Below are positions 1-64,000 of a stretch of 64,000 bases of DNA, one piece after another (position 1 is the first letter of the stretch; every line of letters starts with the position of its first letter). The notes under the pieces were generated by a model. That model was not told where the DNA came from. It searched no databases and worked only from the letters and a program-made list of their open reading frames with translations. Source of the stretch: Cupriavidus malaysiensis (lineage in GTDB: Bacteria; Pseudomonadota; Gammaproteobacteria; Burkholderiales; Burkholderiaceae); contig NZ_CP017755.1 in NCBI RefSeq assembly GCF_001854325.1, positions 372,001-436,000 on the forward strand, in the 5' to 3' direction. The position numbers were made by a program, and so were the translations under genes.

Positions 1-708
1 GTCGAGCGACTTCGGCCGGTTCACCATGCGCGCGGTGGCCGCATCGACCAGCTCCTTGTCCCAGCGCACGTCGGGGAACTCAAGCGCCACCTGTGCCGCC
101 ACCTCGTCCCACATCACCATCGCGTGGCGCTGGGCATTGGACTTGGTGATCACGGTGAGCAGCTTGCGCGGGCGCGACTGCGCCAGCCGGAAAGCGAAGC
201 GCAGGATGCGCTCGACGCCCACGCGCGTCATCATCGACACATCGGTGGCGGCCTCGATCGGATGGCCCTGGTGCACGCGTCCGCCCACGCCCGAGTACTC
301 GCCTTCCGAGTTCTCGCGCACGATGACCCAGTCCAGGTCTTCCGGCGCGCAGCGCTTGAGCGGGGCGTCGATGCCCGGCAGGATGCGGGTCGGGCGCACG
401 TTGGCGTACTGGTCGAAGCCCTGGCAGATCTTCAGGCGCAGGCCCCACAGCGTGATGTGGTCGGGGATCTGGTTGTCGCCGGCCGAGCCGAACAGGATCG
501 CATCCTTGCCGCGCAAGGCGTCGAGGCCGTCGGCGGGCATCATCGCGCCGTGCTGGCGGTAGTAGTCGCCGCCCCAGTCGAAGTCCTCGAACTCGAAGCG
601 GAAGCCGGCGCCGGCGTCGGCCAGCGCCGCCATGACTTCCCGCCCCGCCGGCACCACCTCCTTGCCGATGCCGTCGCCGGGAATGGTTGCGATCTGGTAG
701 GTCTTCAT
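1..708 (-). CDS. Tartrate/D-malate dehydrogenase family protein (partial, C-terminus missing)
   Basis: The first 236 codons of an NAD-linked, divalent-metal-dependent beta-decarboxylating dehydrogenase of the isocitrate/isopropylmalate superfamily. The reading frame runs off the left edge; the family is about 355-365 residues, so roughly one third is absent. The protein begins MKTYQIATIPGDGIG, with the family GDGIG loop at residues 11-15. LFGSAG (72-77), LKICQGFDQYANVRP (92-106) and VRENSEGEYSG (130-140) match the tartrate/D-malate (TtuC/DmlA) branch rather than LeuB. An AGGAGA ribosome site lies 8 bases before the ATG. The gene is divergent from a LysR gene, the usual dmlA/dmlR arrangement, so induction by D-malate or tartrate is likely. 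The exact substrate cannot be read from sequence alone. Confidence 0.88.
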   Translation of the reverse strand, partial: MKTYQIATIPGDGIGKEVVPAGREVMAALADAGAGFRFEFEDFDWGGDYYRQHGAMMPADGLDALRGKDAILFGSAGDNQIPDHITLWGLRLKICQGFDQYANVRPTRILPGIDAPLKRCAPEDLDWVIVRENSEGEYSGVGGRVHQGHPIEAATDVSMMTRVGVERILRFAFRLAQSRPRKLLTVITKSNAQRHAMVMWDEVAAQVALEFPDVRWDKELVDAATARMVNRPKSLD

Positions 709-790
709 CTTCCGTCTCCTGGTCAGGGTTGCCGCTGCATGGCGCGAGGCGGATTCTGGCCGGTGGACGAAGTTTTGGATCGGCACTAAA

Positions 791-807
791 GTTAAACCAT
801 TCTTAAC
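791..807. promoter_or_regulatory. Probable LysR-type operator between dehydrogenase and LysR genes
   Basis: GTTAA and TTAAC form a perfect inverted repeat around a 7-base centre in the AT-rich part of the divergent intergenic region. This fits the symmetric half-sites typical of LysR regulators. Binding by the adjacent LysR protein is inferred. Confidence 0.45.
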
Positions 808-884
808 CTGGAATTAACAGTGAGGTTCGCAGTGAAGGTCGTGATGAGGTGCCCGGCAAGGGTCACCGCGAGGAACGCAGCAGG

Positions 885-1808
885 ATGACCGCCAACAGCG
901 CGATCCAGCCCGCCGAACTGGGCTTCTTCGCCGCGCTCGCGGGCGCCGGCAGCCTCAGCGCCGCCGCCCGCGACCTGGGCATCACCACGGCGGCCGTCAG
1001 CAAGCGGCTGGCGCAGATGGAAGCGCGCATCGGCATGCCGCTGGTGGTACGCACCACCCGGCGCATGAGCCTGACGCCGGAAGGCGAGGTGGTGCTGGAG
1101 CACGCGCGCCGCATCCTCGGCGAGATCGACGACCTCGGCCAGTTGCTGACCAGCGCCAAGGGGCGCCCGAGCGGCCTGCTGCGCGTCAACGCCACGCTGG
1201 GCTTCGGGCGCATGCACGTGGCGCCGGTGATCGCCGCCTACAGCCGTGCCTACCCCGATGTCGACGTCCAGCTCCAGCTCTCCGCCGACCCGCCGCCGCT
1301 CAGCGAGGATGCCTTCGACGTCTGCGTGCGCTTCGGCGAGCCGCCCGACGCGCGCATCGTCGCGCGCCTGCTGGCGCCCAACCGCCGCCTGCTGTGCGCC
1401 GCGCCCAAATACCTGCGCGACCACGGCGCCCCGCAATCGCCGGCCGACCTGCCCCGGCACAACTGCATCGGCATCCGCCAGGGCAGTGACGCCTACGGCG
1501 TCTGGCGCCTGACCCCGGTCAAGGGCGCCAAGGCGCGTACCGAGTCCGTGCATGTGCGCGGCAACCTCACCACCAACGACGGCGAGATCGCCGTCAACTG
1601 GGCGCTCGAAGGCCACGGCATCGTGCTGCGCGCCGAGTGGGACGTCGAGCGCTACCTGCGCAGCGGCCGCCTGGTGCAGGTGCTGCCGCAGTACGCCACG
1701 CCCGAAGCGAATATCTATGCGGTGTACCAGCAGCGCCACCAGCTGTCGTCGCGCATCCGGCTGTTCGTGGATTTCCTGGCGGCGAAGTTCGCGGCCTTCG
1801 GGCGGTAG
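885..1808 (+). CDS. LysR family regulator, DmlR-like
   Basis: A 307-residue LysR-type regulator. The N-terminal winged helix-turn-helix (about residues 8-65, with SLSAAARDLGITTAAVSKRL) is followed by a substrate-binding domain with the usual LLRVNATLGFGRMHVAPVI start. I chose the ATG at 885 because homologues begin close to the HTH; a GTG at 849 in the same frame would add 12 residues. It is divergent from the tartrate/D-malate dehydrogenase gene and very probably activates it, as DmlR does for dmlA. The family assignment is firm; the ligand is inferred from the neighbour. Confidence 0.88.
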   Translation: MTANSAIQPAELGFFAALAGAGSLSAAARDLGITTAAVSKRLAQMEARIGMPLVVRTTRRMSLTPEGEVVLEHARRILGEIDDLGQLLTSAKGRPSGLLRVNATLGFGRMHVAPVIAAYSRAYPDVDVQLQLSADPPPLSEDAFDVCVRFGEPPDARIVARLLAPNRRLLCAAPKYLRDHGAPQSPADLPRHNCIGIRQGSDAYGVWRLTPVKGAKARTESVHVRGNLTTNDGEIAVNWALEGHGIVLRAEWDVERYLRSGRLVQVLPQYATPEANIYAVYQQRHQLSSRIRLFVDFLAAKFAAFGR

Positions 1809-2049
1809 GGGAGGGCAGGCGGGTGGAGGCGAGTTGCAGCGTGCCGGTGTTTTTGTGGCATATGCGGCATGCCGCTGGCACGTGTCTACTGGCAGCGCCT
1901 GGCCGCGCATCCGTTGGGCAGTGCCGGCTTCGCGCGGATCGCCGCAGGACAGCAGGCGTGGCTGGATACGGTGCAGGGCCAGCTGGCAAGGGTAGTGGCG
2001 GGGACCGGCAGCCGCTGAAGCGAAGGCCGGCCCATCCGCGCTGTGGCCG

Positions 2050-2736
2050 TCAACCGCGCGCGCCGTCCAGTTCCGCCCCGAAGCGTTGCAGGCGCGGCAG
2101 GTAGTAGTGCTCCGGATCCAGCGAGAAGGCGACCCGGCGGGTCCGTCCCATGATTTCCTCGCGGGGGAAGAAGCCGTAGTAGCGCGAATCGGCGCTGTTG
2201 TCGCGGTTGTCGCCGAGCATCAGGTACTGGCCGGCCGGGACCGGCACCGGCCCGAACGAGCGGCGCGGGCTCGGGGCCAGCGGTGACAGCCGGACCGTAT
2301 GCGCCATGCCGCCGACCGCTTCGGTGAAATAGGCGGCGCCGGCATCGGGGGCGACGTTCGCGGCGGTGGCGTCCAGCGGCTGGTACGAGGCGCGCTCGCC
2401 GTTGATGTAGAGCACGTTGTCACGCATTGCCACGGTATCGCCGGGCACGCCGACGATGCGCTTGACCAGCAGCGTGTGCGCGGCGGCGGAATCGATGGTG
2501 ACGATGTCGCCCCGCTGCGGCTGGCTCAGGTAGGCCAGGCGCTGGTGCGTGAGCGGGATGCGCAGGTCGTAGGCCATCTTGTCCACCAGGATGCGGTCGC
2601 CGATGCGCAGGGTCGGCAGCATGGAGCCGCTCGGCACCACGTTCCAGTCGGCGATCGCGCCACGGAACAGCACCATCAGGAACAGGAAGGCGGCAAGGCC
2701 CTTGTTCTCTTTCCACAGCTTGGCGAGGAGTTGCAT
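2050..2736 (-). CDS. lepB: Signal peptidase I (additional, non-operon copy)
   Basis: A 228-residue type I signal peptidase that cleaves signal peptides at the outer face of the inner membrane. It has one N-terminal membrane segment (about residues 12-27), then the catalytic-serine box VPSGSMLPTL, box C (GDRILVDKMAY), the catalytic-lysine box LLVKRIVGVPGDTV, and the C-terminal GDNRDNSADSRYYG box. All catalytic features are present. The frame stays open 50 codons further upstream, but MQLLAKLWKENKG is the natural start. It is monocistronic, back to back with a J-domain gene, and not next to lepA or rnc, so it is probably a second signal peptidase. No good ribosome site precedes the ATG (the upstream is pyrimidine-rich). 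Confidence 0.9.
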   Translation of the reverse strand: MQLLAKLWKENKGLAAFLFLMVLFRGAIADWNVVPSGSMLPTLRIGDRILVDKMAYDLRIPLTHQRLAYLSQPQRGDIVTIDSAAAHTLLVKRIVGVPGDTVAMRDNVLYINGERASYQPLDATAANVAPDAGAAYFTEAVGGMAHTVRLSPLAPSPRRSFGPVPVPAGQYLMLGDNRDNSADSRYYGFFPREEIMGRTRRVAFSLDPEHYYLPRLQRFGAELDGARG

Positions 2737-2915
2737 AGGGAGATGAGGGGAGAAGGCCGCGCTGGCGGCCGAGGTTGGCAAGAGCCCTAGAGTACACCCG
2801 AACCGGTACGCCCGAGCCGTGCCTGCGGGGGGCTGTCGCGGTGCAGCAAAAGCGCTCCGGCCCATGCTAGGATGAGCGGCGTCCATCGCAGCACCCGCCC
2901 ACCCGCCAGCGCACC

Positions 2916-3533
2916 ATGACCACTCTCTACGCGATCCTCGGCGTGCCGGAGCACGCTTCTCTGGAAGAGATCAAGCGCGCCTACCGCCGCGCCGCGATGA
3001 AGTCCCACCCTGACCGCAACCTGGGCCGCGAGGCGGAGGCACATGCCGCCTTCCAGGAGATCCGTGATGCCTACGCCATTCTGTCCGACCCGGTGCAGCG
3101 CCAGGTCTACGACGAGGTGTACGCGCGCGAGATGGAGCGCTGGCAGGCCGAGCACGAGGCCGAACAGGAACAGGAGCGCGCGGCGCAACGCGAGGCCGAG
3201 CGCGCCGCGCAGCAGCACTACGAGGCCATGGTGGCGCTGGCCATGCGCTTTGCCGGCGACGGCCACAACCGCGACGTGATCTTCGGCGTGCTGCTGGGCC
3301 GGGATTGCGAGGCGGAACTGGCCGCGCGCATCGCGGACAGCGTGTGGGCCTTGCAGGAGTCACGGCGGGCCGAGGCCGCGGCAGCGGAAGCCCGGGCCCG
3401 GGCGGAAGACGAGGCCGGGGCCGAAGGCGAGGCACCGGCGGCTGCCGCGGGCGCGGAGGCGCAGTCCCGGCGGCACACCACCCCCTTCGAGTCCTTCTGG
3501 CACGGGCTGTTCGGCCTGCACGCGCAGCGCTGA
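2916..3533 (+). CDS. J-domain (DnaJ-like) co-chaperone
   Basis: A 205-residue cytoplasmic protein with an N-terminal J domain (residues 3-66) carrying the essential HPD tripeptide at 31-33, which would stimulate the ATPase of a DnaK partner. The rest lacks the Gly/Phe region, zinc fingers and C-terminal substrate domains of DnaJ. Instead there is a long Glu/Ala/Arg-rich, probably coiled-coil stretch (about 70-110), a short helical region, a low-complexity Ala/Glu tract, and a C-terminal tail ([17 protein letters not shown]). It is therefore a class III (J-domain-only) co-chaperone whose client cannot be named. It is transcribed away from the signal peptidase gene. Confidence 0.85.
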
Positions 3534-3721
3534 GGCGGCGCACGCTGCGCTTGCCTCAGTACAGGTCGTTGTGCACGGTGCGGAAGTCGTCGTCATCCAT
3601 GGCGCACGGCGGCCGCGCCCAGGCCGTCCAGCGCGGCCCATTTCTTGCCCGACGAAGATATCCAGGCCGGCTCGCGGCGGGGATCGATCATGGATCCCTT
3701 CGCGCTGCCGCGAGTCGCGAC

Positions 3722-4297
3722 CTACAGGATGGAACGGTATTGGCCCAGGCCCTTGACGGTTTGCAGCAGGCCCTGGCGTTGCAGCACGTCGAGGTAGCGG
3801 TCGACATCCATGGGCGGATGCTTGAGCTGCGCGCGCTGCTGCCGGGCGGCGGCAACGACAGCGGCCGCATCCAGGTCGAACAGGTTGTCGATGAATTCGT
3901 CGGGGTGCCGGGCCTCGATGCCGAACGGTGCCAATGCGTCGTCCGGAAAGTCTTTCCGGTTGAAGGTGACGATGACGCTGGCACCGCAACGAATGGCGGC
4001 GGCGAGTACGTGCCGGTCGTCTGGGTCCGGTAACCATAGTTCGACGGCAAGTGCCTCGTAGTCAAGGACCAAGGCATCAGGGATGGCGCGATCCATCAGG
4101 TCCGATGTGCGATCCAGTTGCTCGCGCGTCAGGTCTTCGCGGTTAGCCAGCAGATTGCGCTTCCATTCGTCGTGGATCTGCGGACTCCACCGTGCACGGA
4201 ACCGCCCCGACAGGCCCAGCCACATGAGAAAGTCGCGCAGTGGCGCTGGATACAGCACGCAAGCGTCATACAGGGCTGTGAATGGCGAATGCCTCAT
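3722..4297 (-). CDS. PIN-domain toxin of a type II toxin-antitoxin pair
   Basis: A 191-residue PIN-fold protein, probably an Mg-dependent ribonuclease. Acidic active-site positions are visible: ALYDACVLYP near the N-terminus, IHDEWKRNLL about residue 43, and PDPDDRHVLAAAIRCGASVIVTFN, where the D-x-x-H-hxAA pattern and T-F-N strand are typical of PIN nucleases. Its ATG overlaps the stop of the upstream HTH gene by four bases (ATGA), so the two are translationally coupled in antitoxin-toxin order. It is larger than classic VapC (about 130 residues) and has a C-terminal helical extension of about 50 residues. The role is inferred from family and gene order. Confidence 0.8.
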   Translation of the reverse strand: MRHSPFTALYDACVLYPAPLRDFLMWLGLSGRFRARWSPQIHDEWKRNLLANREDLTREQLDRTSDLMDRAIPDALVLDYEALAVELWLPDPDDRHVLAAAIRCGASVIVTFNRKDFPDDALAPFGIEARHPDEFIDNLFDLDAAAVVAAARQQRAQLKHPPMDVDRYLDVLQRQGLLQTVKGLGQYRSIL

Positions 4298-4758
4298 TCG
4301 TAACCCATGTCAGACACCTGGGCTTGATGCGCCAACTCGGCCATGGCTTGCTCACTGGCCTGATCGCGCGCGGCCTTGAACTGCATCAGGTCCGAAAAGC
4401 GCACGCGGCGGTGCTTGCCAGCCCGATGGAACGGCAGCGCGCCGTCTTCCAGCAACTTGACCAGGTGCGGCCGGGAGACGTTGAGCAGGTCGGCCGCTTC
4501 CTGCGTGGTCAACTCGGCATGAACAGGCACGACCTTGACGGCATTGCCGCCGGCCAGTTCGGCCAGGATGTCCACCAGCAGGCGGAGCGCCGATGTTGGC
4601 AGCTCCACCTGATGAGCTTGATTCTTGTCATCGAAGATCTGGATGCGCTGGGTCTCGACCTGGGTGGCCAGATAAGCCGCCAAGGCGCGTTGACCTTGCA
4701 CGGCAGCCTGCACTTCCCGTTCCACGGGTAGCGTTACTCTCGAATAGGCGGCGGTCAC
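4294..4758 (-). CDS. Excisionase-type HTH antitoxin partner of the PIN protein
   Basis: A 154-residue protein with a C-terminal excisionase/MerR-like helix-turn-helix (LTTQEAADLLNVSRPHLVKLLEDG, then HRRVRFSDLMQFK). The N-terminal half (about 1-75) probably binds the toxin and dimerises. The start is a GTG with an AGGAG site seven bases before it; the nearest upstream ATG is followed at once by a stop in another frame. Coupled to the PIN gene. Three direct repeats just upstream are candidate sites for autorepression. Confidence 0.8.
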   Translation of the reverse strand: MTAAYSRVTLPVEREVQAAVQGQRALAAYLATQVETQRIQIFDDKNQAHQVELPTSALRLLVDILAELAGGNAVKVVPVHAELTTQEAADLLNVSRPHLVKLLEDGALPFHRAGKHRRVRFSDLMQFKAARDQASEQAMAELAHQAQVSDMGYE

Positions 4759-4794
4759 GGCATCACTCCTGGGCGTTGATCAGTGATCTACGTT

Positions 4795-4828
4795 AAACGA
4801 AACAATCGAAAAACGCAACAAACGAAAC
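4795..4828. promoter_or_regulatory. Direct repeats upstream of the antitoxin (candidate autoregulatory operator)
   Basis: Three near-identical 9-mers: AAACGAAAC at 4795-4803, AAACGCAAC at 4811-4819 and AAACGAAAC at 4820-4828. They occupy an AT-rich island directly upstream of the antitoxin gene, where toxin-antitoxin complexes normally bind. Confidence 0.45.
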
Positions 4829-4966
4829 GAATGCCAAGCGATCCTGCCTTCTACGATTGCCTTGAGGCTGGGGGATCGGCTGGCATGCGGTCGTCAGCCC
4901 TCGTTTGATCCCCATGACTCCGCTACCGACTCAAGTGCACCGTCGCAATCTGTGCGTGCTCCTGCT

Positions 4967-6115
4967 TCAGTTCGCAGCGGATTGTCCGCCGCGCCCGTCC
5001 GCCGATGGCGCGCTGGCCGGGTAGCGGACCCACCGGCGGCGCCATGCCGCATTGATCGGGTCCGACCACGACCAGGCCACGCACGCTCCCACCGCGACCG
5101 AGAGCACCAGGTAGGCAGCCAGCAGCACCGTCTTCGCATCCCCGGCGATCATGGCCGCAGGCATGAGCGTGCGCATCGAGCCCAGCACCAGCAGGTGGAA
5201 CAGGTAGATCTCGTAGCTCCGGCGCCCGCAGGCCGCCAGTGCCCGGGCCGGCCGCGACAAGGGCGCGGCGCGGCCGCTTCCCAGCAGCAGCAAGGCTGTG
5301 GCCAGGGCCATTGCGCTGACGCCCAGCACATGGCTTTGCGCGATCGGCCAGGCCAGGTACAGCGCCGCCATCGCGGCCGCGACCAGCGCGCGGACGGCGC
5401 GCTGCTGCAGCACGGGGAACGGCCGCTGCCGTGCCAGCACCGCCGCGCAGCAGCCGATCGCGATGGCGTCGAAGCAGGCCGGATAGGCGTACAGGAATCC
5501 GCCCTCGTCGCCCGCGTGGGCGTAGCGGTACAACGGGCCGATGCAGATCGCCGCCAGCGCCAGGGCCAGGCGGACCGACGGGCGCCGCAGGCCCACGCAG
5601 GCCAGCGGGAACAGCAGGTAGAACACCGCCTCGACCGACAGCGACCACAGCACGCCCAGCGGATAGTTGATCCAGCCGTGCTGCGTGATGAGGACGTTCA
5701 TCCAGAAGGTCGCGCCGGCGAGATTGACGGTCCATAGCGATACCGGCGCGCCCGCGCGGTTGTCGAAGATCCGCACCCCCGCCAGGGCCAGCGTGTCCAC
5801 CGCCAGCAGTGCCAGGAACAGGCCGGGCAGGATGCGTGCCGCGCGCAGGGCGTAGAAGCCGGGCAGCCGGATCCGCTCCAGGCTGCCCCAGCGCTCGAGG
5901 GCATTGGTGGTGATCAGGAAGCCGGAAATGACGAAGAAGATCGTCACGCCGTAATTGCCGTTGCGGGCCACGGCGCGCACGGCGGGCCAGCCCAGGGTTG
6001 CCGCCAGCACGGTGTCCTGCAGCGGGTAGGCGATATTGAAATGGTGGAGCAGCACCAGCAGGATCGACACGCCGCGCAGCATGTCGATCCGCCCATTGCG
6101 CGGATCGGGATGCAC
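4967..6115 (-). CDS. Acyltransferase 3 (OafA/YrhL-type) membrane protein
   Basis: A 382-residue integral membrane O-acyltransferase with about ten hydrophobic segments. The N-terminus carries the family R-x-D-x-LRG pattern (GRIDMLRGVSILLVLLHH), with the proposed catalytic histidine in LLHHF, then FFVISGFLITT and FYALRAARILPGLFLALL. Such proteins acylate lipopolysaccharide, exopolysaccharide or peptidoglycan sugars on the periplasmic side. The start is a GTG only 7 bases after the stop of the OXA beta-lactamase gene, so it may be the last gene of the blaI operon. The acceptor is unknown; a cell-envelope function would fit the beta-lactam context, but that is speculation. Confidence 0.85.
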   Translation of the reverse strand: MHPDPRNGRIDMLRGVSILLVLLHHFNIAYPLQDTVLAATLGWPAVRAVARNGNYGVTIFFVISGFLITTNALERWGSLERIRLPGFYALRAARILPGLFLALLAVDTLALAGVRIFDNRAGAPVSLWTVNLAGATFWMNVLITQHGWINYPLGVLWSLSVEAVFYLLFPLACVGLRRPSVRLALALAAICIGPLYRYAHAGDEGGFLYAYPACFDAIAIGCCAAVLARQRPFPVLQQRAVRALVAAAMAALYLAWPIAQSHVLGVSAMALATALLLLGSGRAAPLSRPARALAACGRRSYEIYLFHLLVLGSMRTLMPAAMIAGDAKTVLLAAYLVLSVAVGACVAWSWSDPINAAWRRRWVRYPASAPSADGRGGQSAAN

Positions 6116-6122
6116 GGCGGTC

Positions 6123-7001
6123 TCAGTCCTTCTTGCTGATGCTGATGCCGGTGCCGGTGCCGGTGCCGGTGCCGGTGCCGGTGCCGGTGCCGGTGCCGGC
6201 GAGGGTGGGGAACTCGCGGAGGATGGCGTCGCGTACCCGCACGCCCGCGTTCGGCGTCGTGGCCTGCTCGTCCTGGATCAGGCGGGCGAACACCAGTTTC
6301 CGCTCGCCTTTCTCCGCCCAGCCCACGAACCAGCCGTAGGCATGGTCGCGGTCATAGCTGCCGTCCGAGCCGGGCGATCCGGTCCCGGTCTTGCCGTACA
6401 CGCGCCATCCGTCCGGGCTCTGCTCCTGCGCGAAGAGGCGCTCGGCCATGTCGTAGGCATGCGCGCCGACGGGCAACTGCCGGATGGCGATCTTGCGCAG
6501 GAAGGCGATCTGCTCCAGCGGCGAGATGCGCAGCGAGGCATTGAACCACGCACCCTGCGTGCCGTTCTGCTTGCCGGGTTCGCCCGAGACATCCTGGTTG
6601 CCGTACTGGAAGGCCGACGTGTATTGCTGGAGGCGATCCTGCCCCAGGCGCGCGGCGAGCTGCTGCGAGTACCAGAACACGGAGTAGTGGATCCAGCGGG
6701 CCGGGTCCACCGGCTGGCGCCACGGCTCGCCGCCCCAGTCCGGATAGCCAGGCTGGAACGGCCACGCGGGCGTGTGTTCGTCCTGCAGGATGCCGGCGTC
6801 GAAGCCCATCAGGGCGAGCGGAAGCTTGAAGGTGGATGCCGGCGTATAGCGCTCGGCGCATTGGCCCTGCTGCAGCAGCACGCGTCCGTCGACCGCGTCG
6901 GCGACGACGGTGCAGAGGGTGAGGGCGGAGGCCGGCGCGGCGCACGGCCCGCAAAGGATCAGGGCGAGGGACATCCCGCGCCAGTTCAGTCTTGGCTTCA
7001 T
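6123..7001 (-). CDS. Class D (OXA-type) beta-lactamase with Gly-Thr repeat tail
   Basis: A 292-residue periplasmic serine beta-lactamase. The signal peptide ends about APASA (residue 26). All class D signatures are present: S-T-F-K at 56-59 (nucleophile Ser56, carboxylated Lys59), S-V-F at 107-109, YGN at 133-135 and KTG at 204-206. The C-terminus is odd: after FPTLAG there is an uninterrupted (Gly-Thr)8 run at about 269-284, made by a perfect hexamer tandem repeat in the DNA, then GISISKKD. It lies 80 bases after a BlaR1-like sensor and BlaI repressor, so beta-lactam induction is expected. It is probably an intrinsic chromosomal enzyme, as in Ralstonia and Cupriavidus; the substrate profile cannot be predicted. 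Confidence 0.93.
   Translation of the reverse strand: MKPRLNWRGMSLALILCGPCAAPASALTLCTVVADAVDGRVLLQQGQCAERYTPASTFKLPLALMGFDAGILQDEHTPAWPFQPGYPDWGGEPWRQPVDPARWIHYSVFWYSQQLAARLGQDRLQQYTSAFQYGNQDVSGEPGKQNGTQGAWFNASLRISPLEQIAFLRKIAIRQLPVGAHAYDMAERLFAQEQSPDGWRVYGKTGTGSPGSDGSYDRDHAYGWFVGWAEKGERKLVFARLIQDEQATTPNAGVRVRDAILREFPTLAGTGTGTGTGTGTGTGTGISISKKD
6145..6198. repeat. Hexanucleotide tandem repeat in the OXA gene
   Basis: Eight perfect copies of GTGCCG (6151-6198) plus one degenerate unit (ATGCCG, 6145-6150). On the coding strand they encode alternating Gly-Thr. The 6-base unit means copy-number change lengthens or shortens the protein tail without a frameshift. Confidence 0.95.
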
Positions 7002-7081
7002 GGCAATCGATCAAGGGTGGAGCACGGAGGAACGGCCGCACCGGCGCCGGGGCCGGCGCGGCCGGGGAGGAGGCAGCGCGG

Positions 7082-8824
7082 CTACGCCGGCTGTTGGCGC
7101 GCCTTGAGCAGCACCAGGGTCAGGTCGCGTCCCTGCACCCGGACGCGCATGACCAGGCAGCGGCCCGCCGCAGGCGACATGCCGGTCTTGGACAGTTGGA
7201 TGTCCCAGCCCCGGCGGCCGACCAAGGGGTTGGTATTGCGGTAGTGGAGGGCGCCGCTCGCGATGTTGACGGTTTCCGCCGGCCGCGTGCTGTCGCGCGC
7301 GATCTCCGGATAGGCGGCTGCCGCGTTCACGATGCGCTCGATGTCGGCAGCCGTGGAGCGATTGGCCGGCGACAGGCCGGTCGGTTCGCGCAGCGTCGTG
7401 TGCTTCAGGCCGAGCTGTGCCATCTTGTCGCGCAAGGACCGCTCGAACGCCGGCGTACCGCCGGGATAGCTGCGCGCCAGTGCGTGGGCGGCCCGGTTGT
7501 CCGACGACATCAGCGCCAGCTTCAGCAGCGTGCCCAGCGTCGCGCTGGCGCCCACTGGCAGTTGCGACACGCTGTTGCGGGTGGCCTCGGCATCCTCCCG
7601 CTCGATGCGGACGGGGCGGGCGAGGTCCGGGGCGGTATCCAGCACCACCATGGCCGTCATCAGCTTGGTCAGCGAGGCGATCGGGACTTCCTCATGCTCA
7701 GCCCGTCCGATCAGCTTGGCCCCCGAGGCGGCATCCACCACCAGCACGTGGGCCGCCCCGCTGGCCTTGACCAGCGCCTCGATGCCGGCCAGGCCGGAGC
7801 CGGACGGCGCGGTCGGGGCGGCCGGGACGGTCCATGCGGCGGCGCAGGCCAGCCCCAGCGCCGCGGCAAGCCAGGGGGCCGCCAGCGCGGCACGCGAGGG
7901 CGCCGGCGCCGGGCGCAGCAGGCGGCGGATGCGCTGGGCCAGTGCCCCGCCGCGCGCCTGCTGCGCCAGGTCGAGGCCGGCGGCCGGCACCGGCATGCCG
8001 CGGCTGAGGCTGTCGAGCGCGCGCGCCAGGGTGCGCGGCGCGCCGATGCAGGCCGCGGCCATATCGTCGGCGATGTGCTCGCGCTCCTCGCCCAGGCGGC
8101 GCGACAGCCACCACACCGAAGGGTGGAAGAACAGCAGTGCCTCGATCACGCGCTGCAGGAAGTTGACCAGGTAGTCGAGGCGCCGGACATGCGCCAGCTC
8201 GTGCGCCAGCAGCGCCTCCAGCAGGTCGGCCGGCATGCCGCTCACCAGGCCGGCGGGCACCAGCACCACGGGCCGCCACCAGCCCGCCGTCACGGGGCTG
8301 GACAGGCCGGGCGCGATGCGCAGCGCGACGCCGCGCGGCAAGCGCAGCCGGCCCGATAGCGCCTGCACGCGCGCTGTCCATGCGGCATCCGTCCAGGGCC
8401 GGCTGGAGCGGATCACCTGCCGCAGCCAGGCCATGCCCAGCAGCAGCCGCAGCGTCATCCCGCTCACGCCCGCCAGCCACGCCATCGCCAGCCAGGCGCG
8501 CCACGGGAGCGCCGGCGCGGCCATGGCCGGCATGCCGGCGAGCACGCCGGACCAGGTCGCCGGCAGCGTGACGATGCCGGCGGCGCCATCCGGCAGCACG
8601 GCCGATGCCTGCCAGGTGTCGAGTCGGGCGGCCGCGTCCAGCACGGGTACGACCACGCACAGGACGAGGGCGGCGCACAGTACCGCATAGCGGGCACGGG
8701 CGCCGGCAGGGCGCATCCACCACAGCAGGCAGGCCGCCGCGGCCTGGATGCACAGGCCCTGCCACAGGAAGGCCAGCAGCACATCGCCCGCGATCCAGCC
8801 GAAGCCGGCCATCGGGCCACTCAC
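7082..8824 (-). CDS. BlaR1-type M56 metalloprotease fused to a PBP7-like D-Ala-D-Ala hydrolase domain
   Basis: A 580-residue membrane sensor. Residues 1-330 are a BlaR1/MecR1-type M56 peptidase: several transmembrane helices, the zinc motif HELAH at 208-212 with REHIADD downstream, and a last membrane segment at about 315-332. Classical BlaR1 ends in a class D-like penicillin sensor. Here residues 345-580 look like a peptidase S11 (PBP7/DacA-type) domain: SLTK at 384-387, S-D-N at 441-443 and KTG at 546-548, with conserved REPTGLSPANRST. Acylation of this outer domain by beta-lactams would trigger cleavage of the BlaI repressor. Its ATG overlaps the blaI stop by four bases. The domain order is seen directly; sensor function is inferred from the blaI-blaR-bla context. 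Confidence 0.88.
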   Translation of the reverse strand: MSGPMAGFGWIAGDVLLAFLWQGLCIQAAAACLLWWMRPAGARARYAVLCAALVLCVVVPVLDAAARLDTWQASAVLPDGAAGIVTLPATWSGVLAGMPAMAAPALPWRAWLAMAWLAGVSGMTLRLLLGMAWLRQVIRSSRPWTDAAWTARVQALSGRLRLPRGVALRIAPGLSSPVTAGWWRPVVLVPAGLVSGMPADLLEALLAHELAHVRRLDYLVNFLQRVIEALLFFHPSVWWLSRRLGEEREHIADDMAAACIGAPRTLARALDSLSRGMPVPAAGLDLAQQARGGALAQRIRRLLRPAPAPSRAALAAPWLAAALGLACAAAWTVPAAPTAPSGSGLAGIEALVKASGAAHVLVVDAASGAKLIGRAEHEEVPIASLTKLMTAMVVLDTAPDLARPVRIEREDAEATRNSVSQLPVGASATLGTLLKLALMSSDNRAAHALARSYPGGTPAFERSLRDKMAQLGLKHTTLREPTGLSPANRSTAADIERIVNAAAAYPEIARDSTRPAETVNIASGALHYRNTNPLVGRRGWDIQLSKTGMSPAAGRCLVMRVRVQGRDLTLVLLKARQQPA

Positions 8825-9210
8825 TTGCCGTCCCCGCGCAGCAGGTCCTCGATCTCGGCGCGCTCCTGCTGGCTGACGTGACCGCCGCGCAGCGCGGCCA
8901 GCACCAGGGCCTTGCCGGAGCCGGCGAAGGCCTTGCTGATCAGGTCCTTCAGCAGGCTGGCCTGGGTCGACTTCTGGCTCTGTGCGGGCGCATAGACATG
9001 CGAGCGTTCACTCTCGTCGCGCTCCAGCAGGCCCTTGCCGTGCATGATCTGCATCAGCCGCAGGACGTTCGCGTAGGTCAGCTCGGGCCGATCGGCCGCC
9101 ATGGCCTGGTGCACCGCCTTGACCGTGGCCGGTCCGGTTTCCCATAGGGTCTGCAGTACGTCGAGCTCGGCGCTGGTGGGTTTGAGGGGGCTGGCGGGGA
9201 AGCGGTTCAT
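8821..9210 (-). CDS. blaI: BlaI/MecI/CopY-family repressor
   Basis: A 129-residue winged-helix repressor: PTSAELDVLQTLWETGPATVKAVHQAM (helix-turn-helix), ANVLRLMQIMHGKGLLERDE (recognition helix and wing), and a C-terminal dimerisation region. It is the first gene of a left-reading group (blaI, blaR fusion, class D beta-lactamase) and overlaps the sensor gene by four bases. BlaI dimers normally repress the operon until the sensor cleaves them. The AT-rich palindromic stretch immediately upstream is the likely operator. CopY-type copper control is excluded by the lack of metal motifs and by the neighbours. Confidence 0.92.
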   Translation of the reverse strand: MNRFPASPLKPTSAELDVLQTLWETGPATVKAVHQAMAADRPELTYANVLRLMQIMHGKGLLERDESERSHVYAPAQSQKSTQASLLKDLISKAFAGSGKALVLAALRGGHVSQQERAEIEDLLRGDGK

Positions 9211-9266
9211 GGCAGGAGCGGGTGCGGCGCGGCATCGGGATTGCCGGCGCCGCGTGGAGGATTCGA

Positions 9267-9320
9267 TACATGTAGATTATTCTTTCTAGAAAAGAATGTC
9301 TAGAAAATATTGTCTATATG
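9267..9320. promoter_or_regulatory. Probable BlaI operator/promoter region
   Basis: A sharply AT-rich island upstream of blaI in otherwise GC-rich DNA. It holds the perfect palindrome TACATGTA (9267-9274), which matches the TACA/TGTA half-sites of BlaI/MecI operators, TTCTAGAA (9284-9291), and two direct copies of TGTCTA (9298-9303 and 9311-9316). Exact promoter boxes are not assigned. Confidence 0.6.
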
Positions 9321-9364
9321 TGGGGCCCCGACGAGGCCGGCAGCACTGGCGGCACTGACGGGCA

Positions 9365-9445
9365 CAGAGCGGCCAGAGCGGCCAGAGCGGCCAGAGCGGC
9401 CAGAGCGGCCAGAGCGGCCAGAGCGGCCAGAGCGGCCAGAGCGGC
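9365..9445. repeat. Nine-copy 9-bp minisatellite
   Basis: Nine perfect head-to-tail copies of CAGAGCGGC, ending in a degenerate copy. It lies between the BlaI operator and the porin gene, outside any credible gene; frames across it would give only alternating low-complexity peptides. Confidence 0.95.
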
Positions 9446-9743
9446 TAGAGCGTCACCGCAGCGGCCCTGGCAGCGCTGCCGGCACCGCCAGTGCTGTAAG
9501 TACCGCTTGAACCACTCGAATCGTCCGGAAAGTGGCGTGTCAGATGCCTGTCCGCGACTGTTCGCCAGCACGAACAGTCATTTCTTATTCGGGAACAAAG
9601 ATTGTTGTTTTGATGTAATTGTTTCACGGAATTGTCATCTGGTTTTTCCATGATGCGGCCTGCCATGCCAGGGCCCCGCGCGTCGATCCATCCGCGCCGC
9701 GCTCCGGGCAAGGCTCCCTGGCAACACCACATCGAGATTCCAG
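9446..9743. other. Intergenic region upstream of the porin gene
   Basis: No gene is seen. An AT-rich stretch (about 9570-9650) differs in composition from its surroundings and probably holds the porin promoter, but no box pair is clear enough to call. No strong ribosome site precedes the porin TTG. Confidence 0.5.
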
Positions 9744-10820
9744 TTGAAAAAGAACATCGCATTCGCGTTCGCCGCCGCCACGCTCGCCGTGCCCGCCGCG
9801 TCCCAAGCCCAGTCGGCCTCCTCCAGCGTCACCCTGTATGGCATCGCCGATGCCGGCGTCAGCTACCAGAGCCATGTCCAAAGCACCCCCGGCCAGGGCG
9901 GCAACCTGTTCGGCGTGACCTCCGGCGGCCTGTCCGGCTCGCGCTGGGGCATCCGCGGCGTGGAAGACCTGGGCGGTAACCTGAAGGGCATCTTCGTGCT
10001 GGAGAGCGGCTTCAACATCGATACCGGCACCTCCGGCCAGGGCAACCGCCTGTTCGGCCGCCAGGCCTATGTCGGCCTGCAGAGCGAATACGGCGCCATC
10101 ACCCTCGGCCGCCAGCAGAACGCGCTGTTCCAGCTGTTCGGCGACTATGACCCGATGGCGGTCGGCAACAGCTACTCGCTCAACGCGGTCGACACCAACG
10201 GCTTCAACGGCCGTGCCGACAACGCGCTCAAGTACACCGGCACCTTCGGCGGCCTGACCGCCACGGCCTTCTACAGCACCGGCCGCGACAGCACCATCGC
10301 CAACGGCAGCGAAGTACCGGGCAGCTTCCGCGTCGGCACCAACTTCGGCGGCGGCATGGCCTACGCCAACGGCCCGCTGTCGGTGGGCGTGGCCTACGAC
10401 CAGTACCAGGGCACCACCGTGGCGACCTCCGGCGCCAGCGCCCGCCGCGCCGCCGTCGGCGCTTCGTACAGCCTGGGCCAGGCCAAGCTGTTCGCCGGCT
10501 ACCGCTGGCTGCGCGACGAGGTCACCACCGCCACCGCGCGCCACGACAACCTGTACTGGGGCGGTGCCACGTACAAGTTCACCCAGGCCTTCAGCCTGAC
10601 CGGCGCGGCGTACTACACCGATGCGCGCACCGACAGCAAGGACTCGCTGATGTTCGTGCTGGACGCCGACTACGCGCTCTCCAAGCGCACCGACGCCTAC
10701 CTGCTGCTGGGCTACGTGAAGAACCACGGCAACGCCGCCTATGGCCTGACCAGCACCCAGAACACGCTGCCGGGCCAGAACCAGACCGGCGCCATGCTCG
10801 GCGTGCGCCACCGCTTCTGA
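9744..10820 (+). CDS. Gram-negative (beta-proteobacterial) trimeric porin
   Basis: A 358-residue outer-membrane porin of the Omp32/OpcP type common in Burkholderiales. Signal peptide MKKNIAFAFAAATLAVPAASQAQ, then SSVTLYGIADAGVSYQS. The conserved SRWGIRGVEDLGGNLKGIFVLESGF, RLFGRQAYVGL and ITLGRQQN loop region, alternating beta-strands, and C-terminal MLGVRHRF end in the aromatic residue needed for BAM assembly. The start is TTG, as no ATG precedes the signal peptide in frame. It stands alone, with a strong intrinsic terminator 90 bases downstream. The solute cannot be inferred. Confidence 0.92.
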   Translation: MKKNIAFAFAAATLAVPAASQAQSASSSVTLYGIADAGVSYQSHVQSTPGQGGNLFGVTSGGLSGSRWGIRGVEDLGGNLKGIFVLESGFNIDTGTSGQGNRLFGRQAYVGLQSEYGAITLGRQQNALFQLFGDYDPMAVGNSYSLNAVDTNGFNGRADNALKYTGTFGGLTATAFYSTGRDSTIANGSEVPGSFRVGTNFGGGMAYANGPLSVGVAYDQYQGTTVATSGASARRAAVGASYSLGQAKLFAGYRWLRDEVTTATARHDNLYWGGATYKFTQAFSLTGAAYYTDARTDSKDSLMFVLDADYALSKRTDAYLLLGYVKNHGNAAYGLTSTQNTLPGQNQTGAMLGVRHRF

Positions 10821-10909
10821 GCGCGCGCTGACCAACACCGGCGCGCTGTCGGGGCGCGCCGCAGATCCGTCATATCGACCTTGGCCTCTTGCAACGAGCC
10901 GGGACGTTC

Positions 10910-10935
10910 GGCCGGCAGGCTTGCCGGCCTTTTTT
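10910..10935 (+). terminator. Rho-independent terminator after the porin gene
   Basis: GGCCGGCA / TGCCGGCC form a perfect 8-bp stem with the 4-base loop GGCT, followed directly by TTTTTT. Confidence 0.85.
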
Positions 10936-10987
10936 CTGCGCCGGTTGCGGGCGAGGCAACGCAAGCACCAGCGTCGGGCCATCGTGA

Positions 10988-11236
10988 TCACGCCACGCCA
11001 TCGTCTTGGAGCTGGTTTGCAGCCATGGCCGCAAACTGGCCGGCCACGTCGCACAGTCGGTCGATGATCCGGCTGGCAGCATCCGCCTGGACCTCCGCTT
11101 CATCAGCAAGGCTCAGCATGGCCCGCCGGTCGAGAGCCGGAGCCTCGCCCATCACGTCCATCTGGTACCCGCCTGACCCCTCGCAGAACGTCACGTCGTA
11201 GGCCGGCGCCAACTTCCATGCGCCGGCTGGTGACAT
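10988..11236 (-). pseudogene. hipA-family toxin kinase remnant (C-terminal end only)
   Basis: About 82 codons match the C-terminal end of HipA-type Ser/Thr kinase toxins: MSPAGAWKLAPAYDVTF, a short loop, then the final helical stretch LADEAEVQADAASRIIDR. The kinase core and the HipB partner are missing, and just upstream of about 11240 the frame becomes unrelated sequence. The intact family is over 400 residues, so this is a decayed remnant left by deletion. Confidence 0.6.
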
Positions 11237-11244
11237 GACGCGGG

Positions 11245-11567
11245 TCAAGCATGGCTGGGCTCTCTCCTGGTACGTTGTCGCCTGGTGCTGTGCTCGTAAC
11301 GGCGAACGTCCTCCGGGCGGTCCAGCTTGGGCAAGAACCGTCCTTCGAGTTCCTTGATCCGCCCAGGCACCATGGCCAGGCTGACCACGTTCTCGAATCC
11401 CGCATCGCGCCCAGCCTCCAGGCCGGACCTCGAATGGATTCCGATGCTGGCGCGACCGGCCACGTCGGCTGGCGTCATCCGCTGGGCTGAGCGCTTTAGA
11501 ACATGCGCCGAAGCCGGCAGCGCTCACATCATCAAGACCCTGATCGACTGGATCCGAAGGAGAAGAT
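11245..11567. other. Degraded intergenic segment
   Basis: No intact gene. On the minus strand, 11245-11478 encodes a protein-like fragment in a different frame from the hipA remnant (includes GFENVVSLAMVPGRIKEL and FLPKLDRPEDVRRYE) that I do not recognise. It has no ribosome site and is probably another remnant. A good AAGGAG site at its right end serves the next gene. Confidence 0.4.
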
Positions 11568-12074
11568 ATGGCCGTGCCCACGAACAAGGACGAATTGCTC
11601 AAAGCGATTGATGCAAACTTCGATAAGCTCATCAAGGAGCTACGCGCCGTGCCGCTGTCGCTGGTCGATGAACGCAGCCTGGAAGGCCATGCGAAGGGAA
11701 CGCAGATGAGCGTTGCCAACCTCGCTGCCTATCTGGTCGGCTGGAATGAATTGGTCTTGAAATGGCTTGACCAGGACGCGGCCGGCGAGCCGGTCGATTT
11801 CCCCGAGACCGGCTTCAAGTGGAACGAACTGGGCCGCCTCGCGCAGAAGTTCTATCGCGACCACGAGATCGTCCCCTGGCCGCAACTCCTGGACCGTTTG
11901 GTGGCTGCGAAGGATCGCATTGTCTTGCAGATCGAGACCCATAGCGAGCACGAGCTTTACGGGACACCATGGTATGGGAAATGGACGATGGGAAGAATGA
12001 TCCAGTTCAACACGGCGTCCCCCTATGCCAACGCGCGCAGCCGCCTGCGTAAGTGGATGAAGACAAAGGGCTGA
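11568..12074 (+). CDS. ClbS/DfsB family four-helix-bundle protein
   Basis: A 168-residue soluble protein of the ClbS/DfsB (DUF1706) family. Visible family features are AVPTNKDELLKAIDANFDKL at the N-terminus, MSVANLAAYLVGWNELVLKW in the second helix, and the closing YANARSRLRKWMK. ClbS protects colibactin producers by hydrolysing the genotoxin; most homologues, including this one outside any colibactin locus, have no known substrate. A strong ribosome site (AAGGAGAAGAT) precedes the ATG. It is 31 bases upstream of an alpha/beta hydrolase gene, probably co-transcribed. Slightly lower GC than its surroundings and the adjoining remnants suggest this pair was acquired. Confidence 0.82.
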   Translation: MAVPTNKDELLKAIDANFDKLIKELRAVPLSLVDERSLEGHAKGTQMSVANLAAYLVGWNELVLKWLDQDAAGEPVDFPETGFKWNELGRLAQKFYRDHEIVPWPQLLDRLVAAKDRIVLQIETHSEHELYGTPWYGKWTMGRMIQFNTASPYANARSRLRKWMKTKG

Positions 12075-12105
12075 ACTCCATCCATAGGATTTCGAGCGAG
12101 AAAGC

Positions 12106-12882
12106 ATGTTCAACATCGGTAAGACAGTGATCGCAGGCGATGCCGCCCTGTTTGTGTCGGCAGCAGGCAAGGCGGGCGGGCAGCCGATCATCTTGCTGCA
12201 TGGCGGCCTGGGAAGCCGAGACGACTTCCTGCCATTGGCGAAGCATCTGGCAGCGGACTATCGGCTGATTGCCATCGACAGCCGTGGGCATGGGCGATCG
12301 GCGTTGGGCGACCTCCCTCTCACCTACCGTCGGCTCGAACAGGATGCCGCCGCCGTTCTGGCCGAGCTTGGCCTGACAGATGCCGGGATCATCGGCCACA
12401 GCGACGGCGGTATCGTGGCATTGCGCCTTGCCGCATCCGGTGCCGTCCGGCCTCGCTTTGTCGTGGCGGCTGGCGCGCATTGGCAACTGCCGGCCGATGA
12501 CCCGGCCCGCGCAATCTATCAGGGCATCACGGTGGACGAGTGGCGTGGCATGTTCCCGCAGCAGGTCCAGCACTACGAGGCTGAAAACCCCGCGCCTGAT
12601 TTTGCGATGTTGTTCGGTGCAACCGCGGCCATGTGGCTCGGGAACGATGACAACGCCTATCCGGGGCCGGCAGTGCGCTCGATCGCCTGCCCGCTCCTTG
12701 TTGTTCATGGCGATGAGGACTTCCTGGTTTCCCGCCGTCAGGCTTTTGAGCTGGTCGAGCAGGTCGAAGGGGCGCGCCTGCTGAATCTGCCTTTCGCCTC
12801 GCATACCGTGCTGGAAGACTGCCCTGAAGACGTTCTTCCTGCGCTCAAGTCATTCCTTGCCAGCTTGTCGCAGGTCAAGTGA
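12106..12882 (+). CDS. Alpha/beta hydrolase
   Basis: A 258-residue cytoplasmic alpha/beta-fold hydrolase. The oxyanion-hole segment is ILLHGGLGSRDDF (about 28-40), the nucleophile elbow is GHSDGG (Ser about 99), the acid is in VVHGDEDFLV, and the histidine is in FASHTVLED near the C-terminus, so the triad is complete. It resembles esterase/lactonase-like members rather than a defined catabolic enzyme. It follows the ClbS/DfsB-like gene closely, which suggests a two-gene unit. Substrate unknown. Confidence 0.85.
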   Translation: MFNIGKTVIAGDAALFVSAAGKAGGQPIILLHGGLGSRDDFLPLAKHLAADYRLIAIDSRGHGRSALGDLPLTYRRLEQDAAAVLAELGLTDAGIIGHSDGGIVALRLAASGAVRPRFVVAAGAHWQLPADDPARAIYQGITVDEWRGMFPQQVQHYEAENPAPDFAMLFGATAAMWLGNDDNAYPGPAVRSIACPLLVVHGDEDFLVSRRQAFELVEQVEGARLLNLPFASHTVLEDCPEDVLPALKSFLASLSQVK

Positions 12883-12929
12883 CCCAAGGCCTCGGAGTGG
12901 CAGTTCCCATCTCGCGCTGGCCAGGGCAT

Positions 12930-13319
12930 TCAGGGGGTGCGTCCTTGTGGTGCCGGCGGCGGGAAATCGGGCCTGTAATTCGCGGGCGGCCGCGCCGGCG
13001 GCGCGGCAAGCATCGGCCCGTAGGCCGGGACCCGGTGTCCGGCGGCATACATGCACTGCAGGTAGGCTGCGTCGTACTCTTGCTGCGCATCGTAGCCGGA
13101 GTATCCGGTGCCGCTGGCATTGCCGGAGGCTTGAGACGGGCTCGCACCACTGACGCGGTCCAGCGCCAGGTGGCGGCAGTTCAAGTCATCCCCGCGAAAC
13201 TGCTCGTACGTCTTGTGGCTGCCCGGAAGCACCATCACGCTGGGGCCGGTCGGCATGCTCGTGCAGCCGCCCATGGCGAGCGCAGCTGCTACCAGGAGGG
13301 GGAGGGAACGCCGCTTCAT
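12930..13319 (-). CDS. Small lipoprotein of unknown function
   Basis: A 129-residue exported protein. Its signal peptide (MKRRSLPLLVAAALAMGGC) ends in a lipobox with Cys19, so it is probably an outer-membrane lipoprotein. The mature part contains YEQFRGDDLNCRHLALDRV and a Tyr/Gly/Ser-rich middle, with a Pro-rich C-terminus (PPARPPANYRPDFPPPAP). Similar small lipoproteins occur widely in Burkholderiales without assigned function. A GAGGA ribosome site precedes the ATG. The gene is followed downstream by the convergent hydrolase and preceded by another envelope gene on the same strand. Confidence 0.7.
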   Translation of the reverse strand: MKRRSLPLLVAAALAMGGCTSMPTGPSVMVLPGSHKTYEQFRGDDLNCRHLALDRVSGASPSQASGNASGTGYSGYDAQQEYDAAYLQCMYAAGHRVPAYGPMLAAPPARPPANYRPDFPPPAPQGRTP

Positions 13320-13370
13320 CTGGTCCTCGTCATCCGTGCCTCGTCACCGCTACCCGGGTATCCGCGCGCC

Positions 13371-13832
13371 CTACGGCGACGGCGGCCGGGCCGGTACCGG
13401 CTGCCAGCCGCCCGGGCATTCCTTGACGTAGGGATAGTAGCCGCCGGGCCGGTCGCAGCGGTACCACCACGCGTTGGCCGACGCCAGGTCCGAATCATCG
13501 CCCTTCTCGATGTATTGGGCCGCGGGCGCGTAGTAGCCGGAGTAGGCGTAAGGGTCGGGCCAGCCGTCGTACGGATATCCCCACCACCCCCAGCCGGGCC
13601 AGCCCCACCAGCCGCCGCCCACCGCGAAGGCCACACGTGCATGCCCACGGTGAAAACCGTCATGGTGGAAGCCGCCGCCGTTGTGGAAGCCGCCGCCGTG
13701 CATGCCGCCGCCACCGCCGTGCATGCCGCCACCGCCGCCGCCGTGACCGGCGGCCAGCGCGGGACCGCCGCCGCCCATCGCGGCCGCTGCCACGCATGCC
13801 AGGGCGATCTGGCAAAGCCTGCGCCCGTTCAT
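13371..13832 (-). CDS. Glycine/histidine-rich exported protein
   Basis: A 153-residue secreted or periplasmic protein with signal peptide MNGRRLCQIALACVAAAAMGGGGPALA. Then comes a low-complexity Gly/His/Met tract (HGGGGGGMHGGGGGMHGGG, continued as FHNGG/FHHDG), a Trp/Tyr-rich segment (GWWGWPGWGWWGYPYDGW), and a small C-terminal domain with two cysteines (WWYRCDRPGGYYPYVKECPGGW). The ATG at 13832 is preceded by AGGAGG. The frame stays open far upstream, but that part has no credible protein. The function is unknown; His/Met-rich tracts could bind metal, which is speculation. Confidence 0.75.
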   Translation of the reverse strand: MNGRRLCQIALACVAAAAMGGGGPALAAGHGGGGGGMHGGGGGMHGGGFHNGGGFHHDGFHRGHARVAFAVGGGWWGWPGWGWWGYPYDGWPDPYAYSGYYAPAAQYIEKGDDSDLASANAWWYRCDRPGGYYPYVKECPGGWQPVPARPPSP

Positions 13833-14222
13833 GATGTGCCTCCTGCTGCGCTGCCTGATTTTCCGCATTTTCCGCCAGGCGGGCGGGGCGTCGAGAACCC
13901 CGTACATGCATTGAACGGCTGACAGGTCGGATTTATTCCGCCATCCCGTCCAAGGCCCGGTGCGGCCGAACAGCGCATCCTCCGCCGCGGCCTCGCGCGC
14001 TTGTTCCGCGGCCTGCGGCTGCACGCGCTCGCGTGCCTGCTGCTGCTGCCGCTGCCGCGGGTGCAGCCGTCCCGCGCCGCACGTGCCGCACGCGCCGCAC
14101 GCGCCAGGACCACGGGTGATACCATCTGCGCTGCCCCTGGCAGCGTGCGCGGCGAGCCCGCCAAGGCGATCGCGGAGGCGATCGCCGCTGCCGCGGCCTC
14201 CCTCGACAGAAGGACGATCCCC
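13833..14222. other. Divergent intergenic region
   Basis: 390 bases between the Gly-rich gene and the MBL hydrolase gene. It contains short imperfect GCACGCGCC/GCCGCACGC-type repeats around 14070-14105 and the AAGGA ribosome site of the downstream gene. No further gene or clear promoter boxes are seen. Confidence 0.5.
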
Positions 14223-15152
14223 ATGGACCAGCTTGTCGGCAGTCATCGTTCCCGTGCCCCGATCCAGCGTGTCGATTTCGATCGGGTCTCGGTGTTCTTC
14301 GGCGAAAAGAGCGGCAAGTATCCCGACGGCAACCAGGTGCTGGTGCGCGGCTCGGATACCCGCGCGGCCTTCGATACGCCCATCGTCGCCAACCACATCG
14401 GCGCGGAGTTCGAGGCCACCGAGCTGGTGGTGATGGGGCACGTGCACGAAGACCACATGGCCGGCCTGCACCGCCTGCCCCATGCCGCGGTCCATGTGCA
14501 CGAGGCCGACCTGCCCGCGGCGCGCAGCTGGGACGGCCTGCTGGCCGCCTATGGCAGCCATGCCGGCTACGCGGCGGAGATGCTGGCGCGTTTCCAGCGC
14601 GACTTCTTCTACGCGCCGCGCCCCGACGCGCAGGCCTATGTGGATGGCGCCACCTGGGACCTCGGCCAGGTCCGCATCCGCGCCTTCCACATGCCCGGCC
14701 ATACGGCCGGCCACACCGTACTGCTGGTCGAACCCGAAGGCGTGGCCTTCATCGGCGATATCGACCTGACCGGCTTCGGGCCCTACTATGGCGACGCCTG
14801 CTCCAGCCTGGCGGATTTCCGCCGCACGCTGGCGCGGCTGCCGGAGATTCCGGCCAAGGTGTGGGTCACCTCGCACCACCGCGGCGTCTATACCGAGCGC
14901 GAACGCTTCCTGCGCGATCTTGCTGCTTTCGCGGCCAAGCTGGACGAGCGCGAGCAGCGCCTGCTGGCCTGGCTCGGCGAAGGCCAGCAGACGCTGGCGC
15001 AGCTGGTCGAACGGCGCTTGCTGTATCCGCAGGGCTACGAGGGACTCTGGGTGGTGGACGCCGAGACCCGCACGATCGCGCGGCACCTGGCCGAACTGCT
15101 GGCCGACGGGCGGGTGCGGGTGGACGAGGGCGGGGTGTATCGCCTGGGGTGA
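14223..15152 (+). CDS. Metallo-beta-lactamase-fold hydrolase
   Basis: A 309-residue MBL-superfamily protein. The zinc signature HVHEDH (about residues 72-77) is followed by HMPGHTAGHT and the aspartate in FIGDIDLTGFGPYYGD, and a C-terminal helical region (about 230-309) resembles the LACTB2-like winged extension. Such enzymes are usually glyoxalase-II-like thioesterases or nucleases. The ATG at 14223 follows an AAGGA site; longer frames upstream are low-complexity. It converges with the MerR fusion gene, whose stop is only 3 bases away. Substrate unknown. Confidence 0.85.
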   Translation: MDQLVGSHRSRAPIQRVDFDRVSVFFGEKSGKYPDGNQVLVRGSDTRAAFDTPIVANHIGAEFEATELVVMGHVHEDHMAGLHRLPHAAVHVHEADLPAARSWDGLLAAYGSHAGYAAEMLARFQRDFFYAPRPDAQAYVDGATWDLGQVRIRAFHMPGHTAGHTVLLVEPEGVAFIGDIDLTGFGPYYGDACSSLADFRRTLARLPEIPAKVWVTSHHRGVYTERERFLRDLAAFAAKLDEREQRLLAWLGEGQQTLAQLVERRLLYPQGYEGLWVVDAETRTIARHLAELLADGRVRVDEGGVYRLG

Positions 15153-15154
15153 AC

Positions 15155-17041
15155 TCAGACCACGGCGTGCATCAATCGCATGGCGCTGCCCATGCGGAAG
15201 CCATCCGTGCGTCCGGCCAGGTAGCGATCGCTCAGGTCCTCCGGGCTGACGTTGTCCGCTTTGCCGAATCCCAGCGCGCGCAGGCTTTCGGCCAGCGCTG
15301 CCGGATCGAAAAAGGTCTTCCACGGCTCTCCGCTTTCCGCGATCTTCGCGCGCACCAGCTCCGTCCCCACGCGCTCCATGGGCGTGAGCAAGGCAGGATC
15401 TGCCACATAGTCGAAGACGACGGCGCTGCCGGCCGCGCACGAAGCGATGAAGCGCAGGGTCTCCAGGATCGCCGCTTCCTCCAGGTAGATCGAGACGCCG
15501 AGCCACGAGAAGAAAGCGGGCTGGTCCACCCTGAAGCCGGCATCCGACAAGGCGCCTGCCAGGCTGCCGTGTTCAAAGTCCGTGGGCACGTAGGTCAGCG
15601 ACGCCGGAATCCCGATGCCGGCGGCACTGAGGCATTCCCGTTTCCATTGCTGCGTCGCCGGCAGGTCCACCTCGAAGATCCGTCCCGCCTGGTGGGGCCC
15701 GCGATAGGCATAGGTGTCCAGCCCGGCGCCCAGGATGACGTATTGGCGCACGCCATGCTGCGCAGCCTTCGACCACGTATCTTCGGCATAGCGGCTGCGC
15801 ACCGCGAGGGACAGCCTGAGCCCCCTGGACAATGGGTCATCGTAGTGCCCCGGGTTGCCGCGCACGGCGGCTTCATTGCTGCTGCCCAGGATTCTCAGGG
15901 CCAGCGGGTCGTCCAGGATCAACGGCGTATCCAGGAGCCGGTGTGCCGCCCGCAAGGTCGCGACGCGTTGCGCGCTTGGCCTGGGGCCGGTGTTGACGGA
16001 GGTCTGTGCGCGCTCTCTCAAGGACAGGATCGCCTTCTGGATAAACAGGATCAGCGGCAGATCGAGGCCGATGCCGACCGACAGTCCGGGTTCGTTCTGC
16101 AGCGCCAGGTGAATCCTGCCTTCGAGCGCGGCATCGTCACCGCAGTACGAATCGCGGAACAGCTCCTGCCAGCGGCGGGCCAGGACCTGGACGGCCGGAT
16201 CGGCCACCCCCGCGCCGGCCTCCATCTGCGCTCGCACCTCCGCGAACAGCTGCGGCCAATCGTCGACGTGGGCGATCATGCGCCGGCGCACGTCTTCCAG
16301 TTCGACCGGTGACAGGTACTTGGCAAACAGGTTTGCCCTGGCGTTGACCACCGACAAGGAAATCCATTGATGCATTGCCGGCGTGAAGCCGGTGATCTCC
16401 CGGGCCCTGGGTTCCCGTTCCTGCATGGCCTTCAGTCGCGACGCGAGCTGGGCGTTGTCTCCCGTCGTATCCTTCATGTGCTGCACCCAGCGCCAGGCCA
16501 GTACCTGTGCCTCCTGATGTTCCGGCAGCCGCCCGGACTCCATCGATCGTCTCGTCTCGGCAATCAGTTCGGCCCTGCGGGCATCGAGGTTTGAACCCGA
16601 CGCCTGCTGCTGCGCCCGCAAATGATCCAGGTCCTCGCTCGAGAGGTGTTTTTCGTACATGGTCATCATTTCCAGTAGGTTGAGCCAGTCCGCCATGCCG
16701 GTTTCGCTGCCGCGGGTGATCTTTTCCGCCAGGTGCTGAAGACCGTCCCGCAGTGCCTGGGCGCGCCGCGCCTGCTCGTCGAGCACGCTGATCTGCCGGT
16801 GGATGATCTCAGCCGGCTCGATTCCGGCATCGTCCAGATAGGCTTTGATGTCCGACAAGGAACAGCCGAAATGCTTGAGCGCCTGGATCCGGTGCAAGCG
16901 GATCACGTCCTCGTGGCTGTATTGGCGAGACCCGCCATCCGAACGGGCGGAGGGGGACAGCAATCCGATCGCGTCATAGTGGTGCAGCGCCCGCACGGTC
17001 AGGCCCGCGCGTCTTGCGAGCTCTCCAATCTTCAATGCCAT
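15155..17041 (-). CDS. MerR regulator - TipAS - SAM-dependent methyltransferase fusion
   Basis: A 628-residue three-part protein. Residues 1-70 are a MerR winged helix (KIGELARRAGLTVRALHHYD, then SRQYSHEDVIRLHRIQAL) followed by a long dimerisation helix. Residues about 120-340 hold two TipAS-like alpha-helical ligand-binding repeats. Residues about 345-628 are a TIGR00027-type class I methyltransferase (leucine carboxyl methyltransferase relatives): SARYAE-like SRYAEDTW, the SAM loop VILGAGLDTYAYR, FEVDLPATQQWK and SWLGVSIYLEE. The ATG at 17041 has GGAGGA seven bases upstream, which decides the start. A MerR-type promoter precedes it. The fusion suggests a drug- or metabolite-responsive regulator that also modifies a small molecule; the substrate is unknown. 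Confidence 0.87.
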   Translation of the reverse strand: MALKIGELARRAGLTVRALHHYDAIGLLSPSARSDGGSRQYSHEDVIRLHRIQALKHFGCSLSDIKAYLDDAGIEPAEIIHRQISVLDEQARRAQALRDGLQHLAEKITRGSETGMADWLNLLEMMTMYEKHLSSEDLDHLRAQQQASGSNLDARRAELIAETRRSMESGRLPEHQEAQVLAWRWVQHMKDTTGDNAQLASRLKAMQEREPRAREITGFTPAMHQWISLSVVNARANLFAKYLSPVELEDVRRRMIAHVDDWPQLFAEVRAQMEAGAGVADPAVQVLARRWQELFRDSYCGDDAALEGRIHLALQNEPGLSVGIGLDLPLILFIQKAILSLRERAQTSVNTGPRPSAQRVATLRAAHRLLDTPLILDDPLALRILGSSNEAAVRGNPGHYDDPLSRGLRLSLAVRSRYAEDTWSKAAQHGVRQYVILGAGLDTYAYRGPHQAGRIFEVDLPATQQWKRECLSAAGIGIPASLTYVPTDFEHGSLAGALSDAGFRVDQPAFFSWLGVSIYLEEAAILETLRFIASCAAGSAVVFDYVADPALLTPMERVGTELVRAKIAESGEPWKTFFDPAALAESLRALGFGKADNVSPEDLSDRYLAGRTDGFRMGSAMRLMHAVV

Positions 17042-17063
17042 CGAAATTCCTCCGCTGAAACGC

Positions 17064-17094
17064 ACAATAAATCATGACGTAACGTCAGGTTCAA
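17064..17094 (-). promoter_or_regulatory. MerR-type promoter with 19-bp spacer and palindromic operator
   Basis: On the minus strand, -35 TTGAAC (17089-17094) and -10 TATTGT (17064-17069) are separated by 19 bases, the overlong spacing typical of MerR-activated promoters. The spacer contains the inverted repeat TGACGT-N-ACGTCA (17075-17087). Autoregulation of the MerR fusion is the natural reading. Confidence 0.75.
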
Positions 17095-17248
17095 GCCTTG
17101 GCGCATGGGTTTCCCGGGTTGGATTCTTGTGGCTTGCCCGGCGATTTGCCGAGCGCATGGACGGCGGTCGAAACGACTCGGAAGCGGCACGGCCTTCCAT
17201 CCCGCGGTAGATGACGGTGCGCCGTCGTGAGAGCTGTTTTCAATGTGA

Positions 17249-17256
17249 TGTATACA
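17249..17256. promoter_or_regulatory. TGTATACA palindrome between MerR and GntR genes
   Basis: A perfect 8-bp palindrome, of the type bound by FadR/GntR-family dimers, 205 bases before the GntR start. It could be an accessory site to the main operator at 17372-17398, but this is weak evidence. Confidence 0.25.
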
Positions 17257-17371
17257 GCATTGCATGAAATGGATGGGGTGAGGTCGGGGGATCGGCTGAA
17301 TAGGGCCTTATGCGCCGCATTGAATCCATGTTTACCCTGGTTATCCGAGCTTTCTCTTGCTGCGGATTCAA

Positions 17372-17398
17372 GTGTTGGATACATTCTGTATCCAACAC
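17372..17398. promoter_or_regulatory. Perfect GntR (VanR-type) operator upstream of the vanillate genes
   Basis: The half-site GTGTTGGATACA is mirrored exactly by TGTATCCAACAC around a 3-base centre, giving a 12+12 perfect palindrome 55 bases before the GntR start. Its TTGGAT core resembles the TTGGAT/ATCCAA halves of known VanR operators. It would let the regulator control itself and the following vanAB genes. Confidence 0.75.
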
Positions 17399-17453
17399 AA
17401 CATCAAAAGCCGCCTGGTCCCGCGCGGCTCGCCCCCCGAAGGAGACGTCACGG

Positions 17454-18230
17454 ATGGATACGGACAACGACAACCTCAGCGACAGCAAGTCCGGCACCAG
17501 TTCTTCCCAAGCGGTCAGGGCCCTGCTAGGCCTGCGCGAGCTGGTACTCGGCGGTGAACTGCCGCCCGGCAGCCGCATCTCCGAGTTGTGGGTGGCCGAC
17601 CGTCTCGGCGTGTCGCGCACGCCGATCCGCGCGGCGCTGATCCGGCTGCAGGAGGAAGGGCTGGTCGAGCCGATTCCCTCCGGTGGCTTTGCCGTGCGCT
17701 CATTCGCCGAGAGCGAGATCAGCGACGCCATCGAGCTGCGCGGCACGATCGAGGGACTGGCTGCCCGCCTGGCCGCCGAACGCGGCGTCAGCTCGAGCCT
17801 TCTCAACGCCATGCGCGACGTCATCGCGCAGATCGACACCGCACTGACCGGCGAGCTGACTGCCGTGAAGTTCTCCCAGTACGTCGACCTGAACGCACGC
17901 TTCCACCAGTTGCTTGCCGACGCGTGCGGCAGCGCGCTGGTCGCGCGCCAGATCGAGAAGGTCACCAGCCTGCCGTTCGCTTCCGCGAGCGCCTTCGTGA
18001 TGGTGCAGTCGATCGATGAAAGCGCGCGCGAGATGCTGCTTCTGGCCCAGGCGCAACACCGCGCCGTGGTCGAAGCCATCGAGCAGCGCGAAGGCGCACG
18101 GGCCGAGGCGCTGATGCGCGAACACAGCCGCATCGCCAACCGGAACTTGAAGATCGCGCTGCAGAACCAGCAGGCGATGTCGCAAGTGCTCGGCGGCAGC
18201 CTGATCCGGCGCACGGGCCGTCCGGCCTGA
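17454..18230 (+). CDS. vanR: GntR/FadR-family regulator of the vanillate genes (VanR-like)
   Basis: A 258-residue GntR regulator of the FadR/VanR (FCD) subfamily. Winged helix: SSQAVRALLGLRELVLGGELPPGSRI, then LGVSRTPIRAALIRLQEEGLVE. An all-helical FCD ligand domain occupies about residues 85-235, with metal/ligand-type residues in DLNARFHQLLADACGS and AQHRAVVEAIEQRE. The ATG at 17454 has GAAGGAG upstream. It lies 79 bases before vanA on the same strand, with a large perfect palindrome in front. VanR proteins repress vanAB until vanillate binds. The name rests on family and context. Confidence 0.85.
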   Translation: MDTDNDNLSDSKSGTSSSQAVRALLGLRELVLGGELPPGSRISELWVADRLGVSRTPIRAALIRLQEEGLVEPIPSGGFAVRSFAESEISDAIELRGTIEGLAARLAAERGVSSSLLNAMRDVIAQIDTALTGELTAVKFSQYVDLNARFHQLLADACGSALVARQIEKVTSLPFASASAFVMVQSIDESAREMLLLAQAQHRAVVEAIEQREGARAEALMREHSRIANRNLKIALQNQQAMSQVLGGSLIRRTGRPA

Positions 18231-18309
18231 CCGCGACACCGGCTCCGCACCTCTCTCTCTTCGTCAACCACCTGGATCCTGGCGCTGCGCGCGCCGGGAG
18301 GGGATAGTC

Positions 18310-19371
18310 ATGTTCCTGAAAAACACCTGGTACGTCGCTTGCACGCCCGACGAACTCGCAGGCAAGCCGCTCGGCCGCACCCTCTGCAACGAAAAGATGG
18401 TGCTGTACCGCGACGGCAACGGCGCGGTCGCCGCGCTCGAGGACTTCTGCCCGCACCGCGGCGCGCCGCTGTCGCTCGGCTTCGTGCGCGACGGCCAACT
18501 GGTCTGCGGCTACCACGGGCTGACCATGGGCCGCGACGGCAAGTGCGCGGCGATGACCGGCCAGCGTGTCGGCGGCTTCCCGTCGATCCGCAGCTATCCC
18601 GCCATCGAGCGCTACGGCTTCGTCTGGGTATGGCCCGGCGACGCCGCGCTCGCCGACGACACGTTGATCCCGCACCTCGAATGGGCCGTGAACCCGGCCT
18701 GGGCGCATGGCGGTGGCCTGTATCACATCGGCTGCGACTACCGTCTGATGATCGACAACCTGATGGACCTGACCCATGAGACCTATGTGCATGCGTCGAG
18801 CATCGGGCAGGCGGAGATCGAGGAGTCTGCGCCGGCCACGCGCGTGGAAGGCGATACGGTCGTCACCAGCCGCCACATGGAGGGAATCCTGCCGCCACCC
18901 TTCTGGGCCGCCGCGCTGCGCGGCAACGGCCTGGCCGACGACGTGCCGTGCGACCGCTGGCAGATCTGCCGCTTCACGCCGCCGAGCCACGTGATGATCG
19001 AGGTGGGCGTGGCCCACGCGGGCAAGGGCGGCTACGAGGCGGCGCCGGAACACAAGGCATCGAGCATCGTGGTGGACTTCATCACGCCGGAAACGGAGAC
19101 CTCGATCTGGTACTTCTGGGGCATGGCACGCAACTTCAAGGCCGAGGATGCCGCGCTGACGGCGACCATCCGCGAGGGGCAGGGCAAGATCTTCGCCGAG
19201 GACCTGGACATGCTGGAGGCGCAGCAGCGCAACCTGCTGGCGCATCCCGAGCGCAAGCTGCTCAAGCTCAATATCGACGCCGGCGGCGTCCAGGCGCGAC
19301 GCATCCTGGACCGGCTGATCGCGCACGAACAGGCCCAGGCCCAGGCCTCCGGGCAGCGGGGAGCGGCATGA
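18310..19371 (+). CDS. vanA: Vanillate O-demethylase, oxygenase subunit
   Basis: A 353-residue Rieske non-haem iron oxygenase that removes the O-methyl group of vanillate, giving protocatechuate and formaldehyde, with electrons from VanB. The Rieske ligands are CPHRG (Cys47, His49) and CGYHG (Cys66, His69). The catalytic iron motif region NLMDLTHETYVHASSIG matches VanA closely. Its stop overlaps the vanB start (ATGA), the normal vanAB coupling. Ring-hydroxylating relatives such as toluenesulfonate or phenoxybenzoate oxygenases are less likely, given length, the MFLKNTWYVA start and the flanking VanR-like regulator and AAHS transporter. Confidence 0.92.
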   Translation: MFLKNTWYVACTPDELAGKPLGRTLCNEKMVLYRDGNGAVAALEDFCPHRGAPLSLGFVRDGQLVCGYHGLTMGRDGKCAAMTGQRVGGFPSIRSYPAIERYGFVWVWPGDAALADDTLIPHLEWAVNPAWAHGGGLYHIGCDYRLMIDNLMDLTHETYVHASSIGQAEIEESAPATRVEGDTVVTSRHMEGILPPPFWAAALRGNGLADDVPCDRWQICRFTPPSHVMIEVGVAHAGKGGYEAAPEHKASSIVVDFITPETETSIWYFWGMARNFKAEDAALTATIREGQGKIFAEDLDMLEAQQRNLLAHPERKLLKLNIDAGGVQARRILDRLIAHEQAQAQASGQRGAA

Positions 19372-20315
19372 TGCGGGTCCGGATCGCAGACAAGACCGAT
19401 GCCGCCGACGGCATCGCCGTGTTCGAACTGGTGGCCGCCGACGGCGGCACGCTGCCGCCCTTCAGCGCCGGGGCGCACGTCGACGTTCATCCCGGCAACG
19501 GACTGGTGCGCCAGTACTCGCTGTGCAACGACCCGGCCGAGACGCACCGCTACCTGCTCGGCGTGCTGCGCGATCCCGCTTCGCGTGGCGGCTCGGCGGC
19601 CATGCATGCGCTGGCGGCCGGCGATACGCTCGAGATCAGTGCGCCGAAGAACCATTTCCCCTTGCACGCCGACGCCGGGCATTCGGTGCTGGTGGCGGGC
19701 GGCATCGGCGTCACGCCGATCCTGGCGATGGCGCAGAGCCTCGCGCGCGCCGGCGCCTCCTTCGAGTTCCACTACTGCACCCGCAGCGCGGCGCGCACCG
19801 CGTTCCGCGAGCGGCTTGCGGCCGACGACCTGCGCGGGTGCACGCACCTGTATCACGACGACGCGCCAGGCCGGCAGGCCGACCTGCCGGGCCTGCTGGC
19901 CGCGCCGCGCCCCGACGCGCATCTCTACGTCTGCGGCCCGTCCGGCTTCATGGCCGCCGTGCTCGACGCCGCGCGCGCGGCCGGGTGGCCCGAGGCCCGG
20001 CTGCACCGTGAGTACTTCGCGGCCCCGGAGGCGCCTGCCGCCCCCGGCGGCGCCTTTCAGGTGAAGGTGCAGAGCAGCGGCCGCATCATCGGGATCGCGC
20101 CGGACGTGACCGTGGTGCAGGCCCTGGCCGCGCACGGCGTGGAGATTCCGACCTCGTGCGAGCAAGGGGTCTGCGGCACATGCCTGACGCGCCTTCTGTC
20201 CGGCGAGCCGGATCATCGCGACGCCTACCTGACCGAGGAGGAACGCGCCGCCAACGACCAGTTCCTGCCGTGCTGTTCGCGCGCGAAGAGCGGGATGCTC
20301 GTGCTGGATCTTTAG
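19368..20315 (+). CDS. vanB: Vanillate O-demethylase, reductase subunit
   Basis: A 315-residue class IA phthalate-dioxygenase-type reductase that passes electrons from NADH to VanA. Flavin domain with RQYSLCND (about 45-52); NAD domain with VLVAGGIGVTPILAMAQSL and YVCGPSGFM; C-terminal plant-type [2Fe-2S] ferredoxin with CEQGVCGTC and the distal Cys in FLPCCSRA. The start overlaps the vanA stop; a second ATG follows immediately. Domains are complete. Confidence 0.92.
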   Translation: MMRVRIADKTDAADGIAVFELVAADGGTLPPFSAGAHVDVHPGNGLVRQYSLCNDPAETHRYLLGVLRDPASRGGSAAMHALAAGDTLEISAPKNHFPLHADAGHSVLVAGGIGVTPILAMAQSLARAGASFEFHYCTRSAARTAFRERLAADDLRGCTHLYHDDAPGRQADLPGLLAAPRPDAHLYVCGPSGFMAAVLDAARAAGWPEARLHREYFAAPEAPAAPGGAFQVKVQSSGRIIGIAPDVTVVQALAAHGVEIPTSCEQGVCGTCLTRLLSGEPDHRDAYLTEEERAANDQFLPCCSRAKSGMLVLDL

Positions 20316-20589
20316 TGCCCTGAATCACGGACGCACTGACTCAGTCCGCCATGAGTCCGTCGGAGGGCCACGCGATGCGCCGTCACGGAGGCGCGCAAGG
20401 CTCCAGCCTTGCTGCGCTTCGTTCCTGGCCTCGCACGGCTTCTCGACAGACTCGGTTCTTCCACGAATTCAAGACCCGGGACACGCGTTCAGCGCTTCAT
20501 CCGCTTCATCCGCTTCATCCGCATCACTCCCCCGAAAGCCGTCCGTTCGTGGCGGCACCCAATACAACAAAACCACTGGAGGTAGACCC
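20316..20589. other. Intergenic region before the AAHS transporter, with a 9-bp tandem repeat
   Basis: 274 bases without a gene. Three perfect copies of GCTTCATCC (20494-20520), then one degraded copy, precede the transporter ribosome site. A small palindrome (ACTGACTCAGT, 20335-20345) lies just after vanB; it has no T-run, so it is not called a terminator. Confidence 0.6.
20494..20520. repeat. Three-copy 9-bp tandem repeat
   Basis: GCTTCATCC x 3 (perfect), followed by the imperfect GCATCACTC, about 70 bases upstream of the AAHS transporter start. Confidence 0.9.
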
Positions 20590-21927
20590 ATGCAGCCCGA
20601 CATCAGGGAAACCATCAACCACGGCACCATGACCCGCTTCCAGGTGATGGCGGTCACCATCTGCATCGTGCTCAATATGCTGGACGGCTTCGACGTGCTG
20701 GCGATGGCCTTCTCGGCCTCGCACATCTCCGCCGCCTGGCACTTGACGGGCAAGGAGATCGGCGTGCTGCTCTCCGCCGGCCTGTTCGGCATGGCGGCCG
20801 GCTCGCTGTTCCTGGCGCCGTGGGCCGACCGCATCGGCCGGCGACCGCTGATCCTGATCTGCCTGGGCACGATCTCGGCCGGCATGCTGTGCTCGGCGCT
20901 GGCGCAGGACGTGCCGCAGCTCGCCGTGCTGCGCGCCGTGACGGGGCTCGGCATCGGCGGCATGCTCGCGAGCATCAACGTGATCACCGGCGAGTACGCG
21001 TCCGACAAGTGGCGCAGCACGGCGATCGTCCTGCAGGCCACCGGCTATCCGGTCGGCGCGACCATCGGCGGCGCCATTGCCGGGGTGCTGCTGGCCCGCT
21101 ACGGCTGGCGCAGCGTATTCGTGTTCGGCGGCCTGGTCACGCTGGCGATGATCCCGGTCGTGCTGGCACGGCTGCCGGAATCGCTCGACTTCCTGATCGC
21201 CCGGCGTCCCGAGGGCGCGCTCGACAAGCTCAACCGGCTGCTCGCACGCATGGGCCGCCCGACCGTCACCGCGCTGCCTGTGCGCGCGGCCGCGCAAGCC
21301 CGCGAAGCCGGCGGCGTGCGCAGCCTCTTTCGCGGCAGCCTGGCCTTGCAGACGCTGATGATCTGGGTGTCGTTCTTCCTCGTGATGTTCACTTTCTACT
21401 TCGTGCTTTCCTGGACACCGAAGCTGCTGGTGGCGGCGGGCATGTCCGCGCAGCAAGGCATCACGGGCGGCGTACTGCTGAACGTGGGCGGCATCGTCGG
21501 CGGCACGGCGTTCGCCTTCCTCGCCGCGCGCATCGGACTGCGCCCGCTGCTGTGGAGCTGCTTCATCGTGACGGCGCTGCTGATGGTGGGCTTCGGCCTG
21601 TATGCCGGCGCGCTGTCGACGGCCTTCGTGCTGGCGATCCTGATCGGTGCCGGCATCTTCGGCTGCATGGTCGGACTCTATGCCTATGCGCCGATCCTCT
21701 ACCCGGCGCAGACGCGCACGACGGGCATGGGCTGGTCGATCGGGATGGGCCGCTTCGGTGCCGTGCTCGCGCCGCTCGTGGCCGGTTCGCTGCTCGACGC
21801 CGGTTGGCCCACCGCCAATCTGTACTACGCCTTCGCGCTCCCGCTGCTGGTGGCGATCGCCAGTGTGGGGCTGCTGGGCAGGTCACAGGCATCCCTTGGC
21901 GAGCCGGTGCGCCTGAGCACGCACTGA
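20590..21927 (+). CDS. AAHS-family aromatic acid:H+ symporter (VanK-like)
   Basis: A 445-residue MFS permease with 12 predicted membrane helices. The aromatic-acid symporter signature is clear: MLDGFDVLAMAFSASHIS in helix 1, then APWADRIGRRPLILIC in the helix 2-3 loop, and the second-half motif around YPAQTRTTGMGWSIGMGRFG. PcaK, VanK and BenK share this family and carry protocatechuate, vanillate or benzoate. Its place after vanAB and before a porin points to vanillate or a related methoxybenzoate. Ribosome site CTGGAGG lies 7 bases upstream. Confidence 0.88.
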   Translation: MQPDIRETINHGTMTRFQVMAVTICIVLNMLDGFDVLAMAFSASHISAAWHLTGKEIGVLLSAGLFGMAAGSLFLAPWADRIGRRPLILICLGTISAGMLCSALAQDVPQLAVLRAVTGLGIGGMLASINVITGEYASDKWRSTAIVLQATGYPVGATIGGAIAGVLLARYGWRSVFVFGGLVTLAMIPVVLARLPESLDFLIARRPEGALDKLNRLLARMGRPTVTALPVRAAAQAREAGGVRSLFRGSLALQTLMIWVSFFLVMFTFYFVLSWTPKLLVAAGMSAQQGITGGVLLNVGGIVGGTAFAFLAARIGLRPLLWSCFIVTALLMVGFGLYAGALSTAFVLAILIGAGIFGCMVGLYAYAPILYPAQTRTTGMGWSIGMGRFGAVLAPLVAGSLLDAGWPTANLYYAFALPLLVAIASVGLLGRSQASLGEPVRLSTH

Positions 21928-21979
21928 TTCCCCGCCGGCCCTGTGCCGGCCCCCCCATCCCTTGACGAGCAAGGCAAGC

Positions 21980-22000
21980 CTGCCGGCCGCCGGCCGGCAG
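21980..22000. repeat. Strong hairpin between transporter and porin genes
   Basis: CTGCCGGCC and GGCCGGCAG form a perfect 9-bp stem with a 3-base loop. No T-run follows on the plus strand, so it is more likely an mRNA-stabilising or attenuating hairpin than a terminator. An A7 run lies 14 bases further on. Confidence 0.6.
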
Positions 22001-22042
22001 GGCCTCGCTCGCACAAAAAAAGCCAGAACGGAGGAGAAACAC

Positions 22043-23137
22043 ATGACATCCAAGCTATCCGCTGCCATCATCGCGGCCCTGCTGCCCGCGGCCGCCGCCG
22101 CGCAGAACGTGACCGCCTATGGCGTTGTCGACACAGGTATCGAGTACCTCAACGGTATCGGCGCCGCGCACGACAGCGTGGTCCGCATGCCCGCGCTGAC
22201 CGGCACCGTGCCGTCGCGCTGGGGCCTGCGCGGCACCGAAGACCTGGGCAGCGGCCTGAAGGCCGTGTTCTGGCTGGAGTCGGGCTTCGCCCCCGACAGC
22301 GGGGCCAGCAACCAGGGGGGCCGCCTGTTCGGCCGCCAGGCGCTGGTCGGCCTGTCCGGGCCCTGGGGGCAGGTGGCCCTGGGCCGCCAGTACACCATGT
22401 TGTTCTGGGCCATGGCCGAGCCGGACATCCTCGGCCCCAACGCGTTCGGCTCGGGTTCGCTGGACAGCTATATCCCCAACGCGCGCACCGACAACGCGAT
22501 CTCCTACAAGGGGACATTCGGCGGCCTGACCGCGGGTGCGACCTACAGCTTCGGGCGCGACACGGTCAACGCCGGGCCCAGCCCGTCCGGCACCAACTGC
22601 GCCGGCGAGAACCCGGCCGACAAGCGGGCCTGCCGCGAGTGGTCGGCGATGCTGAAGTACGATGCCGCGGCATGGAGCGTGGGCGTAGCCTACGATTCGC
22701 TGCGGGGCGGCCCCGGCGCCTTTGCCGGACTGACCAATAGCGGGCTGCGCGACGATCGCCTCTCGATCAATGGCTACGTGAAGATCGACGACAAGGCACG
22801 GATCGGGCTGGGCTGGCTGCGACGCGACAACCGGGCCAGCGCCACACCGCGCAGCGACATGTTCTATGGCGGCGTCACGTATCAGCTCACGCCGGCGCTC
22901 AGCCTCGACGGCGAAGCGTTCCACCTGCGCTTCCACGACAGCGCGAACAAGGCATGGCTGTTTGCGGCACGCGGCGTCTATGCGTTCACCAAGCGAACCT
23001 CGGTCTATGCCACCGCCGGTTATATCGACAACGGCGGCAACCTCGCGCTTTCGGTCAGCAACGCGCAGGCCGGCGCGACCCCTGCGCCCGGCGGCAACCA
23101 GTTCGGGGCGATGGTAGGGATGAAGCATATCTTCTGA
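22043..23137 (+). CDS. Gram-negative porin of the vanillate cluster
   Basis: A 364-residue beta-barrel porin. Signal peptide MTSKLSAAIIAALLPAAAAAQ, then NVTAYGVVDTGIEYLNG. It has the family's SRWGLRGTEDLGSGLKAVFWLESGF and RLFGRQALVGL blocks and ends in phenylalanine (MVGMKHIF). The ATG at 22043 follows GGAGGAG; a longer in-frame start upstream is not credible. Being co-directional behind the AAHS transporter, it probably lets aromatic acids cross the outer membrane. Confidence 0.9.
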   Translation: MTSKLSAAIIAALLPAAAAAQNVTAYGVVDTGIEYLNGIGAAHDSVVRMPALTGTVPSRWGLRGTEDLGSGLKAVFWLESGFAPDSGASNQGGRLFGRQALVGLSGPWGQVALGRQYTMLFWAMAEPDILGPNAFGSGSLDSYIPNARTDNAISYKGTFGGLTAGATYSFGRDTVNAGPSPSGTNCAGENPADKRACREWSAMLKYDAAAWSVGVAYDSLRGGPGAFAGLTNSGLRDDRLSINGYVKIDDKARIGLGWLRRDNRASATPRSDMFYGGVTYQLTPALSLDGEAFHLRFHDSANKAWLFAARGVYAFTKRTSVYATAGYIDNGGNLALSVSNAQAGATPAPGGNQFGAMVGMKHIF

Positions 23138-23365
23138 CGGCGGTGCATGCGGGAGCGAGGCGCAGGCAAAAGGAGCAGAGGACCTGAGCCGTCCGGGCGC
23201 CGCAGACTTCCGCTGCCGGGGCCACAGCGGCGGGGCCGGCCGCGCAGGTAAGGCGGTCGGCTCCCGAGGCCTTTGCGCCGTTCTCGACGAAACTTCTGCC
23301 GGATCCTCCGGTCGTTATTCGATAGCCTCGCCGTAGCCCCGCGGCAAGCCAGACGAAGGACGACC

Positions 23366-24460
23366 ATGCGCCTCGAACTTCTCCTCACACATCCCTGGTT
23401 CGGCACCTGGATGGCGGCCTTGGTCGCCGTCGCCGTTGCGCTGCTGGCGCATCGCATCGGCCGCGTGCTGCTCCTGCGCATCACCCGGTCCGCGCCCGTG
23501 CCGCATGCCATCGTCAGGAAGGCGCGCGCGCCGTCCAAGGCCGTGCTGCTGCTGCTGGCCTTGCAGACGGTCTGGCAGGCCGCGCCGGATGCGCTGCCAT
23601 GGATCGACATGGTGCGCCATCTCAACGGGCTGCTGATGATCGTCGCCACCACCTGGCTGGTGGCGCGCATGATCGCGGGCTTCGCCCTGGGCGTGATGGA
23701 GCGCCATCCGGTCGATGTCGCGGACAATATCAACGCCCGCCGCATCCACACCCAGACGCGGGTGCTGGCGCGCATCGCCATGACGCTGGCGGTGGTGATG
23801 GGCGCGGCCATGCTGCTGATGACCTTCCCCGGTGCCCGCCAGGTCGGCACCAGCCTGCTGGCCTCGGCCGGCGTGGTCGGCGTGGTGGCCGGTATCGCTG
23901 CCAAGCCGGTCTTCAGCAATATGATCGCCGGCCTGCAACTGGCGCTGACCCAGCCGCTCCGCCTCGACGACGTGCTGATCGTGGAGGGCGAGTGGGGACG
24001 CGTGGAGGAGATCACCTCGACCTACGTGGTGCTGCGCATCTGGGACGAGCGCCGCCTCATCATTCCCCTGCAGTACTTCATCGAGAAGCCGTTCCAGAAC
24101 TGGACCCGCAACAATTCGCAGCTGATGGGCTCGGTGTTCTTCCATGTGGACTACGGCATGCCGCTGGCGCCGCTGCGGGCCGAACTGGAGCGCATCGTGC
24201 AGGCCGCGCCGCAGTGGGACCAGCGCTTCTTCAACCTGGTGGTCACCGATGCCACGGAGCGCACCATGCAGTTGCGCGTGCTGTGCACCGCGGCTTCCTC
24301 CGGCCAGGTGTGGGACCTGCGCTGCCAGGTGCGGGAAGGGCTGATCGACTTCATGCAGCGCGAGTATCCGCAGTTCCTGCCGCGGCTGCGGGTGGAGGGG
24401 GAGGGCGCGCGGGAGGGGGCGCAGGAGGGGGCGCGGGACGGAGCGCCGCCGGACGCCTGA
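23366..24460 (+). CDS. MscS-family mechanosensitive ion channel
   Basis: A 364-residue inner-membrane protein with hydrophobic segments near residues 12-30, 55-70, 85-110, 130-155 and 165-190. The pore-lining helix and MscS beta domain are recognisable (SAGVVGVVAGIAAKPVFSNM, then GLQLALTQPLRLDDVLIVEG and GRVEEITSTYVVLRIWDERR). The C-terminal cytoplasmic cage follows. The last 25 residues are a Glu/Gly/Ala repeat tail (REGAQEGARDGA) from GGAGGGGGC-type repeats. It would release solutes on hypo-osmotic shock. No operon partner is evident. Confidence 0.87.
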   Translation: MRLELLLTHPWFGTWMAALVAVAVALLAHRIGRVLLLRITRSAPVPHAIVRKARAPSKAVLLLLALQTVWQAAPDALPWIDMVRHLNGLLMIVATTWLVARMIAGFALGVMERHPVDVADNINARRIHTQTRVLARIAMTLAVVMGAAMLLMTFPGARQVGTSLLASAGVVGVVAGIAAKPVFSNMIAGLQLALTQPLRLDDVLIVEGEWGRVEEITSTYVVLRIWDERRLIIPLQYFIEKPFQNWTRNNSQLMGSVFFHVDYGMPLAPLRAELERIVQAAPQWDQRFFNLVVTDATERTMQLRVLCTAASSGQVWDLRCQVREGLIDFMQREYPQFLPRLRVEGEGAREGAQEGARDGAPPDA

Positions 24461-24771
24461 GCTCGCCTGGCCGCGCGCCACCGGCCCGCACCGCTTCGTC
24501 CGTGCTCGTCCGTGTTCATCCCCGCCGCGCCGTGGCCGGGCCATCGTCGGTTTCCCCGGTTCCCCGCGCTTCCCCGACCTTGCCGACCGCTGCGGCACCC
24601 GGTCGCTCCCGTTTTCCGCCGTCTTCCGCCGTTCCCCGCCGTTCCCGCCATTCCGCGCCGGATGTCCCAATTCGGCAAATGGATGTCCCAGATAAGCAAG
24701 CGCAAGCCCGCCGCGCGCCCGAAGATAGCCACAGCCGGCACGAACGGCGAGACATCGGAGGAGACGCGGAA
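24461..24771. other. Intergenic region with degenerate repeats
   Basis: 311 bases without a gene. It contains imperfect CCGTTCCCCG/TTCCGCCGT-type repeats (about 24605-24655) and a tandem pair of GGATGTCCCA sites (listed separately). Confidence 0.6.
24660..24690. promoter_or_regulatory. Tandem GGATGTCCCA direct repeats (candidate AraC-type operator)
   Basis: GGATGTCCCA occurs at 24660-24669 and 24681-24690, exactly 21 bases apart (two helical turns), with partial similarity continuing after each copy (shared GCAA). AraC-family activators bind such direct repeats. The likely partner is the AraC gene at the far end of this operon (28912-29946). The repeats end 81 bases before the dioxygenase start. 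Confidence 0.45.
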
Positions 24772-25617
24772 ATGAAGATCAGGCCCATCACCCCGGCCAT
24801 CGGGGCGGAGATTTCGTCGGTCCACCTGGGCGAGGCGGCGCGCGACGCCGGCTTGTTCGCGCAGATCAAGGCGGCACTGCTCCAGTACAAGGTGCTGTTC
24901 TTCCGCCGGCAGGACATCACGCGCGCCGAGCACGTGGCCTTCGCCGGGCGCTTCGGCGCGCTCGAGACCCATCCGGTCGCGGGCAGCGATCCGGACCATC
25001 CCGGCCTGGTGCGCATCTACCGCAGCGACAACCCGCACAGCTACGAGAACAACTATCACTGCGACGGCCTGTGGCGGCCCAATCCGGCCATGGGGGCGGT
25101 GCTGCGCTGCATCGAGTGCCCGGAGATCGGTGGCGACACCATCTGGGTGAACATGGTGAAGGCGTACGAAGAGCTGCCGGAAGAGGTCAAGCGCAAGCTC
25201 GACGGCCTGCGCGCGCGCGCCAGCATCGAGCAGAGCTTCGGCGCGGTGATGACGCCGGAAGCGCGCGCCAAGCTGGCCCAGGACCATCCGGCGGTGGAGC
25301 ACCCGGTGGTGCGCACCCATCCGGAGACCGGCGAGAAGGTGCTGTTCGTGGGCGCGGGCTTCACCACGCATTTCACCAACTACAGCACGCCGGCCAATGT
25401 GCGCCACGGTATCGACAAGGCGCCGGGCGCTGCCTTGCTGCTCAACTACCTGATCAGCCGCGCCACCATTCCCGAGTACCAGGTGCGCTGGTCATGGCAG
25501 CAAGGCGACGTCGCCGTGTGGGACAACCGCTCCACCCAGCACTACGCCCTCAACGACTACTGGCCGGCGCCGCGCAAGATGGAGCGCGCCGGCATCATCG
25601 GCGACATCCCCTGCTGA
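24772..25617 (+). CDS. TauD/TfdA-family 2-oxoglutarate-dependent dioxygenase
   Basis: A 281-residue Fe(II)/2-oxoglutarate dioxygenase. The iron ligands are the H-x-D of NNYHCDGLW (about 88-90) and the distal His in STQHYALNDYW, with the oxoglutarate-binding Arg in the following PAPRKMERAGI. The family includes TauD (taurine), TfdA (2,4-D) and carnitine or alkylsulfate enzymes. Substrate residues do not tell which, but it is first in an operon with a BKACE enzyme, a Bug receptor and an oxidoreductase. It probably opens the attack on an imported organic acid or ether. A GGAGGAG site precedes the ATG. Confidence 0.87.
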   Translation: MKIRPITPAIGAEISSVHLGEAARDAGLFAQIKAALLQYKVLFFRRQDITRAEHVAFAGRFGALETHPVAGSDPDHPGLVRIYRSDNPHSYENNYHCDGLWRPNPAMGAVLRCIECPEIGGDTIWVNMVKAYEELPEEVKRKLDGLRARASIEQSFGAVMTPEARAKLAQDHPAVEHPVVRTHPETGEKVLFVGAGFTTHFTNYSTPANVRHGIDKAPGAALLLNYLISRATIPEYQVRWSWQQGDVAVWDNRSTQHYALNDYWPAPRKMERAGIIGDIPC

Positions 25618-25708
25618 GCGCCCGCGCGGCAGCGTTGCCCCGAAGCACCGATCCCCCGCCCGAGCGCTCCCTGCCGAAGCGCGGGCACCCCCTACCCGGA
25701 GACACCCC

Positions 25709-26767
25709 ATGAACTTCCTCGACGGCCATCTCTTTCCCGAGAACCAGCAGCCGCTGATCATCACCGCCGCCCCCTACGCGCCCGGCTGGCTGCCCTCCGA
25801 CTTCCCGGAGGACATCCCGGTCACGATGGAGGCGCAGATCCAGAAGGCGGTGGACTGCTACAACGCCGGCGCCACCGTGCTGCACCTGCATGTGCGCGAG
25901 CTCGACGGCAAGGGCTCCAAGCGCCTGTCCAAGTTCAACGAGCTGATTGCCGGCGTGCGCGCCGCCGTGCCGGAGATGATCATCCAGGTGGGCGGTTCGA
26001 TCTCCTTTGCGCCCGAGAACGAGGGCCAGGCCGCCAAATGGCTGTCGGACGACACGCGCCACATGCTGGCCGAGCTGGAGCCGGTGCCGGACCAGGTCAC
26101 GGTGACCGTCAACACCTCGCAGATGAACGTGACCGACCACGCCGAGGACGCCGACTTCCGCGGCACCTCGCGCGAGAACCCCGCCATCTTTCACGCCTAC
26201 AAGGAGATGACGGTGCCCGCGCAGCCGGGCTGGGTCGAGGAGCATGTGCGCCGCCTGAGCGCCAGGGGCATCCAGAGCGCCTTCCAGTGCTACAACACCA
26301 ACAGCTTCGAGTCGGTGGAGCGCTTGATGCGCCGCGGCTTCTACAAGGGGCCGCTGGTCATGAACTGGGTCGCCATCGGCGGCGGCATGGACACGCCCAA
26401 CGTCTACAGCCTCGCCAACTTCATGCGCGGCGTACCCGACGGCGCGGTGGTCACGGTGGAGAGCAATGTGCGTAACGTGCTGCCGGTCAACATGATGGGC
26501 ATCGCCATGGGCCTGCACGTGCGCTGCGGTACCGAGGACGTGATCTGGAACCAGAAGCGCAGCGCGAAGATGAGCACCGTGGAGCAGATCGAGCAGCTGG
26601 TGCGTATCTCGCGCGAGTTCGGCCGCGACATCGCCAGCGCGCGCCAGGCGCGCGAGATCAGCAAGATCGGCGTCTTCTACGACTCGGTGGAGGAATCCCT
26701 GCAGGCGAACGGCTTCGCGCCCAACCGCAACGGCGGCACCCAGGGCTTCCTGCGCAAGACGCATTGA
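25709..26767 (+). CDS. BKACE (beta-keto acid cleavage) enzyme, DUF849 family
   Basis: A 352-residue zinc-dependent TIM-barrel enzyme of the BKACE family, which condenses a beta-keto acid with acetyl-CoA to give a CoA ester and acetoacetate; 3-keto-5-aminohexanoate (Kce) is only the first known substrate. Family marks: LIITAAPYAPGW at the N-terminus, ATVLHLHVRELDGKGS carrying the zinc-binding H-x-H, and VNTSQMNVTDH. An ESNVRNVLP segment follows. It is longer than classic Kce (about 275). Second gene of the dioxygenase operon; the substrate would be the beta-keto acid made by its neighbours. Confidence 0.85.
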   Translation: MNFLDGHLFPENQQPLIITAAPYAPGWLPSDFPEDIPVTMEAQIQKAVDCYNAGATVLHLHVRELDGKGSKRLSKFNELIAGVRAAVPEMIIQVGGSISFAPENEGQAAKWLSDDTRHMLAELEPVPDQVTVTVNTSQMNVTDHAEDADFRGTSRENPAIFHAYKEMTVPAQPGWVEEHVRRLSARGIQSAFQCYNTNSFESVERLMRRGFYKGPLVMNWVAIGGGMDTPNVYSLANFMRGVPDGAVVTVESNVRNVLPVNMMGIAMGLHVRCGTEDVIWNQKRSAKMSTVEQIEQLVRISREFGRDIASARQAREISKIGVFYDSVEESLQANGFAPNRNGGTQGFLRKTH

Positions 26768-26832
26768 GCGCGGCGGCTCGGTAAGAGGCCAGGTGCCGGC
26801 ATGCGGCCGGACATCACAACGAGGAGACTGCC

Positions 26833-27837
26833 ATGCAACGCTTCACCCCGATCCTGCGCCGGCTTGCGGCGCCCACGCTGGCGCTCGCGCTGGCCCTGGG
26901 CGCGCTCGCGCCGGCCATGCGCACCGCCGCTGCCGCCGAATGGCCGGCCCGGCCGCTGCGCATCCTGCTCGGCGCCCCGCCGGGCGGCACCGCGGACATC
27001 GTCGCGCGCCTCTATGCGGTCGAGCTGCAGCGCGCGCTCGGGCAGCCGGTGATCGTCGACTACAAGCCCGGGGCGGCCGGCACCATCGCGGTCCAGACCA
27101 TGCTGTCCGCGCCGCGTGACGGCTATACCTTCCTGCTGATCCAGAAGGGCATCGCCGCCGAAGTGCCCCATGCCATCAAGGTTTCCTACGATCCCTTCAA
27201 GGACATCGTGCCGGTCGCGCAACTGACCCGGCAGGGGCTGATGCTGGTCGGCAATCCGGGCCTGCCGGCGAAGAGCCTCGCCGAGCTGGTGGCCTATATC
27301 AAGGCCAATCCCGGCAAGCTCGACTACGCTAACTTCGGCATCGGCCTGCGCGGCCAGACCATCGGCGTGCAGTTCAACCGGCTGGCCGGACTCCAGACCG
27401 GCAGCGTCAACTACAAGGGATCGCCGCCCGCGCTGCAGGACATCATGGGCGGACAGGTCGCGCTGATGTTCGACGGCCCGGCCTCGTCGCTGCCGCTGAT
27501 CAAGGGCGGCAGGCTGCGCGCCTTCGCCATCGCCTTCCCCAAGCGCATCGCCGCGCTGCCCGACGTGCCCACCTTCGCGGAACTGGGCTACCCCGAACTC
27601 AACGAGGTGGGCTGGATGGGCCTGTGGGCGGCGTCGGGCGTGCCGCCGGCCATCGTGGCCAAGGTGCGCGAGGCCGCCATCCAGGCGATGCAGTCGCGCG
27701 GCCTGCAGAAGAAGCTGGAGGAACTCGGCATGGAGGCCGGCACGCCGGTGGCCACCGAGGCGCTGGCGCGCGACGTGCGCGAATCCTACGAGCGCCAGGG
27801 CGCGCTGCTGCGCTCGATCGGCTTCACGCCGCAGTGA
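26833..27837 (+). CDS. Bug-family tripartite tricarboxylate-type solute receptor
   Basis: A 334-residue periplasmic binding protein of the Bug (TctC-like) family, greatly expanded in Bordetella and Cupriavidus. Signal peptide up to about residue 35 (…RTAAAAEWPARPLRILLGAPPGG), with the family's PGGTADIVARL and VIVDYKPGAAGTIA segments. The later block is DVPTFAELGYPELNEVGW. It captures a carboxylated solute for a TctAB-type permease, but no tctA/tctB genes are nearby, as is usual for orphan Bug genes. Its place in this operon suggests it recognises the operon's substrate. Confidence 0.9.
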   Translation: MQRFTPILRRLAAPTLALALALGALAPAMRTAAAAEWPARPLRILLGAPPGGTADIVARLYAVELQRALGQPVIVDYKPGAAGTIAVQTMLSAPRDGYTFLLIQKGIAAEVPHAIKVSYDPFKDIVPVAQLTRQGLMLVGNPGLPAKSLAELVAYIKANPGKLDYANFGIGLRGQTIGVQFNRLAGLQTGSVNYKGSPPALQDIMGGQVALMFDGPASSLPLIKGGRLRAFAIAFPKRIAALPDVPTFAELGYPELNEVGWMGLWAASGVPPAIVAKVREAAIQAMQSRGLQKKLEELGMEAGTPVATEALARDVRESYERQGALLRSIGFTPQ

Positions 27838-27894
27838 GGCCGCCCGGCCGGCGGGGGAACAGGACATGAACAGGCAGGACCGACAGGAGCAAGC

Positions 27895-28869
27895 ATGAAA
27901 GCGGCACAGGTACTACCCGGCGCGGACGGCGGACGCATCGTCGTGCAGGAGATCCCCGCACCCACGCCGAAGGCCGGCGAAGTGCTGGTCCGGGTGCGGG
28001 CATCGGGCGTCAACTACGGCGAGATCAAGTACATGCGCGAGCACCGTACCGGCCTGCCGATGACTGCCGGGGTGGAGTTCGCCGGGGAAGTGGCCGCCGT
28101 GGGCGAGGGGGCCGGCGGCTGGCGCGAGGGCGACCGCGTCATGGGCCACGGCCGCGGCTGCCACGCGCAGTACGTGCTCGCCGCGCCGCAGGCGCTGATG
28201 GCGGTGCCGGACACGGTGTCGTGGGTCGACGCCGCGGCCTTTCCCAATGTCTTCATCACCGCGCACGATGCCCTGGTCAGCAATGGCGCGCTGCAGGCCG
28301 GCGAGTCCGTCTACATCAACGGCGCCTCGGGCGGCGTCGGCATGGCGGCGATCATGATCGCGTCGGCGCTGGGCGCGCGGCCGGTGATCGCCTCCTCGCG
28401 CTCGGCGGAGAAACTGGCGCGCCTGGCCGGCTACGGCGTCGACGTCGGCCTGCTGGCCGGACAGGAGCCGCTGGCCGGACGCCTGCGGGACGCCACCGAC
28501 GGGCGCGGTGTCGACGTCATCCTCGACACCATCGGCGGCACGGTGTTCGAAGATCACGTGCAGAGCCTCGCCGTCAAAGGGCGGCTGGTGAACCTGGCCC
28601 GCCTCGGCGGCGCCAGCACCGCCCGCCTCGACCTCAACCTGCTGTGGCTGAACCGCCTGAAGCTGATGGGCGCCACCTTCCGCACGCGCACCGAGCCGGA
28701 GCGCCTCGCCTGCGTGCAGGCCTGCGCGCGCGACCTGCTGCCGTGGTTCGGCGCCGGCAAGCTGCGCCTGCCGATCGACCGCGTGTTCGCGCTGGACGCG
28801 ATCGGCGACGCCTACGACTACATCCTGCGCAGCCAGCACATGGGCAAGATCGTGCTGTCGGTGGACTGA
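27895..28869 (+). CDS. NADPH:quinone oxidoreductase-like medium-chain dehydrogenase
   Basis: A 324-residue MDR-superfamily oxidoreductase without catalytic zinc ligands. GroES-like N-terminal domain (MKAAQVLPGADGG, VRVRASGVNYGEIKYM), then a Rossmann NADPH site (YINGASGGVGMAAIMIAS). The C-terminus resembles quinone oxidoreductase/QOR and crotonyl-CoA-type reductases. Last gene of the dioxygenase-BKACE operon, 57 bases after the receptor gene. It probably reduces an enone, enal or quinone intermediate; the true substrate is unknown. Confidence 0.85.
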   Translation: MKAAQVLPGADGGRIVVQEIPAPTPKAGEVLVRVRASGVNYGEIKYMREHRTGLPMTAGVEFAGEVAAVGEGAGGWREGDRVMGHGRGCHAQYVLAAPQALMAVPDTVSWVDAAAFPNVFITAHDALVSNGALQAGESVYINGASGGVGMAAIMIASALGARPVIASSRSAEKLARLAGYGVDVGLLAGQEPLAGRLRDATDGRGVDVILDTIGGTVFEDHVQSLAVKGRLVNLARLGGASTARLDLNLLWLNRLKLMGATFRTRTEPERLACVQACARDLLPWFGAGKLRLPIDRVFALDAIGDAYDYILRSQHMGKIVLSVD

Positions 28870-28911
28870 GCGCGCTTCCAACTTCCTTTGCATCGCCGTG
28901 CCAGGCCGACG

Positions 28912-29946
28912 CTAGCCCGCCAGGGCCCGCGCCGCCGGCGCGGCGTTCTGCTTGCGCCACTGCGTCACGCTGCAACCGAAGGCGGCGCGGAACCAGTGGC
29001 TGAAGCTGCTCTGGGTGGCGAAGCCCAGCAGGCTGGCGATCTCGCCGAGCGGCAGGTCGCTTTCGGCGAGGTGGCGCAGTACCAGCTGTGAACGCACCTC
29101 GTCGAGCAGTGCCGAGAAGCTCAGCCCGTCGGCATCGAGATGGCGGTGCAGCGTGCGCCGGTCGACGCGCAGGTGGCGCGCCACCTGCTGGGCCGTGCAG
29201 CGGCCGCCCGGCAGCAGCGCCAGGATCAGCTCGCGGCATGACTCGCGCGTGCCCTCGCCGCGGCGCCGCAGCGCGGCATCGAGATAGTCGCGCGCCAGCC
29301 GCGCCGCGCCGGACTGCGCGGGCGCGCGTGGCCGGTCCAGGTCCGCCGCCGCGCAGACGATGCCGTTGAAGGCCTGGTTGAACTTGGGCTGGCGGCCGAA
29401 GAAGGCGCGGTGGGCCGACAGGTCCGCCGGCGCGCGGTGCGTGAAGCAGACCTGCTGCGGCCGCCACTGTGGGCCGATCAGTTCGCGCAGGATGCGGAAC
29501 ATCATGGCCACCGTCAGCTCCATCGCCTGGCGCGTGGCCGCTCCCGGGGTGGGCAGCAGATCCTCGCGGATGACCACGGTCTGGTCCGTTTCCTCTATGT
29601 GCGTCACCAGGGCGGCGCTGATCAGCTTCAGGTAGCGGCACAAGGTATCGAGCGCCAGCCGGGGGGAGGCCTCTTCCTTCAGCACCAGGCTGATCGGCCC
29701 CAGGTTGGAAAACCCGCGCCGCGCCGCCAGCCGCAGCGCGAGGTCCTCCACCCCGGTGGCGCTGGCGGTCAGCTCCAGCAGCTCGCGCAGGGCGCGGCTC
29801 GGAATCAGGGCCTCGGGGTCCTTCAGCAGCCGCATCGACAAGCCCGCCTTGCGCAGCAGGGCGCCAGGATCCTGGCCGAGCGACTGCACCAGTTCGATGT
29901 AGCCGTTCAGGCTGGCACTGCGGACCAGTCTCCCGACTTGTTCCAT
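28912..29946 (-). CDS. AraC-family regulator with Arabinose_bd-type N-terminus
   Basis: A 344-residue regulator: N-terminal ligand domain of the PF12625 (OruR/ArgR-like) type (NGYIELVQSLGQDPGALLRK), and a C-terminal double HTH (CTAQQVARHLRVDRRTLHRHL, then LGFATQSSFSHWFRAAFGCSV). The ATG at 29946 follows GGAGTCAG. It converges on the oxidoreductase gene (42 bases between stops) and is the only regulator near the dioxygenase-BKACE operon, so it is the best candidate to control it through the GGATGTCCCA repeats upstream of that operon. Confidence 0.87.
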   Translation of the reverse strand: MEQVGRLVRSASLNGYIELVQSLGQDPGALLRKAGLSMRLLKDPEALIPSRALRELLELTASATGVEDLALRLAARRGFSNLGPISLVLKEEASPRLALDTLCRYLKLISAALVTHIEETDQTVVIREDLLPTPGAATRQAMELTVAMMFRILRELIGPQWRPQQVCFTHRAPADLSAHRAFFGRQPKFNQAFNGIVCAAADLDRPRAPAQSGAARLARDYLDAALRRRGEGTRESCRELILALLPGGRCTAQQVARHLRVDRRTLHRHLDADGLSFSALLDEVRSQLVLRHLAESDLPLGEIASLLGFATQSSFSHWFRAAFGCSVTQWRKQNAAPAARALAG

Positions 29947-30131
29947 TCTGCTGACTCCACACGCTTGGCTGCCATGCCGGGAGGCTTGGGACAGGACCGG
30001 CAGAGGCGGGCGGGAGGCCCCGCACGCTGCCGGCATCGGCGTGAAGTATGCCTGAGGTCGTGGCGCCGGGTCGAGCAAGCGGGGGCCTGGCGCGTGCAAT
30101 GCGCTACGGGCGCCGGAGACAGGCGAGGAGC

Positions 30132-31172
30132 TCAGCGCCGGAGCGGATCGGCCAGGCCATATGCCGCATCGATCAGTTCGACGGCACGCAAGCAGTCCCG
30201 TGCACTCGCCGGGGGAGGGCCGCCGGCACGCCATGCGTCCAGGGTCTTGCGCAGCATCCCGAACGCAGGATTCCCATCCGGCTCTCCGGGCAGGGATGTC
30301 TCGTCGTCCGTGCCGACGATGCGCAGCATGCCATCCTTGGCCATCAGTAGCGCATGCTGGCCGCAGATCTTCCATTCGCCGTCGGCGCCGTCGAGCAGCC
30401 GATCCCGGCTTGGCAGATTGGTGGCGCCTTCGGTGGTGCGGCGCGGGTAGGCATTGCCAACTTCCAGCGTGGCGAGCACACCGCTTTCGCTGCGCAGCAG
30501 CACGCTTGCATAGTCTTCTACCGCCTGGCCGAGCGCACCATTGCTGATCTGTGCTGCGGTGACCACCCACGGCTCGTCGACCAGCACCCGCAGCGCGTCC
30601 AGGCCGTGCGTGCCCAGATTGCGCAGACAGCCGCCGGCCGACGCCTCCGGGTCAAGCATCCAGGCGGAATCCCAGGCGGGGTAGCGTGCGGAACTGAAGC
30701 GGTTCATGCGGATGTAGATGTGGGACAGGCGGCCGAAGCGCCCCTCGACAAGCATCTCGCGCGCCTTGCGCATGAATGGCGCGTCGCGCTGGGGCAGTGG
30801 AACGGCGACGAAGGCGCCCCGCGCCGTGGCTTTGTCGACAATGCCACGGACTTCGGCGGCGTTGCGTCCCATCGGCTTTTCCATCAGGAAGTCGATGCCC
30901 CGATCCAGCAGGTCATGCGCACGCCGCGCCATGCGGTCGTGACGGCCGAGCGCAACGACGAAATCCGGTTGCTCGCTGTCGAGCATCGCCAGGTGGTCGG
31001 CGTAGACGGCACCGACCCCGACGGCCCGTGCACGCTTCGCAGCGATCTCGGCATCGTCATCATGCAGTGCCACTACCTCCACGTCTTCCATTTGAACCAG
31101 ATGTTTCAGGTAGGCGGCGTCATAGATTGAGTGCCAGTGACTGACGTCGATGGCGGCAATGCGGATCGGCAT
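30132..31172 (-). CDS. Gfo/Idh/MocA-family NAD(P)-dependent oxidoreductase
   Basis: A 346-residue dehydrogenase with a Rossmann N-terminus (MPIRIAAIDVSHWHS, unusual because the GxGxxG loop reads DVSHWHSIYD) and the family lysine in MEKPMGRNAAEV. A C-terminal alpha/beta domain includes GGCLRNLGTHGLDAL. The ATG at 31172 has AAAGGAAAG before it. It is divergent from the aromatic cluster and shares its operator-bearing intergenic region, so it may be co-regulated. The family acts on sugars, inositols, bile acids or dihydrodiols (e.g. phthalate dihydrodiol dehydrogenase-like members); the substrate is uncertain. Confidence 0.8.
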   Translation of the reverse strand: MPIRIAAIDVSHWHSIYDAAYLKHLVQMEDVEVVALHDDDAEIAAKRARAVGVGAVYADHLAMLDSEQPDFVVALGRHDRMARRAHDLLDRGIDFLMEKPMGRNAAEVRGIVDKATARGAFVAVPLPQRDAPFMRKAREMLVEGRFGRLSHIYIRMNRFSSARYPAWDSAWMLDPEASAGGCLRNLGTHGLDALRVLVDEPWVVTAAQISNGALGQAVEDYASVLLRSESGVLATLEVGNAYPRRTTEGATNLPSRDRLLDGADGEWKICGQHALLMAKDGMLRIVGTDDETSLPGEPDGNPAFGMLRKTLDAWRAGGPPPASARDCLRAVELIDAAYGLADPLRR

Positions 31173-31293
31173 GGCTTTCCTTTGCATGGGTGGTGAAACA
31201 GGCCAGGCCCCCGGGGCCGGAGGCGTCGCCGCCGTCATGTCTTCTGGCCGGCGGCAGGCCTGGTGACTTCGATCGTGACTGGAGTGTACATAA

Positions 31294-31340
31294 GGTTGGT
31301 GTGCATATCAATTTATTGACCGTACGCCAATCGTTGGTAT
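31294..31340. promoter_or_regulatory. MarR-like operator pair upstream of the aromatic operon
   Basis: GGTTGGTGTGC (31294-31304) and, 22 bases on, the inverted repeat CCAA-TCG-TTGG (31327-31337) followed by TAT. Close relatives of both sequences recur upstream of the MarR/decarboxylase genes and the porin gene. The sites lie in the divergent region between the Gfo/Idh/MocA gene and the FAH gene. Confidence 0.6.
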
Positions 31341-31460
31341 ACTCACCATATCGAAACGACCCGAAGAGACAACGCCAAGCACGCGTTGCTTGCCTGAGAA
31401 GTGGTCGGGATGGTCGTTCCTTATACCGCCGGGTGCCAACTCTTCCTTCTGGAGACAAAC

Positions 31461-32324
31461 TTGAAGCTCTGTCGATTCAACAATGACCGCGTGGGCGTCG
31501 TCCTGTCAGGACAGGTGGTGGACGTGACGGAAGCTGTCACGCGAGTACTGGAGGGCTTGCCGCCGGTGGATGGCGATCCCCTGATCGCCTACCTCGACCA
31601 GGTTCGCGCCGGATTGCCGTCGGATCTGCTGGCGCGGCAAGCCGCGCCGGCCAGCGCCGTCAGCCTGCTTGCGCCGGTGCGCTTGCCAGGCAAGATCGTG
31701 GCGGCGCCGGTCAACTATCACGCGCATATCGCTGAGATGCTGGCGAGCAATATTTCTCCGGGACACAACCTGGCGGATATCGAGAAGGCAGGTCTGTTCC
31801 TCAAGGCGACATCGTCCCTGGTGGGGGCTGCCCAGGGAGTCGCGGTGCGCTTTCCCGAGCGGCGGACCGACTACGAGGTGGAGCTGGTAGCAGTGATCGG
31901 TCGCGCCGCGAGCGAGGTGCCGGTGGAGGAAGCCTTGGACTACGTCGCCGGCTATGCGGTCGGCCTTGACATCACCGTACGCGGTACCGAGGATCGCAGC
32001 TTCCGCAAGTCGATCGATAGCTATACGGTGCTTGGCCCCTGGCTGACCACTCGGGATGAGATCGAAGATCCGAACGCCCTGCGGTTGTGGTTGTCGCAGA
32101 ATGGCATCGTGAGGCAGAACACGTCCACGGCCGACATGGTGCTCAGCGTCGCGGAGCTGATTGCCTTCGCTTCGCGCTTCTACACGCTCAAGCCAGGCGA
32201 CCTGCTGTTCACCGGCACGCCGGAAGGCGTGGGTCCGATCCACCCAGGCGATTTCCTGCATGCCGCCTGCGATGGCCTGGATGCCATGGATGTCCGGGTA
32301 CGTGCCTATGGAGACGAGGCATGA
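31461..32324 (+). CDS. Fumarylacetoacetate hydrolase family protein (fumarylpyruvate-hydrolase-like)
   Basis: A 287-residue FAH-fold C-C hydrolase/decarboxylase. The start is TTG (MKLCRFNNDRVGVV is the standard FAH beginning) with GGAGA just upstream. Metal-binding motifs include NYHAHIAEM and YEVELVAVIGR, and later VRGTEDRSFRKSID and FTGTPEGVGPI. It is coupled to the next gene, a gentisate-dioxygenase-like cupin, by an ATGA overlap. That pairing suggests it hydrolyses the ring-cleavage product (fumaryl- or maleylpyruvate type) to pyruvate and a C4 acid. Confidence 0.85.
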   Translation: MKLCRFNNDRVGVVLSGQVVDVTEAVTRVLEGLPPVDGDPLIAYLDQVRAGLPSDLLARQAAPASAVSLLAPVRLPGKIVAAPVNYHAHIAEMLASNISPGHNLADIEKAGLFLKATSSLVGAAQGVAVRFPERRTDYEVELVAVIGRAASEVPVEEALDYVAGYAVGLDITVRGTEDRSFRKSIDSYTVLGPWLTTRDEIEDPNALRLWLSQNGIVRQNTSTADMVLSVAELIAFASRFYTLKPGDLLFTGTPEGVGPIHPGDFLHAACDGLDAMDVRVRAYGDEA

Positions 32325-33349
32325 CGGCGGAACGGCAGCGCAGCGGCAGCAAGCCGCTGTTGGAGGCACTCGACGAGGTTCATGCACAACCCTTGTGGGA
32401 TCGCTATATGCGTCTCAATACCCGCGAGCCCCAATATCGCGCGCCGCTGATCTGGCCGTGGCAGACGATGGGGCCGCTGGTGGAACGTGCCGCCCGCGAA
32501 GTCGACATGGAGGAGGCTGAACGGCGGGTGCTACTGCTGACCCATCCCGATTTCCCTGGCACGGTCTTTACCACGCCGACACTGTCGGGCGGATTGCAGG
32601 TTCTCAATCCGGGAGAGTCGGCCGATGCCCATCGGCATACGCTTGCCGCGCTGCGCATCGTCATGTGCGGCAGCGGAGCGGTCACGACGGTCGACGGCAA
32701 ACGCTGCGAAATGGTCCCCGGCGATGTGATCCTGACGCCGGCATGGAGCTGGCACGAGCATTGCCACGAGGGAAGCGAGCGCATGGTCTGGTTCGATGGG
32801 CTCGACTATCCGCTGGCGCGGCAACTCGGCGCGGTGTTCTTCGAGATGGGGCCGGGTCCCGTGCCACCCCGTGGCCTGGCGGCAGCGCCTGACGATAGCC
32901 TGGCGGAGGGCGGCATGCTCCCGGAAGGCGACGCGGCGGTGGTGCCTTACTCTCCGCTCTATCGCTACGCCTGGGAGCGCGCCGACCGGGTGCTGGCCGC
33001 CATGGCCCCGGGCGTCGACGGCTCGCGCCGCCTGCGCTACCTCAATCCGGCCGACGGCGGCCCCGTGATGCCGACCATCGACGTCGAGGCGCTGCGCCTG
33101 GCGGCCGGCCGGACAACTGCCGCGGTGCGCACCACCGCGACCGCGATGGTCGTCGTGATCGAAGGGAGTGGCCGCAGCGACATCGGCGACACCGTGTTCC
33201 ATTGGCAGCAGCACGACGTGTTCACGCTGCCACGGTGGCAGTGGGTCCGGCACCAGGCCGTGAGCGAGCAGGCCACGCTGATGCTGGTCAGCGATCGCGA
33301 ACTGATGCGCAGGCTGGATTACCTGCGCGAGGAGAGGCGGGCGGATTGA
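32321..33349 (+). CDS. Gentisate 1,2-dioxygenase-like bicupin
   Basis: A 342-residue double-cupin Fe(II) ring-cleavage dioxygenase of the gentisate/salicylate/1-hydroxy-2-naphthoate group. The N-terminal cupin has AHRHTLAALRIVMCG (iron-binding H-x-H) and PGDVILTPAWSWHEH with the third His, then VWFDGLDYPL, typical of gentisate dioxygenases. The C-terminal cupin is degenerate. It opens gentisate-like rings between C1 and C2. Coupled to the FAH gene. Gentisate itself is only the most likely substrate; salicylate or halogenated analogues are possible. Confidence 0.83.
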   Translation: MTAERQRSGSKPLLEALDEVHAQPLWDRYMRLNTREPQYRAPLIWPWQTMGPLVERAAREVDMEEAERRVLLLTHPDFPGTVFTTPTLSGGLQVLNPGESADAHRHTLAALRIVMCGSGAVTTVDGKRCEMVPGDVILTPAWSWHEHCHEGSERMVWFDGLDYPLARQLGAVFFEMGPGPVPPRGLAAAPDDSLAEGGMLPEGDAAVVPYSPLYRYAWERADRVLAAMAPGVDGSRRLRYLNPADGGPVMPTIDVEALRLAAGRTTAAVRTTATAMVVVIEGSGRSDIGDTVFHWQQHDVFTLPRWQWVRHQAVSEQATLMLVSDRELMRRLDYLREERRAD

Positions 33350-33434
33350 AGATCTCGGCGTTCCGCGGCGTCCGGCATCCGTCCGCGCCGGGGGCCGCCA
33401 CATGCATATCACACGAAAACTAGGAGACAGCTTC

Positions 33435-34433
33435 ATGTTGAACCCCTTCCTGCGCAGCGGCCTGCTGCGCGCCTGCCTATTACTGTTCCTGGCGGCAACG
33501 TTCGGCGCCTGTCCTGTGGTCGCGCGCGCCGAGGATTTCCCGGCCCGGCCGATCACCATTGTCGTGCCATTCACCGCCGGCGGCGCGGCGGACGTCGGCG
33601 CGCGCCGTATCGCCGAGAAAGTGACCGAGTACACCGGACAACCCGTGCTGGTCGACAACCGGCCCGGCGGCGGCGGCCAGATCGGGGCCAGCGCCGTCAA
33701 GAATGCGCGCCCGGACGGCTATGTGCTCTACCTGGCCAGCGTCGGTTCGCACGCGATCAACAGTTCCCTCTATACGAAGTTGAGCTATGACCCGGTCAAG
33801 GACTTCGCGCCGGTGGCGCCCCTGTTCTCGTTTCCCCATGTGCTGGTCGTGCCGCCATCGAGTCCGGCCCGCTCGCCGGCGGACCTGGCGGCGCTGAGCA
33901 AGGGCCGGCCGGGCGGCCTCAGCTATGCCTCGATGGGCATCGGCAGCGGTGGACATCTGTTGGCCGAGATGTTCCGTTCGCGGACCCGGCTGGAAGCGAC
34001 GCACGTGCCCTACAAGGGCTCGTCGCAGGCGGTTGCCGACGCAGTGGCGGGGCGCTTCGACTTCTTCTTCAACGGTATCGTCGACTCGTTGCCGCTGGTG
34101 CGCGAGGGCAAGGTGCGCGCCCTGGCCATTGCCGACACGCAGCGTTCGCCGCTGCTGCCCAACCTGCCGACCATGATCGAACTAGGCTATCCCGATTTCG
34201 TCCTGAACGCCTGGTTCGGCGTGGTTGCCCCGGCGGGTACGCCCAAGGCCGTCGTGGCGAAGCTGAACGCGGAATTCGCCAAGGCGGCGCGCGATCCCGA
34301 GGTCGTGGCGAAGATGGCGGAGCAGGGCGCCAAGATGATGACCGGCACGCCGGAGGAATTCGCCTCCTTGATGCGTTCGGAGACGATCCGGCTGGGCAAG
34401 GTCGTGCGCGAGTCCGGCGCTCACCTGGACTGA
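33435..34433 (+). CDS. Bug-family solute receptor of the aromatic cluster
   Basis: A 332-residue periplasmic receptor. The N-terminus is a hydrophobic signal ending near ACPVVARAEDFPARPI. Family blocks: VVPFTAGGAADVGARR, VLVDNRPGGGGQIGAS and PNLPTMIELGYPDFVLN. The ATG at 33435 follows TAGGAG. It is positioned inside the ring-cleavage operon and probably binds the aromatic acid substrate. No cognate membrane permease gene is present nearby. Confidence 0.9.
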   Translation: MLNPFLRSGLLRACLLLFLAATFGACPVVARAEDFPARPITIVVPFTAGGAADVGARRIAEKVTEYTGQPVLVDNRPGGGGQIGASAVKNARPDGYVLYLASVGSHAINSSLYTKLSYDPVKDFAPVAPLFSFPHVLVVPPSSPARSPADLAALSKGRPGGLSYASMGIGSGGHLLAEMFRSRTRLEATHVPYKGSSQAVADAVAGRFDFFFNGIVDSLPLVREGKVRALAIADTQRSPLLPNLPTMIELGYPDFVLNAWFGVVAPAGTPKAVVAKLNAEFAKAARDPEVVAKMAEQGAKMMTGTPEEFASLMRSETIRLGKVVRESGAHLD

Positions 34434-34586
34434 GGAACGACATGGCTCGGCGTGCTGTCGCGCGACAGCCGCAGGGCGCCACGCACCTAGCCGGACCCTG
34501 ACCGGCGCCCGTGCCCATGGAAGACAACAAGGCGATGCCGTCAGGGCAGGCTCGCACTCGCTCCGAAACAAGCCAAGGAGATATTC

Positions 34587-35846
34587 ATGCAGCATTCGCA
34601 GGAAAAGGAAGTCGTCATCATCGGGGCCGGCATCGGCGGCCTGACGCTGGCGCTGGCGCTACACCGCGTCGGCATCCGCTGTCGCATCTACGAGAGCGTG
34701 ACGGAACTCAAGCCATTGGGCGTCGGGCTGAACCTGCTGCCGCACGCGATGAAGGAACCCGCCAGACTTGGACTGCAGGAGCGCCTGCTGGCGAAGGGCC
34801 AGGAGACGCGTGAGTACTGCTTCTTCACCAGCCATGGCCAGCTCGTGCATCGCGAGCCGCGTGGCAAGTTTGCCGGCTATGCCTGGCCACAGGTGTCGAT
34901 CCATCGCGGTGACCTGCAGATGACCCTGCTCGCCGCGGTAGAGGAACGCCTGGGCGCCGATGTCCTGCACCTCGGGCAGCGCTGCACGGGCGTGGAGCAG
35001 GACGACGCGGGTGTCACCGTCCACCTGCAGGACAGCGGCAGCGGCGCGCCGTTGGCACCGGTCAGCGCGCAGGTCGTGGTGGCTTGCGACGGCGTCCATT
35101 CGGTGATCCGCAAGCAGTTTCACCCGGCCGAGGCCAGGCCGCGCTACCAGGGTTCCACGCAGTGGCGCGGCGTTACGCGCGCCAAGCCCTTCATGTCGGG
35201 TGCCAGCATGGCCTATGTCGGTACCTACCACACCGGAAAGCTGATTACCTATCCGATCCGCGACAACATCGACGGCGAGGGCACGCAGCTCATCAACTGG
35301 GTCATCGAGTTCGCCAAGCCCGAAGAGGAGGAGCGGGACTGGAACCGCCAGGGCCGCCTCGAGGATTTCCTGCACCTTTTCGAGCACAGTCAGTTCGAAT
35401 GGCTCGACATACCAGCCATGCTGCGCGAGGCGGATGCGGTCTACGAGTACCCGATGGTCGATCAGGATCCCCTCGGCTTCTGGACGGTGGGGCGGGTCAC
35501 GCTGCTGGGCGACGCCGCGCATCCGATGATGCCGCGCGGCTCGAACGGTGCAGCGCAGGCCATCATCGACGCGACTGCGCTGGCCGATCTGCTGGCCGCG
35601 GAGGACGATCCGCGCCGGGCACTGCAGGCCTACGAGCACAAGCGCTTGAAGGCTACCGGCGACGTGGTGCTGGCGAATCGCGAGATTGCACCCGATGCCA
35701 TCCTGCTGGTCGTGGAGGAACGTACCGGCGGGAAACCGTTCGAGCGGCTCGAGGACGTGATCTCAGCGCAGGAGTTGCTCGCATGGCAAGAGCGCTACAA
35801 GCGCGTGGCGGGCTTCGACGCGGGGACACTGTCGGCCGCGCCTTGA
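34587..35846 (+). CDS. PhzS-like FAD-dependent aromatic monooxygenase
   Basis: A 419-residue group A flavoprotein hydroxylase. The FAD fold is seen in VVIIGAGIGGLTLALAL, the FAD/NADPH motif in VACDGVHSVIRK, and the third FAD motif in LLGDAAHPMMPRGSNGAAQA. Similarity to PhzS is strong across the middle (STQWRGVTRAKPF, LINWVIEFA, DWNRQGRLEDFL). PhzS-type enzymes hydroxylate rings, often with loss of a carboxylate. It would supply the hydroxylated substrate for one of the two ring-cleavage enzymes of the operon. Ribosome site AAGGAG precedes the ATG. Confidence 0.85.
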   Translation: MQHSQEKEVVIIGAGIGGLTLALALHRVGIRCRIYESVTELKPLGVGLNLLPHAMKEPARLGLQERLLAKGQETREYCFFTSHGQLVHREPRGKFAGYAWPQVSIHRGDLQMTLLAAVEERLGADVLHLGQRCTGVEQDDAGVTVHLQDSGSGAPLAPVSAQVVVACDGVHSVIRKQFHPAEARPRYQGSTQWRGVTRAKPFMSGASMAYVGTYHTGKLITYPIRDNIDGEGTQLINWVIEFAKPEEEERDWNRQGRLEDFLHLFEHSQFEWLDIPAMLREADAVYEYPMVDQDPLGFWTVGRVTLLGDAAHPMMPRGSNGAAQAIIDATALADLLAAEDDPRRALQAYEHKRLKATGDVVLANREIAPDAILLVVEERTGGKPFERLEDVISAQELLAWQERYKRVAGFDAGTLSAAP

Positions 35847-35873
35847 GGAACCCTCTCAACTGGAGTCTGGAAG

Positions 35874-36599
35874 ATGGAAGACGTACTGGGTTATCGCCGG
35901 CCGGCCGCGGGCACGCAGCCGGACTACCTGTTCCCTCGCTACGTGGCGACGCAGAAGCGCTCGCCCAAAGTGCCGCTGGTGTTGCTCCCGCAGACCTTGT
36001 CCGAGATCACGGGGCCCGTGTTCGGCCACCAGGATCTCGGCGCGCACGACAACGACCTGACGTCGCAACACGACGGCCGGCCGCTCGGCGAGCGCATCAT
36101 CGTCAGCGGGCGGGTGCTGGACGAGAACGGCAGTGCTGTGCCGAACACGCTGGTGGAGATCTGGCAGGCCAATGCCGCCGGTCGTTATCCGCATCGTGCT
36201 GACCGTCACGACGCACCGCTTGACCCCAACTTCACCGGCTGTGGCCGAACCTTGACCGACGCGCGGGGCTGTTACCGCTTCCTCACCATCCGGCCAGGCG
36301 AGTATCCCTGGCGCAATCACTACAACGGCTGGCGCCCGGCGCACATCCACTTCTCGGTGTTCGGCCCCGCCTTCGCCACGCGGCTGGTCACGCAGATGTA
36401 CTTTCCCGGCGATCCGCTGCTGGACTACGACCCCATGTACTTGTGCGTGCCCGACGCGAAGGCGCGGCAACGCTTGGTGAGCCGGCTCGACTGGGAGCAC
36501 ACGGTGCCGGAGTTCGCGCTGGCCTACCGCTTCGACATCGTGCTGCGCGGACGCGAGCAAACGCCGTGGGAGCCGTCCGGTGGCTGGGTACGTCGCTAA
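35874..36599 (+). CDS. pcaH: Protocatechuate 3,4-dioxygenase, beta subunit
   Basis: A 241-residue Fe(III) intradiol dioxygenase subunit. All four iron ligands can be placed: Tyr in AAGRYPHR, Tyr in PGEYPWRN, and both His in RPAHIHFSVFG. The flanking PLDPNFTGCGRTLTD and LAYRFDIVLRG are typical PcaH. With the alpha subunit downstream it would open protocatechuate to 3-carboxy-cis,cis-muconate. It is 27 bases after the monooxygenase gene and 57 before pcaG. The later pcaBCDIJ genes are absent here, and a related catechol (e.g. 4,5-dihydroxyphthalate-derived) may be the true substrate. Confidence 0.87.
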   Translation: MEDVLGYRRPAAGTQPDYLFPRYVATQKRSPKVPLVLLPQTLSEITGPVFGHQDLGAHDNDLTSQHDGRPLGERIIVSGRVLDENGSAVPNTLVEIWQANAAGRYPHRADRHDAPLDPNFTGCGRTLTDARGCYRFLTIRPGEYPWRNHYNGWRPAHIHFSVFGPAFATRLVTQMYFPGDPLLDYDPMYLCVPDAKARQRLVSRLDWEHTVPEFALAYRFDIVLRGREQTPWEPSGGWVRR

Positions 36600-36656
36600 G
36601 GCCGGCATGCGCAAGGCCGGCCGCCCAGCGGCAATCATCGACAGGAGGAATGGATC

Positions 36657-37211
36657 ATGAGCCTTCAAGCAACGACTTCACAGACTGCGGGTCCTTACCT
36701 GCATATCGGGTTCACCTGGCTGACGAGCGAGGATCTGGCACCGGGCGAGGTGGGGGAGCGCGTTTCCCTTTCCGGCCGCGTACTGGATGCCGACGGCGCG
36801 CCGGTCAACGACGCCATGCTGGAAGTCTGGCAGGCGGACCCGCAGGGGCGCTACGCCCATCCAGAGGGCGGACGGGCGCCGCTGTCCGGCTTTCGTGGCT
36901 GGGGGCGGGTGGGTACTGACGAGGCGGGGTGGTTCCGCTTCACTACCGTCAAGCCTGGCGCCGTGCCGGGGCCGGGCGGGAGCCTGCAGGCACCGCACCT
37001 GGTGGTCGCGCTGTTCATGCGCGGCATCCTGAAGCAGCTCGTGACACGGGTCTACTTCCCAGGCGAGCCCGCCAACCGGACCGACCCGGTGCTGGCGCTT
37101 GTCCCGCACGAGCGCCGCGCTACGCTGGTGGCGCAGGCCGAAGGGCCTGGAGTGCTGCGGTGGAACGTGGTGCTGCAGGGCCGGGACGAGACGGTGTTCT
37201 TCGATTTCTGA
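36657..37211 (+). CDS. pcaG: Protocatechuate 3,4-dioxygenase, alpha subunit
   Basis: A 184-residue structural partner of PcaH: ATTSQTAGPYLHIGFTW is the classic alpha-subunit N-terminus, followed by the beta-sandwich (LSGRVLDADGAPVNDAMLEV, then QADPQGRYAHP and FRGWGRVGTDEAGWFRF). It lacks the paired His ligands, as alpha subunits do, having LQAPHLVVALFMRG there. AGGAGG lies before the ATG. This is the last gene of the right-reading run that starts with FAH; a repeat element follows immediately. Confidence 0.87.
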   Translation: MSLQATTSQTAGPYLHIGFTWLTSEDLAPGEVGERVSLSGRVLDADGAPVNDAMLEVWQADPQGRYAHPEGGRAPLSGFRGWGRVGTDEAGWFRFTTVKPGAVPGPGGSLQAPHLVVALFMRGILKQLVTRVYFPGEPANRTDPVLALVPHERRATLVAQAEGPGVLRWNVVLQGRDETVFFDF

Positions 37212-37240
37212 CGAGCTCTGCCTTGCTGCGCCAGGCCCCA

Positions 37241-37393
37241 GTCCACTGCGTCATTGGAAAAGCACCTGCGATCGACAGCGATTCCAGGCCGTATGCGTCA
37301 TGGCAAAGGCGTGCCATCGCCGTGCGATGCCCGTGCTTTGCGCCTGGCCTGCGACCTGGATGCACCGCCGCTCGGGAGCGCTTTCTCTGCCGC
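37241..37393. repeat. Short TIR element, copy 1 (partial)
   Basis: Begins GTCCACTGCGTCATTGG, the same terminal pattern as the elements at 39249 and 52016. Its right part (37339-37393) matches 39305-39359 in the same orientation, including GCGCCTGGCCTGCGACCTGG. The right end is not clear and runs into the 3' end of the marR gene. Confidence 0.55.
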
Positions 37394-37399
37394 CAAGGA

Positions 37400-38026
37400 C
37401 TAGGCGGTCTCGCCGCCGCGACGTACTGCCTTGCGTGGGGCGCGCGCGGGCGATGGCTTGCTGGCGGTGCCGGTCGTCTTGGCCGGGGACTTGCGTGCGG
37501 GCGATTTTTCCTCGGGCGCCCGTGTACCGGGCAGGTCGAGCCGGCCCTGTGCCGCCAGGTCTTCCATCCGGGAAGCATCCAGCGGTGCGCGCGAGTAGGC
37601 ATTGTTGACGTTGACCAGCTTTGTGAGCATCTCCATGAAGAGGCGCTGCTCGGACTTGCTCAGCGGGGCCAGGATGCGCGCCTCGCTGCGGTCGAGTTCC
37701 TGCTCGATCTGGTCCAGCGTGGCACGGGTCGCCGGTGTCACGTGCAGCAGGTTCAAGCGGCGATCATGCGGTGCCCGCGTGCGCGTGATGAGTCCCTTCT
37801 CGACGAGGCGGTCGATGACCTTGACCATGGTCGTCTTGTCCATGGCGATCATGTTCGACAGGGTCATCTGGTCGATGCCGGGGACCTCGTCGATCATCTT
37901 CAGGGCGGCGTACTGCCGGGGCGTCAGGTCATGGCTGCCGGCTTCCTCGAGGAACAGCGCGACAGAGATCTGGTTGAGGCGACGGATCAAATGGCCGGCC
38001 CGCGAGTAGAAGATTTCAAGCGACAT
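37400..38026 (-). CDS. MarR-family regulator with basic Lys/Pro/Ala tail
   Basis: A 208-residue MarR regulator. Winged helix: LTPRQYAALKMIDEVPGIDQ, then LSNMIAMDKTTMVKVIDRLV and the wing TRAPHDRRLNLLHVT. A dimerisation helix follows. Residues about 173-208 are a low-complexity basic tail (KSPARKSPAKTTG…), like histone H1 or AlgP tails and rare in MarR proteins. Divergent from the dihydroxyphthalate-decarboxylase-like gene. MarR proteins on aromatic clusters usually repress until an aromatic acid binds; recurring CCAA/TTGG palindromes across the cluster are its likely sites. Confidence 0.86.
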   Translation of the reverse strand: MSLEIFYSRAGHLIRRLNQISVALFLEEAGSHDLTPRQYAALKMIDEVPGIDQMTLSNMIAMDKTTMVKVIDRLVEKGLITRTRAPHDRRLNLLHVTPATRATLDQIEQELDRSEARILAPLSKSEQRLFMEMLTKLVNVNNAYSRAPLDASRMEDLAAQGRLDLPGTRAPEEKSPARKSPAKTTGTASKPSPARAPRKAVRRGGETA

Positions 38027-38099
38027 AGAACGAGATGCTCCTGAAAGGCGCCGCCCCGAAACGGCCGGTGGCAGTGGGCGGTCCCTGATTTGAATATTG

Positions 38100-38138
38100 T
38101 ACCAATGATCGATACAACGATTGCCAGCATACCAACCA
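38100..38138. promoter_or_regulatory. MarR-like operators in the marR/decarboxylase divergent region
   Basis: TACCAATGATCGATAC (38100-38115), an overlapping degenerate copy ATACAACGATTGCCA (38112-38126), and GCATACCAACCA (38127-38138), the reverse complement of TGGTTGGTATGC. All resemble the sites at 31294-31340 and 41585-41801. Confidence 0.55.
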
Positions 38139-38256
38139 TATGCTTGCCTATCAAATGGCGGAGGCGGGTTGCGGGGCACGGGTCATTGCTTGTGTCCCCG
38201 TGTCTCGGCGCGGGGCGATTTCCTGGAGTTTCCATTCACTGACTGGAGGTTTGCAT

Positions 38257-39249
38257 ATGAGCCGATTGCGCTTGACCATGGCCTGCTGGGACTATGACCG
38301 AGTGGCCGCACTGAAATCTGGCGAGGTCGCCATCGACGGCGTCGATCTCAATTTCCTCGCCCAGCCCGTGGAAGAGACGTTCTTCCGCATGCTGCGCCAC
38401 CATGAGTTCGATATTGCCGAGATGTCGCTATCGTCCTATGTCGTGTCCCTGGCTCGGGGTGACTCGCCCTTTATCGCCGTCCCGGTGTTCCCGTCGCGTT
38501 TCTTCCGTCATTCCTGCATATTCGTCTCCGCCGCCAGTGGCATCGAGACCCCGGCGGACCTGGCAGGCAGGCGCATCGGCGTGCCCGAGTATCAGATGAC
38601 GGCCCCCGTCTGGATCCGGGGCATCCTCGCCGACGAGTATGGTGTGGCGCCGGATGCCATGGAGTACTGGACGGGGGGCGAGGAGCAACCGGGGCGCGAG
38701 GAAAAGCTGCGCCTGGAGTTGCCGGAGCGTTTCCGGCTCCGCGCGATCGGCGCGGAGCAGACCCTGGCCAGCATGCTGGCTGACGGGGAGATCGATGCCT
38801 TGTTCACGGCGCGCACGCCATCGACCTTCCACACTCGCCCGCACCACGTTCGCCGGCTGTTTCCCGACTACCAGGCCGTCGAGCAGGACTACTATCGACG
38901 CGCCGGCATCTTCCCGATCATGCATACGGTGGTGATCCGCCGGGAGGTCTACCTGGCCAACCGCTGGCTTGCGCAGTCGCTGTACAAGGCGCTTCAACTG
39001 GCGCAGCGGAAGGCGTACGAGGACCTGCGCCAGACCGCAGCGCTCAAGACCATGCTGCCCTGGCTGCCGGCTCACGTCGAGCAAGCCGAAAGCGTGATGG
39101 GCCGGGACTGGTGGCCCTATGGTTTTGCTGCCAACCGCCACGTGCTGGAAACCTTCCTGCGCTACCACCACGAGCAGGGCCTGTCCCCGGCCGGCCTCAG
39201 GCCCGAAGACCTGTTCGCGCCGGAAGCGCTGGAGTCCTTCCTGATCTAG
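38257..39249 (+). CDS. 4,5-dihydroxyphthalate decarboxylase-like protein
   Basis: A 330-residue protein of the Pht5/4,5-dihydroxyphthalate decarboxylase group, which shares the fold of periplasmic binding proteins but has no signal peptide here. Recognisable parts are LRLTMACWDYDRVAALKSGEV, FDIAEMSLSSYVVSLARG, and IFPIMHTVVIRREVY. It would convert 4,5-dihydroxyphthalate to protocatechuate, which suits the adjacent pcaHG. No phthalate dioxygenase is present, so it may act on a related dicarboxylate. The ATG at 38257 has GGAGG. The stop TAG shares its G with the first base of a repeat element, so the 3' end may have been altered by insertion. Confidence 0.8.
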   Translation: MSRLRLTMACWDYDRVAALKSGEVAIDGVDLNFLAQPVEETFFRMLRHHEFDIAEMSLSSYVVSLARGDSPFIAVPVFPSRFFRHSCIFVSAASGIETPADLAGRRIGVPEYQMTAPVWIRGILADEYGVAPDAMEYWTGGEEQPGREEKLRLELPERFRLRAIGAEQTLASMLADGEIDALFTARTPSTFHTRPHHVRRLFPDYQAVEQDYYRRAGIFPIMHTVVIRREVYLANRWLAQSLYKALQLAQRKAYEDLRQTAALKTMLPWLPAHVEQAESVMGRDWWPYGFAANRHVLETFLRYHHEQGLSPAGLRPEDLFAPEALESFLI

Positions 39250-39366
39250 TCCGCTGAATCATTGAAATGGGAGGGAAGGACATGGTATGCGGGAATCAGC
39301 GCTTAGCGCCTGGCCTGCGACCTGGAGGCACCGTCGCGCGGGGGCGCTCGCTCTGACGCAATGGAC
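39249..39366. repeat. Short TIR element, copy 2 (118 bp)
   Basis: Left end GTCCGCTGAATCATTGAAAT; right end reads GTCCATTGCGTCA on the other strand. Its first 25 bases are identical to the reverse complement of the right end of copy 3, and similarity continues through AAGGACATG and TGCGGGAATCAGCGC. No coding capacity. Confidence 0.75.
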
Positions 39367-39410
39367 TGACTGGTGCACGTGCCCGGCGCCGGGCAGAGGG
39401 CAGGACCTGC

Positions 39411-40373
39411 ATGAAGATCCAGCAACTCCACGACCTTGCCGCCGTGGTGCGCCACGGCGGTATCCGGGCCGCGGCGCGCGCCCGTCGTGCGTCGCAAGCC
39501 GGGATCACCCTGAGCTTGCAGCGGCTCGAACAACAGTATGGCCTGAGCCTGTTCGTGCGCAACGGGCGCGGGATCACCTTGACGTCGCATGGCGAGATCG
39601 CGCTTCGTCATGCCGAGGCTGTCTTGCGTGAATGGGAGCGCGCCGAGCAGGCGCTGCGCAGCATGGCGTGCCAGCGTGCCTCGACCGTGCGGATCGGGTT
39701 GTCGCTCGACCCGTCAATTTTCGTGGGCACGCACGTGCTGCCCGAGTTTCAGAGACGGCTTCCCGATGTTGAACTCCATGTGATGCATGGCGCTTCGGAG
39801 ACCATCGTGCACGCGCTGCGCGCTGGACGCATCGAACTGGCCATCGCCACACTGCCACCTCCTGCGGATCGCGCCGGTTTGCGCTGCAGTGCGCTGTACG
39901 ACAGCGTGCCGGCCATCCTGTGCCGGCAGGGGCATCCCCTGGCAGCGGCGCGCAAGGCGTCCGCATTGAGGGACTGCAACTGGATCGTGCTGGCGGACGC
40001 CTGGTCTGTTCCCGCTTCCGGCGCATCGACCTCCACGCAGTCGAATGTGCGGCAGCGCTTCGAGCAGAAGATGGCAGGGCACGGCTTGCCACCGCCTCGC
40101 TCGGTGCTGGTACTGTCTTCGCTGATGGATGCCGTTCTTCTGATGGGAGCGTCCGACTACCTTGCCGAGATGCCGCGGGGCGTGCTGGAACGCGCGGGCA
40201 GCCCGCATGGGCTGCTGGCGCTGGAGCTCGACGACATGTTGCCGCCGCGGCAGGTCGGACTGATGCGCGCTGCCGACCGGCCTCTGCCTGCCGAAGCGCG
40301 CACGCTGGCCGCGATGCTCGCTTCGTTCGGCCGTATCCGCCAGGCGTTGCGCGGCGGCGTGCGGCCGGGCTAG
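39411..40373 (+). CDS. LysR-family regulator of the aromatic cluster
   Basis: A 320-residue LysR regulator. HTH: KIQQLHDLAAVVRHGGIRAAA, then SQAGITLSLQRLEQQYGLSL; substrate domain starts at about 90 (STVRIGLSLDPSIFVGTHVL). It has the general CbpA/TsaR-like pattern seen near phthalate and toluenesulfonate genes. Its 3' end overlaps the convergent porin gene by 4 bases. It lies immediately downstream of the decarboxylase-like gene and repeat element; it may activate that gene or the porin. The inducer is unknown. Confidence 0.85.
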   Translation: MKIQQLHDLAAVVRHGGIRAAARARRASQAGITLSLQRLEQQYGLSLFVRNGRGITLTSHGEIALRHAEAVLREWERAEQALRSMACQRASTVRIGLSLDPSIFVGTHVLPEFQRRLPDVELHVMHGASETIVHALRAGRIELAIATLPPPADRAGLRCSALYDSVPAILCRQGHPLAAARKASALRDCNWIVLADAWSVPASGASTSTQSNVRQRFEQKMAGHGLPPPRSVLVLSSLMDAVLLMGASDYLAEMPRGVLERAGSPHGLLALELDDMLPPRQVGLMRAADRPLPAEARTLAAMLASFGRIRQALRGGVRPG

Positions 40374-41497
40374 AACTTGTGGCGGATGCCGGCCACCATC
40401 ACCAGCTGTCGGTCGTTGCTGGAAGGGGCAAAGAGATAGATATCCGCCTTGGCGCCTACGGCCTTCTGATAGGTGCCATAGACATAGACATCCGTGCGCT
40501 TGGACAAGAAGTAGTCCAGGCTGAGTTGGGCCATGTGCCAGCGCGGGGTGCTGGAGATGCCGCTGTAGCTGCCGGCAGTGAATACATAGCCTGCGCCCAG
40601 CACCAGGGAGGGCGTCAGATGGTAGGTGCCATTGAGGTCGAAGTTGTGCAGGCGCAGTCCGCTGTTGTCGCGATAGGCGTAGTTGACATAGGTGTACATC
40701 GCGTTGACTCGCGCCGCGCCGAAACCGTAGCCGGCAGCCAGGCCCGCGACCTGCTGCTTGCGCACGCCGATCGCGGGATTGAGCGGACTGCTATGAAACA
40801 GCACGAACGGAGCACCGAAGTAGTCGTCCGTGACCGCTCCACTCGCATTGTTGCCGGCGTTGAGGCCGGGGTTGTCAAGCTGCAGGTAGGCGCCCGCCAA
40901 ACGCAGGGAGCCCCTCTCGTAGATGCCGCCGGCGCTGAACGAGCGGTTGTTGGCCGCACTGGAGACATCGGACAGCGCATAGCTCAACTCGCCCCGGAGG
41001 CCGCCCCAGTCCGGTGTGACGTACTTGATCGCGTTGTTGTGGCGATAGCTGCCGAAAACGTTGTCGTTGTCGCCCACATGTGTCGCGAGGCCGGCCGCCG
41101 CGACCGGGGCGGACATGATGTCGAGGGCATCGTACACCGCGTCGTACTGGCGGCCGAACGTGAGGGTGCCATAGCGCTCGTTGCTGAGGCCGACGAAGGC
41201 CTGCCGCCCGAACAGCCGGCCACCTTGCTGTGACTTGCCGTCGTCGATCGCGAAGCCGCTCTCCAGTGCGAAGACAGCTTTGCTTCCGCCACCCAGGTCT
41301 TCGCTGCCGCGCAGGCCCCATCGATTGTTCTGCAAGGTGCCGGGCACCATCTTGGTTGCAGCCTGGCCGCCCTCGTTGTTGACGTAGGCAACGCCGACGG
41401 ACAGCACGCCATACAGCGTCACGGAAGATTGCGCATGCGCCAGGCCGGGCATGCCAAGGATACCCGCGGCGGAACACACTGCCATTCTGAACTTCAT
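40370..41497 (-). CDS. Gram-negative porin of the aromatic cluster
   Basis: A 375-residue porin. Signal peptide MKFRMAVCSAAGILGMPGLAHAQ, then SSVTLYGVLSVGVAYVNN. Family blocks NRWGLRGSEDLGGGSKAVFALESGF, RLFGRQAFVGLSN and LTFGRQYD are present, and it ends VAGIRHKF. A MarR-like palindrome ACCAATCGTTGGT lies about 88 bases before its start, tying it to the cluster's regulator. It probably admits the aromatic acid substrate through the outer membrane. Confidence 0.92.
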   Translation of the reverse strand: MKFRMAVCSAAGILGMPGLAHAQSSVTLYGVLSVGVAYVNNEGGQAATKMVPGTLQNNRWGLRGSEDLGGGSKAVFALESGFAIDDGKSQQGGRLFGRQAFVGLSNERYGTLTFGRQYDAVYDALDIMSAPVAAAGLATHVGDNDNVFGSYRHNNAIKYVTPDWGGLRGELSYALSDVSSAANNRSFSAGGIYERGSLRLAGAYLQLDNPGLNAGNNASGAVTDDYFGAPFVLFHSSPLNPAIGVRKQQVAGLAAGYGFGAARVNAMYTYVNYAYRDNSGLRLHNFDLNGTYHLTPSLVLGAGYVFTAGSYSGISSTPRWHMAQLSLDYFLSKRTDVYVYGTYQKAVGAKADIYLFAPSSNDRQLVMVAGIRHKF

Positions 41498-41584
41498 CTT
41501 GTCTCCTTTCTCTTCTTGGGGAGGGGAACCGCGACGACCAACGTGTCGTCGTCGCGGTTCGGGAACTGCTATTTGAATGTGCTA

Positions 41585-41597
41585 ACCAATCGTTGGT
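41585..41597. promoter_or_regulatory. MarR-like operator upstream of the porin gene
   Basis: ACCAA-TCG-TTGGT, a 5+5 inverted repeat with the same TCG centre as the site at 31327-31337, about 88 bases upstream of the porin start. Confidence 0.65.
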
Positions 41598-41789
41598 ACA
41601 CGTTTTTTATGGGAAGGATTCGGTACCGAAAGACGGTCCCGATGCATGGCAGACCCCGCGTCATGCAGGCCGGAGTGCTGCCGCCAAGGCATTACCGGTG
41701 CAATCCGCCAGGCTGGCCATGGACGGGAGGTGCCATCTGAACCGCATACATTGCCTCCCGTCGTCCGGTTGTCATTGATCGTAGACGGA

Positions 41790-41801
41790 TGGTTGGTATG
41801 C
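41790..41801. promoter_or_regulatory. Second-type MarR-like site (TGGTTGGTATGC)
   Basis: Identical to the reverse complement of 38127-38138 and near-identical to 31294-31304. It has no obvious gene immediately downstream. Confidence 0.45.
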
Positions 41802-42437
41802 TATTTATATGGAGGGTGGACGCGCATCGGTGATTTCCCTCGGGCGCGCGGATCTGGTGATCGGTTCTCGTTATCGCGATTTCGGCGATGCTGCCCTTTC
41901 CGTCTGCCGGTCCTCCGAGGCGCATGGCCGGGACGCCGGGAGGCCGGGACGGTAGGAGTCGTGCCGCTCGTGATCACCGAGGTCAGGCCGGCGCTGCAGG
42001 CCATCGCGTCGCGCGGCCTGGGGCGGTGCGGCGCTTCGTGGAGGAGGGGGGGAGCCGCCGGGGCGGGGGTGAGGCGGCTTGATCCAGCTTGATGCGGCTT
42101 CGTGGTGAAGCGGGGCCATGCGGCGCAAGATCCGCGGCGCATGGCTTGCCGCCACGCGCTGGTCCAGCGCGATGCCAGCGGCCTGATCGCCCTGCTGCGC
42201 GCGGTCCGGCCGACCGGCATGGCGGGCGCAACGCAGGGGCCCGTCGCGTCTGCCGTGGCTGCAGCGGCTGCCGCCGTGGCGGCGCCGGCGCTGTCGAAAA
42301 CGCGGTGCTTTGCAGTTGTCGTGATCTTGTCGCGCACCCTGCTCGCGTGAGCGAGCGCACTCCCTATGATGGTGACGGACCACCGGCCTGTGCCGGTCCC
42401 CGTTTTCCCTGCCCACCACCACATAGGAGACAACCGC

Positions 42438-42923
42438 ATGAGTACCTTGCTGAGCGACGCCGCCGCCTGCGACGACAATGCCGGCGCCCGCGCCAGGATC
42501 ACCTTGCCCTATCCACGCTTCCAGAGACTCGGCCCCATCCCCTGGATGCCGTGGGTGATGGACGGCGTCGACTACAAGCTGCTGAGCGTGAACGGCCGCA
42601 ACGGCGGCTTCACCTGCCTGCTCAAGGTGAAGCCCGGGGTGGCAGCGCCGATCCACCATCACCTCGGCGCCATCGAAGTGCTGGTGATGGAAGGGGACAT
42701 CTGCTACGACACCGATGACATCGGCCGGCCCGGCGACTACATCTTCGAGCCGGCCGGCGACATCCACCAGCCCCGCACGGCCAACGGCTGCGTGTTGTTC
42801 TGCGTGTTCGACGGCCCGATCGCCGGCCTTGCGGGTGACGGCAGCATCGCCGGCATCGTCGACTACAAGCTGATGCTCGAGATGGCCGAGCGCGACGGGG
42901 TGGCCGCGCACGTGCACCGGTAG
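42438..42923 (+). CDS. 2,4'-dihydroxyacetophenone dioxygenase-like cupin (copy 1)
   Basis: A 161-residue single-domain cupin. Features shared with DAD dioxygenases: PWMPWVMDGVDYKLLSVN, then APIHHHLGAIEVLVMEG with the metal-binding His cluster, and FEPAGDIHQPRT with the distal His. Such Fe(II) enzymes cleave an aliphatic C-C bond next to a carbonyl (dihydroxyacetophenone to 4-hydroxybenzoate and formate), but most homologues are uncharacterised. The ATG at 42438 has TAGGAGA. A paralogue lies 1 kb away on the other strand with an SDR between. Confidence 0.8.
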   Translation: MSTLLSDAAACDDNAGARARITLPYPRFQRLGPIPWMPWVMDGVDYKLLSVNGRNGGFTCLLKVKPGVAAPIHHHLGAIEVLVMEGDICYDTDDIGRPGDYIFEPAGDIHQPRTANGCVLFCVFDGPIAGLAGDGSIAGIVDYKLMLEMAERDGVAAHVHR

Positions 42924-42988
42924 CGCGCTGACCGTCGCGGCCGCCGCGCAGTTCGCGCCGGCGGCCGCGACGATGGCGGCCGGCCCGC

Positions 42989-43750
42989 CTAGGCCGCCGT
43001 CAAGCCTCCGTCGGCCACCAGCGCGTGGCCATGAACCAGCGAGGCGCGCGGCGACATCAGCCATGCCACCGCCTCGCCGATCTCCTCCGGCGTGCCGAAG
43101 CGCCCGATGGGCTGCAGCGTGCCCCAGGTGCTCTCGGTCTCCGGCTGGGCGGCGATCACCATGTCGACCATGCGCGTGCGCACCACGCCGGGACAGACGG
43201 CATTGACCCGGATGCCGCGGCTGCCGTACTCCAGGGCGGCGGTCTTGGTCAGGCCCAGCACCGCGTGCTTGGTGGCGCAATAGACGGACAGGCCGGGCTT
43301 GCCGACCAGGCCGCCCACCGAGGCCGTATTGACGATGGCGCCGCCGCCGCCGGGCAGCATGATCTCGATCTGGCGCTTCATGCCGTACCACACCGCCTTC
43401 AGGTTGACGGCCAGCAAGGCATCGAAGTGCGCCTCGTCGTGCTGCGCGAGCGGCACGCCCGGGCCGGGAATGCCGGCATTGTTGAAGGCGCCGTCGAGGC
43501 GCCCGTAGTGCCGCAGCGCCAGTTCGAGCAGGGCGTCGATCTGCTCCGGCCGCGATACGTCCACGCCCATGGCGACGGCTTCGCCGCCGGCCTGCGCGAT
43601 GCGGTGCGCGGTGTCCTCCGCGGCCGCCGCGTCGATATCGCTGACCACCACGCGCGCGCCTTCGCGCGCCATCGTCTGCGCGGCCGCCGCGCCGATGCCG
43701 GCCCCGGCGCCGGTCACCACCACCACCCGGGATTGCAGTGTTCCTGCCAT
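42989..43750 (-). CDS. Short-chain dehydrogenase/reductase
   Basis: A 253-residue classical SDR. Cofactor loop TGAGAGIGAAAAQ (about 13-25), an Asp in VVVSDIDAAAAED suggesting NAD(H), NNAGI at about 89-93, and the active-site Y-x-x-x-K in SVYCATKHAVLGL with the catalytic Ser in NTASVGG. It is flanked by two related cupin dioxygenases and probably oxidises or reduces a hydroxy-ketone in the same pathway. The start has two overlapping purine-rich ribosome sites that are part of a heptamer tandem repeat, which is unusual. Confidence 0.88.
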   Translation of the reverse strand: MAGTLQSRVVVVTGAGAGIGAAAAQTMAREGARVVVSDIDAAAAEDTAHRIAQAGGEAVAMGVDVSRPEQIDALLELALRHYGRLDGAFNNAGIPGPGVPLAQHDEAHFDALLAVNLKAVWYGMKRQIEIMLPGGGGAIVNTASVGGLVGKPGLSVYCATKHAVLGLTKTAALEYGSRGIRVNAVCPGVVRTRMVDMVIAAQPETESTWGTLQPIGRFGTPEEIGEAVAWLMSPRASLVHGHALVADGGLTAA

Positions 43751-43806
43751 GTCCTGTCTCCTGTCTCCTGTCTTCTGTCTTCTGTCTCTTGTCTCTTGTC
43801 TCTTGT
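43751..43806. repeat. Eight-unit heptamer tandem repeat at the SDR ribosome site
   Basis: Eight consecutive 7-mers on the plus strand: GTCCTGT, CTCCTGT x2, CTTCTGT x2, CTCTTGT x3. On the SDR coding strand they read (ACAGGAG/ACAGAAG/ACAAGAG)n and end directly at the ATG, so the repeat itself supplies the Shine-Dalgarno sequence. Confidence 0.92.
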
Positions 43807-43948
43807 CTGCATGGCTGCCGTCGGGCGCTTGCATGCCTGCTGGTCTGCCGGTTCGCGAAAGCGGCCGTGCGGGCAGCGGTGCCGCCCGCACGGCCAGGCA
43901 AGCGCCAAGCAGCAAGCCGCAAGGGACAAGCGGCGCCAGCGTTCGCCT

Positions 43949-44443
43949 TCAGTGCGCGGACGTCACGCGTACGACATGGCCGGCCGTGCCGTTGGCCTCG
44001 GCCAGGGCCAGCATGGTGCGGCAATCCACCACCGCATTGACCTGTCCCTGCGCATCGCAGCCGCCCAGCGGGCCATGGCTGACCGCGAACATGATGCAGC
44101 CTTGCGGCGAGACGGGTTCATGCACCGCGCCTCCGGCTTCGTAGGTGTAGCAGCCGGCCTGGCCGGGATCGTCGGCGTCGTAGTAGAAGCCGCCTTCCAG
44201 CAGGAAGGCTTCCGCCGACCCCAGGTGCGCGTGCACCGGGGCCTTGGTGCCGGCGTCGACCTTGAGCAGCATGGTGAAGCCACCGCTCAGTTCGTTTACC
44301 GCCAGCAGCTTGAAATAGGTGCCGGCCATCACCCAGGGCGTCCAGGGGATCGCGTCGGCATCGATGAAGTCGCGGCCAAGGCGGGCCGTCAGCTTGACGG
44401 AGGAGGCGGAGGCCGGCTCCGGCACGGGGGGCGAAAGGGTCAA
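43949..44443 (-). CDS. 2,4'-dihydroxyacetophenone dioxygenase-like cupin (copy 2)
   Basis: A 164-residue cupin paralogous to the one at 42438: PWTPWVMAGTYFKLLAVN, APVHAHLGSAEAFLLEG and YEAGGAVHEPVSP align directly, with the metal His residues kept. I place the start at a TTG (44443) because AGGAGA lies before it and no ATG occurs between it and the conserved domain. It precedes the SDR gene on the same strand by about 200 bases. It may form a heterodimer with, or act on a different substrate from, copy 1. Divergent from an AraC regulator. Confidence 0.78.
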   Translation of the reverse strand: MTLSPPVPEPASASSVKLTARLGRDFIDADAIPWTPWVMAGTYFKLLAVNELSGGFTMLLKVDAGTKAPVHAHLGSAEAFLLEGGFYYDADDPGQAGCYTYEAGGAVHEPVSPQGCIMFAVSHGPLGGCDAQGQVNAVVDCRTMLALAEANGTAGHVVRVTSAH

Positions 44444-44546
44444 GGCAATGTCTCCTGGATTGGGATCGTCGTGGCCATCCGCGGGGGATGGCGCGAGCCA
44501 ATCTATCAGCCAGGCGACGCTGGAGAGCGCCGGGGATGAACATCTG

Positions 44547-44662
44547 CGCGATATCGGAACAAGTTGCGATCCTTGCACAGCCGGTGCCTGGCGCGGGACC
44601 GAGCAGGCACCCCGGCGGGCATCCGGACGCTGCCCGCCGGAATGATCGCGATATCCGCACAA
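44547..44662. promoter_or_regulatory. Paired direct repeats in the cupin/AraC divergent region
   Basis: CGCGATATCGGAACAA (44547-44562) and CGCGATATCCGCACAA (44647-44662) match at 14 of 16 positions, in the same orientation and exactly 100 bases apart. They are candidate AraC sites. TAGAAT, a possible -10 box, follows the second copy about 50 bases before the AraC start. Confidence 0.45.
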
Positions 44663-44743
44663 CGCCCTATTTTTTTGCAGGCCCGACTCCCTAGAATGGC
44701 AGCAAAACAAGGCCTGGAGCCAGGAAGACAGGAGACCCCCGCC

Positions 44744-45649
44744 ATGGAAGCAAACAGAACCGCCCTGGAGATCATTGCCCGGGAGACCGGGCGGGGGCCC
44801 GAACGCCTGCTGGCGAGCCATAGCGGCACCATCTTCGGCGCGCGCTGGAACCATCCGCCCTGCGAGGCCAGGCTGCATGGCAACGCGGACCATGTGCTGG
44901 TCTACCACCTCTCCGGCAACACGGATGTCGAGCGCCGCCGGCATGGCCTGGTGACCGGATTCCGCTCGCGCATCGGCGCGCTCACCTTCATGCCGCGTGC
45001 CTCGGATACCGAATGGCGCGTCGGCGGCCCTACCCAGGTCCTGCATCTCTACCTGCCCCACTCGGTGTTCGAAGAGTTCTCCCGCGACACCCTGGAGCAG
45101 GACGCCTGCCCCGAGATCGACGCGTTCTTCGCCGTCACCGACCCCTGGCTCGACGGCTTCTTCCGCATGCTGGCGAGCGAGTCGCCCACCAACGCCACCG
45201 ACGGCATGCGCACCGAATCCCTGGTGCTCGACCAGATCCAGGCGCTGCTGGTCCGGCACCTCGTGCAACGCTACAGCCTGGACGGCCCGGATGCCGGAAG
45301 GCACCGCGGTGCGCACGGCGGCACGCTGCGGCAGAGCGTCATGCGCAAGCTAGCCGAAGTGTTCGCCGAGCGGCTGCACGAAGACATCCGCCTGCAGGAC
45401 CTGGCCCAGGTCGCCTGCATGTCGAAGGACCATTTCCTGCGGATCTTCCACGCCTCGTTCGGCCAGACGCCGCACCGCTACATCACCGCCCTGCGCTTCG
45501 AGCGGGCGCGTACCTTGCTGCGCGATGAACCCGATACGCCCGTGCTGGACATCGCCCGGCGCTGCGGCTTCAAGAACCTGAGCCACTTCTCGGCCGCCTT
45601 CCGGCGCCATGTGGGCATGAGCCCGAGCCGCTTCCGCGACCTGCGCTGA
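44744..45649 (+). CDS. AraC-family regulator
   Basis: A 301-residue regulator. The N-terminal cupin-like sensor (about 20-160, DHVLVYHLSGNTDVERRRHG) is followed by the double HTH: IRLQDLAQVACMSKDHFLRI, then TPVLDIARRCGFKNLSHFSAAFRR and the closing MSPSRFRDLR. Divergent from the second DAD-like cupin gene and close to a repeated candidate operator, so it probably activates the cupin-SDR genes. The inducer is unknown. Confidence 0.87.
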   Translation: MEANRTALEIIARETGRGPERLLASHSGTIFGARWNHPPCEARLHGNADHVLVYHLSGNTDVERRRHGLVTGFRSRIGALTFMPRASDTEWRVGGPTQVLHLYLPHSVFEEFSRDTLEQDACPEIDAFFAVTDPWLDGFFRMLASESPTNATDGMRTESLVLDQIQALLVRHLVQRYSLDGPDAGRHRGAHGGTLRQSVMRKLAEVFAERLHEDIRLQDLAQVACMSKDHFLRIFHASFGQTPHRYITALRFERARTLLRDEPDTPVLDIARRCGFKNLSHFSAAFRRHVGMSPSRFRDLR

Positions 45650-45707
45650 GCGGCAGGCGTGCCGGCGTCGCCTCCGCCGGCCGCGGTCGTGGCGTCCGCT
45701 TCTGCGG

Positions 45708-46400
45708 CTACAGCCAGCGCCAGATGCCAGCGGCCGTGCCGGCCAGCGGGAGATGGGCCCAGGATGCCGCGAGCCAGACCACGAGGCCGCCCAGCAGCGC
45801 GTGCAGGCCGAAGCCGCCGAGCCGCGCGCGGCCGGCCGCGATCGCCGCGAACGGCAGGTAGCTCGTCTTCGATTCCCAGGCGGGCCAGAGATCGGGCTGG
45901 AGCCGTTCCTTCTTGCGGTCCTGCAGGGCCGAGCCGACCAGCGCGAGGAGGATGATGGCCGCCGCCACGATGATGTTCTTGGCCACCGGGAACACCGCGA
46001 TGTGGCACAGCCCCCACAGGGCGAACGACCACATCATCGGGTGGCGCGTCACCGCGAACACGCCGTGCGCCGTCTCCGGGAACGGGCCGGGCCGGCCGCC
46101 GGTGGGAAGCGCCGGATTGCGGATCAGCGAACCCATCAGCAGGACCGCGGCGATCAGCATGAGCACGCTCGCCAGCGCCCAGAGTCCGCTTCCGACCGGC
46201 CATAGCGGTGCCGTCAGGGGCGCGCGCCGGTAGGCCACGATCATCCAGCCGAGCGTCCCGGCGGCCACCAGCGAATAGACGCCCTGGAATCCGGCTTCGC
46301 CGATGGCGCCGACCAGGCTCTTGCGCAGCGGATGGGACAGGAGAAAGTGGCTGCCCACGAAGGCGACTGCCGCCGCCACGACTGCGCTGGTGCTTTCCAT
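45708..46400 (-). CDS. NnrU-family membrane protein
   Basis: A 230-residue inner-membrane protein with about six helices and the NnrU family marks FVGSHFLLSHPLRKSLV, VFAVTRHPMMWSFALWGLCH, and ALVGSALQDRKKERLQPDLW. NnrU-like proteins are linked to denitrification in some bacteria and to carotenoid or isoprenoid (Z-ISO) isomerisation in plants. There are no denitrification genes here. A GAGGAG site precedes the ATG. Convergent with the AraC gene. Confidence 0.85.
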   Translation of the reverse strand: MESTSAVVAAAVAFVGSHFLLSHPLRKSLVGAIGEAGFQGVYSLVAAGTLGWMIVAYRRAPLTAPLWPVGSGLWALASVLMLIAAVLLMGSLIRNPALPTGGRPGPFPETAHGVFAVTRHPMMWSFALWGLCHIAVFPVAKNIIVAAAIILLALVGSALQDRKKERLQPDLWPAWESKTSYLPFAAIAAGRARLGGFGLHALLGGLVVWLAASWAHLPLAGTAAGIWRWL

Positions 46401-46767
46401 CGGCCCGGCTCCTCTATTCCAATCGTCGGTTGACCGTACTGCCCCCGATGCGCGACGCAGGGGGCTTCATCCGGATACGCGGCCTGCGCAGTCCAAGCCG
46501 CCATACGGCGGCCGGGGCTTTGGCCGGCTTCGATATCCAGTACGGAAGATTACTGCCTGCGTGCCGCCAAAGCCAACGGGACGATATCCCGGTGCCTCTT
46601 GTTTTTGCCCCTTATCTGCCGTGACGGGCCAGGCGGAATTCGTCCCGGCGAGGTGCATCCTCCGGATGGCGTTACGGTGCTCCTGGCTGCAATCTTGGCG
46701 GGTTCCCGTCTCGATCGCCAACGCGATCCAGATGCTCCACGTGATCCTGTGGGATGTGCTGCAGGCG
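46401..46767. other. Intergenic region
   Basis: 367 bases between NnrU and the CHRD gene. I see no gene, repeat or clear promoter in it. Confidence 0.5.
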
Positions 46768-47226
46768 TCAAGGTCCCTGCGGCGGCAGCACCTGGCCGCG
46801 GATCTCGCCGGCCGGATGCGCCTTGGTATGCACGTTGATGTACATCTTGCCGGTAAGAAGCTCCTGCGCGTCAGCCGGGGACAGCGTGGCCTGGCCCTGC
46901 AAGGGGCTGGTGAGCGCTGCGTCCTTCCTGGAAATCCAGACTTTCACGTCGGCGTTCTTGCCGGGCGTGGCCGGCCCATGGAAATGCGCCATGGTGGGCT
47001 CGCTGGACAGGTCGCTGAGCGTGATGGTCCAGGTGATGACCCGGGTACCGGGGTCGAAGGTAAGGTTGGCGGAGCCGCTTCCCTTGGTCTGGACAGGAGG
47101 CACCTCCTGCGTCCCGCTGAGCGCCACGGTGAACGAGACCGGGGCCGCTTGCACCAACGCCATCGATCCGGCCAAGGCCAGGCCGGAGAGCTCCACGAGG
47201 GCCCGCCGCCATTGCGAAGCATCCAT
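46768..47226 (-). CDS. CHRD-domain exported protein
   Basis: A 152-residue protein with a signal peptide (to about residue 28, …GSMALVQAAPVSF) and one CHRD domain: FTVALSGTQEVPPVQTKGSG, TMAHFHGPATPGKNADV and MYINVHTKAHPAGEIRGQV. These are the H-x-H-type and NxHT patterns of the family, first seen in chordin. Bacterial CHRD proteins are secreted or periplasmic and have no agreed function. The ATG at 47226 follows AGGAGG. Monocistronic. Confidence 0.88.
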   Translation of the reverse strand: MDASQWRRALVELSGLALAGSMALVQAAPVSFTVALSGTQEVPPVQTKGSGSANLTFDPGTRVITWTITLSDLSSEPTMAHFHGPATPGKNADVKVWISRKDAALTSPLQGQATLSPADAQELLTGKMYINVHTKAHPAGEIRGQVLPPQGP

Positions 47227-47609
47227 TTGATCGCCTCCTGTCCGGTGATGCACTGGCTGCGCGGAGGCTGTCCGTTGTCATGTCATGTCATGGCGGCGGG
47301 CAGGTTCGCTGCCGGGGCTCCAATGCCTGGAAGATTCGCCGGCTGCCCGGCCGCCGGCGCCGATCCGAGAAAAGGATAGGCCGCGCCTGCTATCAAATCC
47401 AGCACGGCCGCTCTGGGGCCGCTCCGGCCACACATCCGCTCTGCGCCTGCACCGGCACATTGCTACCATCGCTCTCCTGCCGGACGGACAGGACGGAGTG
47501 AGAGGACATCCGCCACGACAACGGGGATCGACCACATCGGGCCACCGTTGCCAATCTCGAAGCTTCACAACGCTTTTTTCACCGCGTGGCCGGCCACTTG
47601 CCCACCGCC
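47227..47609. other. Intergenic region
   Basis: 383 bases without a gene. Three tandem TGTCA units occur near 47276-47290. No promoter or terminator could be assigned. Confidence 0.5.
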
Positions 47610-48455
47610 TCATGCTGCGGTCTCATAATGGAGGCCGTACAGCCGTCCGGATCGCTGTATCCGCGCGAAACCCGGCTCGCCCAAGTGCATACCGGCGATC
47701 AAGAGCCCTTCCGAACTGACCACGTCCAGAAGCCGCGATCGGGTGGAGGCCGCCAGGGACGGCTCCTGATCGAATGCAATCGATACGTCTGGCCGTTCAA
47801 TCTGGATGTGAGGGAAATGAACGATATCCCCCCAGACGAGCACACCCTGGTCACGCGATTCGAGGAGATACCCGGTGTGTCCGTCTGTGTGCCCCGGTAG
47901 CGGCATCGCCCTGATACCGGGCAGCACTTCGCCCGCATCGAACGTACGGAGTCGGCCGCTGTAGGCGTCGAACACCTGGCGCGCTATCGCGAAGTTGCCG
48001 CGGGCCCGCTCACTGGCGCGAGCCAGGTTTCCGTCATCCCGCCAGAACTTGATTTCCTGCCGATGCGCGACAAGCTCCGCGTTTGGAAAGGCCATGTGTC
48101 CGGCCGTATCCACCAGCCCGCCGACATGATCGGGGTGGGCGTGAGTGAGCAGGATGGCGTCGATGGTGGCAGGTTCGATGCCGGCAAGCGATAGATTGGC
48201 CTGCAGTCGGCCGCCCCATTGCTTGATCCCGCCAGCCCCGCCGTCGATCAGCACCGTGCGGCCCGCTCCGCGCACCACGTAGCAGTTGATATGCACAGCA
48301 GAGGGTTCCTTCTGTCCTGCATCGCGCTGCATTCTGGACGCCTCGGCGCTGTCGATATTGGAAAGGAAGTCAAGGCTGGCGGTGAGATAGCCGTCGCTGA
48401 TGGCGGTAATCGTGAAGTCACCGGCTTGCTGACTCGGAAAGCAGGATGCGGACAT
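47610..48455 (-). CDS. MBL-fold metallo-hydrolase (quorum-quenching-lactonase-like group)
   Basis: A 281-residue MBL-fold enzyme with both zinc sites: HAHPDH in the T-H-A-H-P-D-H-V loop, the later His in PLPGHTDGHTGY, Asp in LVWGDIVHFPH, and the final His in IAGMHLGEPGF. The pattern resembles AidC/AiiA-like lactonases and related hydrolases, but the substrate is not certain. The start is 18 bases after the tautomerase-like gene, so the genes form an operon that diverges from a LysR regulator. Confidence 0.85.
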   Translation of the reverse strand: MSASCFPSQQAGDFTITAISDGYLTASLDFLSNIDSAEASRMQRDAGQKEPSAVHINCYVVRGAGRTVLIDGGAGGIKQWGGRLQANLSLAGIEPATIDAILLTHAHPDHVGGLVDTAGHMAFPNAELVAHRQEIKFWRDDGNLARASERARGNFAIARQVFDAYSGRLRTFDAGEVLPGIRAMPLPGHTDGHTGYLLESRDQGVLVWGDIVHFPHIQIERPDVSIAFDQEPSLAASTRSRLLDVVSSEGLLIAGMHLGEPGFARIQRSGRLYGLHYETAA

Positions 48456-48473
48456 TGTTCTTCTCGAAGCCTG

Positions 48474-48800
48474 TCAGTTTCTGGCATGAATGCTCGGCGC
48501 GGCATAGCCAAAACAACGGATGCGCGCCGTGAGACCAGTGCGGCGAATGATGGCGTCGTCCAGGGCTTCCATGAATCGGTTCATTACCGTCGGAGTACGA
48601 AACGTTTCAAGGCGATATCGGATTTCCGCGAAGATGGGGTGTCCATGTCCGCTCCGGATATGCACGTAGATGATATGAACGTTCTTGAGCTCGGCTTCAA
48701 GGATATTCGTGCAGAGTTCGATGCAATCGTCGGAAAGCCCGGCAAGGCTCTCGTCAGACGGTGTTTTCTCCGCATCGAGATAGAAAGCAATGTTTGGCAT
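48474..48800 (-). CDS. Small tautomerase-like protein
   Basis: A 108-residue protein beginning MPNIAFYLDAEKTPSDE. A proline directly after the initiator Met is the catalytic residue of the tautomerase (4-oxalocrotonate tautomerase/MIF) superfamily, and the beta-alpha-beta pattern (…LKNVHIIYVHIRSGHGHP…) would fit, but I cannot prove membership by eye. An extended upstream frame exists but is low-complexity. It sits between a putative 31-residue gene and the MBL hydrolase, opposite a LysR gene. Role likely in the same unknown catabolic step. Confidence 0.6.
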   Translation of the reverse strand: MPNIAFYLDAEKTPSDESLAGLSDDCIELCTNILEAELKNVHIIYVHIRSGHGHPIFAEIRYRLETFRTPTVMNRFMEALDDAIIRRTGLTARIRCFGYAAPSIHARN

Positions 48801-48858
48801 CGCAGGCCAGTTTTTCCTGTGCTGTCGAGGGGGGCGTGGGAGCGTGTCAGTCGCTGCC

Positions 48859-48954
48859 TTATCGTGAGGGCGGCAGCCTTTCGCGGCGATAGAAGCCGTT
48901 CCATTCGGCTTCGCTGTCGGGACCGGCAAAGCTATGTTCCATGGTGTCGGGCAT
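48859..48954 (-). CDS. Possible 31-residue small protein
   Basis: MPDTMEHSFAGPDSEAEWNG followed by FYRRERLPPSR. An AAGGA site lies 8 bases before this ATG; a second in-frame ATG at 48993 would give 44 residues. It would be the first gene of the left-reading group ending in the MBL hydrolase, 58 bases before the tautomerase-like gene. No family is recognised and chance is not excluded. Confidence 0.35.
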   Translation of the reverse strand: MPDTMEHSFAGPDSEAEWNGFYRRERLPPSR

Positions 48955-49016
48955 CGGGTTGTCCTTCGTGACGGAAGCCCATCGATCTGCCATGATCGAT
49001 GTTCATTGCAGTGATG

Positions 49017-49030
49017 TAAGGCTAGCCTTA
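49017..49030. promoter_or_regulatory. LysR-type palindrome between LysR and the MBL operon
   Basis: TAAGGCTAGCCTTA is a perfect 14-bp palindrome in the AT-rich divergent region, followed by TATATTT. It is a good candidate for the adjacent LysR regulator. Confidence 0.5.
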
Positions 49031-49125
49031 TATTTCACGCATTGAAATCGAGAAAACGTCATCCTTCAGTGATGTTTGCTCAAGCTGGGCGTGGGCCCAT
49101 CCGATTGGCGACTGGCGAGACCTTA

Positions 49126-50046
49126 ATGCGACGCAAGATTCCAAGCAGTTCCGCGCTCCAGGCTTTCGAGGCGGCGGCTCGGCACGGCAGCTTCGCCCGC
49201 GCCGCCGAGGAGTTGGCACGCACCGAGGGCGCCATCAGCCGTCAGATCGGTCGCTTGGAGGAGTTCCTGGGCGTCGCATTGTTCGAGCGGATTGGCAATC
49301 GGGTACGGCTTGCACCCAACGGCACGCGCTACGCGGCGCAGGTTCGTGAAACCCTGGATCGGCTGGAGCGGGACTCCCTGTATCTGATGGGGCAGCCCAG
49401 CGAGGGGGCGAGCATCGATATCGCCGCCGTTCCGACCTTCGCTACCCGTTGGCTGATCCCGCGGCTGAAGCGTTTCCAGGCGGCGCATCCGAACATCACC
49501 GTGCATATCGCCGAACGTCTGGAACCCTTCCTTCTTGCCGGCAGCGGTTTCGACGCGGCCATTCATTTCGAGCATCCGGCATGGGCGGGCATGCATCGCC
49601 ATCACCTGCTGGAGGAGGTGCTCGTGCCCGTCTGCAGCCCGGCGTTCCTCGCAGACGCGGGCGCCGGCACGTCGCTGGACGCGCTGCCACGGCTTCACCG
49701 GCGGCAGAATCCGGACGCCTGGCAGGTTTATGCGCAGGAGTCAGGGATCGTGCTCACCAATCCGGCAGTTGGCCCGCGCTACGATCTCCATTCCATGCTG
49801 ATCGAGGCGGCCCTGGCCGGCCTGGGGGTCGCATTGGTGCCGCGTCTTTACATTGGGGCGGAGCTGGAACAAGGCCGTTTGGTCGCGCCCTGGCCAGACG
49901 GCAAAGCGATCACCAAGGACTTCTGCCTCGTTCTTCCCGAACCGATCGAACTGTGCGAGACGCCCTTGCAGGCGTTCGCGAAATGGCTTCTCGAAGAAGC
50001 CCGGGGCATGACGCCTCGAGGCAGCGCCAGCGCCTTGCGCCCATGA
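49126..50046 (+). CDS. LysR-family regulator (GcvA/AmpR-like group)
   Basis: A 306-residue LysR protein. MRRKIPSSSALQAFEAAARH plus GSFARAAEELARTEGAISRQ is the GcvA/AmpR-like HTH signature, and the effector domain begins about residue 90 (ASIDIAAVPTFATRWLIPRL). The ATG at 49126 is used because the HTH normally begins within 10 residues. It is divergent from the tautomerase/MBL hydrolase genes and probably controls them through the palindrome between. Confidence 0.87.
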   Translation: MRRKIPSSSALQAFEAAARHGSFARAAEELARTEGAISRQIGRLEEFLGVALFERIGNRVRLAPNGTRYAAQVRETLDRLERDSLYLMGQPSEGASIDIAAVPTFATRWLIPRLKRFQAAHPNITVHIAERLEPFLLAGSGFDAAIHFEHPAWAGMHRHHLLEEVLVPVCSPAFLADAGAGTSLDALPRLHRRQNPDAWQVYAQESGIVLTNPAVGPRYDLHSMLIEAALAGLGVALVPRLYIGAELEQGRLVAPWPDGKAITKDFCLVLPEPIELCETPLQAFAKWLLEEARGMTPRGSASALRP

Positions 50047-50143
50047 TAGAGGGCATCTATCCAGAGCTTCCCGACATTCTCCCGGGCTGCTGGAGTCGGC
50101 CGAGACCGGGTTTGCCCGGCCGGGGCCGGTCCAGGCCAAGGCT

Positions 50144-50728
50144 TCACCGATCCGCGGGTGAATCGACGGTCGTCGCGGATCCTGTGCGGGCAATTTCGAA
50201 TGCATCTTCCGGCTCGTATCCCTCGACCAGTAGCGAGTCAATCGCATCCCGGAAATCCGCAATGTTGGCGGGCAGCTCGTCCTTGTGCGCGATGTAATAG
50301 GCATAACGGAGTTTTCCCGCCTCTTCTGGCTTGCGCTTGACCAGAGGCGTGACGAGCTTTCTCTGCGCCACGATGTACGTCGCGAATTCGGGCGATTTGC
50401 TGTGCCAATCGAAATCGAAGGCTTCCTGCTGGACTTCGACGGCGATGTGCCGCTTATCGTATCGGCCACCGGGTTCGTCCGTTTGTCCGTTCACCACGAG
50501 GCCGGCCAGGTCCGGCAAGCCGAGCGTTTCGCAGAAGTACTTGACCACGTCGAGCCGCCTGCCCGTCGAGACGGGTATGGCGTTCTGTACCTCGATCAGC
50601 GAAGGGTGTCGGCCCTGGGCCTGCCCGACGAGGTTCTTGTACGTGATGGTCTGGCGCCTGATGGCGCAGTCTACGAGGATGGGGAAATAGACCTCGGCGA
50701 GAGCGATATCTGTCTTGGTGAATGTCAT
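50144..50728 (-). CDS. Protein of unknown function (194 residues)
   Basis: A 194-residue soluble protein that I do not recognise. The N-terminus (ALAEVYFPILVDCAIRRQTI, then TYKNLVGQAQGRHP) looks like a small winged-helix or endonuclease-associated fold seen in proteins of mobile regions, with a helical C-terminus ending in a Glu/Asp-rich region (LLVEGYEPEDAFEIA). It is convergent with the LysR gene and its codon composition is less GC-biased than its neighbours, which hints at transfer. No function is proposed. Confidence 0.6.
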   Translation of the reverse strand: MTFTKTDIALAEVYFPILVDCAIRRQTITYKNLVGQAQGRHPSLIEVQNAIPVSTGRRLDVVKYFCETLGLPDLAGLVVNGQTDEPGGRYDKRHIAVEVQQEAFDFDWHSKSPEFATYIVAQRKLVTPLVKRKPEEAGKLRYAYYIAHKDELPANIADFRDAIDSLLVEGYEPEDAFEIARTGSATTVDSPADR

Positions 50729-50941
50729 GGCGTCCGGCTAAGGCATTGTCGAAATGCATGGGGCGCATGCAAGCAGCGTCAATGACGGCTTGCAAAGCGT
50801 GATGGTTGCCGGTATTCCATGCCGATCACGATAAGCGGAAATTCCGGCATCTGGATATCGGCAGGCCGGGGCAGGAGCTTAAGCTGTGTCCGCGGGATGC
50901 TGCACGGCTCCCCAGGCAGCCCGGCAGTCGCCTGCCGGGGG

Positions 50942-51925
50942 CTACTCAACCCAGGTGCGCGCGCCGACGTTCTGGAATTGGCGTCGAAAAGCCAATGGCG
51001 TCGACCCTACGATCTGACGGAAGCGCCTGGCAAAGTTATTCGGCTCGCCGAACCCCGTGCTTTGCCCGATTTCTGCGGCGGAGGCGGATGTGAAAACCAG
51101 CAGGCTCTTCGCCCGCTCAATGCGTCTTTCCGTCACCAGTTCCAGAAAGGTCTTCCCGGTTTCATTCTTCAGCAGGTGGGCCAGATGGGTGGCGGACACA
51201 TGGCTGACCTGGGCTGCATCGCCCAGGGTCAACTCCCCGGCGAGGTTGTCCGTGATATAGCGCATGCAGCGAAGCACGGATTGCTTGTACGGCTGCAGAT
51301 GCCGGCCGTTGGCCTCGCAAGCACGGATCTTGTCGCCATGGCGTCGCCATACCATGCCGATCAGGTTGAGCAGGTGGCTGCGGATCAGCAGGCTGCTGGC
51401 CGTGTCGTCGCTCGACGATTGCTGCGCCTCGAGTGCCATGCGCTCGCAAAGCGCCTGCAGGGACTGCGTGTCCAGCTCATCGAACTGGAAATCCAGGCAA
51501 TGCTGGAAGCGGAAGGGGGCGAGTTCCGGTGCGTGTGCGAGTGGCACATCCGATAAGGCGAAAACGTCAAGATCAAGCGACGGCAGCAGGTATTCCTTGC
51601 TGATGTTGATGACGTAGAACTGGCCGTCCGCCTGATTTGGAATGTAGTGAACCACGAACGGCAGCACGAAGCTGACCGTGCCGGGGCGAATCGATCGCTG
51701 CTGGTCCCCGATGTAGTGGGTCGTCTCGCCTCGCAGGTTGACGTAGATCTGGAAGTATTCGTGACGGTGCGCTACCGGATTGGGCAGGCAATTGCTCTGG
51801 TTGTGGATACCGAAATAGGCGCTCTGCGCCCGGGTGGCCATGGTGTAGTTCCGGATGGCCGCGCGCTTTTCGCCGCTGTGGTGCAGGGGGGGCAGCGGGT
51901 CGTTCGAGGGATGCGCCTGGTGCAT
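50942..51925 (-). CDS. AraC-family regulator of the FAH-amidohydrolase operon
   Basis: A 327-residue regulator. N-terminal cupin sensor (HRHEYFQIYVNLRGETTHYI, then GTVSFVLPFVVHYIPN); C-terminal HTH: LTLGDAAQVSHVSATHLAHL, then AAEIGQSTGFGEPNNFARRF and the closing STPLAFRRQF. The start at 51925 is a choice; in-frame starts at 51964 (ATG) and 52003 (TTG) are possible and no ribosome site is strong. It is divergent from a five-gene catabolic operon, with a short repeat element inserted between them. Confidence 0.85.
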   Translation of the reverse strand: MHQAHPSNDPLPPLHHSGEKRAAIRNYTMATRAQSAYFGIHNQSNCLPNPVAHRHEYFQIYVNLRGETTHYIGDQQRSIRPGTVSFVLPFVVHYIPNQADGQFYVINISKEYLLPSLDLDVFALSDVPLAHAPELAPFRFQHCLDFQFDELDTQSLQALCERMALEAQQSSSDDTASSLLIRSHLLNLIGMVWRRHGDKIRACEANGRHLQPYKQSVLRCMRYITDNLAGELTLGDAAQVSHVSATHLAHLLKNETGKTFLELVTERRIERAKSLLVFTSASAAEIGQSTGFGEPNNFARRFRQIVGSTPLAFRRQFQNVGARTWVE

Positions 51926-52015
51926 GGGGAAACCGCCGGACAAAGGATCGCAAGGATTGCACATCTTTTCGCAAACCTGTGCATTGAGAGCGGATGACCT
52001 CAACTCTAAACTCTA

Positions 52016-52175
52016 GTCCACCGAATCACTGAAATCGGTCGGTGCCTGACATGCCATGCGGGCTCATCGCGTCGTTGCAAATGCTCGCCATAGCCGGGCT
52101 ATGGCTGCGCTTTGCGCCTGGCGCTGATTCCCGCAAGACATGTCCTTCAGCTCCCATTTCAATGATTCAGCGGAC
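52016..52175. repeat. Short TIR element, copy 3 (160 bp, most complete)
   Basis: Ends are imperfect 20-bp inverted repeats (left GTCCACCGAATCACTGAAAT; right end reads GTCCGCTGAATCATTGAAAT on the other strand; 17 of 20 match), and similarity continues inward. The centre has a perfect stem GCCATAGC-CGG-GCTATGGC (52087-52105). Whole-element hairpin, no coding capacity: a MITE- or REP-like element. It separates the AraC gene from the operon at 52216. Confidence 0.8.
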
Positions 52176-52215
52176 CAGCCACTCCGTCAGAACATCTTAC
52201 TAAGAGACAATCCCT

Positions 52216-52929
52216 ATGCCTAGTGCCAGTGCAGACAACATCGCGCAGTCGACCGGACTCCCGCGCGTTACCCCGACCTTCCTGGATATTGTCGGCAGTG
52301 ACCAACGCTTCCAGGTGCGGCGCATCTATTGCGTGGGACGCAATTATCTTGCCCATATCCGGGAGATGGGAGAGGGCGACGAGCGCGACCCGCCATTCTT
52401 CTTCCAGAAACCGGCCGATGCCATTGTCACGGATGGGCGTGTCCCTTATCCCACGTTCACCGACGATTTTCAGTTCGAGTTCGAGCTGGTGATCGCCATC
52501 GGCAGCGAAGCGGTGAACGTATCGCCCGACGCGGCGCTGGACCATGTCTTCGGCTACGCCGCGGGCCTGGATATGACACGGCGGGACCGCCAGCGCGAAT
52601 GCAATAAGCGCGGCCTGCCGTGGGAGCTGGGGAAGTCGTTCGACCATTCGGCGCCGTGCGGCCCCATCCATCCCGCGGCGCAGGTCGGCCATCTCCGTTC
52701 GGGGACACTCAGCCTTGCGGTGAACGGGACGGTGCGACAGAACTCCCTGCTCGAAAAGATGATCTGGAACGTCCACGAGATCGTCAGCGAGCTGTCCAGG
52801 CAATACCGGCTGCTTCCGGGCGACCTGATCTTCACGGGCACACCGGAAGGCGTCGGCGCGGTGCAGCGCGGTGACAGGCTCAGCGGACGCATCGAAGGAC
52901 TCGCCCCCTTGCAGGTCGAGATTGTCTGA
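52216..52929 (+). CDS. Fumarylacetoacetate hydrolase family protein (second copy)
   Basis: A 237-residue FAH-fold hydrolase of the short fumarylpyruvate hydrolase/NagK-like type: IYCVGRNYLAHIREMG, FFFQKPADAIV, and the metal residues in FQFEFELVIAIG, then GYAAGLDMTRRDRQ and FTGTPEGVGAV. Likely hydrolyses an acylpyruvate. First gene of the five-gene operon; no ring-cleavage dioxygenase is in that operon, so its substrate is either imported or made elsewhere. Confidence 0.86.
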   Translation: MPSASADNIAQSTGLPRVTPTFLDIVGSDQRFQVRRIYCVGRNYLAHIREMGEGDERDPPFFFQKPADAIVTDGRVPYPTFTDDFQFEFELVIAIGSEAVNVSPDAALDHVFGYAAGLDMTRRDRQRECNKRGLPWELGKSFDHSAPCGPIHPAAQVGHLRSGTLSLAVNGTVRQNSLLEKMIWNVHEIVSELSRQYRLLPGDLIFTGTPEGVGAVQRGDRLSGRIEGLAPLQVEIV

Positions 52930-52963
52930 GTCCCCAGCCAACGGAGCACACCAGGAGCACACC

Positions 52964-53842
52964 ATGAAGCCGCTTGAGCGCATTTCGTATTCAGCCATTT
53001 CAGAGCGTCCCGCCTTGGCGTTGCCGGGCGGCAAGCGCCTGGCTGTCTGGGTGATTGTCAATGTCGAGGAGTGGGATATCAACGAGACCATGCCGCGCAC
53101 GGTGCTGACGCCTCCCGCCGGTGGCTCTCCGATGCCCGATATCCCGAACTGGGCCTGGCACGAGTACGGCAACCGCGTCGGCTTCTGGCGCATGCTGGAC
53201 GTCATCGACGAACTGGGGATCGGCGCGACGCTGGCCATCAATGGCTCGGCCATCCAGGCGTACGAGCCGATCGCCAGGGCGGCCAAGGCGCGCAACTGGG
53301 AGTTCATCGGCCATGGCTTCGGGCAGCGCAATATGCAGAAGGTGCCCGACGAAACGATCGACATCGCGAAGACCACCGAAGCGATCCGTGCCTATACCGG
53401 CAAGCGCCCGCGCGGCTGGCTTGGTCCGGGACTCACGGAAACCTGGCACACGCCGGACATCCTGGCAGAGCAAGGCTACGAGTATGTCTGCGACTGGGTG
53501 CTCGACGACCAGCCCGTGGAGCTGAAGACGCGCGATGGTGGCCGCATCGTGAACGTGCCCTATACGCAGGAGTGCAATGACGTGGCGATGATGCTGATCC
53601 AGCATCACAAGGCCAGCGAGTATCGCGACCGCGCGATCGATCAGTTCGAGCAGCTCTACGCCGACGCGAAGCACTCGGCCCGCGTGATGGCACTGGTCGT
53701 GCATCCGTACATCATGGGTGCGCCACACCGCCTGCGCTACTTCCGGGAGGCGCTGGCACACATCCGGGCACGCGAGGACGTCGCCTTCCTGACCGGGGAG
53801 CAGATCCTCGATTGGTACAAGGCAGCGCGAATCGACCGATAG
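52964..53842 (+). CDS. Polysaccharide-deacetylase-fold hydrolase (PuuE-like)
   Basis: A 292-residue NodB-fold protein of the PuuE allantoinase-like group rather than a true chitin deacetylase: VWVIVNVEEWDINE at the start, GATLAINGSAIQAYEPIARA, then NWEFIGHGFGQRNMQK and YVCDWVLDDQPVEL. No signal peptide, so it acts in the cytoplasm. PuuE and relatives hydrolyse cyclic amides without the classic metal triad. It follows the FAH gene by 34 bases. It may open an amide or ureide ring; the substrate is unknown. Confidence 0.82.
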   Translation: MKPLERISYSAISERPALALPGGKRLAVWVIVNVEEWDINETMPRTVLTPPAGGSPMPDIPNWAWHEYGNRVGFWRMLDVIDELGIGATLAINGSAIQAYEPIARAAKARNWEFIGHGFGQRNMQKVPDETIDIAKTTEAIRAYTGKRPRGWLGPGLTETWHTPDILAEQGYEYVCDWVLDDQPVELKTRDGGRIVNVPYTQECNDVAMMLIQHHKASEYRDRAIDQFEQLYADAKHSARVMALVVHPYIMGAPHRLRYFREALAHIRAREDVAFLTGEQILDWYKAARIDR

Positions 53843-53919
53843 CCGCCCGAGTCCGGCCTGAGCCCGGCCTGAGTCCGGGCAATCCAGAACAATCTCGCTT
53901 GACGAGAAGGAGACACCAA

Positions 53920-55170
53920 GTGAATTCCGCGACATCGGCCAATCCGCTGCCCGGTGAGGGGCGCAGCGAAACGCCCGTCACAGCCCTGGAGATCGGCATG
54001 TTTCTCGTGCTGCTCGCCTCTTACGCGCTCAATGCGATGGACCGGCAGATCTTTCCGCTGATCGCCGCGGATGTGCGCAGGGAGTTCGGCTTCGGCCTCG
54101 CCGACACCGGCCTGCTCTCGACCATCTTCACGCTCGGCATGGCGCTGGCGGGGGTGCCGACGGGATACCTGCTGGCGCGCTGGTCGCGCAAGGCCGTGCT
54201 GCAGCTCGGTATCGCGGTCTTTTCGCTGGCCACGCTGCTGACTGCCTATTCGAGCGGCTTCGGCGACATGATCGTGTACCGCGCTGCCACCGGTATCGGC
54301 GAGGCGATGCAACTGACCGTGGTGATCGCCATCGCGGCGAGCTATTTCGCGCGCTTCCGCGCGACTGCGGTCGGTGCCATCAACTTCTCCTTCGGTGTCG
54401 GCGCCATCGTGGGGCCGCTGCTCGGCGGGCACCTGATCGGCTTCGAGCGCAACTGGCGCTTGCCGCTGATCGTGTTCGGCCTGGCCGGATTTGCCGCGAT
54501 GGCGTTGATCGCGGTGGCCGTGAGCCAGCGCATGACCGAGAAGGCCGGCACCATCGACACCCGCATCGACACCCGCGGTGCCACGACGATGTGGAACCGG
54601 AACACGGTACTGCTGACCGGGATGAGCGTCATCGGCGGACTGTGCATCTATGGCTACCTCGGCATGTATCCCACCTATCTGCGTGAGCATCTGCACTACA
54701 CGCCCGCCGACACCGGCCGGGTCATGAGCATTTTCGGAGGCGGGGTGTTCGCCTCCATCTTCGGCGGCTGGCTCGGCGACCGCTTTCATCCCAAACTGGT
54801 GCTGTCGCTGAGCTTCGCGGGGGCCGGCTTGCTCGGCGTCCTCCTGTTCTCGGGGCCGACGGGCATGCTGGTCCAATCGGTGCTGTCCTTTGCCTGGGGG
54901 CTGGTGGTGAGTGGCGTGCTGTACGTGAACCTGGCCGGATACCACATCAAGTCCGTGCGCGCCTCGCTGACGAACCGCGCGACCGGTGTCTTCGTGACCA
55001 CACTCTACGGCGCCGGCGCATTCGCGGGTTACATCATCGGCGGCATCGCGGCACGCTTTGGCTGGAGCGCGGCCGGCTTCCTGCAGATCACCTTGCTATC
55101 GGTGGTCGGGATCGCTCTCGCCATGTCTCTGCGGACCGATCGCATGTCTCTGCGCGTGCGCCAGCCATGA
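53920..55170 (+). CDS. MFS transporter
   Basis: A 416-residue permease with 12 predicted membrane helices. Helix 1 carries SYALNAMDRQIFPLI and the loop 2-3 motif is GVPTGYLLARWSRKAVLQ, resembling ACS/phthalate-type carriers. I use the GTG at 53920 (GAAGGAGA just upstream; MNSATSANPLPG); the frame stays open further upstream without credible sequence. Overlaps the TSUP gene by four bases, so the two carriers are coupled. Likely imports the operon's substrate. Confidence 0.87.
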   Translation: MNSATSANPLPGEGRSETPVTALEIGMFLVLLASYALNAMDRQIFPLIAADVRREFGFGLADTGLLSTIFTLGMALAGVPTGYLLARWSRKAVLQLGIAVFSLATLLTAYSSGFGDMIVYRAATGIGEAMQLTVVIAIAASYFARFRATAVGAINFSFGVGAIVGPLLGGHLIGFERNWRLPLIVFGLAGFAAMALIAVAVSQRMTEKAGTIDTRIDTRGATTMWNRNTVLLTGMSVIGGLCIYGYLGMYPTYLREHLHYTPADTGRVMSIFGGGVFASIFGGWLGDRFHPKLVLSLSFAGAGLLGVLLFSGPTGMLVQSVLSFAWGLVVSGVLYVNLAGYHIKSVRASLTNRATGVFVTTLYGAGAFAGYIIGGIAARFGWSAAGFLQITLLSVVGIALAMSLRTDRMSLRVRQP

Positions 55171-55922
55171 CGCCGGCGGATTGGGTATTGCTCGGAGGCG
55201 CCGCGACCCTGGCCGGCACGCTGAATGCCGTGGCAGGCGGCGGCAGCTTCCTGACGCTGCCGGCCTTGGCGATGGTCGGCGTGCCGCTGGTATCTGCCAA
55301 TGCCACGGGGACTGCCGCGCTCCTGCCCGGCTACGTGGCGGGTGCCTGGGCCCTGCGCAAGGAACTGTCCGGGCCGATGTCGCCCTCGCTGCTTCGCATG
55401 GGGGTGTTGTCAGTGCTGGGCGGGGCGGCAGGCGCGGCCTTGCTGTTGTCGACATCGAACAGCGCCTTCGGCCGCATCGTGCCTTGGCTGCTGCTGGCCG
55501 CGACCCTTCTCTTTGCCTGCGGGCCAAGGCTCCTGCGCCGAGGGCGCCCCGCGGCGGATGCCCGGCGCGACCGGGGCGCGGACATCGGCATCGTTGCGAT
55601 CGCGATCTATGGCGGCTATTTCAACGGCGGTCTCGGCATCTTGCTGCTGGCGGCTCTCAGCGCGCTCGGGCATACCGACTTGAGCCGGATGAATGGCATC
55701 AAGAACTTCGTCTCCGTGATCCTGACGCTGATGGCCGTCGCCATCTATGCGGCGAGCGGTGCCATCGCCTGGACGCACGCCCTATGGATGGCTGCCGGCG
55801 CCACCGCCGGCGGGTATTTCGGCGGCGCGATGGCGCGGCGATTGCCGCCGGCCGTGGTGCGCGGCTTCGTGGTCCTGACGGGGCTGGCCATGACCATTGC
55901 CTTCTTTATCAAGTCGCATTGA
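55167..55922 (+). CDS. TSUP-family (TauE/SafE) transporter
   Basis: A 251-residue membrane protein with about eight helices. TSUP marks are LAGTLNAVAGGGSFLTLPAL in the first repeat and YGGYFNGGLGILLLAAL in the second. Family members export sulfite, sulfoacetate or organic anions. Its start overlaps the MFS stop (ATGA). It may export a by-product of the operon (for example an anion released from the substrate), which is inference. Confidence 0.86.
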   Translation: MTPADWVLLGGAATLAGTLNAVAGGGSFLTLPALAMVGVPLVSANATGTAALLPGYVAGAWALRKELSGPMSPSLLRMGVLSVLGGAAGAALLLSTSNSAFGRIVPWLLLAATLLFACGPRLLRRGRPAADARRDRGADIGIVAIAIYGGYFNGGLGILLLAALSALGHTDLSRMNGIKNFVSVILTLMAVAIYAASGAIAWTHALWMAAGATAGGYFGGAMARRLPPAVVRGFVVLTGLAMTIAFFIKSH

Positions 55923-55966
55923 CAACACCGACTCTCCTGTCATCCGCGTCGAACCGGGAAACCAAT

Positions 55967-57421
55967 ATGAGAACCACCAGAAGAGCATTCACCAAGGCCG
56001 CGGGCGCAATGATCGCCCTGGCAAGCACCGGGATACCCTCGCTCGCCGCTCCGGCGCGGGCGGGCACGCCATCGGCGGCGCCTGCGGTCCGTCGCGGCAC
56101 CTACCTGATCAAGAATGGGATGGTCATCACGGTAGACCGGAACCAGGGCGTCCTGCCACGGGCGGACATCTTGATCCGGAACGGTGTGATCGAACGGATC
56201 GGCCGGGGATTGAGCGTGCCAGGTGCGCAGTTGATCGATGCTACCGACATGATCGTGATGCCCGGCTTCGTCAACTCGCACTACCACATGTGGAGCGCGA
56301 TCGGACGCAGCTTCACCGCGCGCAACGGTGGCTTTTCCTACTACCCCGCCAAGAGCGCCACGTCAGGCCTGTACACGCCCGAGGACTTCTATAACAGCGT
56401 ACTTCTCGCGTGCGCCGAACTGGTGAACGGCGGGACCACCACCGTGCACAACTGGTCGCACAATACCCGCTCTCCGGCCCACGCAGACGCCGAGCTGCGC
56501 GCGCACCAACACTCGCTGCTGCGCGCACGTTACTCATATGGGCACATCGACAAGCTACCGGTCGACGAGGTCAACCGATACCACGATCTTGCGCGCGTCC
56601 GGCGCGAATGGTTCGGTGCCGATTCCCCGTTCGACGGACTGGTTCATCTGGGACTGAACCTGCGCGGCCCGCAGCAAAGTACCGATGCGGTCTTCCACGA
56701 GGAAATGAAATTCGTCAAGGCGAGCGGACTTCCCGTAGCCATCCATGCACCGCAGGAGTCCCCCAACAACGTCGATGCCGTCGACTACGAGAGGCGGGGC
56801 TACCTCGGCCCGGATTTCATGATCGCGCACTACATCCCCGCGACCACCGAAGACCTGGCGGCGATGGCACGTACGAAGACGCCGCTTTCGTTCGCGACAC
56901 ATTCCGAACTCCGGCTCAGCAGCACGGGCGATGCCCGCGCCGCCCTGTTCGCGATGCGCGCCGCCGGGTTGACCATTTCATTGTCCAGCGACGCGACCTC
57001 GATCGCCCCGCCGGATATGTTCGAAATGATGCGTTTCACCTGGAATCTCGGGGTGCCATGGGCCGGCACGCCAAGCGAGCGGGCGTCTGCCATCAGCGTG
57101 CAAGAGGTGATCGAAATGGCGACGATCAACGGGGCCGTTGCCATGGGGATCGGCGACATTACCGGATCCATTACCGAGGGCAAGCGCGCGGACATCATCC
57201 TGGTGCGGGCCAAGGACCTGAACATCTGGCCGATCGGCAATATCGAAACGGCCATTGTGCAGAGCGGCACCACCAGCAATGTCGACACCGTGCTGGTCGA
57301 CGGGCGACTGATCAAACGGCACGGACGTCTGCTGGCGTACGACGTGAACCGCATCGTGCGCGGTGCCCAGCGGTCTTCCGCCCGGATCCTGGATTCGGCC
57401 GGGGAGATATTGAAGTTCTAG
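55967..57421 (+). CDS. Tat-exported amidohydrolase
   Basis: A 484-residue zinc amidohydrolase of the SsnA/AtzA/cytosine-deaminase-like branch. The N-terminus is a twin-arginine signal (TTRRAFTKAAGAM), so it is exported folded, which is unusual for this branch. Metal ligands: NSHYHMW (H-x-H), AIHAPQESPN, a His in FMIAHYIPA, and Asp in LSSDATSIAPP. It would deaminate or dechlorinate an aromatic or heterocyclic ring in the periplasm. Last gene of the operon; the frame upstream of 55967 overlaps the TSUP gene and is not used. Confidence 0.86.
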   Translation: MRTTRRAFTKAAGAMIALASTGIPSLAAPARAGTPSAAPAVRRGTYLIKNGMVITVDRNQGVLPRADILIRNGVIERIGRGLSVPGAQLIDATDMIVMPGFVNSHYHMWSAIGRSFTARNGGFSYYPAKSATSGLYTPEDFYNSVLLACAELVNGGTTTVHNWSHNTRSPAHADAELRAHQHSLLRARYSYGHIDKLPVDEVNRYHDLARVRREWFGADSPFDGLVHLGLNLRGPQQSTDAVFHEEMKFVKASGLPVAIHAPQESPNNVDAVDYERRGYLGPDFMIAHYIPATTEDLAAMARTKTPLSFATHSELRLSSTGDARAALFAMRAAGLTISLSSDATSIAPPDMFEMMRFTWNLGVPWAGTPSERASAISVQEVIEMATINGAVAMGIGDITGSITEGKRADIILVRAKDLNIWPIGNIETAIVQSGTTSNVDTVLVDGRLIKRHGRLLAYDVNRIVRGAQRSSARILDSAGEILKF

Positions 57422-57827
57422 GTGGCCCTGCGGGGCAGCGGGGCAGCGGGGCGGATGGAGCCCCCTGTCCGTGGCTTCAGCTGGTCGTTTCGAGACGTGC
57501 ACCCCGCCCCGGAATTCGGCAAAGAAGCAAAAAGGTTCATCAAGGAGCTCCGGGGAAAGGCTGCGCGCATCACCGTCGCGCGATCCTTCCCCGCCCTGAC
57601 GGGCGGGGAATGCCGCGCATCCTGATCAAGCCGTGGCGAGCGTCATGTGACGAATGGCCGTCCCCATCGAGCATTCCAGCAACTACAGTAGTATCGAGAC
57701 GGCTCGGAGGGGACTCGCCGGGAAGCCAGAAGCCTGCGCGCGGCACGACCTTTCCCTGCTGGCAACACGCATGACCGGACGCCGGCGTCCGTCGACCACC
57801 TGTCAGGCGTCCAGACGGAGGCAAACG
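57422..57827. other. Intergenic region with a stem-loop
   Basis: 406 bases without a gene. A perfect stem-loop is at 57587-57610 (see separate entry). The last 30 bases hold the ribosome site (ACGGAGG) of the next gene. Confidence 0.5.
57587..57610. repeat. Perfect 10-bp stem-loop (possible IS200/IS605 end or terminator)
   Basis: TTCCCCGCCC and GGGCGGGGAA pair perfectly around the loop TGAC, 166 bases after the amidohydrolase stop. The GGGCGGGGAA stem is like hairpins at ends of IS200/IS605-type elements; no transposase gene is present and no T-run follows. Confidence 0.5.
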
Positions 57828-58490
57828 ATGGCACGCGTTCGCGTTGACGGCTTCACCCTCTCGCTCGACGGCTACGGGGCCGGTCCGGATCAGGACATCG
57901 ACCATCCGCTCGGCATTGGCGGGACCGAACTGCACCAGTGGCTGGTCCCGACACGCACATTCCAGCGGATCTTGTTCGGCAAGGACGGCGGTACGACCGG
58001 GATCGACGATGATTTCGCCGCCCGTGGCTTCCAGGATGTCGGGGCCTGGATTCTTGGAAGGAATATGTTCGGACCCGTTCGCGGGGACTGGCCGGACACC
58101 AGCTGGAAAGGCTGGTGGGGAGATCGTCCACCGTATCACGTGCCGGTCTTCGTCTTGACCCATCATGCTCGTCCTTCCATCGAGATGGAGGGCGGCACGA
58201 CGTTCCACTTCATCACGGAAGGCATCCGCGCAGCGCTGGACCGCGCACGCGAGGCCGCGGCCGGCATGGATGTGCGGATCGGCGGCGGGCCGGACACGAT
58301 CCGGCAGTATCTGCGCGAGGGCCTCATTGATGAACTGCACATCGCGATCGCGCCGGTCCTGCTCGGCCGGGGAGAATCGCTGCTCGAAGGGGTCGACTTG
58401 CGGGCGCTGGGCTACGGATGCGTTGAGTTCGTGGCGTCGGAAAAGGCCACGCATGCCGTGCTGCGGCGCCAGGGGAACACGGGCGCCTGA
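57828..58490 (+). CDS. RibD C-terminal/dihydrofolate-reductase-like reductase
   Basis: A 220-residue protein of the RibD_C (DHFR-like) family of NADPH reductases. RVRVDGFTLSLDGYGAGPDQD at the start, GRNMFGPVRGDW in the middle (the fold's nucleotide region), and VRIGGGPDTIRQYLREGLID near residue 160 are typical. The ATG at 57828 has ACGGAGG. Family members often act in flavin or folate metabolism or on unknown substrates. It stands alone. Confidence 0.85.
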   Translation: MARVRVDGFTLSLDGYGAGPDQDIDHPLGIGGTELHQWLVPTRTFQRILFGKDGGTTGIDDDFAARGFQDVGAWILGRNMFGPVRGDWPDTSWKGWWGDRPPYHVPVFVLTHHARPSIEMEGGTTFHFITEGIRAALDRAREAAAGMDVRIGGGPDTIRQYLREGLIDELHIAIAPVLLGRGESLLEGVDLRALGYGCVEFVASEKATHAVLRRQGNTGA

Positions 58491-58737
58491 ACTCTCGCTG
58501 CAAGGCGTGGCGACAACCATCGCGATGCATGCGCCCACCCACGCCACCATCTACAGCAATTCCACGCTGGAGGACGAGCTGATCGACGTGGTCGCGACCC
58601 ACGACGACGTGGCGGTCATCCCTTCCGGATCAGGTGATGGCGTCATCCGTTGGGTCGGCTGCCGGCGCTGGAGGTGAGCACGCGGACCAGGATCTTCAGG
58701 CGTTCCAACGGTTCGACGTCCGGCACGGTTCAGAGGG
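58491..58737. other. Intergenic region
   Basis: 247 bases. A 50-codon frame (58525-58677, MHAPTHATIYSNSTLEDELI…) looks protein-like but has no ribosome site or known family and may be a gene remnant. Confidence 0.35.
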
Positions 58738-59529
58738 CTAATGGCCGCCTCCATTGGACATCCCACCGAATCCGCCGCGTGCCATACCTCGACCGCCACC
58801 GCCACCGCCACCGCCACCGTGGCCGATACCTGCAACATTGCCACGACTCATCGCCGAACCGCCACCGGGGGATGGAGTCCGACCACGGTCGGGGAACGCA
58901 ACCGGACCACCCACGTGGACCACGGCTGAACTGCTACCAGGGACCATGGCCTGACCATGGCCGGCGAACGTCTCCGGACGGCCCGCATGAACCATGCTCG
59001 GACCAGAACCGATTTCCATGGGCCGACTGTTTCGACTGAACATGCCCGGACTGCCGCGACCGGAACCCATGCCGGAACCGCCACCGGGGCGCATTGCCTG
59101 ACCGCCGCCAGGAACCCTACCCGGCCTGCCACCCGGGTTCATGCCCGGACTGCTGGCGAAGCCCGTGCCACGGTCCGGGAATCCGTGATGAAACCGGTGA
59201 TGCCGCGCGCGATGGAAGTCCACAATGAACACGGAATCGAGGAAGGTGGCGGCGCCATAGTAATACCCGGGGTAATAGGGGTATCCGCAATGGAGGTAAT
59301 AATAATCGTATCCGTCATATGGATACCTGCAGTCCGGATATCCATAATAGGTGTAGGCATCCCCTGGGATTGCGGAATCATACCCGGCGATTTCAGTATT
59401 TCCGGGAATCCCGGAATCATATCCGAAGGTATAGATGTCGTCGTAGTAGGTCGCAGTTGGAGTTCCGGTGCATCCCGTTATAGAAATCAGCGCCGAAGCA
59501 GCCATCGCGACAGTGCGAATCGTGCTCAT
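58738..59529 (-). CDS. Glycine-rich surface lipoprotein
   Basis: A 263-residue exported protein. The signal MSTIRTVAMAASALISITGC ends in a lipobox. The mature part has a Tyr/Asp/Gly-rich segment with repeated YPYDGYDYYYLHCGYPYYPG-type blocks, then a hydrophobic stretch, a His/Arg-rich part (FHRARHHRFHHGF), and a long Gly/Pro/Ser/Met-rich region ending in a run of nine glycines from a GCCACC tandem repeat. It is probably an outer-membrane or surface lipoprotein of no known function. Confidence 0.7.
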   Translation of the reverse strand: MSTIRTVAMAASALISITGCTGTPTATYYDDIYTFGYDSGIPGNTEIAGYDSAIPGDAYTYYGYPDCRYPYDGYDYYYLHCGYPYYPGYYYGAATFLDSVFIVDFHRARHHRFHHGFPDRGTGFASSPGMNPGGRPGRVPGGGQAMRPGGGSGMGSGRGSPGMFSRNSRPMEIGSGPSMVHAGRPETFAGHGQAMVPGSSSAVVHVGGPVAFPDRGRTPSPGGGSAMSRGNVAGIGHGGGGGGGGGRGMARGGFGGMSNGGGH

Positions 59530-60133
59530 GGCTTACCCCCTGCCATATCAAGTGAATCCCGTCATCAATGTTGCCGATGCGGCACGCGTTGAATTGGCTT
59601 CAACCTGCAGTCATGCGGCCGGCATCCAAAGTAAGCCGGTAATCCGGTAATCCGCCTTGGCACCCATTCCACGCTGCTCGACCCGCCATCAAGCGCGAAT
59701 CCTTGATTCGTAACCGACACTTCCCCAGGGATTTCGGCTGCTGCCGGCAAGAAAGGGTCGCCCAGACCATTTCGCTCGCGTTTGAACTCCTTTCACCACT
59801 TGTCAGTGGCCATGAACTTTGTCTTTTGATTAAGTCTAGTCGCAAATCCAGCCATGCGTTTTTCCCCGGGCATTCTCGTCCTGGTATCGATGCAACCACT
59901 TATCTGCGCCGCTATCTGGACGCGAGGACGTCGCGAGCCCTCGCAAGCCCTCGCAAGCCCCTATTCCGGGCTCGCTTCGACTGCAGGAGCCCGGCCGTGC
60001 CGGCGCGCCCAGCCGGCCGCGCAACTGGCACCACGACGTCGCGTTACAGAAAGTCACCGCTGTGCGGATTCGCTAATACACGGCCGAGCCGTGCTCACCT
60101 AAAGTCTCTGCAAGAGACGAAAGGAGAGAAATC
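59530..60133. other. 604-bp region without a convincing gene
   Basis: Contains a CCCTCGCAAG x2 direct repeat (about 59938-59962), tandem GGTAATCC units near 59640, and an AT-rich stretch near 59815-59840 that may hold a promoter for the right-hand gene. A 99-codon minus-strand frame at 59600-59899 was considered but is not supported. Confidence 0.45.
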
Positions 60134-60451
60134 ATGCGGAAGGCTGCAGCACTTGTGCTTCTGGTCGGCGTTACGGCGCTGGGCTCCAACATGGCTGAGG
60201 CGCGGGTGGATGTCGGCATCGGCATCGGCTTGCCGGCGCCAGTATTTGTCGCCCCGCCGCCCGAATACTACGAACCGGCCCCGGTCATCGTCCAACCGGC
60301 GCCCGTCGTCGCGGCTCCGGCCTACTACGATGACGCGTGGCAGGCTCGCGCTTGGAGAGAGCGCCAGTGGCGCGAGCAGCGGTGGAGGGAGCACGAATGG
60401 CGGGAGCGCCAGCGCGAACGGCGTCACTGGCACGACGACGATGACGACTGA
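60134..60451 (+). CDS. Small exported protein with Pro/Tyr repeats and Trp/Arg/Glu tail
   Basis: A 105-residue protein. Signal peptide MRKAAALVLLVGVTALGSNM ending near AEA; then VGIGIGLPAPVFVAPPPEYY with PXPV-type motifs (also QPAPVVAAPA), and a C-terminal tail of repeated RxWREx units (AWRERQWREQRWREHEWRER) closing in five Asp residues. The tail would form an amphipathic helix. Ribosome site AAAGGAGAG. PXPV proteins are periplasmic and of unknown role. Confidence 0.75.
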   Translation: MRKAAALVLLVGVTALGSNMAEARVDVGIGIGLPAPVFVAPPPEYYEPAPVIVQPAPVVAAPAYYDDAWQARAWRERQWREQRWREHEWRERQRERRHWHDDDDD

Positions 60452-60695
60452 ACGCTTTCGCCGCCGTGAACCCGCAGGGCAGATCCGCATCTGACAGCCG
60501 GGTTCCGGCGCACCTCCGACACGCGCGAGCTGCCGCCGGGCATCATTGCGAATCGCGCCCAATCCTCGCGAGCGAGCTGGACGGTCGTGAGCCAGTGGCG
60601 AATGGCCGCCCGCGCCGCGCTTGTGTCCCGGAGCCGTGGCGGTGACCCGGTGGGGCGGTTCTTCCCTTGCCGCCACCGCGCCCGGAATCCGGCAC

Positions 60696-61889
60696 TCAGC
60701 GCCCCGAGAAGACCACCATGGGCTGCAGTTTCAACACCGTTCGCGCACTGAGTGCCGCCGCGACGAGGCTGACCACGAGCACCATCAGGGCGCCGAACAG
60801 CGGCGTGAACCACATGATGCGGAAGGGGAAGCCAGCATTGGCCGCGAGGCTGCCGAGCATGCTGCAGAGGCCGATGCCCAGACCGGTACCGATCAATGCG
60901 CACAGTCCCGCCTGCGCGAAGATCATCGAGAGCAACGTCCGAGCCGTCGTGCCCATCGCGCTGAGTACAGCGTACTGGCGCAGATTCTCCTGGGTAAACA
61001 TGTAGAGCATGATGCCGGTCACGCCGAAGCCTACCGACATCGCCAAGGTGAGCATGGCGGCGATGTCGCCGACGTCTTCCGAGTTGGCCAGGATCCAGCG
61101 CACGGTACTGGCCTTGAAGTCCGCCGAGGACTGCGCCCGCAGGCCGGTCTGCGCCTCGATGCGTGTCGCTAGTCCCCGGGCCGCGACGCCGTTGGCCGCC
61201 CGCACGAGGACGAACGTAAGCTGCCGCCGCTCGGGAGGCAGGATGCGCAAGGCATGGCTCAGCGTGGTGTAGAACAATGGCCGGGGCGGATACCTTGGCA
61301 GGCCGTCGGAGCGTCCTGCCACCAGCACACGGCGGTCGTTGACGAGCAGTTCGTCCCCCGCGGCGAGTTCCCGTGCCGGCGCTTGAAGATGGGGGTGGGC
61401 GAACGGCCATTGGTCTGCCTTGTCGACGGGGGTCTCCAGTTTGTCGGTCGTGCCGCCGGCATCGACGACCACCGCGTCCGGCGCGCGCAGCGCCATGGGC
61501 GAGAGGCCGTCGCGCAGGGGTGGAATGCCGGGCAGTGAGGCATCGTCGACACCGATGACCTGGAAGGGCTGGACCCGTCCGCCCGGCAGGCGCGCCTGAA
61601 CCGTACCCACAACCAGCGGCACCGCTGACGCCACGCCCTGCACGCTGCGCACGCGGTCCAGTGCCACCCAGGACATATTGGTCGTCTGCTCCACGGCTTC
61701 CACCGCCGGCTCCATCACCCAGACGTCGGCCGCGCCGTTCTCGCTGATGAGCGCGAAGCCCTGCGTCATGAAGCCCGTGAAATACGAGGCGGCGAAGGTG
61801 ACCAGGAACGATGTGAACGTGATGCCGGCAATCAGCCCGGCATACTTGGCCCGATCTCCCAGCAGCATCCTGACGGCAATGTAGATCAC
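60696..61889 (-). CDS. ABC transporter permease (FtsX/MacB_PCD family)
   Basis: A 397-residue inner-membrane permease. N-terminal membrane helix (KYAGLIAGITFTSFLVTFAA), a large periplasmic domain (about 50-260), and three helices at the C-terminus (LTLAMSVGFGVTGIMLYMFT through LMVLVVSLVAAALSARTVLK). It uses a GTG at 61889 whose GTGA overlaps the stop of the outer-membrane factor gene. The set HlyD, TolC-like factor, FtsX permease makes a tripartite efflux machine; the ATPase gene is not in the window and is presumably upstream (beyond the right edge). The substrate is unknown. Confidence 0.85.
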   Translation of the reverse strand: MIYIAVRMLLGDRAKYAGLIAGITFTSFLVTFAASYFTGFMTQGFALISENGAADVWVMEPAVEAVEQTTNMSWVALDRVRSVQGVASAVPLVVGTVQARLPGGRVQPFQVIGVDDASLPGIPPLRDGLSPMALRAPDAVVVDAGGTTDKLETPVDKADQWPFAHPHLQAPARELAAGDELLVNDRRVLVAGRSDGLPRYPPRPLFYTTLSHALRILPPERRQLTFVLVRAANGVAARGLATRIEAQTGLRAQSSADFKASTVRWILANSEDVGDIAAMLTLAMSVGFGVTGIMLYMFTQENLRQYAVLSAMGTTARTLLSMIFAQAGLCALIGTGLGIGLCSMLGSLAANAGFPFRIMWFTPLFGALMVLVVSLVAAALSARTVLKLQPMVVFSGR

Positions 61890-63373
61890 CTCGGCTCGCC
61901 TCCCTGGTCCAGCGGTCGCGCCGCTCCCGCGCCTTGCGGGTCCATGTTCCAGCCGCCCCCAAGCGCCTTGTACAAGGCAACCAGGCTGAGCGATACGGCT
62001 GTGTCGCTTAACGCCAGATCGCTTTGCGCCTGGAAGAGAGCGCGCTGCGCGTCGAGCACCTCGCGAAAGTCGGCCAGGCCGCCCAGATACCGCCCTTGGG
62101 CGAATGCGGCGGCTTGTCCTTCCATGTCGACGGTCCTGGCGAGAGCCGCCCGGCGCGCTTGCTCGTGCCGGTATCCGGCCATCGCGTTCTCCGCATCCTC
62201 CATGCCTTGCAGGATCGCGCGGCGGTACACGATCAGCGCCTGCTGCTGCTGGGCGTCGCGCACCTCGATGGTGGCGACCACCTGTCCCCCTCGCAGGATG
62301 GGCCAGGTGATCGACGGGCCGACCGACCACAGCACGCTGGCGCCGGAAAAGAGATTGCCTGCCGCCACACTGGCGAGCCCCACCGTGCCGAGCAGCGTGA
62401 ACCTGGGATAGAGGTCCGCCTTGGCCATCCCCAGCCGCGCGCCGGCTGCAGCCACTGCGCGTTCAGCACTGCGGATGTCGGGGCGCTGGCGCAGCAGGTC
62501 CGAGGGCAGGCCCAGCGCTGGCAGGGCTGGCGGGGCGGCCAGCGGCCGTTCCGTGCGCAACTCGTCCGCCAACGTACCGGGCGGCTCGCCGACCAGCACG
62601 TCCAGGCGATAGAGTGCCTTCTTGTACGCCATATCGAGCGTGGGCAACCGGGCGGCTGTGCGTTCGACCTGAGCCTCGGCGCGGGCAGCGTCGAGGTCCG
62701 CGGCCAGGCCGCCGGCGCGACGCGCGCGGATGAGCGCCAGCGTCTCCTGCTGGCTTGCCAGGCTCGCGCGGGCGATACCTCGTTGTGCCTCGATGCCGCG
62801 CAGCTCGATGTAGTTTCTCGACACTTCCGCGAGCAACGAGAGAAGCAGGGCGCCACGGTCATAGGCAGCAGCATCGAGATCGGCCTGCGCCGCCTCGGTG
62901 GCCCGGCGCGTGGCGCCGAACAGGTCGAGTTCCCACTTCGCATCGAAGCCGGCCTGGAACAGGTTCTCCGGCTGGCCCGGTGACTCGATCTCGCCATCCC
63001 GTTTCACGAGCAGCGGGTTCGGTGCGTTCTCGCTGTCCTGTTCGCGCCGCATGGAGGCTGCGGCGCCGATGGACGGGAGCCGCGCGGCGCCTGCGATCGT
63101 GCGCCTGGCACGCGCCTCGCGCAACCGTGCCTGGGCGAGCTGGAGATCCACGTTGGACTGCCGGGCGCGCTCGATCAGGTGGTCGAGCTCCTGGTCGTGG
63201 AACGTGGTCCACCAGGCCGCATCGGCCTGCGTGGCCGACGCGTGGCTATCGGGCGCCTCGTGCCAGTGTGCCGGCATGGCCGGCGCCGGCGGCGTGGGCA
63301 CGGCCGTCACCGCGCAGGCGGACAGGGCCGCGCACAACATCGCGGGAAGGCAGCGGCGGTGCCTGGCCATCAT
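61886..63373 (-). CDS. NodT/TolC-family outer-membrane efflux lipoprotein
   Basis: A 495-residue outer-membrane factor with a signal and lipobox (LCAALSACAVTAV, Cys20). Two repeats of the TolC fold are seen: ARLREARARRTIAGAARLPSIGAAA, and RPDIRSAERAVAAAGARLGMAKADLYPR. The expected NYIELRGIEAQ and GPSITWPILRGG motifs are present. It forms the outer tunnel of the efflux system. Both neighbours overlap it by four bases (ATGA and GTGA). Confidence 0.9.
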   Translation of the reverse strand: MMARHRRCLPAMLCAALSACAVTAVPTPPAPAMPAHWHEAPDSHASATQADAAWWTTFHDQELDHLIERARQSNVDLQLAQARLREARARRTIAGAARLPSIGAAASMRREQDSENAPNPLLVKRDGEIESPGQPENLFQAGFDAKWELDLFGATRRATEAAQADLDAAAYDRGALLLSLLAEVSRNYIELRGIEAQRGIARASLASQQETLALIRARRAGGLAADLDAARAEAQVERTAARLPTLDMAYKKALYRLDVLVGEPPGTLADELRTERPLAAPPALPALGLPSDLLRQRPDIRSAERAVAAAGARLGMAKADLYPRFTLLGTVGLASVAAGNLFSGASVLWSVGPSITWPILRGGQVVATIEVRDAQQQQALIVYRRAILQGMEDAENAMAGYRHEQARRAALARTVDMEGQAAAFAQGRYLGGLADFREVLDAQRALFQAQSDLALSDTAVSLSLVALYKALGGGWNMDPQGAGAARPLDQGGEPR

Positions 63374-64000
63374 GATGCCGGCGCCCCCGGAGACGCCGTC
63401 CCGGACGCCTGGATGAACACATCGACCTGCTGGCCGACATAGGTGCCCGGCAGCGAGGCCGGGTCAAAGCTGTAGATGACCTGCAGCACGCGCGCGTCGG
63501 TCCGCTCCGTGCTGCGGCCGGTCAGCGTGGTCTTAGGCACGACGTATGGCTCGATTCGTTCGAACCGCAGCGCGGTGTGCAGGCCGGGATTGCCCCGGAC
63601 GAAGGCTTGCGCCGGCGCATCCGGCCGGACCCGCCCCGCATCGAACTCGTCGATGTCCACGCGCAGATAGAGCCGGGTGTCGTCGCCGAGCACGATCAGG
63701 GGCGCGGCCGGCGCTGCGTCCTGGGCGAACTCGCCCGGCCGCACGTTGACTTGCAGGACCTTTCCCGGCGTCAGTGCGCAGACCGTCCGGCGCTCGATGT
63801 CCAGCCGGATCTGTGCGATCCGGGCCCTGGCCCCGGCGAGAACGGCTGCGCTGATCGCCACGGCCGAGCGGCGGTTGCTCAGCTCCTCCACGCTGATGGC
63901 GCGCGGATCCGGAACACTCTCGGCCAGCCTGAGCAGCCCGCTGGCCTGCGCGGCCCTTGCCGCCGCCTCCTTCTCCGTGGCCAGCGCCGGGAGCAGCTGC
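63370..64000 (-). CDS. HlyD-family membrane fusion protein (partial)
   Basis: The C-terminal 210 codons of a periplasmic adaptor; the N-terminus lies beyond the right edge. A coiled-coil part (ATEKEAAARAAQASGLLRLA, then RAISVEELSNRRSAV) is followed by the lipoyl and beta-barrel domains (TVCALTPGKVLQVNVRPGEF, DDTRLYLRVDIDEFDAG) and a C-terminal tail. It links the ABC permease to the outer-membrane factor. Its stop overlaps the outer-membrane gene start. Confidence 0.85.
   Translation of the reverse strand, partial: QLLPALATEKEAAARAAQASGLLRLAESVPDPRAISVEELSNRRSAVAISAAVLAGARARIAQIRLDIERRTVCALTPGKVLQVNVRPGEFAQDAAPAAPLIVLGDDTRLYLRVDIDEFDAGRVRPDAPAQAFVRGNPGLHTALRFERIEPYVVPKTTLTGRSTERTDARVLQVIYSFDPASLPGTYVGQQVDVFIQASGTASPGAPAS

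Follow-up and report, generated by a model that had tools for sequence, protein, structure and literature searches.

The closest described systems are those of BlaR1 and MecR1 (Staphylococcus aureus, Bacillus licheniformis), in which a membrane zinc protease of family M56 with the motif HEXXH...ExxxD and the residues Asp210 and Arg294 is followed by a last helix and a penicillin-binding-type domain, and which are accompanied by a BlaI repressor and a beta-lactamase. The sensor domains of both receptors are class D-like according to the accessible parts of two reports (PMC9834060, PMC7593790). In the accessible passages of the first, S. aureus BlaR1 cuts itself between Ser283 and Phe284 and cuts BlaI between Asn101 and Phe102, the P1' Phe of BlaI is called almost invariant, the F284A mutant of S. 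aureus BlaR1 is autocleavage-deficient, and mutation of Tyr261 abolished induction by B. licheniformis BlaR1 (PMC9834060).

The locus described here lies in the window, the whole stretch of 64,000 nucleotides of Cupriavidus malaysiensis DNA that was analyzed. AmpR-type control is one route of inducible resistance in the Burkholderiales, and Ralstonia pickettii, which belongs to the same bacterial order as the organism of the window, has another. The inducible class D beta-lactamases OXA-22 and OXA-60 of R. pickettii are controlled by ORF-RP3, a DNA-binding positive regulator with no BlaI/M56 pair in the part of the review on Gram-negative induction that was available, where BlaR and BlaI appear in the reference list only (PMC3660660). 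Use of a penicillin-binding protein other than BlaR1 as beta-lactam sensor is described, in the available text, for the PbpP/sigma-P system of Bacillus thuringiensis; PbpP is a separate protein without which the anti-sigma factor RsiP is not cleaved and, unlike the window sensor, is not fused to an M56 protease (PMC8092216). The occurrence of M56 and M23 within one protein is mentioned in a passage of a further report (PMC9662197). No description of an M56-S11 sensor was recognized among the open-access papers listed, as judged by titles, abstract starts and passages.

The window encodes a protein that is likely a BlaR1-type one-protein receptor and protease with a PBP7-like (S11) sensor. It shares with BlaR1 and MecR1 the M56 zinc protease with HEXXH...ExxxD and equivalents of Asp210 and Arg294, the last helix followed by a penicillin-binding-type domain, an adjoining gene for a BlaI-type repressor and a beta-lactamase gene in the group. 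It differs from them in its Gram-negative host, in a sensor that is S11/PbpG-like rather than class D, in having no recognizable equivalent of Tyr261, in Ala rather than Phe at both presumed P1' sites (as far as these are described in the passages cited above), and in tandem TAGA-N8-TCTA sites before blaI in an apparent one-direction operon with an acyltransferase gene.

Domain composition and predicted folds of the sensor

The open reading frame reported at 7082..8824 by the first-pass annotation proved to be real but lies on the minus strand: the gene is read from 8824 to 7082, the plus-strand frame of the span being interrupted by a stop. The GTG start overlaps the blaI stop by 4 bases. The coordinates of the gene, its motifs and its neighbors are given in Table 1; the four motifs HELAH, SLTK, SDN and KTG lie at the residues first reported for them. 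In source records the product is labelled either 'M56 family metallopeptidase' or 'penicillin-binding protein 7'.

Table 1. Positions in the window of the sensor gene, its domains and motifs, and the adjoining features.
Feature	Position	Strand	Basis or remark
M56-S11 fusion gene	7082..8824	-	580 aa, GTG start
Peptidase_M56 match, residues 108-256	8057..8503	-	Pfam PF05569, 83.1 bits (cut-off 31); predicted N-terminal fold like BlaR1
HELAH zinc motif, residues 208-212	8189..8203	-	H, E, H in 120/120
E249-x3-D253	8066..8080	-	Aligned with BlaR1 Glu242 (zinc ligand) and Asp246
Q289-A290	7955..7960	-	Aligned with BlaR1 autocleavage bond Ser283-Phe284 (alignment only); A290 in 120/120
Final membrane helix ahead of sensor, residues 311-331	7832..7894	-	Model
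Peptidase_S11 (PbpG-like) domain, residues 356-576	7097..7759	-	Pfam PF00768, 146.7 bits (cut-off 27.6); presumed periplasmic
SLTK (SxxK), residues 384-387, Ser384 presumed acylation site	7664..7675	-	Motif and conservation
SDN (SxN), residues 441-443	7496..7504	-	Motif and conservation
KTG, residues 546-548	7181..7189	-	Motif and conservation
BlaI-type repressor, 129 aa	8821..9210	-	Penicillinase_R 81.5 bits (cut-off 22.6)
BlaI A105-A106	8893..8898	-	By alignment alone, counterpart of the Asn101-Phe102 bond at which S. aureus BlaI is cut
Class D (OXA) beta-lactamase, 292 aa	6123..7001	-	bla_class_D_alt 355.7 bits (cut-off 280)
Acyl_transf_3 membrane acyltransferase	4967..6115	-	Pfam; present as fourth gene where the partner is of class D or A
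Candidate operator, three overlapping TAGA-N8-TCTA sites	9273..9316		14-base period, upstream of blaI

Both halves of the protein scored above the Pfam cut-offs for Peptidase_M56 and Peptidase_S11, with SxxK, SxN and KTG present in the latter. The C-terminal half also passed Beta-lactamase2 (41.2 bits, cut-off 22) and Peptidase_S13 (23.7 bits, cut-off 22.8), matches far weaker than that to S11. The nearest NCBIfam model for this half was PbpG (PRK11669) at 194.6 bits, below the cut-off of 294, a level that three other M56-S11 fusions likewise did not reach (222.2, 204.6 and 244.6 bits). The NCBIfam class A beta-lactamase model gave 39.5 bits (cut-off 200), no class D family was among the 13 NCBIfam matches listed, and neither Pfam nor NCBIfam listed a Transpeptidase or class D match for the protein. 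The solved structures nearest by sequence to the C-terminal half were the endopeptidases 6azi (148.6 bits) and 6muq (142 bits). Pfam, NCBIfam and the nearest structures therefore agree with the proposal of the first-pass annotation that an S11 (PBP7-like) domain replaces the class D sensor in an M56 protein. A search of residues 345-580 against the class D/BlaR family, set beforehand as the test of that proposal, gave no class D placement in Pfam or NCBIfam, and profile searches of the HMMER type together with Foldseek placed the domain with S11/PbpG. A class D sensor misread as S11 was rejected on the same absence of class D matches. Two genes joined by a sequencing error were also rejected as an explanation, since the best 120 of 4372 matches, the window's own protein among them, carry both Pfam domains. 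Over its C-terminal 220 residues the protein resembles PbpG/PBP7 in fold and motifs; the domain differs from PbpG/PBP7 by its fusion to a membrane protease, by a score below the PbpG cut-off and by four relaxed positions considered below.

The N-terminal half was only weakly BlaR1-like by the NCBIfam model blaR1_generic (56.6 bits, cut-off 400), and a 15-row profile found BlaR1 at E 6.4e-12. The full-length model had a mean pLDDT of 84.7 and a pTM of 0.54, with helices at residues 3-36, 42-75, 108-140, 199-214 (zinc motif), 217-230, 235-260 and 311-331. The S11 fold follows the last of these, in agreement with the membrane helix previously noted between the two halves. Poorly modelled stretches were found at 76-104, 277-291 and 332-342, the first at the position of the BlaR1 EL1 loop and the second at that of the autocleavage loop, as these are located in the passages available (PMC9834060). 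Foldseek with the whole model returned 6azi and 6muq at the top; in the 222 columns aligned with 6azi the identity was 40%. With the N-terminal model the top six fold matches were all S. aureus BlaR1 chains (first E 2.8e-06), followed by Ste24p/ZMPSTE24. Since the rmsd to BlaR1 was large (13.7-15.2) and the identity low (13-16%), the N-terminal match supports the class of fold and not its detail.

Conserved residues and presumed cleavage sites

Conservation was evaluated in 120 fusions, obtained from P0001 and 120 listed rows (121 identifiers) by removal of P0002, a duplicate of P0001; being the top 120 by score out of 4372 matches, the sample leans towards full-length relatives. Residues H208, E209, H212, D217, E249, D253, A290 and R298 were invariant, as were S384, T386, K387, S441 and T547. 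N443 and K546 were each present in 119 of the 120, and G548 in 112, the remaining eight having Ala (KTA). By alignment with BlaR1 (8exs), the sensor retains the zinc site HEXXH...ExxxD and the equivalents of Asp210 and Arg294, the former (D217) in every fusion and the latter (R301) in 105. Position 268, which aligned with BlaR1 Tyr261, was occupied by Leu (52), Arg (29) or Thr (25) and by Tyr in none of the 120, and no Tyr261 equivalent was found among positions 260-277, where Tyr occurred at most once per position in the 120 fusions, the alignment of this helix being weak. In view of the missing class D sensor and Tyr261 equivalent and the score below the family cut-off, the protein is filed as M56 plus S11 and not as BlaR1.

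The presumed P1' residue at the aligned position is Ala in 120/120 sensors and in 29/29 BlaI rows (28 distinct). A change in the same direction at both presumed substrates fits a single protease with a smaller S1' pocket. Actual cleavage may take place elsewhere or, in the case of the autocleavage loop, may be absent, as the F284A mutant of S. aureus BlaR1 is autocleavage-deficient in the published passage cited above.

The S11 half was further compared with 95 stand-alone S11 proteins. Positions 430, 413, 421 and 549 are kept in most of the latter (R430 in 95, D413 in 93, Tyr or Phe at 549 in 94) and are relaxed in the 120 fusions, the rows behind this comparison being related to one another. 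The pattern is suggestive of less need for peptidoglycan as substrate, with capture of the drug weighing more.

Gene order and operator-like repeats

As the first-pass annotation had it, the sensor gene forms one group with blaI and the class D beta-lactamase gene, which flank it on the same strand. The repressor matched S. aureus BlaI (1sd4) at E 1.9e-4 and did not reach the cut-offs of two NCBIfam models of narrower scope, BlaI_of_BCL (32.9 of 180 bits) and CopY_TcrY (30.3 of 121.95). Neighbors were compared in 29 distinct loci (the window, L001-L015, L136-L145 and L147-L149), leaving out L146, a duplicate of L007, and L016, which is truncated at the 5' end. The fusion in L016 is followed by an esterase gene. 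BlaI is encoded directly upstream of the sensor in 28 of the 29; in L005 none was seen in the approximately 345 bases available upstream, where a cut gene could have escaped. The 4-base overlap of blaI and sensor gene recurs in 27 of the 28 loci, L148 being the exception.

A beta-lactamase gene lies downstream in 25 of the 29 loci, of class D in 10, A in 7, B3 in 7 and C in 1, the class being assigned by phmmer from the best match among single representatives of the classes, each checked by NCBIfam. The class D partners are those of the window, Achromobacter (L001-L003, with OXA-114/258/364 as best-scoring families in one Achromobacter genome), Bordetella (L004), Cupriavidus basilensis (L007) and four more. 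Class A partners were found in Paraburkholderia franconis and six others (representative 268.9 bits, cut-off 200), B3 partners in Janthinobacterium (348.7 bits, cut-off 240, best family THIN), and the class C partner in Paucibacter (513.7 bits, cut-off 415), where a gene for an FAD-dependent oxidoreductase lies in between. The four loci with no adjoining beta-lactamase have a TonB-dependent receptor (three) or a hybrid kinase (one). A PF01757-type acyltransferase follows in every class D locus (10) and every class A locus (7) and in none of the 12 others; the L004 copy is encoded by a shorter frame and scores low, at 114 bits.

The candidate operator sits between blaI and a divergent porin gene. 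The three TAGA-N8-TCTA sites are the only ones in the window, with 0.04 expected by chance. Two or three exact tandem sites occur in the 300 bases that precede the conserved BlaI start in 27 of the 28 loci with blaI, L014 having a single operator-like site with a mismatch, and no exact site was present in the other 410,150 bases of the loci. A second operator before the beta-lactamase gene was sought from -250 to +300 bases of the sensor stop and rejected, none with up to one mismatch being found in the 29 loci. Since the sites occur only before blaI, the operon is probably under a single control region, and BlaI probably also acts on its own synthesis. A promoter scan of 4900-9760 found no sigma-70-like site. 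In the organism's own genome, the narrower pattern TAGAMANNNNNNTCTA gave 7 rows, while the reversed control gave 6; the cluster before blaI accounts for five of the 7, and the other two are lone sites on C1. With this pattern a wider BlaI regulon in this genome was rejected, the only cluster being that before blaI and the control nearly equal. Outside the fusion loci, exact tandem sites were also present in L087 and L130-L132, one exact and two one-mismatch sites in L133, and no exact site in L156-L161.

Distribution, origin and proposed function

A fusion-level match was found sporadically, in 12 of 398 genomes of the family, the organism's own included. In the order sample 7 of 399 genomes passed the threshold. 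Full-length fusions account for just 4 of these, again with the organism's own; in the remaining three a related M56 protein ends differently, and two of the three have a separate close S11 gene. The only passing genome among 369 of the class was that of the window. These searches scored three first-look candidates per genome, and rare cases can be missed. P0011 (56% identity) is labelled Azospirillum sp. B506, and Azospirillum lies outside the Burkholderiales. The organism's own genome encodes a single M56 protein above the Pfam cut-off and a separate S11 gene at C1:2948777-2949499, and thus has another PbpG-like protein besides the fusion. Spread of the cassette mainly by plasmids was rejected, since none of the 75 matching plasmid records covers 80% of the protein and most rows listed match the S11 half only. 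A plasmid copy nevertheless exists, as a 442-kb Paraburkholderia caribensis record annotated as M56 peptidase matches residues 119-575 in pieces (64% covered).

M56 proteins matching at E up to 1e-12 occur in few genomes of the order (6 of 200, eight places). Their C-termini are S11 (window), class D (L159), M23 (L161), HEAT (L157) and ankyrin (L158); L156 has no other Pfam domain, and L162 appears TonB_C-like by eye. L160 is the eighth place. Two further genomes (L132, L133) have a TonB_C end by Pfam. L159 (G056, same order) resembles the window in a BlaI gene, an M56 protein with a penicillin-binding-type sensor and a beta-lactamase gene, here a metallo-beta-lactamase, in the same gene order. 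It differs in a class D sensor (bla_class_D_alt 277.3 bits, just under the cut-off of 280), in a distantly related M56 half and in having no TAGA-N8-TCTA in the 3.3 kb examined.

The S11 tree speaks against a single origin of the fusion (24 of the 120 fusions and 29 of the 95 stand-alone proteins; a quick tree was viewed before the test). One clade of fusions was rejected (p-AU 7.6e-05), and the fusions fall in two clades because six of the Roseateles/Janthinobacterium type group with four stand-alone S11 genes. In the M56 tree (29 fusion rows against 8 others) one fusion clade was not rejected (p-AU 0.381). Both trees suffer from long branches, and their sampling is partial. The S11 fusion may have arisen by repeated capture, and domain replacement and fission are also possible.

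Profiles, predicted folds, conservation, neighbors and the operator-like repeats together best support the earlier suggestion that a low-molecular-mass PBP fold serves as the sensor of a BlaI/M56 system, and the best reading is that it works like BlaR1. In the periplasm a beta-lactam would acylate Ser384 of the S11 domain, which would then shift relative to the membrane elements, namely the last helix 311-331 and the loop 76-104 at the EL1 position. The cytoplasmic-facing zinc site (H208, H212, E249) would thereby gain the ability to cut BlaI, perhaps at A105-A106. BlaI would leave the tandem sites, and blaI and the genes for sensor, beta-lactamase and acyltransferase would be derepressed and transcribed from one control region. 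Points against this reading are the four loci with no adjoining beta-lactamase, the gene interposed in the class C locus, the lack of a visible blaI in the short upstream part of L005, the single imperfect site of L014, the missing Tyr261 equivalent, Ala at both presumed P1' sites, and the retained residues of an active D,D-peptidase. Since the S11 catalytic residues are present, the domain may also trim D-Ala cross-links, as the first-pass annotation had allowed.

The retention of the residues for D,D-peptidase chemistry would also suit an S11 domain that senses peptidoglycan (D-Ala-D-Ala/mDAP cross-link peptides) or wall condition, instead of or besides the drug, with beta-lactamase as one of several wall-stress outputs. 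The four of 29 loci with no beta-lactamase neighbor and the M56 relatives that have the same tandem sites and end in TonB_C or another non-PBP domain are consistent with such a role. We nevertheless consider it unlikely, in view of beta-lactamases of four classes in the other 25 loci and, suggestively given the relatedness of the rows, of the relaxation of R430, D413 and position 549 in fusions as compared with stand-alone S11 proteins. Intact SLTK, SDN and KTG motifs, together with source annotations like 'D-alanyl-D-alanine endopeptidase (penicillin-binding protein 7)', could be taken to indicate mainly a membrane-anchored D,D-endopeptidase with PBP7 activity, placed under BlaI together with the beta-lactamase and using the M56 half as an anchor or self-processing device. 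That function is highly improbable, as the zinc ligands and D217, needless in a mere anchor, are kept in all 120 fusions, BlaI adjoins the sensor in 28 of the 29 loci, KTG has become KTA in eight of the 120, and the residue after KTG is relaxed.

A broader proposal, put forward tentatively and with more doubt than confidence, is that in the Burkholderiales the BlaI-M56 pair forms a modular receiver of wall integrity, a common core of repressor, operator and protease to which S11, TonB_C or coiled-coil-like periplasmic ends have been joined. The S11 end would have been captured from housekeeping PbpG-type genes more than once, and the receiver would read both beta-lactams and peptidoglycan peptides and cut BlaI with an altered specificity (Ala at P1').

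If the reading of the protein as a BlaR1-type receptor with an S11 sensor is true, the penicillin-sensing part of such receptors would be exchangeable, another serine-acylated fold driving the same repressor-cutting switch. How acylation outside is read by the protease inside would become directly testable, through comparison of proteases of the same kind that bear either of the two sensor folds. The Burkholderiales would in that case have a route to inducible resistance other than the AmpR type and the RP3 type, as the latter is described in the accessible part of the review (PMC3660660), and this route would stand before beta-lactamases of all four classes.

Acyltransferase and other genes around the operon

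The fourth gene of the presumed operon encodes a membrane acyltransferase, and among the 29 loci compared a PF01757 gene was found behind the beta-lactamase gene at every locus with a class D (10/10) or class A (7/7) partner and at none of the 12 with a class B3, class C or no beta-lactamase gene. Downstream of the operon, the genes for the HTH_17 and PIN_3 proteins look like a toxin-antitoxin pair. The contig from Paraburkholderia franconis (L005) carries short ORFs at both ends that, judged by eye, look like transposase pieces, and the left-end ORF occupies the position expected for blaI.

Coordinates of the features described
Feature	Location	Remarks
HTH_17 (helix-turn-helix) protein, then PIN_3 protein	window 3722-4758	minus strand; 4-base overlap
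PF01757 membrane acyltransferase	window 4967-6115	fourth gene
6-base repeat	window 6146-6199	perfect, 9 copies
9-base tandem repeat	window 9365-9452	9.8 copies, 98% matches
Short ORFs	L005, 8-247 and 4412-4672	
BlaI, M56 protein with OXA-like class D sensor, metallo-beta-lactamase-type gene	L159 (G056), 596-3327	

Repeats in the window

The 6-base repeat encodes the C-terminal Gly-Thr tail of the class D enzyme, which is 292 aa long in the window versus 274 aa in Cupriavidus basilensis (L007). The 9-base repeat lies in the stretch that separates the operator-like sites from the divergent porin gene.

Related M56 proteins

The M56-S11 fusion P0011, one of the 120 best-scoring among 4372 matches, has 56% identity and the record name Azospirillum sp. 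B506, which lies outside the order holding the other named fusions; this may reflect either transfer or a contig assigned to the wrong genome. Among five related M56 proteins with non-S11 ends (L087, L130-L133), TonB_C was found in L132 and L133 and other ends in the rest. Exact tandem TAGA-N8-TCTA sites, the candidate BlaI operator, were present at four of these five loci; the fifth, L133, showed just one exact site and two one-mismatch sites. No such site was found within the stretch examined of L159, the M56 protein of which carries a class D sensor of the OXA-like type, scoring 277.3 bits. L159 is a class D-sensor counterpart of the fusion in the window, within the same order.
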